Below are positions 1 through 38,537 of a DNA stretch of 38,537 nucleotides, in pieces. The DNA is taken from NCBI GenBank assembly GCA_017985985.1, contig JAGNWK010000020.1:1-38537 (forward strand), in the 5' to 3' direction. The position numbers and the translations under genes are program-made. The notes beneath the pieces were generated by a model. The model saw nothing but the letters and a program-made list of their open reading frames with translations, had not been told where the DNA came from and ran no database searches. Numbering within the stretch: position 1 is the first letter of the stretch; each line of letters opens with the position of its first letter. The stretch is from Oligoflexales bacterium (lineage in GTDB: Bacteria; Bdellovibrionota_B; Oligoflexia; Oligoflexales; Bog-1112).

Positions 1-1
1 A

Positions 2-1924
2 GCTCAAATTGATGGGCAAATCAAGGGGAGTTTTAAGGATTTTCGAGGGTTTACGAATTTAGAGCTCAGTCAGGTTCTTTTTAAGCAAGAACTGGTTAGT
101 GGCGGGTTAAAGGTGCGTTCATTCATCTCTCCTGCTGGTATGGATACGTTGTTAGATCAAGGGGGGCGTGGTTTTCAATCCCGGTTGAAGGTTTCTTTTT
201 TAGATGACTTTCCTTTTGATGGGTATTTTAAATTTAAAGAATTTGATCTAAGGTTTTTTACGCCAGCGTTCTTTCGAAAGGATGCAAGAAATTTTATTTA
301 TGCGACTTCAGAAGCAAGGTTTAGTGGTAATTTGCGTGATCTAAAAGGTGTGAAAGGGGAATTGAACATTCAAGAACTCATTGGACAGTATGTCCATGAT
401 ATTGGACGTGGGTTTTCAAGGAGATTTCATATCAAAAATAAGGAAGGTCCTGTTTCTGTTCTGTTTTCAGAAAATAATATCTATTTTCAGAACAATAAGC
501 CATTTGTCTTAGCCGGAGATGATACAGAGATTCGGCTTGGCTTCGTTGATAACCGATCCTCTTTTGATAAGATCTCAATAAGCATTCAGACGCAGACGAA
601 TCTACTATTGATGAACAAACTTTTCCCTATCATAGAAAATGTCACTGGCAGTTTGAAATTTGATGGTCGTTTTGATGCGGATGGGAATGATTTTTTTATG
701 TCAGGTAGAATTTCTCAGGGAGAAGGTGACAACTTCTTTCATATTCCAAAATTGGGTTCAGTTTTCCGTGATCTTGAAGCGGATATTGAATTGTCCAGTG
801 AAAAGATTATGATTCATAACTTAAGTGCTAAAAAGGGTAGAGGTTTGGTTCGGATCTACGGGGATTATTTTTATAAGGAGAGAAGTCAAGAGAGTGATGA
901 AGATGGAATTCATATCGACTTTGATGAATTTGCAGTTGATTATCCTGTGCCTTATTTGAAGAATATAGAGACTTCGCTGAGTGGTCATTTAAAACTGGAA
1001 GGATCATCACTACCCTTTAAATTAGTGGGAGATGTCCAGATTCTTAGGGCCAAGTCGACCAGTAGGCTTGTTCTGTCCTCAAATCTACTGGACTATTTCC
1101 GTACTCAATCAGCTCAATATACTGATGATATCAATCAGAAAAAATATATTATTTTTAATGTGAATGTTAAGGCAGATAAGAGTATTGTTCTGGAAAATCC
1201 AGATTTCAACTTTAAAATATCTTGTGATTTAAATGTTGGAGGTCTTCAATCTAGCCCCAAAATTTTAGGGAAAATTTCTGTGAATGAAGGGAAGTTTAAG
1301 TATAAGAGAGAATTTAAACTTTTAAGAGGAGAGTTCCTCTTTCGAGATGAACCAAGAAATACACCTGATTTGGATATGCTGGCGAGTGCGGAGATTGCCC
1401 CCTATGATTTGACGGCTTCTATCGTTGGCTCATCCTCTCATCCTCTGATCAATATTGCTGTTAATCCACCTACCAAAGAAGATGGAACAGCGATTTCACA
1501 ACTCGATTCACTGATTCTTCTTTCCACAGGGAAGTTGCCGTCAGGTGATAGAACTGTAGATCAAACGAGGGGGGTAGGGGTTGCCGCAGCTATCAATGTC
1601 TATGCAAGTCAGATCCCTTTTGATAAACTCAATGAAATTACAGGTCAAACGTTTATAACACCATATGTAAATTCAACAGTGGATGATAAGGGTAGTGTGG
1701 TTCCCCAAGTTAATTTTCCTATTAAAGTTACAGATTTTGTAGAAGCGAGCGTAAGAAAAACTCCAAATAAAACAGAATTTTCAGTGGAGGTTCCTCTTAA
1801 TGAGGGGCTCTATCTTTCTGGAAATGCTTCCTCTCAAAATTCCTCGGATATCTTGCAGGGGGAAGCGGGGGAGCCTAAGGATCAGCGCGATGTCCATTTC
1901 CGATTCCAATTTTCCTTCGAATAA
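2..1924 (+). CDS. tamB: TamB family translocation/assembly protein, C-terminal part (5' end outside window)
   Basis: The reading frame is open to the first base of the window, so the true start lies upstream; the GTG at 113 is only an internal codon. The visible 640 residues are beta-rich with repeated amphipathic strands. They end in the conserved TamB C-terminal domain (old DUF490), recognisable in the stretch with NPPTKEDGTAISQLDSLILL and the final barrel-like VHFRFQFSFE. TamB is an inner-membrane-anchored periplasmic protein that spans to the outer membrane, partners TamA, and acts in outer-membrane assembly and phospholipid transport. The next gene is the TamA-type barrel, whose start overlaps this gene by 35 bases, so the two are very probably co-transcribed and translationally coupled. 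Family assignment is confident; the missing N-terminus cannot be judged. Confidence 0.88.
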   Translation, partial: AQIDGQIKGSFKDFRGFTNLELSQVLFKQELVSGGLKVRSFISPAGMDTLLDQGGRGFQSRLKVSFLDDFPFDGYFKFKEFDLRFFTPAFFRKDARNFIYATSEARFSGNLRDLKGVKGELNIQELIGQYVHDIGRGFSRRFHIKNKEGPVSVLFSENNIYFQNNKPFVLAGDDTEIRLGFVDNRSSFDKISISIQTQTNLLLMNKLFPIIENVTGSLKFDGRFDADGNDFFMSGRISQGEGDNFFHIPKLGSVFRDLEADIELSSEKIMIHNLSAKKGRGLVRIYGDYFYKERSQESDEDGIHIDFDEFAVDYPVPYLKNIETSLSGHLKLEGSSLPFKLVGDVQILRAKSTSRLVLSSNLLDYFRTQSAQYTDDINQKKYIIFNVNVKADKSIVLENPDFNFKISCDLNVGGLQSSPKILGKISVNEGKFKYKREFKLLRGEFLFRDEPRNTPDLDMLASAEIAPYDLTASIVGSSSHPLINIAVNPPTKEDGTAISQLDSLILLSTGKLPSGDRTVDQTRGVGVAAAINVYASQIPFDKLNEITGQTFITPYVNSTVDDKGSVVPQVNFPIKVTDFVEASVRKTPNKTEFSVEVPLNEGLYLSGNASSQNSSDILQGEAGEPKDQRDVHFRFQFSFE

Positions 1925-4856
1925 GTTTATTTTTTTTCTTTTGATGATGATTTTTTTTTCATCATCCATCATAGCCCATCCTTGGGAGTTTTCAAATAAA
2001 TCAGTTTTAGATCTGGAAAATACTTTAGTTTTGCAGAGGAGATACCCTGATCTTAAAAATCAAGAGCATTTAAATCAACTTTTAGAAGCCATCGGAAAAG
2101 TCGGCTTTTATTCTTCTGTGAAGCCTATTTTTAAAGAAGAAAGATGGGTTATTGACGCTATTCCTGCGAAAATAATTTTACATATCGATATTAAAAATAA
2201 AACACAAGATTTTGATAAGCCCAAAGAAGCTATCAAGTCTAAGTATCTGGGTAAACCGGACTCTGCCCAGTTGCGAGAAAAAGTAGGAGAAGAGATTAAA
2301 AACATTTTCTCGAGTAGTGGTTTTCCACAGGTTAAATTTCAGATGATAGCGACTGATCAAGATAAAGGTGTCGCTCTTTCCTTTGAGTTAGATGAAGGTG
2401 AAATGTGTGTTGTGAATCACTTACAAACACCTTTTGAGATGCCATCGGATTTTGAATGGCCGGTTGTTATAGGAGATCCTTGTGATTTAAAAGACATCAC
2501 CTCGAGACTCGAGGATCTTGAGTCAAGAATGAGATTTGACGGCTTTCAAGATGTGCAGCTTGCTCTTGACAAAGGAGAGACAATTATCGAAGACAATAAA
2601 ATGAGTCTGAAAATAATTGGATTGATTGGGAAAAAAACGAGCTGTGAAATATTAGATAAAGAGACTCTCGAGAACCTAACACTTAAAGTTTTCCAAGAAA
2701 TCAAATTGACAAAATTAAGTCATATGAGTCCTGATTTGATTCGCTCAGAGGTTATTACCTACTATAAAAATCAGGGCTACCAAGATGTGAGACTTTTTGG
2801 GCCGTATCAAAAAGAGACAAAGAGAGTGACCCATCAGATATTTTATCTTAGTCTTGGTCCCCTCTACTCATTTTGGGATTTGCAAATTGAGGGGAATGCT
2901 TTTTTTACTGAGGATGAAATTAAAAAAGGTGCTGATCTTGAAATTCCTTGGAGCTTATCGCGTTGGATGGAGCTCGATGAGGATAAAATTGTTCAAAAAA
3001 TTGAGAATTTTTATTATGGCCATGGTTTTTGGGATATAAAGGTTGCTCAGCCAAAAGTTTCTTTTAGTCAAGCGAAGAAGATGGGTACCGTCTTGATTTC
3101 CATTCAAGAGAAATCACAGAGGATCTTTAAGGGACTCGAAATAGTTGGAGCACATCGATATAAGGATGAACTTCTCAAAATTATTGATTTGCACAACAAC
3201 ACGCCCTTGAAAAGATCTCATCTTGTTGAGTGGGAGGATCAGATCCGGTCTTTCTATTCAAAAAATGGCTATATGGATATGAAAATTACGCCGAAGATGC
3301 ACTCGAACATCAATGGTAATCAAGTGGAGGCTTCTTTGATCTTTGAGATCGAAGAGGGGGAAGTGGTTTACTTCGGTACAATTACATTAAAGGGCCTATT
3401 AGGGACGAAGTCTAAAGTTGTCACTAGGGAACTTCTTTTCACGTCTGGTTCGATTTATGACCCCGATAAAATGACGAGAAGCCAATCAGCCTTGATGCGC
3501 CTTGGAATATTTAAGTCTGTCCAATTTATAACTTCTCCAGCTCAGACTTTTTTTGGCAGACATGAGATTGATGTCGAAATTCTGTTACAGGAAGGTGATG
3601 CAGGGAGAGTTAAATTTGGTCCTGGGTTTGAACTGACTCGTGGTGTTCAATATGTGGCAGAGCTATCTTATTTTAACCTGAGAGGTGAAGCCAGGCAGAT
3701 TAGTTTACGAGCCGCCATGAGTGAAGAGAGGCAGCAAAAATCAATCTACGATCGAGAGGATAGGAAAGCGGGTACTTTATTAGGTAGAAAAATTGCTGTT
3801 GGGTACGTAGAACCCTACATCTTCGATTTGCCCATCAATGCGAACATATCTCTTTCTCATAAGGCAACAGCAGGTGATCTTTGGAAGTTTAGTAACTCTG
3901 TAGAACTTTCTTTGCTCTCTTCTTTTGGTACAGCCTGGGATGGTTTAGTCCCCTTCTATCGTTTGACATATGATAGCGATGTTGGTTCAAAGACTCAGGA
4001 ACTCAGCTTCATAACAACCGGTAGAACAAGGGTTGGGAGCATAGGAGCATTCTATAAATTTGATCGAAGAAATGACTTGTCATGGCCAAGTTCTGGCTAT
4101 TTTTTAAATTCTGAACTCAGCTGGGCTCGTTATGAGCTTTTCAGTGAATTCCAATATTTAAAATGGAGTCTCTCCTATAGTTCTTATTACAAGATTATGG
4201 ATCCCCTTGTATTTGCTATAGGATGTTCACTGACTTCGTTTGAAAATGTGAGAAGAAAAGGGATCTACTTGAATGCCTCCAATACCGATATGCTGCCCTC
4301 TTCCCTTAGACTTTTTGCTGGGGATAGTGATAAAGTCAGAGGGTTTGCTGAGCAGCTGGGTCCCTATGTGTTAACGAAAGAAAAGGGAGACGACGGAGGA
4401 GTTTCTTACAGGAGAGAAGCTCCTTTAGGGGGAACGCGACGGTTTGTTCTTAAGATGGAATTGAGACACCGTGTTTCAGAAAAAGTGGCTACTGCCTTAT
4501 TTCTTGACTCCGGGAATACTTTCTTTTCAAATGATGAATATGATAAATTTTCTAAACGCTTTGCCTCGTTGAAAAGTGAACAAATTTCTCACTCTCTTGA
4601 AGATAATCTCGGATATGATTTTTCAGAAATTGTGAGAGATCCTAGTTTGGTCTATTATAAGAATTTTCAATCGATGGGTTTATCTGGGAGTTTTTTGACC
4701 CCTCTAGGATCTCTTAATGCTTCGCTCGCTTGGCCAATCCGTGAGCCTCTTTCTCAGAGCTGTCGAGATGAAAACATTTGTTTTGTTCGAGCTAGGTCAG
4801 CAAGCTCTCTTATCACCAAATATAAGTTTGAATTGAATATTGGGGCAGAATTTTGA
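1890..4856 (+). CDS. tamA: TamA/BamA-type outer-membrane protein (POTRA repeats plus D15 barrel)
   Basis: The start is placed at ATG 1890: a TAAGGA ribosome site lies just upstream, and the next residues form a signal peptide (FIFFLLMMIFFSSSIIA, cleavage near AHP). The 988-residue product has a long periplasmic part that looks like five or six POTRA-like units (roughly residues 60-570). A surface-antigen/D15 barrel follows, with the loop-6 motif VRGF (in SDKVRGF) and a C-terminal beta-signal ending in Phe (NIGAEF). E. coli TamA has about 577 residues and three POTRA domains, so this protein is much longer, closer to BamA in domain count. Adjacency to tamB argues for TamA; a BamA paralogue is the alternative. 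It acts in the outer membrane as an insertase, with TamB as partner. Confidence 0.88.
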   Translation: MSISDSNFPSNKFIFFLLMMIFFSSSIIAHPWEFSNKSVLDLENTLVLQRRYPDLKNQEHLNQLLEAIGKVGFYSSVKPIFKEERWVIDAIPAKIILHIDIKNKTQDFDKPKEAIKSKYLGKPDSAQLREKVGEEIKNIFSSSGFPQVKFQMIATDQDKGVALSFELDEGEMCVVNHLQTPFEMPSDFEWPVVIGDPCDLKDITSRLEDLESRMRFDGFQDVQLALDKGETIIEDNKMSLKIIGLIGKKTSCEILDKETLENLTLKVFQEIKLTKLSHMSPDLIRSEVITYYKNQGYQDVRLFGPYQKETKRVTHQIFYLSLGPLYSFWDLQIEGNAFFTEDEIKKGADLEIPWSLSRWMELDEDKIVQKIENFYYGHGFWDIKVAQPKVSFSQAKKMGTVLISIQEKSQRIFKGLEIVGAHRYKDELLKIIDLHNNTPLKRSHLVEWEDQIRSFYSKNGYMDMKITPKMHSNINGNQVEASLIFEIEEGEVVYFGTITLKGLLGTKSKVVTRELLFTSGSIYDPDKMTRSQSALMRLGIFKSVQFITSPAQTFFGRHEIDVEILLQEGDAGRVKFGPGFELTRGVQYVAELSYFNLRGEARQISLRAAMSEERQQKSIYDREDRKAGTLLGRKIAVGYVEPYIFDLPINANISLSHKATAGDLWKFSNSVELSLLSSFGTAWDGLVPFYRLTYDSDVGSKTQELSFITTGRTRVGSIGAFYKFDRRNDLSWPSSGYFLNSELSWARYELFSEFQYLKWSLSYSSYYKIMDPLVFAIGCSLTSFENVRRKGIYLNASNTDMLPSSLRLFAGDSDKVRGFAEQLGPYVLTKEKGDDGGVSYRREAPLGGTRRFVLKMELRHRVSEKVATALFLDSGNTFFSNDEYDKFSKRFASLKSEQISHSLEDNLGYDFSEIVRDPSLVYYKNFQSMGLSGSFLTPLGSLNASLAWPIREPLSQSCRDENICFVRARSASSLITKYKFELNIGAEF

Positions 4857-4882
4857 TTTTTAAAGCCGCGGTTTTTTTCTAC

Positions 4883-4908
4883 AAAGAGGGCGTTCCCCCC
4901 TCTCTAGG
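4883..4908 (-). repeat. small palindromic repeat, copy 3 (inverted relative to the two at 8.4-8.5 kb)
   Basis: Read on the minus strand this is CCTAGAGAGGGGGGAACGCC followed by CTCTTT, almost identical to the two copies at 8435-8462 and 8495-8522. It lies in the 61-base gap between the convergent tamA and smpB genes. AGAGGG pairs with CCCTCT across a 7-base loop, so it could form a hairpin. It could weakly contribute to termination, but no clean T-tract follows. Confidence 0.7.
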
Positions 4909-4917
4909 AATGGTTGC

Positions 4918-5385
4918 CTAGTGTCGGAAGGCCCGTTGGATATCCCGTTCTGCATCTTTTTTCTTACTATCTTCCCTTTTGTCGTAGTCTTTTTTTCCTT
5001 TGGCGAGTCCAATTTGAATTTTGACCATAGATCCTATGAATAAGACTTTAAGAGGGATGATGCTCATACCTTTAGCGTGGACAGCATTAGCGAGTCTGCG
5101 GATTTCTTTCTTTTTAAGAAGAAGCTTTCGCTCCCTCGTCTCGGCATGATTATAGATATTGCCGTGATGGTAGGGATTGATATGAACCTGTCTGAGGATA
5201 GCTTCCTCATGTTCGGTGATGTCAATCCAGCCTTCATCAAGCTTGATCTTGCCTTCTCGGATAGACTTCACCTCAGTTCCTGTTAACGCAATCCCTGCTT
5301 GCAAAGTTTCTAGGATGGTGTATTCGTGATAAGCTTTTCTGTTTTGGCAGATAATTTTTATACTGTTTGATTTCATGTCAGTCAT
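4918..5385 (-). CDS. smpB: SsrA-binding protein SmpB
   Basis: A 155-residue product, the usual SmpB length. SmpB binds tmRNA and delivers it to stalled ribosomes for trans-translation in the cytosol. Family signatures are visible: NRKAYHEYTILE near the N-terminus, the tmRNA-binding GTEVKSIREGK, HINPY followed by ETRERKLLLKKKEI, and a lysine-rich tail with GLAKGKKDYDKRE that is disordered until it enters the mRNA channel. I chose ATG 5385 because GAGGG lies 10 bases upstream; ATG 5376 is also possible, and an in-frame extension upstream looks non-coding. The gene is convergent with tamA and divergent from the SNF2 gene. No ssrA gene was seen in the window. Confidence 0.96.
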   Translation of the reverse strand: MTDMKSNSIKIICQNRKAYHEYTILETLQAGIALTGTEVKSIREGKIKLDEGWIDITEHEEAILRQVHINPYHHGNIYNHAETRERKLLLKKKEIRRLANAVHAKGMSIIPLKVLFIGSMVKIQIGLAKGKKDYDKREDSKKKDAERDIQRAFRH

Positions 5386-5444
5386 GTTCTGACAACCCTC
5401 GCTCCTCGGCGTCCAGCAGCCCACACGTTATTGAGAACTTACAG

Positions 5445-8408
5445 ATGAAAGCCATTTTTACAGCGATCAAAGAAACTTGTAACCCTAAAGATTGGTCCAA
5501 GGCCGTTGATCTAGGTCGGCGGTGTGAATTTTATGAGCTGAGTCAAGACCAAGAGAAAATAGCCATCAAAGTTTTGGAGAAGGGGGCCGTTCTCAGTCGC
5601 ACAGTAACGCTCTGGTTTCATGAAGAAGATTGGTTTTGCAACTGTGGAGATGAGAGGGACCCCTGTCTGCATGTCGTGTCCGCAGCGATAGCCCTGAAAC
5701 AGGCTGTAGACAATGGGATACCACTGCAAAGTTCGGCAGATCCTCTCGCAAAGATCGCCTATCGTTTTAAGAGGAAAAATGGCTCTCTCGCTCTAGAAAG
5801 GGTCTTGCTTTTTCAAGACCAAAGCATTCCTCTAGCCTGTTCTCTCCAGGCCATTACGAGTGGCAGGGTTCCAGGGCCAAGGCTTATGCCTTCTGGGGAA
5901 GAGTTGACGATAGACAGACATCTGAAAGATTTACCCGCTGGGTTGCTACCAGTGAGTCTCAATACACAGATTTTAACCCTTCTTGAACAGGCAGAAGATA
6001 TTCAGCTCGATGGAGAAAAGATTCTTGTTTCAGCCAAACCAACCGGATCGATAGTGCGAGTGGAGGATCATCATGGTGGGGTTCAGATGCGAGGGATTCA
6101 GGATCCGTGCATTAAAGAATTATTCCGAAATGGATTTGCTCTGTGCCTCTCCCCTAACGGAGAAAAATTATTCTCTTTAAGGCCTGTTGAGAGCAATCGA
6201 CTAAGCTCGGATGATATCAAAATACTTGCCTCCGGTCAGTACTATGGGGCTAGGGAAATGATCGCACTTGCCTCGGAGTTCATACCCTCTCTAGAGAAAA
6301 AAATCCCAGTTGAAATTCTCTCGAAGCAATTACCTAAAGCATCTAAAGAAGATTGTCTTGTCCGGTTTGAGACAGAGGAGCAAGGCTACGAACTTATGAT
6401 CACTCCTCGAATTGTCTATGGCAATCCAGCTATAGCCTCTGTCAAGGATGCTGTTCTCAATCCCCTGGTTCTAGGGGTTCTGCCTGTGAGGGACTTGAAT
6501 GCGGAAAAGCAGTGGCAGTTTAAACTCTCGTCTGACTTGGGTATGGAATTAGAGAAAAGGAGCAGTTTTTCTATCGATCAGGCGTTTTCTGTTCTTGAAA
6601 AAATTAAGAGATGGGAGGGATCTCAAGTTTTTGGAGAGGCTCAACACCACTTTGTTCCGAGGGGGAAGCTCTCCTGCCGGGTCTCTGTTTTGAAGTCTGA
6701 AACCTCGGACACATTTGAGGTCAACTTTGAGTCGAGAAGGGAAGGAGAAGAAACGGAGACTTCTGAGCGTAAAGTCTCCGCAGAGGCTGTTTTGGAAGCG
6801 TGGGATCGAGGTGAGTCTTATGTGAGACTCTTGGACGCCTCCTGGGCTCCCCTCCCCAGAAAAGACTTGGAGCGTATGGCTGCTCTGCTCAAAACGCTAC
6901 TGAGTTCTCAGAAAAAAGAGGGTCTCGTTCAAGCTTGGATGGCACCAGGCTGGGTAGAGCTTATGGAAGAGACCGGGTCTTTGAAGAAGGACGCCTTCTT
7001 AAGAGAGAAAATTTTTGGACTTTTAGAAGATAGAGAACAACTTGAAAGTTCTGAGCCTGAACTCCCCTCTGATCTGAGAGCTGAGCTCAGGCCCTATCAA
7101 AAAATGGGGGTGCAATGGCTTTTGTCAGCCAAGCGTCGTGGAGTGGGGGCCATGCTGGCTGATGATATGGGCCTTGGAAAAACCCTACAAACTCTCTGTG
7201 TCCTTGGACCAGGCTCTTTGATTATTGCTCCTACCAGTGTCATCTATAACTGGGAGGTGGAAATTCGAAAGTTTAGACCAGGGCTTTCCCTTTGTCTTTA
7301 TCATGGAGCTCAGCGTAAACTTGATTTAAGCAAGGATCTGATCATAACGAGTTATGCTCTTCTGCGATTGGATCTTGAAATTTTGAGTGCTAAGAAATGG
7401 AATACGATCGTATTGGACGAAGCCCAGAACATCAAGAATCCAGACAGTATAGTTGCACGTTCTGTTTTCAGTTTGCAGGCTTCCTTTCGCTTGGCTCTTA
7501 CAGGTACGCCCCTCGAAAATCATCTGGAAGATATTTGGAGTTCTTTTCACTTTTTGAATAGAGGTCTCCTTGCTAGTCGCAAAGATTTTTCACAGTGGTA
7601 CGTAAAGCCTATAGCTGCTCGAGATGAGCGGGTGTCCCTGCAATTGAAAAGAAAGTTGCAACCTTTTATTTTACGTCGTCTTAAAGCACAAGTGGCTGCA
7701 GAACTTCCTCCTATGACGGAAGCTGTTCTCTATTGTGAGCTGTCTGAATCTGAGCGAGCTCTTTACGAAAGTCTACGCTTGAGCACAAGAGCTGAAGTTC
7801 AGAGAGAACTGGGTCAAGGTGCAAAATTTATGAGAGTCCTTGAACTTCTCTTGAGACTAAGACAGGCTGCTTGTCACAGTGCTCTTCTGTCTACAGAGTG
7901 TAGGGACTCCTCTAAAACTGATCTTCTGATGAACTCTTTGAAAGAGTGTGTGGAAGGTGGTCATTACTCGCTCGTCTTTTCTCAGTGGACGTCTTTTCTC
8001 GATCTTTTGGAACCGGAACTTAAGAAGGCAGGGATTTCCTTTTCTCGAATTGACGGATTGACACAAGATCGATCTGGTGTGGTCGACGACTTTCAAGAAG
8101 GGAAGTTTCATGTCCTTCTTTTGTCATTGAAGGCTGCTGGTGTCGGACTTAATTTGACTCGTGCGGACCATGTTTTTATCATGGACCCCTGGTGGAATCC
8201 TGCGGTCGAGGCTCAGGCTCGTGATAGAGCTCATCGCATTGGTCAGATGAAACCGGTGATGCTTTACCGGCTTGTTGCAAAAGATACCTTGGAAGAAAAA
8301 ATCATAGAGCTTCAGCGCAAGAAGCTAGATTTAGCTGGTTCTATCCTAGACGATGGGGTGTCCTCCTCTAAGATGACTCAGGAAGATATATTGTCTTTGT
8401 TTGATTGA
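5445..8408 (+). CDS. SWIM-domain SNF2/SWI2 family DNA helicase/translocase
   Basis: A 987-residue cytosolic protein. The N-terminus carries a SWIM zinc finger (C65-x-C67-x6-C74-x-H76). The C-terminal half is a complete SNF2 ATPase: DDMGLGKT Walker A (K579), DEAQ Walker B (D658), LTGTPLEN motif III, then the second RecA lobe with the SLKAAGVGLNLT and QARDRAHRIGQ motifs. Such proteins are ATP-driven DNA translocases thought to remodel protein-DNA complexes; the substrate of this subfamily is not established. Start ATG 5445 is chosen because the frame upstream to 5367 overlaps smpB and looks non-coding; the ribosome site is weak. The stop is followed after 128 bases by the AddB-like nuclease gene on the same strand, suggesting a DNA-processing pair. 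Confidence 0.92.
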   Translation: MKAIFTAIKETCNPKDWSKAVDLGRRCEFYELSQDQEKIAIKVLEKGAVLSRTVTLWFHEEDWFCNCGDERDPCLHVVSAAIALKQAVDNGIPLQSSADPLAKIAYRFKRKNGSLALERVLLFQDQSIPLACSLQAITSGRVPGPRLMPSGEELTIDRHLKDLPAGLLPVSLNTQILTLLEQAEDIQLDGEKILVSAKPTGSIVRVEDHHGGVQMRGIQDPCIKELFRNGFALCLSPNGEKLFSLRPVESNRLSSDDIKILASGQYYGAREMIALASEFIPSLEKKIPVEILSKQLPKASKEDCLVRFETEEQGYELMITPRIVYGNPAIASVKDAVLNPLVLGVLPVRDLNAEKQWQFKLSSDLGMELEKRSSFSIDQAFSVLEKIKRWEGSQVFGEAQHHFVPRGKLSCRVSVLKSETSDTFEVNFESRREGEETETSERKVSAEAVLEAWDRGESYVRLLDASWAPLPRKDLERMAALLKTLLSSQKKEGLVQAWMAPGWVELMEETGSLKKDAFLREKIFGLLEDREQLESSEPELPSDLRAELRPYQKMGVQWLLSAKRRGVGAMLADDMGLGKTLQTLCVLGPGSLIIAPTSVIYNWEVEIRKFRPGLSLCLYHGAQRKLDLSKDLIITSYALLRLDLEILSAKKWNTIVLDEAQNIKNPDSIVARSVFSLQASFRLALTGTPLENHLEDIWSSFHFLNRGLLASRKDFSQWYVKPIAARDERVSLQLKRKLQPFILRRLKAQVAAELPPMTEAVLYCELSESERALYESLRLSTRAEVQRELGQGAKFMRVLELLLRLRQAACHSALLSTECRDSSKTDLLMNSLKECVEGGHYSLVFSQWTSFLDLLEPELKKAGISFSRIDGLTQDRSGVVDDFQEGKFHVLLLSLKAAGVGLNLTRADHVFIMDPWWNPAVEAQARDRAHRIGQMKPVMLYRLVAKDTLEEKIIELQRKKLDLAGSILDDGVSSSKMTQEDILSLFD

Positions 8409-8434
8409 TCTTTTCAACCCCCAGGGAGGATAAT

Positions 8435-8462
8435 CCTAAAGAGGGGGGAACGCCCACTTTAG
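8435..8462 (+). repeat. small palindromic repeat, copy 1
   Basis: The unit starts CCTAAAGAGGGGGGAACGCC and ends with the complement of its first bases (CACTTTAG). It is repeated 60 bases downstream at 8495 and once in inverse orientation at 4883. The hairpin stem of this copy has one mismatch. It lies between the SNF2 stop and the preferred start of the nuclease gene. The 60-base period keeps an open frame encoding NPKEGGTP twice, which would be translated if the TTG at 8405 were the start. Confidence 0.75.
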
Positions 8463-8494
8463 ATAGGGAACCGGTGGGTGATAGGGGGGAGAAT

Positions 8495-8522
8495 CCTAAA
8501 GAGGGGGGAACGCCCTCTTTAG
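8495..8522 (+). repeat. small palindromic repeat, copy 2
   Basis: This is the best-formed copy: CTAAAGAGGG (8496-8505) pairs perfectly with CCCTCTTTAG (8513-8522) around the 7-base loop GGGAACG. It ends only 14 bases before the TTG proposed as the start of the AddB-like gene, so the hairpin would sit right against the ribosome site GGGAG at 8526-8530 and could affect its translation (inference). Confidence 0.78.
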
Positions 8523-8536
8523 AAAGGGAGTTCTTT

Positions 8537-11383
8537 TTGTTTGAGTTAAGAGATACATATGAAACGAAATCTCCACTTTTGAGACTGTGCGAGGACTTGT
8601 CCTTGCATCCTTTTCCTTCTCGTGTTCTCGTTGTCCTTCCTACAGAGAGTTTGATTTATTCCTTTAAAGAGCAGATGGTCCGGATGCGGATTCCTGCCCC
8701 CACGGTCCTTAGTCTTGATGATTTTCTAGATAAATCTTGTCAGAGGGCCTTTAAAAGTGATTCTTTAGAAAGTCCAAAACTCGTTTTAAACGATAGAGTT
8801 TGTGAGGATCTGCTCTCTCTTCTCATCCGAAAAAAATCTTATAAACATTTGCATGCAGGTCATATTCATGAAATTCAGCAACTGTTTTCTCAGCTTTCTG
8901 ATTCCGGGCTAGGTGAAGAAGTCTTCGAAGATCTACTGAGAGGGATGAGTTTCGATGTCCACCGAGCTGAAGAAGGTCTCCAAGCTTTGGCACAGAGATT
9001 TCGCGAGCTTTCAGCCCTGCATAAGGATTTTCATGAAATCCTAGTAAAGCGTCAACTGACAACGCGATCTTTGGATACGAGGGAGAAGTGTTCGCTTCTT
9101 CTCGACAGAGAGAACTTTCAGGACTTACAGGAAGTTTACATAGCTTGTTTTACGAGTGTTAAGCCAGCCATCGCTGATTTTTTTAGAACCATCGCAAGTT
9201 TTGCTCATGTGAAATTCTACGTTAGTGATCCTTTGCATTCCTTTTATGATGTGAGTCCCTTGGCTGATTTGATTCGAACTGTGGGTCTCCAGGTTCGCTT
9301 TGAAAAAATGCATAAATTAAGAGCTCCCCATTTTGATACCAGGGTCGTCGAATTGGAATCCTCCTGGCACGAGGCTTTCTTTGCTGTCGAAGAAATTAAA
9401 AAATACCTTCATTTAGGTCTGAGACCAGGGCAATTAGCGATCATAGTTACAGATGAAAAAAAGCATACAAAATTCCTAAAGTTATTTCTGAGGCAGTCTG
9501 GTCTTCAAGCTAATTTTTCGATGCCAAAGATTTTTTCGGAAGGAAGACTGGGTAGCTTTCTTCTCAACCTCTGTGACTATATTTTAAGCAGAGAGAGTTG
9601 TGGGCATAGTCTTTATGTTTTGATCACCCATCCTTTATGGCAGAATCTTTTAAAGGAGGTTCAGGGCAGTTTTTTATCGGTAGAGCGTCTTAGTTTTGAT
9701 ATGTCTGAAAAAATTCAAAAGAACTCCTTTACCCTGGAATACCTCCTTGAAGAACGGGTGTCTGACGACTGGACTCCCCTTCTGTCTTTGATCGATGCAA
9801 AGCTCAAATGCCTTCATGCTTCCAGCAAACTATCTGTATGGATAGAGAGAATGAATGATTTCTGTCTCTCGTTTTCAGTGGAGGAGCTCTTAGCTGATTT
9901 TGAGGACTTGAAGTCTTGTCAGAAGGACCTGACGAGTCTTTCTTCCATCATGGACTCTTATCTCAGTCCCTTTGAGTTTTTCTCACTTTTTAAAAAAACT
10001 ATCCGTAAACTGAAAGTTAAAAATTGTTTTTATCAAGATTCATCTGATAAAGTTCAAGTCTTGTCTCTTATGGAAGCTCGATATCTGCCCTTTGAAGCCG
10101 CGATTATTTTAGGTTGTCTAGAAGGAGTTTTTCCCAGAGGCTTACCTAAGGATCTCCTGGTGTCTGATAGTTTAAAAAAGCATATAGGGCTTCCTTCCTG
10201 GAGGTACTTTGAAGCTTTAGAAGATATTACGTTTCAAGTCTTGTGCCAGACTATTCCTACTTTGATTTTAGTCTATTCCAAGAAAACTCATTCCGGGGTC
10301 AAGTCAAGGTCTCGATTTATAGAGACTCTTCTGCTCAGATCCTTGGCTGTTTTTGAAAAAGTAGAGAAGGACGAGCTGTCTTCACATTTCGATCAGAGTC
10401 TAGAATCTTCTCTGCTACCAGATTTGAGAAGAGGCCAATTTCTTTCTGACCCCAAAGAGATGGCGTCGTCGTTTTCTGCTACCTCTCTCAGCTATCTTTT
10501 ACAGTGTCCTTATCGATTCTTGTTACACAAGATGGGTTTAGTTCGGAATCGACTTCTTGTGTCCGAATCGGACTCTATTTTTGAAGGTCAGTGGCTGCAC
10601 CAGGTCATGGAGACTTTTTATACAGGTCTGTGCGAGAGAGGTGTCGAGATCAAAGCCTTGCCCCGATCTATGAAGTTTCGGGACGAAGAGGAGGCCTTGC
10701 AATTTGCCACGAAGCGATTGGGGGTTTTGTCCGAAGCCTTAGCTGCATCTTCCATGAAAGGGAGTCCCTTTTACAAGCACCTCATGATGTTCTCCTGGCC
10801 TCGATTTGCTGAACACTGGGTTAAATTTCTAGAGCCATCAAACACTGGCCTAGCCTGGTCCCCTCTACGGGAGGGTCAGGAGCTGTCGCTAGAGAGTCTG
10901 TCTGTGGAACTTGATCTTCCTTCGTGGCCTGAGAAAATACAGCTTCAGGGTTTTATCGATAGTGTTATTGATTTTGGCTCGGTCTTTATCTTGACCGATT
11001 ACAAGAGAAAAGCTGTGGATAGCGTAAGGGATATGTCAGAGGGTTTAGCTCCACAGCTTTTGTTTTATGCGTTGGCCTATTCAAGGTTTCTATCGAAAAC
11101 AGACTCTGCAGATCCAAATCTCGAAAAAGGTTTAGTGGGTTACTTCAGTGTTCTCTCTGGACTTTGGTATTCTCGAGCTGTTGGAAATTCTGCTCGAGAT
11201 TGGTCACAGCTCAGAGACCTCGCTCGGACAGGGACAGCCTCCCTCTCAGAACTGGTTCGTCATCTTGTACATGTTTGGGATTCTAAGTTAGAACAACATT
11301 TTGTTCAGAAAAAAGATTTCCACCCTTCCCCTGGGGGGCACTGCACATTTTGTTCTTACGCAGGGGCCTGTAGAGTTGGATGA
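8537..11383 (+). CDS. AddB-like helicase/PD-(D/E)XK exonuclease with Fe-S cluster cysteines
   Basis: A 948-residue protein resembling AddB and related RecB-type nuclease subunits, which process double-strand DNA ends for recombination with an AddA partner. The N-terminus (RVLVVLPTESL) is the degenerate helicase start typical of AddB. The middle has the conserved GCLEGVFPRGLPKDLL region. The C-terminus is a PD-(D/E)XK nuclease with GFID (D808) and LTDYK (D821, K823). C657 (in LLQCPYRF) with C936-x2-C939-x5-C945 matches the iron-sulfur cysteine pattern of AddB. TTG 8537 is chosen as start because GGGAG lies 6 bases upstream; the frame is open back to TTG 8405, which would add 44 residues encoded by two palindromic repeats. 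No addA lies next to it, as the following gene is on the other strand. Confidence 0.85.
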   Translation: MFELRDTYETKSPLLRLCEDLSLHPFPSRVLVVLPTESLIYSFKEQMVRMRIPAPTVLSLDDFLDKSCQRAFKSDSLESPKLVLNDRVCEDLLSLLIRKKSYKHLHAGHIHEIQQLFSQLSDSGLGEEVFEDLLRGMSFDVHRAEEGLQALAQRFRELSALHKDFHEILVKRQLTTRSLDTREKCSLLLDRENFQDLQEVYIACFTSVKPAIADFFRTIASFAHVKFYVSDPLHSFYDVSPLADLIRTVGLQVRFEKMHKLRAPHFDTRVVELESSWHEAFFAVEEIKKYLHLGLRPGQLAIIVTDEKKHTKFLKLFLRQSGLQANFSMPKIFSEGRLGSFLLNLCDYILSRESCGHSLYVLITHPLWQNLLKEVQGSFLSVERLSFDMSEKIQKNSFTLEYLLEERVSDDWTPLLSLIDAKLKCLHASSKLSVWIERMNDFCLSFSVEELLADFEDLKSCQKDLTSLSSIMDSYLSPFEFFSLFKKTIRKLKVKNCFYQDSSDKVQVLSLMEARYLPFEAAIILGCLEGVFPRGLPKDLLVSDSLKKHIGLPSWRYFEALEDITFQVLCQTIPTLILVYSKKTHSGVKSRSRFIETLLLRSLAVFEKVEKDELSSHFDQSLESSLLPDLRRGQFLSDPKEMASSFSATSLSYLLQCPYRFLLHKMGLVRNRLLVSESDSIFEGQWLHQVMETFYTGLCERGVEIKALPRSMKFRDEEEALQFATKRLGVLSEALAASSMKGSPFYKHLMMFSWPRFAEHWVKFLEPSNTGLAWSPLREGQELSLESLSVELDLPSWPEKIQLQGFIDSVIDFGSVFILTDYKRKAVDSVRDMSEGLAPQLLFYALAYSRFLSKTDSADPNLEKGLVGYFSVLSGLWYSRAVGNSARDWSQLRDLARTGTASLSELVRHLVHVWDSKLEQHFVQKKDFHPSPGGHCTFCSYAGACRVG

Positions 11384-11395
11384 TTTACTCAGGAT

Positions 11396-13369
11396 CTACA
11401 TTTCTGGAAGAATGTAAAACTGAAGGCGGGAGGATTCGTCTTTAAAACGTTCATCAATGAGGCGAAAATCATTATTCACATGTAGGCCTCCATCGAATTC
11501 ATCATCGTAGGTAAAGATTTTAGTGATTTCTAACAGACCTGGAATTTCAGGAACTCCGAAGTAGATCGTAACAGGTTCAGAACTACCATATTTAAGGTCT
11601 GCGCAATTATCTAAAAAGTGATTGAATTCACTGGCGGGAACAACCAGGATCTTTTCGTTCTTTGTGTAACGAATTGGAAGAACAGGATATTTCTCTGTGC
11701 TTATGAAAAGGGCCGTTAGTGCTGAAAGATGGCTTTTATGCATTGTTTTTCTTTTACAATGAGCACTTATATTGAATAGGGAGCTGGTTGGGGGTGACTC
11801 ATGGTTAATCTGATTGATCACAGATCTGAAGTCGTAGGGATTGAATTTTTGGTCTTGAGTGATCCAGAAACTTTGTAGGTGTGCTGTAGCGCTGAAATCG
11901 TCGTAAGCATTTGCTTGAATATTAAATTTATCTTCTCTCATGAGTACGTGGGCCTTCCCACCATTTGAATAGACAATTTTAAAAAGGGGGCTTGAGTTTT
12001 TTTCACAAGGAGTGGGGATGTAATCTAGGGCATCATACTCTTTGGGTCTATGTGCCACGTTGTTAAAGGCATCCCAAACTTCATCAACGGAGGCTTGAGT
12101 AGCTTGGCGTATTCTAAATCGATTTTCATGATTTCTTGGGCTAAAATAGGCCTTATCCCCATAAGCTTTCCAGCAAGGCCGACCTGCTGCTAAGTCTCGA
12201 CTGTTGGAGACATTGAGTCCGTAGTAACTGTCCTCATCGTGCATAGAGGTAGCGGCAATGCCTCCTGTTACCTGTGTGAATGCGTTCTCATAGAGCTCGA
12301 GTCTAGGGGTTCTTATGTGGCCACTAGAAAAAAGATCAGTCAAGAAATGCAAAGCAAATCCATCCATGGCATAGGCGTAGTTGAGAAGTCGGATTTTTCT
12401 AGACATAGATTTTTCTCCATAAGCTTGACCTGCTAAATGGAGCGCCAAGGAATGGCCGGTCTTATAGACCTCTATAGCTTGTTGTCCAAAGTGATCAAAA
12501 TTTAATAGGAGTATGTCGCGTGGTTTATAAGAAATTGGAGACAGAAAAAATTCATCTACTAATTTCCTAAGAGTAGTGGATCTCACTAATGTTGTGTGAA
12601 GATCGGAGAGCCTTTCTTGGAGGGAAGATGAAGAATCTTCTAATCTTGCCAAGCCCTTTCTGCCCAGGACTCCTGGTAATCTAGGAGTTGCTGAGGGGCG
12701 TTGGTTTGGATCCTGAACTACATAGTTGTAAGTAACATCTAAACTTTTATAGAAAAAATTACGAAGTTTTGGCACGGATACTTGCGGGTTAAAAGGATTG
12801 GATGGCAGACCGGAAAGATGCTGTTTTGTTTTATGATGCCAAAATGTATATCGTTGGTTATTTTTTAGTTTACTAGAAGGTTCCCTATATGGATTAAAAT
12901 CTTCTAAATAGTCTTTAAGACTAGAATAGTCAAAATCCTTGGCGTCTGTTTGAGGGATAAAGGTACTGAAAGCTAGACGGAAGCGGGTTTCATGCGTTGG
13001 GTGGCCTTCACCATCTATCAACAAATTGCTTTGGTTGACAGCATTGCTAATGGTGTCGTAAGTTAAGGCAAAATAATCTCCAGAGATGGCGATCATATCT
13101 CCAAAACTGATTTTGTAGGGTTCTTTCTCCCCCAAAACTAAATATTGTGAGTTAGGCGTTTCTAACTGGTAGTGCTCTGTGATGAATTGAAGTTTGTTGG
13201 GGTCATAAGCATTTTCTAGACGGCCTTCTTGTTCATGGTCTTCGGGGAACTTGAGGAGGGTCGTTTCCCCTATCCACCAGTGTTCAAAACCTTCAAAAGC
13301 CATGGTTTCATTTGTAAGGCTGACAGATGAAAAATATAAGAGCCCAAAAATAATTTTCCAAACTTTCAT
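11396..13369 (-). CDS. secreted putative zinc hydrolase, P1 nuclease/phospholipase C-like motif
   Basis: A 657-residue protein with an N-terminal signal peptide (cleavage likely after ETMA, before FEGFEHWW). The stretch HFLTDLFSSGHIRTPR has the spacing H341-x3-D345-x5-H351. That spacing is seen in the zinc-binding helix of S1/P1 nucleases (HFLGD-type) and resembles that of zinc phospholipases C. Other His/Asp-rich segments are QQAIEVYKTGHSLALHLA before it and MHDEDSYYGLNVSN after it, which could supply further ligands. SFGDMIAISGDYF is another distinctive motif. I therefore infer a secreted metallo-phosphodiesterase, probably acting on phospholipid or nucleic acid; substrate unknown. It is much longer than P1 nuclease (about 270 residues). 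A good ribosome site (AAAGGGA) precedes the ATG, 22 bases after the upstream lipoprotein gene, so the two form an operon. Confidence 0.55.
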   Translation of the reverse strand: MKVWKIIFGLLYFSSVSLTNETMAFEGFEHWWIGETTLLKFPEDHEQEGRLENAYDPNKLQFITEHYQLETPNSQYLVLGEKEPYKISFGDMIAISGDYFALTYDTISNAVNQSNLLIDGEGHPTHETRFRLAFSTFIPQTDAKDFDYSSLKDYLEDFNPYREPSSKLKNNQRYTFWHHKTKQHLSGLPSNPFNPQVSVPKLRNFFYKSLDVTYNYVVQDPNQRPSATPRLPGVLGRKGLARLEDSSSSLQERLSDLHTTLVRSTTLRKLVDEFFLSPISYKPRDILLLNFDHFGQQAIEVYKTGHSLALHLAGQAYGEKSMSRKIRLLNYAYAMDGFALHFLTDLFSSGHIRTPRLELYENAFTQVTGGIAATSMHDEDSYYGLNVSNSRDLAAGRPCWKAYGDKAYFSPRNHENRFRIRQATQASVDEVWDAFNNVAHRPKEYDALDYIPTPCEKNSSPLFKIVYSNGGKAHVLMREDKFNIQANAYDDFSATAHLQSFWITQDQKFNPYDFRSVINQINHESPPTSSLFNISAHCKRKTMHKSHLSALTALFISTEKYPVLPIRYTKNEKILVVPASEFNHFLDNCADLKYGSSEPVTIYFGVPEIPGLLEITKIFTYDDEFDGGLHVNNDFRLIDERFKDESSRLQFYILPEM

Positions 13370-13391
13370 CTCGAATCCCTTTAAATGGTTA

Positions 13392-14957
13392 TTATTTTAC
13401 AGAGCTAAGACTCGCAACCGTTTCGTCGTATTCCATCCAAGATTTTTGATTAGCTTCGTATATTTTTTCTATCTCATTTTTGAAAATGAGATCTGATGCA
13501 TGGGCGTCATTTAAAGAAAAAGCTCTGTCCACAGCGTTGTCTGTCAAAAGGTTTGTGATTTCGAGGACACCAAAAATGCCGCCAATAATTTTTCCATATT
13601 TATGGAAGCCATGCTCTAGTTGTTTTAAACCTGTGCCATGAGGAGCTGTCTTGATGTGTAAAGCTGACGGATTTTCCTTGATGATTTTTTCTGAGTTTAC
13701 GCTACGAGTTATTTCTACAGATGGTTCTATCTCTGTTTGGAGTTTTTTTACTTTCGTTTCGATTTCTTTTTGCTTGTCTTCGCTGTGCCACGATTTAATT
13801 TTAAGTCCCATTTCAAGCGCGATATAGCTGAGAACTAAAGTCGTTATGATTGGAAAGGGTTCGTTGTGACCTTCTTCAGATAGTGTGTCTACAAGATGGA
13901 AGATGCCAACCGTCATTTCTGTTAGTAAAAACAACATAAGACTTCCCCTAAGAGCCATTCGTCCTGTTCCGTAGGGAGTACTTAAGTGATTTTTTAATTG
14001 GCAATGTTCACAGGCTACATAGATGGTTTTAAGGATGGATATAGATCCGAAGCTAATAAGAGCAATAGGAACAAGATAAGGTGGAAAAGAGTGGAAGATA
14101 TTGCTTGAAGGATGCTCTTCAGACTCTTTTGCTTCGCTTTCTGTTTTTGTCGTCGTCGCCAAAAAATGAAATAAGCCTGTAACGTCGCGTATTGTCCCTG
14201 ACTCGTACAATCCGCGACAATGATCTTCGCCTAGGAGCAGAATATTTTGAGCTATAACTTCATAGTTTTCGTTTCGAGCTGCTGGAGTTTTCAGATAAGT
14301 TTCTGAAATGTTCTTATACTGAGTGCAAGAGCTAAGAAGAGCATGTTCAATGCGATATATTTTTTTTAAAATATCGATTTTTTCTTTACTGATGTTTTGT
14401 GATTTTAAATAATCGGGGATTGGTTTTTTTAACCATTTTGAACAGGATCCTGTTTGTGTAGGAGAAGGACGAAGACAGGCCCGGATGAAAAGCACTTCGC
14501 TTTGCTCGATCGGTAAAAAATAAAGGTGTTGAGCAGAGCTGAATGTTTCGAGAGATTTTTCTTTTTCGCAATGACTCACTGTCTGATTTTGTCTACAAAG
14601 AAAAAATTCGCTGTAGTCGATACTTTCAATCAAAGGGATATCAGATTCATCTTTTGCCTTTATTTTTATGCTTAAAAGATCAAGGCCTTCAAAATTTTCA
14701 CTTCCTATCAAATAGAGATTTTCTTGTTCGAGGTCGAGTTCTTGTAGGTTTTTCTGAAATTTATTTTTGATACTCACAGGTTCTACGATGAGAACAGATT
14801 CGTTTTTCTTTTCGTGCTCCGTTGCTTGTGTTGCTGGCAGCTCGTGATTTCCTTTTACGGAGCTTAGTTCGAGCGACTTATCCTCTTTTTTTTCTACTCC
14901 TCGGCAAGAGGGGGTGGTGAGTCCTATGAAAATGAGAACGGCAAATGTTTTGTTCAT
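13392..14957 (-). CDS. putative lipoprotein with several membrane segments, function unknown
   Basis: A 521-residue protein I do not recognise. The N-terminus is a lipoprotein-like signal (FAVLIFIGLTTPSC), with Cys as the probable lipidated residue. The first half is soluble, polar and cysteine-containing. The second half has about three hydrophobic segments (around PYLVPIALISFGSISILKTI, GSLMLFLLTEMTVGIFHLV and IITTLVLSYIALEMGL), then a charged coiled-coil-like stretch (KQKEIETKVKKLQTEIE) and a last hydrophobic patch, KIIGGIFGVLEITNLLT. It is the first gene of a two-gene operon with the P1/PLC-like hydrolase, so it may anchor, export or protect against that enzyme (inference). The ribosome site is weak. 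Confidence 0.75.
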   Translation of the reverse strand: MNKTFAVLIFIGLTTPSCRGVEKKEDKSLELSSVKGNHELPATQATEHEKKNESVLIVEPVSIKNKFQKNLQELDLEQENLYLIGSENFEGLDLLSIKIKAKDESDIPLIESIDYSEFFLCRQNQTVSHCEKEKSLETFSSAQHLYFLPIEQSEVLFIRACLRPSPTQTGSCSKWLKKPIPDYLKSQNISKEKIDILKKIYRIEHALLSSCTQYKNISETYLKTPAARNENYEVIAQNILLLGEDHCRGLYESGTIRDVTGLFHFLATTTKTESEAKESEEHPSSNIFHSFPPYLVPIALISFGSISILKTIYVACEHCQLKNHLSTPYGTGRMALRGSLMLFLLTEMTVGIFHLVDTLSEEGHNEPFPIITTLVLSYIALEMGLKIKSWHSEDKQKEIETKVKKLQTEIEPSVEITRSVNSEKIIKENPSALHIKTAPHGTGLKQLEHGFHKYGKIIGGIFGVLEITNLLTDNAVDRAFSLNDAHASDLIFKNEIEKIYEANQKSWMEYDETVASLSSVK

Positions 14958-14961
14958 TTTT

Positions 14962-14989
14962 TTGTACTTGTTTTCTATTGGGGTATAAT
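14962..14989 (+). promoter_or_regulatory. putative sigma70-type promoter for the M28 peptidase gene
   Basis: A perfect -10 hexamer TATAAT (14984-14989) has a poor -35 (TTGTAC, 14962-14967) 16 bases upstream. It is about 65 bases before the start codon at 15054 and lies in the 96-base gap between divergent genes. Confidence 0.4.
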
Positions 14990-15001
14990 AAACTATTAAA
15001 A

Positions 15002-15030
15002 ATAATAAAACGATCCATGCTCTAAACCAA
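15002..15030 (-). promoter_or_regulatory. putative promoter for the lipoprotein/zinc hydrolase operon
   Basis: On the minus strand TTGGTT (15025-15030) and TATTAT (15002-15007) are separated by 17 bases, about 45 bases before the start codon at 14957. It lies back-to-back with the plus-strand promoter, so the two divergent units may be co-regulated. Confidence 0.33.
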
Positions 15031-15053
15031 AAGTCCTAAACTGAAAGTTTAAA

Positions 15054-16499
15054 ATGAAAATAAATATGAATATTGTAGTGCTTCTTATAATTCCTATTTT
15101 AGTGCACTGTGGAAAAAATGAAAAGACATCTCAACCTGAAACAAAGGGTGGTTTTCCCTCAGATTGGGTGGGAACGGAAGACTGGGCTGGTGGCGCTTGG
15201 CTGATTTCGACCCAGTCTTGGGAGTCGGCGGGACAGAGTTCACTCGGTCTGTCTTCGAAGATTCCGGTGAATCCAGTTTTTAAGGAGAGGGTTCCTTTAA
15301 CAAAGGTGAAAGAACTGTTTGCTCTTTCGGATAAGTCGAGAATTCAGGAAAACATTGAAAAGTTAGTGGCTCTTGGCACCCGCGGGCATACGACAGAGCA
15401 AGGAATTGCTACTCCTGCCTTTATTATTCAATTGATTCAGGACGCTGTCGGATCGGATCTTCCTAGCCTTGCTTATAAAAAAGTACCCCTCTCTAATAAA
15501 TTGAGTCAGCAAAACAATCTCGTCGTGAGTTTACCCGGAACGGTGGATGATAAAACAGTGATTGTCCTCGGTGCGCACATGGATACGATCATCGGTAGCA
15601 ACCCTTCACTGCCGGCTTCTGGTGCTGATGACAATGGCAGTGGGGTGTCAAGCCTCATTGAGGTGTTGTCGGTGCTTGCTAATGTTCAAGCTACCTTTCA
15701 GAGAAGAGTTGAGCTTCATTTTTATGCAGCCGAAGAAATTGGCCTTGTTGGTAGTTTTGATCTGGTGGGACAGTATCGAGCAGCTAAAATCAATGTTGGT
15801 GCTATGATGAATTTTGATATGAATAGTTTTTCTCATATCGCTAACGATCAAAAAATTTATCTTCTAACGACAAATACTTCGCCTGAACTCACCTTGTCGA
15901 CCAAGAACTTGCTCATCAGCTATCTTGGTGGAAATTTAGAAGAACTCCCGCTCCCAGAGGGATCTTCAGATCATCAAGCCTGGTTTCAAGGTGGCTATGC
16001 TTCAGTGTTTCCTTTTGAGCATCCAACTCTTTATAATCAGGTGCTTCATACGCCGAAGGACACCATCGCGACAGCGCATAACTTTGCCTTGAGCGAGCGG
16101 TTTGTCCACCTCGCTTTAACTTTCTTAAGTCATTATGCGGGACTTGTTTCGGCGACGGATGAATATGACAGTTTGGTGACAGATAGCACCCTTCTAGCTC
16201 CACAGATCTTTCTTGCTGTCACTCCAGCTAGTACGGATGGGGGCTGGGATATCACAAGCGCCGTGGGCTCCCAGATTAAAAAGGTAATTGTATGTGAATC
16301 GGCCAGTTCAGCTGTGAGTTTGTGTGCGTCTGCTTTGAATAACTTTGAGTCTCGTTCAGGGGTGAATGGGTCGTCTTTTTTTGTAAACAACGCAAGCTCT
16401 CAGTTTTCTCTGGTCGATGGGAGTTCTCTTGTTTTCTTTGCTTATAATAGCAAGGATGAATTGGTACAGAGGAGAAGTGTGAAGCTTACTAAGAAATAA
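15054..16499 (+). CDS. M28 family zinc aminopeptidase, lipoprotein
   Basis: A 481-residue lipoprotein: a short hydrophobic signal ends at VHC, giving a lipidated Cys around residue 19. The catalytic domain is a complete M28 peptidase of the bacterial leucyl aminopeptidase type. It contains GAHMDT (H175, catalytic D177), GADDNGSG (bridging Asp, D192/D193), AAEEIG (E227/E228), NFDMNS (D255) and VLHTPKDT (H332), so all five metal ligands and the catalytic Glu are present. It should remove N-terminal residues from peptides outside the inner membrane. The last 110 residues form a small beta-rich tail with two cysteines, as in secreted aminopeptidases with C-terminal extensions. It is divergent from the lipoprotein/hydrolase operon. 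Confidence 0.92.
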   Translation: MKINMNIVVLLIIPILVHCGKNEKTSQPETKGGFPSDWVGTEDWAGGAWLISTQSWESAGQSSLGLSSKIPVNPVFKERVPLTKVKELFALSDKSRIQENIEKLVALGTRGHTTEQGIATPAFIIQLIQDAVGSDLPSLAYKKVPLSNKLSQQNNLVVSLPGTVDDKTVIVLGAHMDTIIGSNPSLPASGADDNGSGVSSLIEVLSVLANVQATFQRRVELHFYAAEEIGLVGSFDLVGQYRAAKINVGAMMNFDMNSFSHIANDQKIYLLTTNTSPELTLSTKNLLISYLGGNLEELPLPEGSSDHQAWFQGGYASVFPFEHPTLYNQVLHTPKDTIATAHNFALSERFVHLALTFLSHYAGLVSATDEYDSLVTDSTLLAPQIFLAVTPASTDGGWDITSAVGSQIKKVIVCESASSAVSLCASALNNFESRSGVNGSSFFVNNASSQFSLVDGSSLVFFAYNSKDELVQRRSVKLTKK

Positions 16500-16508
16500 A
16501 ATGGTACC

Positions 16509-16715
16509 TTGCTCCAACCTGTCTAAGTATTCCGATTGCGTCATTGCGAGGAGCCGTTCTAAGTATTCCGATTTGGTCATTGCGAGGAGCCGGAGGCGAC
16601 GAAGCAATCTTGTCTTTACATCGAGATTGCTTCGCTGCGCTCGCAATGACGAGGTTCTGCACTCGCAATGACGAGGTTCTTATAGGGTTTCTACCTAACC
16701 GAATGACATTGCTAG
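16509..16715. repeat. MITE/REP-like palindromic element, copy A
   Basis: This element contains GTCATTGCGAGGAGC-type sequence twice, GACGAAGCAATCTTG facing AGATTGCTTCG, and CTCGCAATGAC twice, so it can fold into a long hairpin. Its left end CTCCAACCTGTCTAAG recurs in inverse orientation at the right end of element B (34352-34608), and GAATGACATTGC follows both elements. It lies between the convergent M28 gene and tRNA-Glu, where it may also act as a transcription barrier. The GTCATTGCGAG core resembles REP-type repeats seen in many bacterial genomes. Confidence 0.8.
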
Positions 16716-16741
16716 TGATATGACATGCACAAGAAGGAAAT

Positions 16742-16819
16742 TGGCGTCCCCAGGGGGATTCGAACCCCCGTCGCCGCCGTGAAAAGGCGGTGTCCTGGGC
16801 CGGGCTAGACGATGGGGAC
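16742..16819 (-). tRNA. tRNA-Glu (anticodon TTC)
   Basis: On the minus strand this folds as a full cloverleaf: acceptor GTCCCCA/TGGGGAC, anticodon stem CCGCC/GGCGG with loop TTTTCAC (anticodon TTC), and T-arm with GGTTCGAATCC. The CCA end is encoded. It lies 95 bases downstream of tRNA-Lys on the same strand and is probably co-transcribed with it. Confidence 0.95.
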
Positions 16820-16914
16820 AATAAAAGAAAGAAAAGAAGAGCCTGTTGAAAAACCACCTAAGAAGTTGGTCCTCGTCAGGCTGAGGTCTCGTCGCAAAAC
16901 TAGAGATCAGAAAA

Positions 16915-16990
16915 TGGTGAGCCCACCTGGACTCGAACCAGGGACCCGCACATTAAAAGTGTGCTGCTCTACCGCCTGAGCTATGAGCCC
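16915..16990 (-). tRNA. tRNA-Lys (anticodon TTT)
   Basis: A minus-strand cloverleaf: acceptor GGGCTCA/TGGGCTC with two G-U pairs, D-arm TAGCTCAGGCGGTAGAGCA, anticodon loop ACTTTTAAT (anticodon TTT), T-arm CCTGG-TTCGAGT-CCAGG and an encoded CCA end. It is the first gene of the tRNA pair. Confidence 0.95.
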
Positions 16991-17100
16991 GATCTCTGAA
17001 TCATCTTCACTCGACTTTTGAGTGAAAATGATTTGAATTTCTTCCAACCATTTCACTTTCAATCGATTTGAATCGATCACCTTCTCACGACGAGAATTGG

Positions 17101-17129
17101 TTTGTACTGTATGGTCCTAGCCTTGTCAA
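17101..17129 (-). promoter_or_regulatory. putative promoter of the tRNA-Lys/tRNA-Glu unit
   Basis: A perfect minus-strand -35 TTGACA (17124-17129) is followed after exactly 17 bases by TACAAA (17101-17106). The start of transcription would fall about 100 bases before tRNA-Lys. It lies in the roughly 200-base gap after the outer-membrane-like gene; nothing else was recognised in that gap. Confidence 0.55.
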
Positions 17130-17191
17130 GATTGTTCCACGGAAAATGCAATTTGTATTTGGCTGAACTTTGCTCTCTGCTCCCTCCTGTC

Positions 17192-17935
17192 TTAGGAGCC
17201 CAAGAGAAGACGGGCTGTGAGAAGGAAGCGAAGATCATGGCGATGATCCGAGCGGGTATGCTCTTTATAGGATAAACCACCTTCATTTACACGCAAAGAC
17301 GAGGAGGAGATGCTCGAGCTGATGGGGATAGTGATGGCAAAAGAGAGCATACCCCCCTCAAAGCGGCTCTTACTGGTTTCTGGTGTTTTTAAATCAGATC
17401 GAGCGGTGAGAATCTGAGAGAGGAAAATGCCATAGATGATGGAGCCATCTTGGGCTGTGGTAGAGAGACTGTCTAGTCTATCAAGATCACTATCCGCATG
17501 ACTTTCGGTCGAGTGGAAAGTGAAGGGGCCGAGGCTTTTTCCGCGCTGATAAGAGTAGGCGAAACCAGTTAACCAGCCATAGCACATGCTCGCAGTTCGT
17601 AAAGGCTTACGCGAGCTTGCAAACAGAAACTCTAGGCCTAGGCCTTCGAAGTCTAAATTAGCCTCCTTATGATGGACCCCATAGGGGCCAAGCTTCATGT
17701 CCATCGATAAAATGGCAAGAGACTTTTCCCAGATCTTGCCATAGCCGAGTGAAAGTTGGCCGCCAAAACCTTCAAGCAAGGACCCTTCACTCTGGGGGAC
17801 ATAGCGCAGTCCGGAAGCGCTGATGGACCAGAAGTTCTGTTTGAGAGGAGCCGTCTGGGGTGGAGTAGCACTGCCTCCTCTGGCGTCTGTCAAAGCCAAT
17901 CCACATAAATAAATAAGAAGAATCTTTTTTTTCAC
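17192..17935 (-). CDS. putative outer-membrane or periplasmic protein, function unknown
   Basis: A 247-residue protein with a Sec signal peptide (KKKILLIYLCGLALTDARG). Alternating polar/hydrophobic strands rich in Gly, Ser and aromatic residues follow (FGGQLSLGYGKIW, LGLEFLFASS, GGMLSFAITIPIS), ending in RFLLTARLLLGS, which looks like a small beta-barrel. I do not recognise the family. The start is GTG 17935, whose GTGA overlaps the tatC stop, so translation is coupled to tatC in a polA-tatC-this gene operon. It has no twin-arginine motif, so it is not an obvious Tat substrate. An imperfect signal-cleavage region (a Cys in the h-region) leaves a lipoprotein as a weak alternative. Confidence 0.7.
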   Translation of the reverse strand: MKKKILLIYLCGLALTDARGGSATPPQTAPLKQNFWSISASGLRYVPQSEGSLLEGFGGQLSLGYGKIWEKSLAILSMDMKLGPYGVHHKEANLDFEGLGLEFLFASSRKPLRTASMCYGWLTGFAYSYQRGKSLGPFTFHSTESHADSDLDRLDSLSTTAQDGSIIYGIFLSQILTARSDLKTPETSKSRFEGGMLSFAITIPISSSISSSSLRVNEGGLSYKEHTRSDHRHDLRFLLTARLLLGS

Positions 17936-18756
17936 GATGTTTTTTGCTTTCTCGATTCTAGAAAACGGATCACCACGATGGAGATCTCATACATAATATA
18001 AAGGGGAACAGACATTCCAATCTGAGAAAGAGGATCAGGTGGAGTGAGAATTGCTGAAATAATGAGAATGATGATCACAACATAGCGTCGGGATTGAGCG
18101 AGATCCTTTGCGCTCATGAGCCCAAGGGAGGAGAGCATGACAAGGAGGAGAGGGGCTTCGAAGACAAAGCCAAAGCCGAGGATCATCACGGTCAGCAGGG
18201 AGAGATAGTCGGAGACCGTGATGATGGGTTTACCGATCTCAGAGCCAAGCTCAATCAAAAACTTTAAGGTCATGGGGATAATCACATAAAAGCTGAAGAG
18301 TATACCCAGGAAAAAAAGCAGGACGGATGCAATCACAAAAGGCAGAATATATTTCCGCTCGGACTCATAAAGAGCTGGTTCTAAAAATTTCCAAAATTGA
18401 TAAAACCAAACAGGACTCGATAGAATCAAGCCAGAGAAAAAAGAGACTCTCAGGCTTGCCAGAAATACCTCCATGGGACCGGTGAAGTGCAAAACTTCCA
18501 ACTCAGTGGGGAGGGCGTTTATCAGTGGGTTTTTCAGAAATAGAATAAGAGAAGATGAAAAAAAGAAACTGATCAAACAGGTGATGGTGATCACAAGCAA
18601 TGAGACGATGAGGCGTTGTCGCAGCTCATTCAGGTGGTCAAGTAAGCCCATAGATTTTCCGCCAGCTACAAATTTTTTTTCATCCTCCTGTTCTTTTTGT
18701 GAGGGTGGCATATCCGAACTTTTTTTACTCAAGAAAGACTTGTCTTCTATTGGCAT
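17932..18756 (-). CDS. tatC: Sec-independent protein translocase subunit TatC
   Basis: A 274-residue inner-membrane protein with six predicted membrane helices and the TatC hallmarks: LLDHLNELRQR at the cytoplasmic N-terminus, FWKFLEPALYESER in the first periplasmic/cytoplasmic loop region, and the PPDP motif late in the protein. TatC recognises twin-arginine signal peptides and forms the receptor for export of folded proteins together with TatA/TatB, which are not in this window. The N-terminus has about 35 extra charged residues before the conserved region. The start ATG 18756 lies 3 bases after the polA stop, with GGAGG inside the end of polA. Confidence 0.96.
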   Translation of the reverse strand: MPIEDKSFLSKKSSDMPPSQKEQEDEKKFVAGGKSMGLLDHLNELRQRLIVSLLVITITCLISFFFSSSLILFLKNPLINALPTELEVLHFTGPMEVFLASLRVSFFSGLILSSPVWFYQFWKFLEPALYESERKYILPFVIASVLLFFLGILFSFYVIIPMTLKFLIELGSEIGKPIITVSDYLSLLTVMILGFGFVFEAPLLLVMLSSLGLMSAKDLAQSRRYVVIIILIISAILTPPDPLSQIGMSVPLYIMYEISIVVIRFLESRKQKTS

Positions 18757-18759
18757 AAG

Positions 18760-21504
18760 TCAATGAGCCTCCAACCAGTTTTTCCCAAAGCCGACATCGG
18801 TCACTAATCGTACAGAAAGTTGCATAGCCTCTTCCATCGACTCTTTGACAAGGGCCATCAGGTGGTTTGTTTCTCCTTCTGGGCATTCAAAGAGCAATTC
18901 ATCGTGCACTTGCAAGAGAAGTTTGCCTTGGAACTCTGCAGTATCCATCCGTTTTTGGATTTGTATCATGGCGATTTTAATCAAATCGGCAGCACTGCCT
19001 TGAATAGGCGAGTTGATCGCCATCCCTCGAGCATTGCTTTGTTCAAGGCTGTTTTTTGAGTTTATACTGCGGATGGGACGCTTTCGCCCACACAAGGTCA
19101 AACTGAAGCCCTCTGTTTCTGCAGCTGCGATCAGTGAGTCGAGAAAAGTACGAATTTTAGGGAAACTTTGAAAGTATCTCTCTATGAATTTTTTAGCTTC
19201 CGCTAAGGACAGTCCTGTGATCTTAGAGAGGCGCAGGGGACCCATGCCGTAAATGAGCCCATAGTTGATAGCCTTCGCCTGTTCGCGTTCGTCATGGCTG
19301 ACCTCTTCGATCGTTTTTTCTAAAACAATGGCTGCTGTCGCCATGTGGATATCTTTTCCAGCCAGGAAGGCTGATTTCAGTACTTCGTCACCGGACATGT
19401 GGGCAAGAAGCCGAAGTTCTATCTGGGAATAGTCTGCTGAAATCAAAGTGTAGCCATCTGGGCAAATAAAAGCTCCTCTGATTTTACGTCCTATTTCAGA
19501 TCGAATGGGAATGTTCTGTAGGTTGGGATGAGAAGAGCTGAGGCGACCTGTTGCTGCTCCCGTCTGATGGAAGGAGCTGTGCAGTCGTGAGCTCCTGCTG
19601 TGAATCATAGTGGGAAGGGTGTCGGTGTAAGTGTTCCGGATTTTGGTCACTGTTCGGAATTCTAGGATTTTTGAGATGACGGGGTGAGCTGACAGCGATT
19701 CCAGTACGGAGACATCTGTAGAAAGTCCCGTTTTTGTTTTTTTGATTTTGTCCTTACCGAGCAGTTCGTGAACCTTCATCTTTTCAAAAAGAATCACCTG
19801 CAACTGCTTGGGAGAATTGATATTGAACTCTTCTCCTGCGAGGAGATAGATCTCCTCTTGGAGTTTGAGTTCTTGCTGCTTTAATTCTACAGAGAGCTCT
19901 CGAAGAGACTGAGTGTTGATTAGAACACCCGTCTGTTCCATCTTAGCTAAGATAGCAACGAGGGGCATTTCTATCTCGCGATACAAAGTCTCGAGCGCAT
20001 GATCCTTGAGAAGTTTCATCAAAGGTTTATAGAGCTTTAGGCAGAGTGTCGCTTTCTCACAAGACAGTTCGGATGCATTCAAAGCGTTTTCTTTGGAGTC
20101 GAGATATTTAAAACGGATTTTTTCGAGTGAACTGGCTTCATCCGGTTCGAGGAGAAAGGCTGCCAGCATCAGATCATGGTAAGAGATCAAGTCTGAGGGG
20201 TAAATGTGTAGGCTGGCGAGAGCGTGAAGCTCAGACTTTAGGTCGTGGGTGATTTTAGTTTTTTCAGATGCTAAGAAAAATGGCCTCAAGTACTCGCTGC
20301 AGTCTTGAGGGCTGAGTCCTGTTTCTGAGACTTGTAGATAGTAAGAGGTTTCAGCGTTCTCTTTTTCTGTTGAAGGTGGGTTTAAAAGACTGAGGCCCAT
20401 TCCCAGTATGACGCTGTCTTTTATGCTCAACTCTTTGGTCTGGAGTTTAAAGGAGAAGCCCTCAGCTGAGCTTATCCTTAGGCATAAGTCTTTCAGGGCT
20501 TCTCGAGTGCTGATGACCTGGTCTGTCTCTGGAGTTCCTTGAGCTTCTGGAGTTCCTTGAGCTTCTGGAGTTTCTTGAATTTCTTTGAACAGAAGAGCTT
20601 CCATCTTACCTTTTTTACCATTTTTTTTCTGAATACGTTCTTTCAGGCTGTAGAATTCCATTTCTTCAAAGAAGTCGAGGAGCTTCTGATTCCTATAAAT
20701 TTGTCCCGGATCAACTTGCATCTGAGCCAGGGGGAGATCGATCTCTAGGTCTTTTCGAATCGACACCAGCTTCTTTGAAAGAAAGGCGAGCTCCTTATGT
20801 TCGAGGAGCAGACTCTGTGTTCTGGGACTCTCAATTTTTTCCAGATTTTCATATAGGCCCTCAAGGCTGTGGTAGCGAGAAATGAGATCGACAGCCCCCT
20901 TTTCCCCGATGCCTTTGACACCAGGAACATTGTCGGAACTGTCTCCAGTGAGGGCGAAGATGTCGATCAGCTGTTCCGTCTTTTGACATCGGAAACGCTC
21001 AAGAACGGTGTTCTCATCGATGATGACAGCTTCTCCTCCCTTTTTTGGTGAATAGAGCGAGATATTGGGATTCAAGAGCTGCATGAAGTCCTTGTCACCA
21101 GAGACGATGACGCTGTGCAAATTGTCATCAGAGTATTTAGTGGCGATAGAACCTATAAGGTCGTCTGCTTCAAAACCAGGTTTTCTTAAAATAAAGAAAC
21201 CAAAGGTCTCCAGCATTCGATATAAGGCGGAGATCTGTACTATGAAATCGTCTGGAGCTACAGAACGATTGGCTTTGTACTCTTTGTACAAGTCATGTCG
21301 GAAAGTTTTTTCCTTAAGGTCGGAAGCTAAGACTAAATAGTCGGGTTTTTCATCTTCTATTAATTTAATCAGGAACTGGGCACTGCTATAAAGGACAGAG
21401 GTGGGGAATCCCTTGGCTGTGGTAAGAGTCCGAGGTCCCATAGCGTGATAGCCACGAAAAGCCATGGCCATAGTGTCGATGATGATCAGTTTTTTTGTGT
21501 GCAT
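18760..21504 (-). CDS. polA: DNA polymerase I (5' nuclease plus polymerase; proofreading site degenerate)
   Basis: The 914-residue product fills gaps and removes RNA primers. The N-terminal 290 residues are the 5'-3' nuclease (IIIDTMAMAFRGYHA, FEADDLIG, VSGDKDFMQLL, GDSSDNVPGVKGIG). The C-terminus is a family A polymerase: motif A ADYSQIELR (D691), motif B KAINYGLIYG, motif C VHDELLFE (D868). The middle exonuclease fold lacks its catalytic acids: the usual FDTET reads FKLQT (K353, Q355) and the later Asp positions are also replaced, so proofreading should be absent. A linker near residues 308-325 has a TPEAQG tandem repeat. ATG 21504 is chosen because MHTKKLIIIDT matches the family start; the frame is open upstream to 21594. 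First gene of an operon with tatC. Confidence 0.96.
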   Translation of the reverse strand: MHTKKLIIIDTMAMAFRGYHAMGPRTLTTAKGFPTSVLYSSAQFLIKLIEDEKPDYLVLASDLKEKTFRHDLYKEYKANRSVAPDDFIVQISALYRMLETFGFFILRKPGFEADDLIGSIATKYSDDNLHSVIVSGDKDFMQLLNPNISLYSPKKGGEAVIIDENTVLERFRCQKTEQLIDIFALTGDSSDNVPGVKGIGEKGAVDLISRYHSLEGLYENLEKIESPRTQSLLLEHKELAFLSKKLVSIRKDLEIDLPLAQMQVDPGQIYRNQKLLDFFEEMEFYSLKERIQKKNGKKGKMEALLFKEIQETPEAQGTPEAQGTPETDQVISTREALKDLCLRISSAEGFSFKLQTKELSIKDSVILGMGLSLLNPPSTEKENAETSYYLQVSETGLSPQDCSEYLRPFFLASEKTKITHDLKSELHALASLHIYPSDLISYHDLMLAAFLLEPDEASSLEKIRFKYLDSKENALNASELSCEKATLCLKLYKPLMKLLKDHALETLYREIEMPLVAILAKMEQTGVLINTQSLRELSVELKQQELKLQEEIYLLAGEEFNINSPKQLQVILFEKMKVHELLGKDKIKKTKTGLSTDVSVLESLSAHPVISKILEFRTVTKIRNTYTDTLPTMIHSRSSRLHSSFHQTGAATGRLSSSHPNLQNIPIRSEIGRKIRGAFICPDGYTLISADYSQIELRLLAHMSGDEVLKSAFLAGKDIHMATAAIVLEKTIEEVSHDEREQAKAINYGLIYGMGPLRLSKITGLSLAEAKKFIERYFQSFPKIRTFLDSLIAAAETEGFSLTLCGRKRPIRSINSKNSLEQSNARGMAINSPIQGSAADLIKIAMIQIQKRMDTAEFQGKLLLQVHDELLFECPEGETNHLMALVKESMEEAMQLSVRLVTDVGFGKNWLEAH
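20529..20582. repeat. 18-bp tandem repeat inside polA linker
   Basis: CTGGAGTTCCTTGAGCTT is present twice in perfect tandem, followed by a diverged third unit. It encodes repeated EAQGTP in the linker between the 5' nuclease and the degenerate exonuclease domain, and it keeps the reading frame. It is a likely site of length variation between strains. Confidence 0.85.
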
Positions 21505-21622
21505 TGGTGGCCTAAATGTAAGTTGCTGTCGTCTGAGTTCATCGCTGAACACAGTGTATGAACTGCGGTACTTGCTTCTTTCCTTACACCTCATTGAGAA
21601 CTGATGATTTGCTGATGTAAGG

Positions 21623-21651
21623 TTCGCAAACTTTGTTCGTTTAGGTATACT
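21623..21651 (+). promoter_or_regulatory. putative promoter of the gltA-tolQRAB operon
   Basis: TTCGCA (21623-21628) and TATACT (21646-21651) are separated by 17 bases and lie about 50 bases before the gltA start codon, in the gap between the divergent polA and gltA genes. A strong ribosome site, AGGGGGAG, follows at about 21686. Confidence 0.42.
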
Positions 21652-21703
21652 ATAGGGGTGAACTACAGTTGACTAAAAATTCAGTAGGGGGAGCATCCAC
21701 GTC

Positions 21704-22999
21704 ATGAAGGAAGTGAGCGAATTTGCTGAACTCAAGTTAGAAGGGAAAACCTACCGCCTACCAGTGATTGCTGGCACTCAAGGTGAGAAAGCCATCGATA
21801 TTAAAAACTTGCGCAATGAGTCAGGTTATATCACGCTGGATTCTGGGTACAGCAATACGGGCGTCTGTACTAGTGCAATCACATACATTGATGGTGAAAA
21901 TGGCATCTTGAGATATCGGGGCATCCCGATCGAAGAGCTCGCAGGGAAGTCCTCCTTTGTTGAGACAAGTTACCTGCTGATTTATGGCGCTTTACCCAAT
22001 AAAGAGGAGCTTGCTAACTTCAGCAATAGACTTCGGTATCACTCTCTGATTCATGAGGATATGCTCCATTTTTATGATGGCTATCCTTCCACATCGCATC
22101 CGATGGCTATCCTTTCGTCTATGGTCTGCTCTCTCTCGGCTTATTATCCAGAAGCCTTGGATCCTAATAAGGAAGATCAGGTCGACTACCTGCTCCCTAG
22201 GGTCCTGTCCAAGATGAGGACTATCGCAGCTTATTCTTACAAAAAATCGATAGGGCAGCCTGTTGTTTATCCTAAAAATTCTTTGAGTTTTTGTGAAAAC
22301 TTTCTTTATATGATGTTCGCTGTTCCCTCAGAACCCTATGATATAGACCCAGACAGTGTCGCCGCTTTGGATATGCTTCTGATCTTGCATGCAGATCATG
22401 AACAGAATTGTTCGACATCGACAGTGCGCCTCGTTGGTTCCTCTGATGCCAATCTTTTTGCTTCGATCGCTGCTGGGATCTGTGCCTTGTGGGGGCCTAA
22501 ACATGGGGGGGCCAACCAGTCGGTGGTTGAGATGCTTCAGGAAATTGAGCAAAATGGCGGTGATGTTAAAAAAGCAATAGCAGCTGCCAAAGATAAGAAC
22601 AGTTCTTTCAAACTGATGGGCTTTGGCCATAGGGTTTATAAGAATTATGACCCTCGGGCGGGGGTGATCAAGAGAGCCTGTGATAAAATTCTGGCAAAAC
22701 TCAAAAAGAAAGACATACTTCTTGACCTGGCGAAGCGTTTGGAGGAGGAGGCTCTTAAGGATCCTTACTTTGTGGAAAGAAAACTCTACCCGAACGTGGA
22801 TTTTTACTCAGGGGTCATGTATAGGGCTCTAGGGATTCCAGAGAATATGTTCACAGTGATGTTTTCTCTCGGGCGTCTCCCAGGTTGGATTGCCCAATGG
22901 CGAGAGATGCATTTACAGGGAGATGGCAGGATTGGACGTCCTCGTCAGATTTATACGGGGATCCCTCTTCAAAAGTATGTCCCTATAGAACAGAGGTAG
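21704..22999 (+). CDS. gltA: citrate synthase
   Basis: The 431-residue product condenses acetyl-CoA and oxaloacetate to citrate in the TCA cycle. The catalytic triad is complete: H267 in GPKHGGAN, H309 in GFGHRVYKNYDPRAG and D366 in NVDFYSG. LHADHEQNCSTSTVR is also typical. The N-terminal beta-domain and length match the hexameric, E. coli-like type. ATG 21704 has a strong ribosome site. Only two bases separate its stop from tolQ, so it heads a five-gene unit with tolQRAB, an unusual metabolic partner for the Tol system. Confidence 0.97.
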   Translation: MKEVSEFAELKLEGKTYRLPVIAGTQGEKAIDIKNLRNESGYITLDSGYSNTGVCTSAITYIDGENGILRYRGIPIEELAGKSSFVETSYLLIYGALPNKEELANFSNRLRYHSLIHEDMLHFYDGYPSTSHPMAILSSMVCSLSAYYPEALDPNKEDQVDYLLPRVLSKMRTIAAYSYKKSIGQPVVYPKNSLSFCENFLYMMFAVPSEPYDIDPDSVAALDMLLILHADHEQNCSTSTVRLVGSSDANLFASIAAGICALWGPKHGGANQSVVEMLQEIEQNGGDVKKAIAAAKDKNSSFKLMGFGHRVYKNYDPRAGVIKRACDKILAKLKKKDILLDLAKRLEEEALKDPYFVERKLYPNVDFYSGVMYRALGIPENMFTVMFSLGRLPGWIAQWREMHLQGDGRIGRPRQIYTGIPLQKYVPIEQR

Positions 23000-23001
23000 G
23001 C

Positions 23002-23778
23002 ATGTTCGGGTTTGATTCGAGTTCGATCATTTCGCTGTTACCAAGCGTTGTTCAGCGCAGTCTGAGCGCCGGCCCCGTGGTTTTTTCTGTGCTGATGCTT
23101 TTGCTGGGGCTCAGTGTACTCACTTGGGCTGTCATCATCGCCAAGTGGATTTACTTGCGCCGCATGGAGAAGAACAGCCAGATTTTTCTGCGGAGTTTTT
23201 GGGAAAGTCGTTCCTTAAATGAGCTCAATACCAGTTTGGGTCACTTTGCTTACAGCCCCGTGAAGGAAGTCTTCCGGAATTGCTACGCAGAGCTGATCAA
23301 GGGCAGCCAACTGAAGGACACGGCTTTTGCGCTTAATCTTGCGATTGAGGCTGCTCTCGATAACCTGACCCGTACCTTGCAGAAGACGAGGGCTAATGAG
23401 CGCAGAAGCCTGGAGAGATTTCTCTGGCTTCTTGCTAATTGCGCGTCCGCGAGTCCTTTTATTGGTTTGTTTGGGACGGTCTGGGGCATCATGTCTGCCT
23501 TCGAGGGGATCGCTCGTTCTGGTAGTACCAGTTTGGCAACAGTAGCCCCCGGCATTTCAGAGGCTTTGATTGCGACTGCTTTTGGGTTAGGTGCTGCCAT
23601 ACCAGCTGTTGTTGCTTACAATCTAGCCCACGTCAAAATTAGGGCTCTGGTATCCCATATTGATAGTTTTGGTGCGGACTTTCTGAACATAGTGGAGCGA
23701 TATCTGGTTACAGATCGGAATCGGCAACATCAGAACTACCCACCCCCCGCTGATCCCTTTCAAACTTCGAGGCTGTGA
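23002..23778 (+). CDS. tolQ: TolQ/ExbB family proton channel subunit
   Basis: A 258-residue inner-membrane protein with three membrane helices: VVFSVLMLLLGLSVLTWAVI near residue 25, then around ASPFIGLFGTVWGIMSAF and GISEALIATAFGLGAAIPAV. These last two carry the conserved small-residue and Thr/Gly pattern of the MotA/TolQ/ExbB fold. With TolR it forms a proton-driven motor energising TolA. ATG 23002 follows the AGAGGTAGG ribosome site; a longer frame reaching into gltA is non-coding there. It is followed by tolR with overlapping ends, and the downstream tolA-like and tolB genes favour TolQ over ExbB or MotA. Confidence 0.95.
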   Translation: MFGFDSSSIISLLPSVVQRSLSAGPVVFSVLMLLLGLSVLTWAVIIAKWIYLRRMEKNSQIFLRSFWESRSLNELNTSLGHFAYSPVKEVFRNCYAELIKGSQLKDTAFALNLAIEAALDNLTRTLQKTRANERRSLERFLWLLANCASASPFIGLFGTVWGIMSAFEGIARSGSTSLATVAPGISEALIATAFGLGAAIPAVVAYNLAHVKIRALVSHIDSFGADFLNIVERYLVTDRNRQHQNYPPPADPFQTSRL

Positions 23779-24215
23779 TGGCTTTTGGTTCTACACGTCG
23801 CCATGATCAAGACTCAGATCATCATGATGAGATCGCTGAAATCAATATGATTCCACTGGTCGATGTCATGCTTGTACTACTGATTATTTTTATGGTGGCA
23901 GCTCCTCTTTCGATAACGGGTATCAAGATCAACTTGCCAACGAGTCAGGCTAAGGGGGAGTTGAAGCAGGATCCCCAGGTCATCCTGAGTATCGATGCAG
24001 GTGGGAATTACTACGTAGAAAAAATGAAAATACCAGGGGTAGGCCTCACAGAGAGGTTGAAGGCTATGTATGAGTTTAGGGAGAGCAAAGATATTTATAT
24101 TCGAGCAGATCGCAATGTCCGTTATGAGAAAGTTGTAGAGGCTATGAGTGCTGCCAAATTGGCAGGGGTCCAAAAAATAGCCATGCTGACCACGGCCCCT
24201 CAACAAAAACTGTAA
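23778..24215 (+). CDS. tolR: TolR/ExbD family protein
   Basis: A 145-residue protein with a short charged cytoplasmic N-terminus. One membrane helix carries the essential Asp (INMIPLVDVMLVLLIIFMV), and a periplasmic TolR domain ends in YEKVVEAMSAAKLAGVQKIAML. It is the stator or plug partner of TolQ. ATG 23778 overlaps the tolQ stop and has GAGG 5 bases away; GTG 23775, one codon earlier, is possible. Position between tolQ and the tolA-like gene identifies it as TolR. Confidence 0.95.
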   Translation: MAFGSTRRHDQDSDHHDEIAEINMIPLVDVMLVLLIIFMVAAPLSITGIKINLPTSQAKGELKQDPQVILSIDAGGNYYVEKMKIPGVGLTERLKAMYEFRESKDIYIRADRNVRYEKVVEAMSAAKLAGVQKIAMLTTAPQQKL

Positions 24216-24232
24216 GTTGTTCAAAAGTTTTG

Positions 24233-25090
24233 ATGAAAACTCTAACTACTCCATATCGACTTTTCGAGGATGATGATTTTGAGGGCCAGCTTCTTAAAAA
24301 GCTGATTTGGGTTTCTGTGTTTGCCCATATTTTCTTCGCTTTTTTTCACGGCTGCTCCGTCTTCACTACGAGTGAGCCCCCCGAATGGGTTATTGAGGCA
24401 GAGTTTTTAGATGCCCCACCTGAGCCACAAACAAAGCCAGACAGTCTGAAAAATACCAAACAGGCCGAGGAGCTAGCAGTTGCTCAGGAGACGCTGCCTC
24501 AGCTTACTAAAGAAATTATTCCCATGAAGGAGGACAAGGCGGACACACTGCCTGAACCTGCGGCTAAACCCGAAGAGAAAAAACAGGTTGAGGAGATCAA
24601 GCCGAAAAAAGAGGAGGAGGTAGAGAAAGCTCTCACCCGAACAGAAGAGCACTTAAAGAAGGTGGCTCTCGATAGACTTCTCAAAGAAAAGGCTCGTCTA
24701 GAGAAAAAACTGGCGAAGGAAGACGTGTCCCCTCTGAGTGAAACTTTGCTAAAGAGGAAAGAAGAGCTGAAAAAACTCGCTAATTATGGCTTTAATTTGA
24801 GTGGCTCAGACTCCGGTTATTCTGCTGTTTTGAAGAAGAGGGTTTCTCAGTATTATAGCCTGCCTGATATTTACAATTATAGGAATTCGGGGCTTCGGGC
24901 GAGTGTCGAAGTTGTGCTGAATCATACTGGCCAGATAGAGAGGATGAATTTGAAGGACTCATCGCATGATGATGTTTTTGATAGTCTTGCGCTGAAAACT
25001 ATCGAAAGATCATCTCCCTTTCCTTCACCGCCTCAGGACTGGGTAGGTCAGCCTATTCTCTTTCCCTTCGAACCAGGAAGGTCGGACTAA
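24233..25090 (+). CDS. tolA: TolA/TonB-like periplasm-spanning protein
   Basis: A 285-residue protein with an N-terminal membrane helix (KLIWVSVFAHIFFAFFHG, about residues 22-40) and a Pro/Glu/Lys-rich stretch typical of TonB/TolA linkers. A charged coiled-coil (RLLKEKARLEKKLAKE) and a C-terminal TonB/TolA-like fold (YSAVLKKRVSQYYSLP to SPFPSPPQDW) follow. It should transmit TolQR energy to the outer membrane. E. coli TolA has 421 residues with a long helical domain, so this is a short version; a TonB is the alternative, but tolB follows immediately. ATG 24233 has no strong ribosome site, and the stop overlaps the tolB start by one base. Confidence 0.85.
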   Translation: MKTLTTPYRLFEDDDFEGQLLKKLIWVSVFAHIFFAFFHGCSVFTTSEPPEWVIEAEFLDAPPEPQTKPDSLKNTKQAEELAVAQETLPQLTKEIIPMKEDKADTLPEPAAKPEEKKQVEEIKPKKEEEVEKALTRTEEHLKKVALDRLLKEKARLEKKLAKEDVSPLSETLLKRKEELKKLANYGFNLSGSDSGYSAVLKKRVSQYYSLPDIYNYRNSGLRASVEVVLNHTGQIERMNLKDSSHDDVFDSLALKTIERSSPFPSPPQDWVGQPILFPFEPGRSD

Positions 25091-26607
25091 TGTTTGCTAA
25101 AATTTTAAAGTCAAAACTCTTTTTTTATTGGTTTAGGTGGTCTCTCCGGCCAGTATCTGTGATCAGTGCTCTCCTGGCTGTTTCAGCGGAGGCTGCTGAG
25201 CCTTTTGTGGTGAAAATTGATAGTCCGTCTTTTCGAAAGCTGACTGTAGCCCTCCCTGAATTTGATGCAGGTAAGGAGACTGATGCGGTTTGGTTGTCTT
25301 TTGCGCAGCAGGGTAAGGCTGATTTTGAGAGTTTATTCCGTTTTACCGGTCTTTTTAATCTGTTGAACATTAGTGCTCTTCCAGGGCTACCTGCTATGGC
25401 GGTGAGTCCTAGTGCTTCTCTGCCTTCTGAAAAAAAAGTTGCGGAGCCTAATGTTCCTCAGCCTATTCATATTCCTGCTTTTTCTGATGTAGATGTTGCC
25501 TCGTGGCGTGCCCTTGGTGCAGAGTCCCTGACCCTTGTCAAATTTGAGAAACAGGATACTCATGTTCGCGTAGAGATAAGGACTGCTGATCTTAATCAGC
25601 TGAAGCTACTTCTCAGTCGTAGCTACACCATCACGATATCCAAAGAAAATCTTTTTGAAATTGAAAAGCAGTATCTAGATGACTTGCTGCTGGCCTATAC
25701 GGGGCGTCCAGGTATATTTCAGTCTAAAATTGTATTCCTTGGACGCTCTTCGATGTCTGTTACGAAGCAGCTGTATACTTGTGATGTACTGGGACAAAAC
25801 TTAAAACAACTGACGAAGAGAGACACTTCTCACTTGTCCCCCACCTGGGATCCAAGTGGTAAAACGGTTGTATTTTCAGCCTTAGAAAATAAAAAAGGTT
25901 ATTTTCTTTTTTCACAGGACCTGCTGACCGGCAGAACGAATCTTCTGTCTGGTTTTCCCGTTATCAACAGTGGGGGTAATATTTCCCCTCAGGGTCAGTT
26001 TGTTGTCTATTCGGCGTATGATCTGCAGAAGAAGGAGACACAGCTTTATGTCCTGAGTCTGCAGAACTCACGCAATAGGCGTTTACTCTATGCCTACCCC
26101 ACAAAGCCCTTCCAGAATGTCGGTGTCAATCTCGTCGACCCGTCTTTTTCTCCAGATGGGAAGTGGTTGGCCTATGTGTCTGATCAATATGGAAACCCAC
26201 ATATTTTTCGCCAAGAAGTCATTTGGAGCCGAGGAGCATCTGATCTTAAGTTGCAGGGGGAAGAGAAACGTCTGACTTACGCCGGGTGGTTTAATACGAT
26301 GCCAACTTGGAGTCCTGACTCCAAGAAGATTGCCTTCGCTGGTTTGGATAAAGAAATTAGGCGGTTTGATCTCTTTCTGATGAATTCGGATGGAACGCAG
26401 CTTGAACGATTGACTCTTGAGAGGGGAGACAACGAGAGTCCCTCTTTTTCAAAGAACGGACTGTTGATTATCTTTCAGTCAAATCGTATTGGGGATTCCA
26501 ACTCCAAAGGCCCAGCACAGCTCTATCTCATGAATAGGGATGGTACCGATCAAAGGAAGATTAACACCGGCCTCTACTCCTCTGAATCCCCTGAATGGGG
26601 ACCTTAA
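25090..26607 (+). CDS. tolB: Tol-Pal system beta-propeller protein TolB
   Basis: A 505-residue periplasmic protein with a signal peptide (cleavage near AEA, before AEPF). The N-terminal TolB domain spans roughly residues 35-210. The six-bladed propeller follows, with PD40/WD40-like repeats: SPTWDPSGKTVVFSA (about 247), DPSFSPDGKWLAYVSD (about 350), MPTWSPDSKKIAFAG (about 403) and ESPSFSKNGLLIIFQS (about 450). TolB links the Tol motor to Pal. About 40 residues of Pro/Ser-rich insertion after NISALPG are not usual. It is the last gene of the operon; a pal gene is not adjacent. The stop is 5 bases from a large palindromic element that could terminate the transcript. Confidence 0.95.
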   Translation: MFAKILKSKLFFYWFRWSLRPVSVISALLAVSAEAAEPFVVKIDSPSFRKLTVALPEFDAGKETDAVWLSFAQQGKADFESLFRFTGLFNLLNISALPGLPAMAVSPSASLPSEKKVAEPNVPQPIHIPAFSDVDVASWRALGAESLTLVKFEKQDTHVRVEIRTADLNQLKLLLSRSYTITISKENLFEIEKQYLDDLLLAYTGRPGIFQSKIVFLGRSSMSVTKQLYTCDVLGQNLKQLTKRDTSHLSPTWDPSGKTVVFSALENKKGYFLFSQDLLTGRTNLLSGFPVINSGGNISPQGQFVVYSAYDLQKKETQLYVLSLQNSRNRRLLYAYPTKPFQNVGVNLVDPSFSPDGKWLAYVSDQYGNPHIFRQEVIWSRGASDLKLQGEEKRLTYAGWFNTMPTWSPDSKKIAFAGLDKEIRRFDLFLMNSDGTQLERLTLERGDNESPSFSKNGLLIIFQSNRIGDSNSKGPAQLYLMNRDGTDQRKINTGLYSSESPEWGP

Positions 26608-26611
26608 ATCT

Positions 26612-26733
26612 AGGAAGCATTCCACAAGTCGTATAGCAAGGCATTGAGGAGCGAGCAGCGCAGTTTACTTGCTGGTAAATGAGCGGCGCAGCGACGAAAA
26701 TAGCGCAGCTAAACGACTTGTGGAATGCTTCCT
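26612..26733. repeat. 122-bp palindromic element with perfect 21-bp arms
   Basis: The arm AGGAAGCATTCCACAAGTCG plus T (26612-26632) is repeated perfectly in inverse orientation at 26713-26733. Between them is a G/C-rich core (GAGGAGCGAGCAGCGCAG, GCGGCGCAGCGACG) around a smaller hairpin, TTTAC-TTGCTG-GTAAA. It fills the gap between the convergent tolB and cytochrome genes almost exactly and could serve as a bidirectional terminator. No T-tract is present, and no coding potential was seen. Confidence 0.88.
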
Positions 26734-26739
26734 GCTATT

Positions 26740-27174
26740 CTATTGGTTGCAGTAATTGAGGATGGTTTGCGTATCTCCACTGCTCATCTCGCCACTAGGA
26801 GGCATGCTTCCCGAATTTACAGCATTATAGATCTCATTCTTTGCTGAAACTGTAGCTGATTCTGAACCGACAAACCTAGGTCGCCTTCCTGAACTTCCGT
26901 GACAAGAGCCACAGTTTTTAGATAATATAGTATTTACAGCAGTAAAAGAAACTTGACTAGAACTTGTACCCGAAGAGCCTGAAGATTGTGAGCCCGTGTT
27001 ATCCTGACCTCCTGTCGTGGATGTATCGGTATTTGTTGCTGTATCTGTGCCGGAGTCAGAATTAGTGTCTGTCGAAGAAGATCGCGCAGCCACCTTTTCG
27101 GTCGGCGCGCTCCCGCATCGATGCAGAGCAATCGAAAGACCAAGGGCCAACAAAGTTGACATCACTATTTTCAT
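26740..27174 (-). CDS. small one-heme cytochrome c, putative lipoprotein
   Basis: A 144-residue exported protein. The signal region ends in LHRCGS, so Cys may be lipidated, though the lipobox is poor. A Ser/Thr/Asp/Gly-rich linker of about 50 residues (TDTNSDSGTDTATNTDT and similar) follows, acting as a flexible tether. The C-terminal cytochrome domain has CGSCH (C88, C91, H92) and a likely distal Met in GSMPPSG. It should carry an electron between periplasmic or outer-membrane partners. ATG 27174 has AAGGA at ideal spacing. It is the last gene of the yceI-like/cytochrome operon, 21 bases after the heme-barrel gene. Confidence 0.85.
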   Translation of the reverse strand: MKIVMSTLLALGLSIALHRCGSAPTEKVAARSSSTDTNSDSGTDTATNTDTSTTGGQDNTGSQSSGSSGTSSSQVSFTAVNTILSKNCGSCHGSSGRRPRFVGSESATVSAKNEIYNAVNSGSMPPSGEMSSGDTQTILNYCNQ

Positions 27175-27195
27175 CACGGTTCCTTCTTCTCAAAA

Positions 27196-28371
27196 TCAAA
27201 GCCACAAGTGAAATTGAGCTAATAGATCCCAATAATTTTTCTGATTCGTACTTGAACTTATAGTCGTATTATACGCGGACAATAGAAGCTCAATCCGTTG
27301 TATCGGAAAAAATTGAAGACCAGGACCTATGCGAATTTGGTCCACTTCCAGAAAAGTGTCTGGTCTGGAATAATCAAAACTACAGATCCCAAAAAGGCCT
27401 CGTCGAAAAAGATAATGACCTTGAGCCATTCCATAAACTGAGTTTGTACTTTGCTGAGTTGAGATAACAGTTTGACGGACTCCTCCCCCCTCGATGAGTA
27501 GGCTATTACCTTCCTCAAATCCGATGCTAGAGTGCATGGCATACATTAGAAATTTCCTGTAGTGAGAGCTTGAGCTTAAAAGAGAAGCTCCTACGCGACT
27601 TTTCTTACTAGTTATGAAGTTAAAAGAAGAGGTGATGCCTTTTTGTCTCAAGTTTTCATCTTGAGCAAAATTCCCTAGAAACGGTTGGACTCCAAGTTCA
27701 TACGTTTTAGTGACATAGTGAAGTAAGGCTCCATGAGTCTGATCATTTTGTCCATGACGAGTTAGTGTTCGGCTGTAAGAGGTATGATCAGGAATACGAA
27801 TACCAAAGACTTTATCCATTAAACCAACATATAACCCTATTGCCTTGCTTAACCTGTATCCTACGTAATGTTCCCTAGACCGATAGCTGGCCTCATCGTT
27901 ATTGACTTGTCCGTATGGTTTTGATGCATGGGCCATCTGCCCAACAATAAGCAATTGTGAAAAATCAGGGGGAAGGATAACTAGAGAGGCACTAAGATCC
28001 ATGCTGATAAGACGAGAAGAGCTTGATCTCGTTCCGACAGCACTCACTAAATATAAATCACGAAGATTAAACGAAGGTCTCAACCAAGAATTCGATGGAG
28101 CTTGAAAAAAAAAACCAGATCTTTCAGCAATCTTCTCATCAGATACATGTTCGTCTAAAAACATTTTATCTGAAATGGCAGAAGCTCCCACTGCACGCCC
28201 ATAGTCTGTAAGAGGACCATTCCCAAATGGATTGTAGTGGCAACTCATACAGGACTGGTAGCCATAGCTTATAAAATTAGGATAGGCCAGGAGATTTTTG
28301 GATAAGGCAAAGCAAGAAATAAAGACCCAAAAGAAGATATTCCCTATGTTTTTAAACATAATTTTTACCAT
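27196..28371 (-). CDS. putative outer-membrane protein with an N-terminal c-type heme site
   Basis: A 391-residue exported protein with a signal peptide (cleavage near LLA, before YPNF). Just inside the mature N-terminus is a single heme motif, SCMSCHYNPFGNGPLTDYG (C41, C44, H45). The remaining 330 residues are alternating strands rich in aromatics, Ser and Gly, ending in LLAQFHLWL, as expected for a beta-barrel ending in a hydrophobic residue. I infer a porin-cytochrome-like protein placing a heme at the periplasmic mouth; the exact family is not named. The start is uncertain: ATG 28371 is chosen to give a normal signal peptide, with GTG 28404 and ATG 28359 as alternatives; none has a good ribosome site. 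Confidence 0.72.
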   Translation of the reverse strand: MVKIMFKNIGNIFFWVFISCFALSKNLLAYPNFISYGYQSCMSCHYNPFGNGPLTDYGRAVGASAISDKMFLDEHVSDEKIAERSGFFFQAPSNSWLRPSFNLRDLYLVSAVGTRSSSSRLISMDLSASLVILPPDFSQLLIVGQMAHASKPYGQVNNDEASYRSREHYVGYRLSKAIGLYVGLMDKVFGIRIPDHTSYSRTLTRHGQNDQTHGALLHYVTKTYELGVQPFLGNFAQDENLRQKGITSSFNFITSKKSRVGASLLSSSSHYRKFLMYAMHSSIGFEEGNSLLIEGGGVRQTVISTQQSTNSVYGMAQGHYLFRRGLFGICSFDYSRPDTFLEVDQIRIGPGLQFFPIQRIELLLSAYNTTISSSTNQKNYWDLLAQFHLWL

Positions 28372-28420
28372 TAAAAGAAGTCTGTGAATCGCCAAGCTGC
28401 CCACTTCAAAAAGTTTATAG

Positions 28421-28870
28421 TCACTGCATGCCGTTAATCCAATTTACGAGAGTGTCGTAATCGCTTTGAGATAAAGCGTCGCCATCTTTCGGCATCGAAC
28501 CACCATTGTTTATCAGAATAGAAATAAGTTGGCTGTTATTGGCATCTCCTGACGTAACAAGTTCAGAACTAGACCAGCTTTTATCAGTCGTGTAAGAGCT
28601 CCAGTTGGAATGACAAGCCATGCAATTCGTTTTAAGAATAGCTATGCTTGCTTTTGTGGATGCACTTATGGTGGCGTTGGTAGAACCGCCTTCGAGTGCA
28701 GCTAGCTGTTTGTCTTGCGAATCAGAGTTATAACTCTGTCCACATTGAATACAGACAAACAGCAAACATACCTGACCCATTCGTAAAATTTGAGATTTCA
28801 CAAAAATCTTTCTTGTGGGATGGTTCCTAATAGTATGGAACGACATAAAGACGGATCTCATGCGTAGCAT
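28421..28870 (-). CDS. small cytochrome c, putative lipoprotein
   Basis: A 149-residue exported protein with a hydrophobic signal ending in LLFVCIQCGQS (probable lipidated Cys at CGQS). A short Ser/Thr linker follows, then a class I-like cytochrome domain with CMACH (C83, C86, H87) and GGSMPKDG as the likely distal Met. The C-terminal helix is SDYDTLVNWING, typical of small cytochromes c. ATG 28870 overlaps the upstream stop (ATGA), implying coupled translation, but it would give a long 30-residue n-region; GTG 28801 or ATG 28780 would give a normal signal. It lies between the YceI-like and heme-barrel genes. Confidence 0.82.
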   Translation of the reverse strand: MLRMRSVFMSFHTIRNHPTRKIFVKSQILRMGQVCLLFVCIQCGQSYNSDSQDKQLAALEGGSTNATISASTKASIAILKTNCMACHSNWSSYTTDKSWSSSELVTSGDANNSQLISILINNGGSMPKDGDALSQSDYDTLVNWINGMQ

Positions 28871-29394
28871 CAGTAACTGATTGTCACTTTCAAAACAACT
28901 TCGTCCTCTACTCCGAGACCCATGTAGCTGATGCCATTGATCTCAAAATCCTTAAGGCTAAGATTGAATTCAGCTGTTGCTTGATTAAGAGGTTTTTTAT
29001 TCCCATCTAACAGTTCGTGATACTCAAAGCTTATCGGTTTCTCATGACCTAGAATACTAATCTTAGCCGTACCTTTATTGTTTTTAGCTAGAATCTGGGT
29101 CGCTATAATCGATTTGATTTTTTTGTTAGCTGTAAGCTTTTTTCTGAGGTGCTCATCTCTCAAATCTATCCCTGTCTTTAAAGAATCAATAGGCACTTCA
29201 ATTTTTTCAGCTGAAATCGTGTCACCCTTTTTGATCCCTTTCCCAGAGATATTCTCTGATGTGACGGTAAATGAACCAGCAGGAGATAGCGACACCTCCA
29301 CCTCTACAGAGTCTTTCATCTTGTCAGAAGAAAGCAGTGTTTGGGGAAGACCCAGAGCTAGTAATGCTGAACAGATCCATAAAATATTTTTCAA
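28870..29394 (-). CDS. YceI-like periplasmic protein
   Basis: A 174-residue exported protein: signal peptide KNILWICSALLALGLPQTLL, then a YceI-type fold. Visible hallmarks are GSFTV, the IPIDSLKTGIDLRDEHLR-type segment (here EVPIDSLKTGIDLRDEHL), and the final GISYMGLGVEDEVVLKV. YceI proteins are lipocalin-like and bind isoprenoid lipids; several are linked to electron-transfer genes. A strong ribosome site, AAGGAG, precedes ATG 29394. It heads a four-gene operon with two cytochrome lipoproteins and a heme-containing barrel. A TTGACA at 29489-29494 (minus) may belong to its promoter, but no good -10 follows. Confidence 0.8.
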   Translation of the reverse strand: MKNILWICSALLALGLPQTLLSSDKMKDSVEVEVSLSPAGSFTVTSENISGKGIKKGDTISAEKIEVPIDSLKTGIDLRDEHLRKKLTANKKIKSIIATQILAKNNKGTAKISILGHEKPISFEYHELLDGNKKPLNQATAEFNLSLKDFEINGISYMGLGVEDEVVLKVTISY

Positions 29395-29546
29395 GAGTTC
29401 TCCTTAAGGAAGTAAAAAGGAAAGAAATCGAGAGCTGCAATTGATCCCAAGTTCTCTGCAGATTTGAAAGAGGTTCTCAATTTCAAATTGTCAAACGAAA
29501 ACGAACTTGCAACTTAGCTTCATTTTATCATATTGGGAGGATAACC

Positions 29547-29564
29547 ATGTTGGCACTGGACTAG
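29547..29564 (+). other. possible 5-codon leader ORF with strong ribosome site
   Basis: ATG TTG GCA CTG GAC TAG follows GGGAGG at 6 bases, 62 bases before the amidotransferase start. The ribosome site is much better than that of many genes here. It could be a translated leader or a chance occurrence in the 231-base divergent gap. Confidence 0.25.
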
Positions 29565-29625
29565 TGGAGTACATATAGTCTTCAGGACTTGACGAGACTG
29601 CCGATAAGAAGAGCTGGGGGTGTCT

Positions 29626-30498
29626 ATGTGTCGATTTATTGCTTACAAAGGTACGCCGATACTGCTGGATGATCTGCTCTTTAAGCCAAAACATTCTCTT
29701 ATCCAACAGAGTTATCATGCTCAGGAACTGGAGGAGCCCCTCAATGGGGATGGATTCGGGATTGGCTGGTACAGCCAGGAAGTAAACCCAGCTCCAGCGG
29801 TGTTTGTCTCAACCACTCCGGCTTGGAATAACCGCAACTTAAAAAGTATGTCCCCTCGCATCAAGAGCAATTGTCTTTTTGCACATGTCCGGGCTGCTAG
29901 TATGGGTGATATCAGCGAGGCTAATTGTCATCCTTTCCAATTTGGAAACTGGATGTTTATGCATAATGGTGGAATAGAAGGGTTTGCCTTTATCAAGCGG
30001 CAAGTTCAGCAGCAATTATCGAATAGTGTATTTAACTGGCTCCGTGGGCAAACTGATAGCGAGCATTTTTTTGGTATGTTTATGGAGCAGATTCTCCCTA
30101 AACAGGATACGGCAGGGCCGGCAGAAGTTATGGCTGCTATGGAGGTATGTGTCCGAACCATAACAGCTATGAAGTCTCAGCTCGGTATTCAAGAGCCCAC
30201 CTATTTAAATACCTGTGTGACGAATGGTAAATTTCTTGTGGGAACTCGCTGTATAGTCTATTCTCCCGGGGTTTTGAAGGAAGAGGAAGCCCCGTCGCTC
30301 TACTTCTCTGCAGGCAAGCAGTATGTGTGTGAGGGGAACTCTTGTCGGATGGTTGATCAAGGTAAAGATAAACAGTCAGCTATGATCGTGTCGGAGAGGC
30401 TGACAGATAATGGTGAAGACTGGGTAAAAATTCCAGAGAACCATTTCGTTATCATTCACCCAAACTTGGCAGCTCAAGTGGTTCCTATGCAAATCTAG
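29626..30498 (+). CDS. class II glutamine amidotransferase (YafJ/EgtC-like)
   Basis: A 290-residue cytosolic protein of the Ntn-hydrolase class II amidotransferase family. It begins MCRFIAYKG, so Cys2 becomes the N-terminal nucleophile after Met removal; this decides the start at 29626 rather than the GTG two codons earlier, and GGGGG lies just upstream. Further signatures are the NGDGFGIGWY loop, the AHVRAAS oxyanion/Arg region, NCHPF, the FMHNGGI motif and TDSEHFF. It hydrolyses a glutamine-like amide; the true substrate of YafJ-type proteins is unknown. EgtC (ergothioneine synthesis) is an alternative, but no other egt genes are nearby. A 5-codon mini-ORF precedes it at 29547. Confidence 0.9.
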   Translation: MCRFIAYKGTPILLDDLLFKPKHSLIQQSYHAQELEEPLNGDGFGIGWYSQEVNPAPAVFVSTTPAWNNRNLKSMSPRIKSNCLFAHVRAASMGDISEANCHPFQFGNWMFMHNGGIEGFAFIKRQVQQQLSNSVFNWLRGQTDSEHFFGMFMEQILPKQDTAGPAEVMAAMEVCVRTITAMKSQLGIQEPTYLNTCVTNGKFLVGTRCIVYSPGVLKEEEAPSLYFSAGKQYVCEGNSCRMVDQGKDKQSAMIVSERLTDNGEDWVKIPENHFVIIHPNLAAQVVPMQI

Positions 30499-30527
30499 GG
30501 ACCATCCTGTCTCGATAGATTTTTAAA

Positions 30528-31508
30528 ATGAAAACGACCAAATTACTTGTGAACAGACAGCAGGATAAGCTTAACATCGATAAAGCTATCCTTTCTCTCT
30601 ATCCTCAACTTTCTCGGAGGAAAATACGCAGAATCTTAGATGCGGGTGGGATTTTTCTGAATGAGAGAAAAGTTTATGTTGCCTCTGAGAGGGTGGCGAC
30701 TGGGGATGAGGTGCTCATGCGCTACGACCCCAATGACTCCGACCTTGTGGCCCCAGAGAGGCTAGCCTTCAAACCTGGCGATATACTCTTTGATGAGCAG
30801 GGTATTTTAGCTGTCAATAAACCACCCCACATGGTTTCGGTCCCGACACGCTCCGATCGTACGCAAACCGTTTTAGCTGCCTTGAAGGAGTTTGAGCTAA
30901 CGAATGGGAAAAATCTGAAAGAGTCTTCTGATCGGAAAGCAGACGAACTCTTCGTTTGTCATCGTCTGGATAAGGAAACGAGTGGAGTCCTGCTCTGTGC
31001 GAAAAACCAAAAAAGTACAGAATGGGTGATGGAGCAGTTTAAGAAGAGACAGGTCAAGAAATGCTACTACGCGCTTGTTTATGGGATCCCGGAGCAAGAT
31101 CGTTGGACGGTGGAGTGTTATCTGTCAGATATTGATAAAGCAGGGCTTGTCAGGGTTGTTCATGCGGGAGGAAAGAGTTCTCGGACACAATTTGAAGTGC
31201 TTTCTGTGAATCTAAAACAAAGGATTTCCCTTCTGGCTTGTTACCCAGAAACTGGCAGGAGTCACCAAATTCGGGTTCATCTGCAGGTTTCAAAACTGCC
31301 CTTGCTGGGTGATAAGAAGTATGGTGACGTACCTCTTTTTTTGCCAGAGTCTTGGCTGAACTTGACCTTGAATCATCAGTTTTTGCACGCGTATTCGGTG
31401 GAATTTTTTCCAAGTCCATCTGCTGAGAAAAAGATTTTGATTTCAGCTCCTCAGCTACCTAAAAATTTTGCTGCTCTTTTGGAACAGGCTCATTTAAATC
31501 CCAAATAG
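30528..31508 (+). CDS. RluA-family 23S rRNA/tRNA pseudouridine synthase
   Basis: A 326-residue protein. An S4 RNA-binding domain occupies about residues 12-70 (LSRRKIRRILDAGGIFLNERKV). The RluA catalytic domain follows with HRLDKETSGVLLCAK (catalytic D148), VKKCYYALVYG, and TGRSHQIRVHL in the C-terminal motif. It converts uridine to pseudouridine in structured RNA. RluC or RluD-type targets (23S rRNA) are likely, but the exact site cannot be read from sequence. ATG 30528 lies 29 bases after the amidotransferase stop with little ribosome site; the two probably share a transcript. Confidence 0.92.
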   Translation: MKTTKLLVNRQQDKLNIDKAILSLYPQLSRRKIRRILDAGGIFLNERKVYVASERVATGDEVLMRYDPNDSDLVAPERLAFKPGDILFDEQGILAVNKPPHMVSVPTRSDRTQTVLAALKEFELTNGKNLKESSDRKADELFVCHRLDKETSGVLLCAKNQKSTEWVMEQFKKRQVKKCYYALVYGIPEQDRWTVECYLSDIDKAGLVRVVHAGGKSSRTQFEVLSVNLKQRISLLACYPETGRSHQIRVHLQVSKLPLLGDKKYGDVPLFLPESWLNLTLNHQFLHAYSVEFFPSPSAEKKILISAPQLPKNFAALLEQAHLNPK

Positions 31509-31576
31509 ACTGAGTCAAAAAACGCATCTATATGTTATATTTGTTGATTTCTCAATAATTTCTGTAAGTTTCCGAT

Positions 31577-32848
31577 ATGAGTCTTATGGAAAAGAAGAAC
31601 GTATCTAAGAAAAAAAACAAGAAAGATCCAGCACAAGACAAACTCAGACTGTCGGACGGTCTGATAGTCGGTGATGGGGCTCTCCTTTTAGATATTTTTC
31701 AAAACTTTCCAGATATTATTCATTCCGTCAATTCAGAAGGTCGTATCGTTTTTACCAATAAAAAGGCGACTGAGCTGCTAGGTTATAGCCATGAGGAGTT
31801 GATTGGGAAGCTTGTTTATGAATGCTACGCAGACGAGATTCAAGATTTGGTGAAGGCGGGTTTTGCTGAACTTAAGAAGACAGGCTTTAAGGAGCGGGTT
31901 GAAAGCTGGCTTAAAACAAAGGATGGCACGATTATCCCCGTTGAGATCAGGTCTCTTTCTCTTTATGATAAAGATCGAAAATTTGTAAAGACCTTTAGCA
32001 TCATCCGTGACATGAGGGAAATGAATAAACTCCGTTCACAGATTGTTCAGCAAGGTAAGCTGGCAGCCATCGGTGAGCTTGCCAGTGGGATTATGCATGA
32101 TATCCGCAATCCACTCGCTATTGTTTCTTCTTATAACAATCTTTTTCATCGTTTTTTAGAAGCCATCCCACAGCAGGCCTTAGTAAAGCGTGATGATGCT
32201 CTGCGAGGTGCTAGCAAGCAGATTAAAAAGCAGGATCTAATCAAGGGAGACGATCATAATTCTATGGGTTGGTTTCTCACCCAAAAAGATTTTTATCAAC
32301 TGCAGAATTGTCAAAAAGCCATTGCGAAAGCAGAGCAGCGTATAGAAAGACTGACTCGTCATCTTCAAAGATTTGTCCATGAAGAGGACGAAAAGGTCGA
32401 AGATTTTTTACTGAGTTCTGTTCTAGAAGATGCCCTTCTTATGTCTGAAACGAAGTTGAGGGATAGTGGAGCAGAGCTTAGCAATCAGATAAAAGGCTTA
32501 GACGCGATGCTTAGAGCCAGACCGCATCAACTGGAACAAGTCTTGATTAATGTATTGATCAACGCTGCAGATGCCGTTGCAAAATCTGCCAAAAAGTTGA
32601 TTTCTATTTCGCTTACTGAGGAAACAAATAAAGCTACCATCTCTATTACGGACACAGGATCCGGTATCAAGAAAGAAGATCTTCCTTATATTTTTGATAC
32701 CTTCTTCACAACCAAACCACAAGGTGAGGGTACAGGATTAGGTCTCTCTATTTGTCAACGGATCATCAAGCAGGAGGGTGGAGAAATTGAGATAAGTAGT
32801 AAGGAGAATGTCGGAACTCAGGTGAGAATCATTCTTCCTTGTCTGTAA
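31577..32848 (+). CDS. soluble PAS-domain sensor histidine kinase (orphan)
   Basis: A 423-residue cytosolic kinase. A Lys-rich N-terminus is followed by a PAS domain (about residues 40-155: FPDIIHSVNSEGRIVFTNKKATELLGY). A HisKA helix carries the phospho-acceptor H174 in SGIMHDIRNPLAI, and the HATPase domain has the N-box (LINVLINAADA), DTGSGI, DTFFTT and GEGTGLGLS. About 65 residues separate the H-box helix from the next HisKA helix, more than usual, with an Asp/Lys-rich insertion. No membrane segment is visible, so it senses a cytosolic signal. No response regulator is adjacent. ATG 31577 is chosen; ATG 31586 is an alternative. Confidence 0.93.
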   Translation: MSLMEKKNVSKKKNKKDPAQDKLRLSDGLIVGDGALLLDIFQNFPDIIHSVNSEGRIVFTNKKATELLGYSHEELIGKLVYECYADEIQDLVKAGFAELKKTGFKERVESWLKTKDGTIIPVEIRSLSLYDKDRKFVKTFSIIRDMREMNKLRSQIVQQGKLAAIGELASGIMHDIRNPLAIVSSYNNLFHRFLEAIPQQALVKRDDALRGASKQIKKQDLIKGDDHNSMGWFLTQKDFYQLQNCQKAIAKAEQRIERLTRHLQRFVHEEDEKVEDFLLSSVLEDALLMSETKLRDSGAELSNQIKGLDAMLRARPHQLEQVLINVLINAADAVAKSAKKLISISLTEETNKATISITDTGSGIKKEDLPYIFDTFFTTKPQGEGTGLGLSICQRIIKQEGGEIEISSKENVGTQVRIILPCL

Positions 32849-32953
32849 GCTTTTTGGGTATAAAATAGCATTTTTTCTTCCAAATGCTCTTCTCTGCAAA
32901 ATAGCCATACCACTTCATCTTGCCTGTGGCATAAATTGCTGCAGCAAATCAAG

Positions 32954-32983
32954 TTGTTATATTTAAATTTAGAAAAGTATCAT
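32954..32983 (+). promoter_or_regulatory. putative promoter before the 33.1-kb secreted-protein gene
   Basis: TTGTTA (32954-32959) and TATCAT (32978-32983) are separated by 18 bases in an A/T-rich stretch. A perfect palindrome lies 33 bases downstream, between this promoter and the start codon at 33068. Confidence 0.33.
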
Positions 32984-33015
32984 ATTTTGATTTCCTTTTT
33001 TTTGAGGCTGTCGTA

Positions 33016-33031
33016 GGTTCGCATGCGAACC
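33016..33031. promoter_or_regulatory. perfect 16-bp palindrome, candidate operator
   Basis: GGTTCGCATGCGAACC reads the same on both strands with no spacer. It lies between the putative promoter (32954-32983) and the ribosome site (AAGGAG, 33057-33062) of the following gene, where a dimeric regulator could block transcription. It could equally be a small cruciform or hairpin in the leader. Confidence 0.4.
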
Positions 33032-33067
33032 CGAAATATCATCATGAGTTACACTCAAGGAGATTGC

Positions 33068-34291
33068 ATGAGTACCGAGAGAAAACAGAAAAAAGCTAGT
33101 TTAGTTTTTTTTGCAGGTATCGCTATGAGTCTGCAAGCTGCATGGATGCCGCAGCTTTTTGCAGAAGAAAGCATGGAATTTGAACATGGATCTAGTTCAT
33201 CGGCTTATCAGATGGAGGTGTCGTCAGAAGAGAGTACAGGTCCTTCTGAAAATCAAGTTACTAAAGCGGATGTGATTTCTCTCTCTACTCAAGTGGGAGG
33301 TGATGAAACTAAAGACGAACTTGACGTTGTGGCTTGTCCTGGGCTCGGCATCAATGAAGAAGAGAGTTTCGAACTTGCTGAATATATCGCAGCTCAGGTT
33401 CAGCGTTTTGGTAAGTTTGTTTACAGGAACGTTCCTAATCGCGCTGAACTAGCCATCGACCTCTGTATCGTCGTTCCTTTAGAGGTCTTAATCACCGAGA
33501 TTGGACTGCTTCCCACTAGCAATAACCCCTCTTCTAAATCCTACCAACGAGATACAGCTCGATTGATCAGTCTCTTAGTCAAAATAAATAGAGAAACGCC
33601 GGTAGCTGGGACAGGTTTTACCTATGACAGGAGTCATGTGTGGAGTCAATTTTCCAAACCAGCTTTGAAGCTTCCTGTTCTCTTTGTTGGTGGAAAATTG
33701 CTTGGATTTTCTGATGATCTGGCTGGGATTGCTGCCAACTCTATAGGTGACGTCGTCGCTCGCGCGTTAGTAACGCTGGGAGAGAATCACCAAAAGTTTA
33801 AGAATCAAACCGGGTCTAACCTTTCCTTTGAAGACTATGTGCGCCAAAACGCGACAGTTCTACCTATTCTAGCTTCTTCAATCATGGAAGTTGTTCCTAA
33901 GGTAGGAGCCATGGCTGCCGTTGGTAAAGTTTTGGTGGCTCTTAGAATCAATCAGGCTTTGACTTGGCTGGTTTATGCTCCGATCAATTTGCTCGCCTTT
34001 GGGCTTGCTGGTGGGAACGTGCTTCAGGGACATCTAGGTTTCAGGGCCAATGTCCAGGCAGGAGTCGGTAGAGGTCTTAGTCCTAGTATCGCCAGGATGA
34101 TTGCGGGCGGAACTATGGCTACATCTATGGCTTTGAAGTACGTAGTCAACACAGTTGTTCTTTCAACAATTGCTAAAAGTATCATGAATGGTATTCGTTC
34201 TGTAGTGGCTATGGCCCATCAAGAGCATGTTGCCCATGCCCATACAGCTCCCCAAGCACCAAAGGAGAATAAAGAGTCAGTGGAACTCTAG
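33068..34291 (+). CDS. exported protein with multiple hydrophobic segments, function unknown
   Basis: A 407-residue protein I do not recognise. ATG 33068 has a consensus ribosome site (AAGGAG, 5 bases away), and the next residues make a signal peptide (KASLVFFAGIAMSLQAAW, cleavage near LFA). An acidic, Ser-rich region of about 80 residues follows, then at least four hydrophobic, Gly/Ala-rich segments: LCIVVPLEVLITEIGLLP, PVLFVGGKLLGF, VLPILASSIMEVVPKVGAM and LTWLVYAPINLLAFGLAGG. The tail is His-rich (HQEHVAHAHTAP). It could be an inner-membrane or pore-like protein. It has its own promoter candidate and palindromic operator upstream. Confidence 0.78.
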   Translation: MSTERKQKKASLVFFAGIAMSLQAAWMPQLFAEESMEFEHGSSSSAYQMEVSSEESTGPSENQVTKADVISLSTQVGGDETKDELDVVACPGLGINEEESFELAEYIAAQVQRFGKFVYRNVPNRAELAIDLCIVVPLEVLITEIGLLPTSNNPSSKSYQRDTARLISLLVKINRETPVAGTGFTYDRSHVWSQFSKPALKLPVLFVGGKLLGFSDDLAGIAANSIGDVVARALVTLGENHQKFKNQTGSNLSFEDYVRQNATVLPILASSIMEVVPKVGAMAAVGKVLVALRINQALTWLVYAPINLLAFGLAGGNVLQGHLGFRANVQAGVGRGLSPSIARMIAGGTMATSMALKYVVNTVVLSTIAKSIMNGIRSVVAMAHQEHVAHAHTAPQAPKENKESVEL

Positions 34292-34351
34292 ATCTCTGCA
34301 CCAGGGGGAAGCAGCGGAGCGCCCATAGCTCAGGGCAGGTTTCCCCCTCTC

Positions 34352-34608
34352 CTCCAATGTTCTAAGTATTCATCGCAGAACCTCGTCATTGCGAGCGAAG
34401 CAATCTCGGTATAAAGGCAAGATTGCTTCGTCGCCTACGGCTCCTCGCACTGACGAAATCGCAGAACCTCGTCATTGCGAGCGAAGCAATCTCGGTATAA
34501 AGGCAAGATTGCTTCGTCGCCTACGGCTCCTCGCACTGACGAAATCGTAATACTTAGACAGGTTGGAGCGAAGTCGAGGGGTATCCTGCCTTAACTGAAT
34601 GACATTGC
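34352..34608. repeat. MITE-like element B with terminal inverted repeats and an 86-bp tandem duplication
   Basis: The left end CTCCAATGTTCTAAGTATT (34352-34370) is matched in inverse orientation by the right end (34549-34568), whose complement starts CTCCAACCTGTCTAAG. Inside are two perfectly identical 86-base units (34374-34459 and 34460-34545). Each holds CTCGTCATTGCGAGCGAAGC, GATTGCTTCGTCGCC and GCACTGACGA and can fold into a hairpin. The core is the inverse of element A at 16509-16715, and both are followed by GAATGACATTGC. It occupies most of the 450-base gap before the next gene. The remaining 130 bases hold only a small hairpin (GCCTG-AAGA-CAGGC) and the ribosome site. Confidence 0.88.
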
Positions 34609-34741
34609 CCTAGCCCCTCCTCCTTGCCAAATCTCCCGATTTTCCCCAGAGTGCCTGACATCAGTTAAAATAAAAGAAGAGATCAATGAGTTCTAAGATG
34701 CCTGAAGACAGGCCTAACCTTTCATAGGTCGGGAGATATCC

Positions 34742-35434
34742 ATGTCATCTAGCTTTGTGATTCCTGACGATATAAAAATGCGCTACGCAGGGCTCTATCT
34801 TCTCAAGGAGATGTTAGAGGGGAATTTCCAATTTCCTCAGAAAACAGAGTCGGAAGAGGGGGAGGAGCCGTTCGCCGTTCTTCCTGCCGAGTATGAAGCC
34901 CTAGAGCCCATTTTTTTATGGCTCTTAGAGGTGGGATATGTCTTCATTGACGAACAGGAGGAGTATGCTATCAGTGAAGATGGATTAGCAGTTATCAGTT
35001 ACTTTTTGGAACGTGATGGTGCCTTCCTTAATGAATACGATATTTTTTGTGGAGTGGACTTAGAGCAGCGCGACTTTGCTCTGCGATACTTTAAACAGTT
35101 TGAAGATGGAGCTGAGTGGCAGACTTTTCTGAGTGATAAGAAGTGGGAAGATCTTCGTATCGCTATTGCAGAATACAAGGGGCTTGATGCGATAGAGATT
35201 GTTTTCATGAGCTTTATCAATGAACAACGTTTTGGTAGAGATGCAGAAGGGTGGAAAAAAGAACTGCTACTAGGCTTTATATGGGATGAGATTCAAATGA
35301 TCTGCAATAATGCCATTCGACTCGAATCTCTCGAAGAAAAAAGAGGAGGAGTTCTCGTGTCAGGAGAACTCGTTTTGCAAGAACTCCTCGACGAAGGAGC
35401 TCAGGTTCTCGAAGAGTTGAGTGCAGAGGCTTAG
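34742..35434 (+). CDS. acidic cytosolic protein, function unknown
   Basis: A 230-residue protein without signal peptide or membrane segment, very rich in Glu and Asp. A mid-protein segment (YVFIDEQEEYAISEDGLAVISYFLERD) has the strand-turn-helix look of a winged-helix wing, but no clear DNA-binding helix precedes it. The C-terminus is helical (LVLQELLDEGAQVLEELSAEA). I do not recognise a family. ATG 34742 has GGGAG 6 bases upstream. It follows element B and is convergent with the TolC-like gene, 15 bases between the ends. Confidence 0.78.
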   Translation: MSSSFVIPDDIKMRYAGLYLLKEMLEGNFQFPQKTESEEGEEPFAVLPAEYEALEPIFLWLLEVGYVFIDEQEEYAISEDGLAVISYFLERDGAFLNEYDIFCGVDLEQRDFALRYFKQFEDGAEWQTFLSDKKWEDLRIAIAEYKGLDAIEIVFMSFINEQRFGRDAEGWKKELLLGFIWDEIQMICNNAIRLESLEEKRGGVLVSGELVLQELLDEGAQVLEELSAEA

Positions 35435-35449
35435 CTTTTCTACTCCAAA

Positions 35450-37192
35450 CTAAAAAGTTGGTTTTGAGAAAACAGTCCCCGATTTAATAATGCCAAGGCA
35501 AAACTTGTTCAGAAGATCTTGCTGTGATTTTGAAAGTTCTATCTGCTCCTGCTTGAGGTAAGCTCTGAGGGCTTTGTAAAATTGTGCGCTTTTAAAAAAA
35601 ATCCAATCCCTATAAAGCAGGTAGGGGAGGTTTCTTTTTATCCCTCGAACAAGTTCCGCTTGATCAAAAGTATGAAATTCACCAGACTTATTTTCCCAAG
35701 TTCTTTCATCCAGTAATTTTTTTAAAACACTCGTTTTATGCATAGTGCGGAGCAGGCCATCTAGCAAGGTGTCGTGATTGAGGTCTGACTGAAAGGTTTT
35801 GATAAAGGTGTTCAAAGCATCATGAATCAATTCGGTTGCCGGCAGATACTGCAAGACCATGCTTTCTTCGACAACCAGCAGACGGCGTGTGATGGCAAGG
35901 GCCATCATAGCCTCATGCCAGGACTGATTTTTTTGAATCTGGGTCTCTAGGATTTGATTAAAAGAGTTGAGAAAAAAAGGGTCGATCGGAGTGTCTCTTT
36001 CAATAGTATCCTCGAGATCAGCTTTAAAAGCCTCGGTATTGAGCGCAAGGCTGCGTGCCGACTCTTCATAAATTTGAATATTCTCGAGCAAGGTGTCATG
36101 AGCTCTGCGACAAAAATCTATCAATTTTAGAGATTCGAGTTGAAGATCGAGTTCTGAACTACGACTCTGGGACCTCGCTATAAGCACCTTGGGTAATGTC
36201 CCATATCCCAAATGAAGATTCAGGCCTCCTTCGGTCTGTTGCAGGATATCGGCAGAGGCCGTGACTCCAACCTTTTGTTTTGAGATCTGATAAAGTTCTT
36301 GAAAAGCCCGTACCTCGACCGATCTCTCCAGGGCTTTTTTTATAAAATCATGTTTCTTAGGGTAGTGAGTTTGAAAGTTGCTAAACTGACTTTTGAGATC
36401 GGGAATGAGCTCCAAGCTTTTGATGTTAATTTGCTCGACACCATAAGACCCACTCTCATCCATAAGTAGGGACATGTTCATCGCCAGTTGGTTGAAGAGG
36501 AGACGAAGTTCAAGTCTTCGTGAGGCGATCTGTGTTTCAAGCAGCGCAAAGCGACCTTGGATAGTCCTGTAGGCTGGAAGATTTGGTGAAAGGGAGCGAG
36601 CAAAAAGAGTTAGGTGAGTTGCGTAGAAACTTATTGTCTCAAATTCTTGAATCATCTTGTGAATTTTGAGGAAGAGAAGTTCTGCACTGAGGCTCTCATC
36701 CAAGAGCAACTTCAAAAAGAGAAACTGTGTGACTTTATAGGCTTTTTGGCTACTGGCTAATTCAAGCCAGTTTTGAGGGAGCAAAAAACCAAACAGATTG
36801 TTGGCTGAACTTATTGGGTCGAAGCGGAGTTGAACATCTAGGCTCGGTATCAGCTGCCCCAAAGCGACCTGGGGCTGAAGTCTAGCCCGGTAGAGCTCTT
36901 CCATTTTATAGTTCAGGGGGATGCTGTCGCTCAGGACCTTTTTAAGAACATCAGCCAGACTATACTCTTTAGACCGTTCTCTAAGAAAAGGTTGGGCATA
37001 TTTTTTGTAGAAAGTCGTTCTGCTCTCTTCCTGTTCGAGACCTGGATCTTTTCGTAGGAAGAAATTTTTCTCGGTGAGAATAGCCTCAATTTCTTCTTTG
37101 CTCAGGACGTCTTCTGGAATGAAGGGACTTGCCTGCATCGCTGTGGATAGGGAGATGAGGATAAAGGCGAGAGCATAAAACCTAGTGGTCAT
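35450..37192 (-). CDS. putative TolC-like outer-membrane efflux family protein, divergent
   Basis: A 580-residue exported protein: signal peptide (ALAFILISLSTAMQA, cleavage before SPF) and a strong AGGAGG ribosome site. Two segments look like the two halves of outer-membrane efflux (TolC) proteins. The first is YSLADVLKKVLSDSIPLNYK followed by LGQLIPSLDVQLRF; the second is GGLNLHLGYGTLPKVLIARSQSR followed by long amphipathic helices. About 150 extra residues follow the second half. A TolC-like channel would pair with inner-membrane pumps or type I secretion, but no pump or membrane-fusion gene is nearby. Similarity is by pattern only, so an unrelated helical outer-membrane protein remains possible. 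Confidence 0.55.
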   Translation of the reverse strand: MTTRFYALAFILISLSTAMQASPFIPEDVLSKEEIEAILTEKNFFLRKDPGLEQEESRTTFYKKYAQPFLRERSKEYSLADVLKKVLSDSIPLNYKMEELYRARLQPQVALGQLIPSLDVQLRFDPISSANNLFGFLLPQNWLELASSQKAYKVTQFLFLKLLLDESLSAELLFLKIHKMIQEFETISFYATHLTLFARSLSPNLPAYRTIQGRFALLETQIASRRLELRLLFNQLAMNMSLLMDESGSYGVEQINIKSLELIPDLKSQFSNFQTHYPKKHDFIKKALERSVEVRAFQELYQISKQKVGVTASADILQQTEGGLNLHLGYGTLPKVLIARSQSRSSELDLQLESLKLIDFCRRAHDTLLENIQIYEESARSLALNTEAFKADLEDTIERDTPIDPFFLNSFNQILETQIQKNQSWHEAMMALAITRRLLVVEESMVLQYLPATELIHDALNTFIKTFQSDLNHDTLLDGLLRTMHKTSVLKKLLDERTWENKSGEFHTFDQAELVRGIKRNLPYLLYRDWIFFKSAQFYKALRAYLKQEQIELSKSQQDLLNKFCLGIIKSGTVFSKPTF

Positions 37193-37252
37193 AAGTCCTC
37201 CTGATGAGAGAGAACTTTGAAACTATATTTTTAAAGATAGAAAATCAAACTT

Positions 37253-37331
37253 TTGATGAATGGGGTCAGCCCCCTTTTGGATGAATGCGTCGACCCTATT
37301 CATCCAAAAGGGGGCTGACCCCATTCATCAA
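37253..37331. repeat. long perfect palindrome (34-bp arms, 11-base loop)
   Basis: The arm at 37253-37286 (TTGATGAATGGGGTCAGCCC and onward) is repeated perfectly in inverse orientation at 37298-37331. The 11-base loop includes GTCGAC. Inside each arm GGGGTCAGCCCC can form a smaller hairpin. It lies between the divergent TolC-like gene (start 37192) and the broken secreted-protein gene (37383), so it may insulate two promoters. Such GGGGTCAGCCCC palindromes resemble REP-type mobile repeats. Confidence 0.93.
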
Positions 37332-37382
37332 TCTTGCTAACAGCGTAACATACAGATATTATTGATATATAAATCAAAATAA

Positions 37383-37760
37383 ATGGAGGGGCCCTTGAAA
37401 CTAAACTATGCTCAGGGTTTTGTAAGGATCTTAAGTTTGCTAGTCCTTTTTTGGGTAGTTCCTTTATCGGCGTAGAGTGATGAAGGCGAGGCACCTCGAG
37501 GTGGAGGAGTTAGTACTGCACAAATTCTTGGTGGATTTGCGACGGGATTTGTATTAGGTAAGGCCTCGCTGTATGGTCCTCGAGGCTTCCTAGATCGTGT
37601 TTCGTCGACCTCTCTTCTTTTCAAATACGCAGCTATAAACCTCAAGGAGAATGTTTCTCAACTCTCCTCAGGATTTTCCTCAGTTCCATTTGTCACTTTC
37701 ACCAAGATGCTTGTTTATATCTGGTCCCAAGACGACAGTTTCTGAGTCTACTTGCCTGAG
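37383..37760 (+). pseudogene. small secreted-protein gene interrupted by an amber codon
   Basis: Reading from ATG 37383, the first 30 codons encode a convincing signal peptide (VRILSLLVLFWVVPLSA) that ends directly at TAG 37473-37475. The same frame then stays open for 94 more codons (SDEGEAPRGGGVSTAQILGG to WSQDDSFLSLLA) before TGA 37758. The mature part is Gly-rich, then amphipathic, without a recognised family. A nonsense mutation in an otherwise normal exported protein of about 125 residues is the simplest reading; a base error or readthrough are alternatives. TTG 37395 is a possible start, with GGAGGGG just before it. Confidence 0.6.
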
Positions 37761-37778
37761 TTAGTTTCTCCAGCACTA

Positions 37779-38276
37779 CTATCTTGCTGCAGGCTTCAGG
37801 TGTTCAAGCGGAGAGTTGTCGCCAGAATGTAGGACCTTGGCGCCTACAAAAGCTGCCGTTACACCAAGGGCTACGGGTAGAGAAGTGAGGTAGCCTGTTG
37901 CAAAAATAATACCGGTGAACCCTGCGTTGATAAGTGTTTCACCCAAAATACCACCGACCCTACTGGACTCACATTCCATCACTTTACCTGTTGTGGTCAG
38001 CACAAAAAGGCCGAGAGTCCATACCCAATGAAAGGCTGCAGTGGTGTGAGGTATCCGTATGAGCTCCTCAGGTTTGCGAGCCATGTTGGCGCCAGAAAAC
38101 GCGCCGAGCACCCCATAAGCTATCAAAGGGGCACTCTGCTTTACATTTGCGAAGAGAGAAGAAATGAGTGTTTCACGACTGGTCTCTTTTTTTGATTTTG
38201 GCTCTTCATTTGCATATACATGTACAGAAAAAAGAGTATGAGCCACTAGAATGATAGCTAAAAAATTACGTTTCAT
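37779..38276 (-). CDS. exported or membrane protein, function unknown
   Basis: A 165-residue protein with a signal peptide (FLAIILVAHTLFSVHVYA, cleavage before NEEP), a charged region, then three hydrophobic segments (APLIAYGVLGAFSGA, AFHWVWTLGLFVLTTTG, GFTGIIFATGYLTSLPVALGV). I do not recognise it. ATG 38276 is preferred because AAGGA lies 6 bases upstream; ATG 38282 directly abuts that site. The gene is convergent with the interrupted secreted-protein gene at 37383, whose end is 18 bases away. Both are small exported proteins, so they may belong to one gene group. Confidence 0.75.
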   Translation of the reverse strand: MKRNFLAIILVAHTLFSVHVYANEEPKSKKETSRETLISSLFANVKQSAPLIAYGVLGAFSGANMARKPEELIRIPHTTAAFHWVWTLGLFVLTTTGKVMECESSRVGGILGETLINAGFTGIIFATGYLTSLPVALGVTAAFVGAKVLHSGDNSPLEHLKPAAR

Positions 38277-38537
38277 TTTCATTCCTTAGAAAAAAAATCA
38301 GATAGAAATGGTTTGCTCCTCGTGAAATTAAAAACTTGAGGAGTTGTCTGCGACGACTAAGGATCAGTCTGTTCCTCTTCTACCATATCAAAAGTCGTGC
38401 TACCAATATCGCTAGGAACCATCCCATAAGTCGAATGGCGGGCAATATGCTGAAAAATATGGATAAAAATGTGTTTTTAGAGGAGGGTGTAGTTATTTGA
38501 GTTAGCCGCTTAAATCTCTACACCCCGAGACCACAAT
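38277..38537. other. gene-poor end of window with a short coding-like fragment
   Basis: No gene with a start was found. On the minus strand a stretch open from 38476 to 38360 and ending in TAG encodes 39 residues including HSTYGMVPSDIGSTTFDMVE, which look protein-like but lack an upstream start; it may be a gene remnant. At 38485-38525 GGGTGTAG and CTACACCC form an 8-base inverted repeat with a 25-base loop. Confidence 0.3.

Follow-up and report, generated by a model that had tools for sequence, protein, structure and literature searches.

A YceI-linked gene set of Bdellovibrionota with an apparent, so far undescribed relative of the Cyc2 cytochrome-porins

To our knowledge, the only fused one-heme cytochrome-porin with a tested function is Cyc2, which is used as a marker of iron oxidation. 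Cyc2 consists of a one-heme cytochrome joined to a 16-stranded porin; it oxidises Fe(II) and is recognised by the signature AxPxFAR[QK][TY] ahead of its CxxCH motif and PxL behind it (CxxCH-x4-PxL) (PMC8406198). The MtrCAB, MtoAB and PioAB systems, as described in the same work (PMC8406198), resemble the locus reported here in combining a barrel with c-type cytochromes at the outer membrane, but there the hemes belong to a multiheme protein of its own, housed in a barrel of 26 strands, whereas here one heme would be fused to a 16-stranded barrel. A third point of comparison is BcnA, a YceI protein that acts with a cytochrome b561 (LcoA) against lipid peroxyl radicals and has a homologue that binds ubiquinone-8 (PMC9113575). 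The four-gene set described below seems to represent a kin group of the Cyc2 cytochrome-porins that has not been described before; it is common to many Bdellovibrionota and probably serves to move electrons at the outer membrane. A search of the open-licence literature found no paper in which Cyc2 and YceI occur together, and papers there that combine YceI, a cytochrome and a β-barrel describe no operon of this kind, judging by title and abstract for all but PMC9113575. The original prediction knew of no described system with this exact composition, but the architecture of the central protein has a precedent in Cyc2.

The window, by which we mean the whole 38,537-nucleotide stretch of DNA analysed, comes from a bacterium related to predatory Bdellovibrio and carries four co-directional minus-strand genes packed as one operon. 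These are a YceI gene (28870–29394; 174 aa, TTG start, signal peptide), a one-heme cytochrome c gene with a CMACH motif (28421–28870), a cytochrome-porin gene (27196–28371, or to 28404; 391 aa, comprising a signal peptide, a one-heme domain and a barrel) and a second one-heme cytochrome c gene with a CGSCH motif (26740–27177). All four open reading frames and all three heme motifs, CMACH, CMSCH and CGSCH, were found as first read. The gaps between the genes are −1, 16–49 and 18 bases, the YceI and CMACH cytochrome genes overlapping by 1 base, and CxxCH arises in only 0.08–0.2% of shuffles of the heme proteins. Shine–Dalgarno-like sequences (AGGAG / AGAAGGA) lie 5′ of the YceI gene and 5′ of the last gene. 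An Rfam search of positions 26400–29800 gave no match.

The cytochrome-porin itself has no match in Pfam or NCBIfam. An AlphaFold2 model calculated with 74 homologues (pLDDT 90.8, pTM 0.85) comprises an N-terminal helical domain bearing the CMSCH motif (residues 41–45; 28237–28251, minus strand), followed by exactly 16 strands as assigned by DSSP, and so the barrel that had been put forward as a candidate is borne out by structure prediction. Foldseek aligns the model with the 16-stranded porins PorB, OmpF, OmpT and OprP, with E-values of 1e-10 to 1e-8 for PorB, OmpF and OprP; a sequence search of the PDB with the barrel profile returned OmpX alone, at chance level. We infer that heme is attached to this protein and that it is located in the outer membrane.

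A single CxxCH is present in each of the 74 aligned barrel homologues, its two cysteines and histidine being invariant, although this full conservation is partly built into the set: the GTDB representatives, which yielded 79 loci, were scanned with two peptide patterns as seeds, and the CH of the heme site is part of one pattern. A whole-protein search of phylum genomes, free of this seed bias, found barrel relatives at 44–48% and about 25% identity, all with CxxCH. Most homologues are only about 20% identical to the barrel of the window. Outside the CxxCH motif, His196 (27784–27786, minus strand) and Met124 (28000–28002, minus strand; strand 2) are the only near-invariant Met or His residues, each conserved in 73 of the 74. 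His196 forms part of a D/E-H motif in the longest loop of the model, residues 187–210 between strands 5 and 6; in classical porins, the longest loop is loop 3. Met124 was considered as a lumen-facing heme ligand and set aside: strand alternation suggests that its side chain points outwards, which leaves His196 as the better candidate for a distal heme ligand or, alternatively, a substrate ligand. The DUF5777 barrels of Bacteroidota were considered as possible members of the same family: a single member gave a weak match (E 0.13), and a search of five genomes for PF19089 found none, with the control also silent. No relative of the barrel was found in PLSDB, so plasmid carriage is unsupported.

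For comparison with Cyc2, we assembled four Cyc2-type proteins from plasmid records, retrieved with a peptide written to fit the published motif, and built from them a hidden Markov model as a stand-in for the Cyc2 models of FeGenie. Alignment of the barrel family with this Cyc2 reference by hhalign gave a probability of 96.4% and an E-value of 1.2e-9 over 52 columns confined to the heme head, whereas the control alignment with class-I cytochromes reached 57% over 10 columns around CxxCH only. At E < 0.01 in a set of 1,092 proteins, the Cyc2 model recovers 35 barrels out of 79 but no more than 2 of the 1,013 remaining proteins, one of these 2 being a true Cyc2-type head. In the reverse direction, the barrel-family model scores all four Cyc2 proteins above all 1,000 CxxCH-preserving decoys. 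Applied to 56 phylum genomes, the Cyc2 model picks out six proteins, namely five members of the barrel family and one Cyc2-type protein. Judged by these profile comparisons, the heme heads of the barrel family and Cyc2 are homologous.

The likeness extends to the overall architecture: a signal peptide, an N-terminal head with a single CxxCH, 16 strands and a length of about 400 aa are common to both, and c-type cytochrome genes adjoin the barrel gene here just as Cyc2 genes are followed by c-type cytochrome genes. The barrel family differs from Cyc2 in its own motif, CxxCH-xxPxGxG...YGR, in the near-invariant D/E-H of the long loop and in its partnership with YceI. Moreover, neither PxFAR[QK][TY] nor CxxCH-x4-PxL occurs in any of the 74 homologues, the window reading AYPNFISYGY in place of the former; a proline ten residues ahead of the first heme cysteine is retained in 67 of them. 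Homologous heads and a common architecture, set against the absence of the defining Cyc2 motifs from all 74, lead us to regard the family as a sister branch rather than as Cyc2 itself.

The Cyc2-type protein found in the 56 genomes is a cytochrome-porin encoded by a family-mate of the window organism (genome G003, locus L127, 1474–2718; MPQFTRKYNLSCDDCH...PRLN), and 3′ of its gene lies a gene with a Tat-like signal whose product looks like a Rieske protein. At the 5′ end of another contig (L121), a truncated Cyc2-type head (ALPAFAIREKASCTLCH) is encoded two genes upstream of a barrel-family member, in the same gene run.

The gene set is not a one-off. We counted 79 barrels, that of the window included and most of them from Bdellovibrionota, and scored as a partner any gene within three genes of the barrel on the same strand; YceI proteins were recognised with a model built from seven barrel neighbours, the window's member being confirmed by Pfam. 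By this measure, 46 of the 79 barrels have a YceI partner and 48 have a heme cytochrome; the two occur together at 32 barrels, while 17 (some of them at contig ends) lack either. Both the linkage and the heme motif are conserved in related genomes. YceI is directly adjacent to the barrel in 32 loci, upstream in 31 of them, with a 4-base overlap in 14. In a sample of the phylum, a Pfam YceI gene lies within about 0.5 kb of 9 of some 18 barrels, against an expectation of about 0.02 at roughly 1.75 YceI genes per 3.4-Mb genome; the linkage is therefore well beyond chance. On a tree, it is scattered over both main clades with at least 15 changes, so that it would either be old and lost in places or have arisen several times, and the 17 barrels with neither partner nearby indicate that YceI and the cytochromes are not obligatory. 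Members of the barrel family also occur in Myxococcota, Ignavibacteria, Bacteroidota and Acidobacteria.

Other genes accompany the barrel in parts of the family. In two loci (L034 and L040), a b561-like cytochrome gene and extra heme proteins stand beside the barrel in place of YceI, as checked with Pfam for L034. In 18 loci of a Bacteriovoracaceae-like clade, an unannotated gene, encoding a protein of mostly 300–355 aa with no Pfam match, follows downstream of the barrel gene and overlaps its end (for example, L056:4711–5748); it is missing from the window, where the second cytochrome occupies its place. The set sits within or next to copper-resistance genes in L069, L077, L080, L082, L084, L085, L102 and L112, with YceI in all but L112. 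Distributed over these approximately eight distant loci are CsoR-type repressors, a multicopper oxidase, CopC/CopD and a metal ATPase, and several of them also encode small conserved, uncharacterised proteins (DUF6488-like, a 99-aa exported protein and an ankyrin–cupredoxin protein).

The product of 28870–29394 is a YceI-family periplasmic lipocalin-like protein. It matches PF04264 with an E-value of 9e-10 and a score of 39.6 bits against a cut-off of 23.7, which confirms the first assignment as YceI-like, and it belongs to a divergent, short subfamily in which R79 and H82 (LRDEHL) are invariant. Its AlphaFold2 model (pLDDT 89.4) superimposes in Foldseek on the polyisoprenoid-binding protein TT1927b (1wub, E 1e-8), BcnA (5ixh, E 1e-7) and E. 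coli YceI (1y0g, E 4e-7). The arrangement resembles BcnA–LcoA (PMC9113575) in that a YceI-fold protein is encoded next to a heme protein or proteins; it differs in that c-type cytochromes and a cytochrome-porin take the place of a cytochrome b561 as heme partners, no b561 gene lying beside the YceI gene.

Both small cytochromes match Cytochrome_CBB3 (PF13442) slightly under the curated cut-off, the first with an E-value of 8e-6 and the second with 2e-5, and they are related to one another (BLASTP, 33% over 69 aa). The CxxCH and the distal Met-Pro characteristic of class I are invariant in 12 aligned small cytochromes, and the second protein, that with CGSCH, has a long Ser/Thr-rich linker. Both had been read as lipoproteins. 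Their candidate lipoboxes, CIQ-C and LHR-C, are atypical, yet the candidate cysteines align with those of the canonical lipoboxes (VAC, VGC and VSC) of relatives; the first cytochrome is accordingly a likely lipoprotein on sequence grounds, whereas a lipid anchor on the second is uncertain.

Taken together, these observations make it on balance probable that the four genes encode a Cyc2-like module for electron transfer at the outer membrane that includes a YceI lipocalin, with the cytochromes as relays and a net flow that is most likely inward. We favour this reading because a 16-stranded barrel carries an N-terminal heme motif, because its head is homologous to that of Cyc2, because the partner linkage is conserved and because the source genome (2.9 Mb, 92.75% complete, searched piecewise) encodes proteins for cytochrome c assembly along with a cbb3-type and a caa3-type heme-copper oxidase, both possible sinks. 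The earlier reading of the set as an electron route at the outer membrane is supported and fits the homology to Cyc2, with electron transfer itself presumed. Against too firm a view, the Cyc2 profile match is limited to the heme head, and the lipoboxes are atypical.

In such a module, the one-heme N-terminal domain would sit at the periplasmic mouth of the porin. Because one heme cannot bridge the membrane, electrons could cross it only with the help of a substrate that enters the pore. As to substrate, direction and the part played by YceI, we infer that the barrel heme would exchange an electron either with a small redox substrate coming into the pore from the outside or with a lipid or quinone that reaches the barrel; that the net flow would most likely be inward, amounting to oxidation of a donor, by analogy with Cyc2; and that YceI would most likely carry an isoprenoid quinone or an oxidised lipid for the same redox step. 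The last suggestion draws on BcnA/LcoA and GNA1030: YceI belongs to a family whose members bind lipids and quinones, and its fold matches polyisoprenoid-binding proteins and BcnA. The histidine of the long loop, together with conserved residues of the barrel, would probably form the substrate or distal-ligand site, and the Met-Pro cytochromes, at least one of them probably membrane-tethered, would pass the electron on across the periplasm to the cbb3 and caa3-type oxidases. A bolder reading, clearly less probable than the module as such, is a hitherto undescribed redox complex of the outer membrane in which a porin gated by its heme would receive a quinone or an oxidised lipid from the YceI lipocalin, so that this membrane would have its own quinone/lipid-to-cytochrome electron exchange. 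A YceI-linked second branch of the Cyc2 architecture would point to roles of one-heme porins beyond iron oxidation, and the widespread, poorly understood YceI proteins would gain a concrete and testable redox partner.

The main rival, suggested by the action of BcnA and cytochrome b561 on lipid peroxyl radicals (PMC9113575), is an outer-membrane antioxidant system in which YceI would carry a quinol or an oxidised lipid; to quench such radicals, the heme proteins would supply or remove electrons in place of b561. The stability of the YceI partnership and the BcnA–LcoA precedent speak for it, as do the two loci with a b561-like gene and heme proteins beside the barrel. No cytochrome b561 was found in the source genome, which also favours it, although at 92.75% completeness the absence could reflect missing sequence. 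However, the genome encodes a second, canonical YceI elsewhere, and radical quenching needs no porin; we consider this explanation possible but clearly less probable than the electron-transfer module.

Less probable still is that the set detoxifies copper(I) or iron(II) by oxidation at the cell surface, the pore admitting the reduced ion and the heme oxidising it. Cyc2 does oxidise Fe(II) (PMC8406198) and the copper-linked loci point the same way, but only distant family members show that link: neither in the window nor in its 20 nearest relatives do copper genes adjoin the set. The published Cyc2 motifs are missing as well. Finally, an ordinary nutrient porin with a structural or regulatory one-heme domain and functionally unrelated neighbours, for which the general-porin fold and the 17 partnerless barrels might be cited, is very improbable given a CxxCH that is invariant in 74 of 74 homologues, despite the low identity of most of them to the window's barrel, and a partner linkage far beyond chance.

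The electron-transfer module that we prefer is flanked in the window by two further elements. On the plus strand, genes at 22885–26607 converge on the operon and, judged by eye from their translations, look like a Tol–Pal type envelope operon (TolR/ExbD-like, TolA/TonB-like and TolB-like). Between the tolB-like gene and the four-gene operon lies a palindromic element of about 120 bases (26611–26735) with perfect outer arms, AAGCATTCCACAAGTCGT. The arm occurs eight times in the genome with at most one mismatch, and one further two-armed copy has the same 98-base spacing; because the arm is repeated, the element could be a REP/MITE-like small repeated palindrome or else a terminator.
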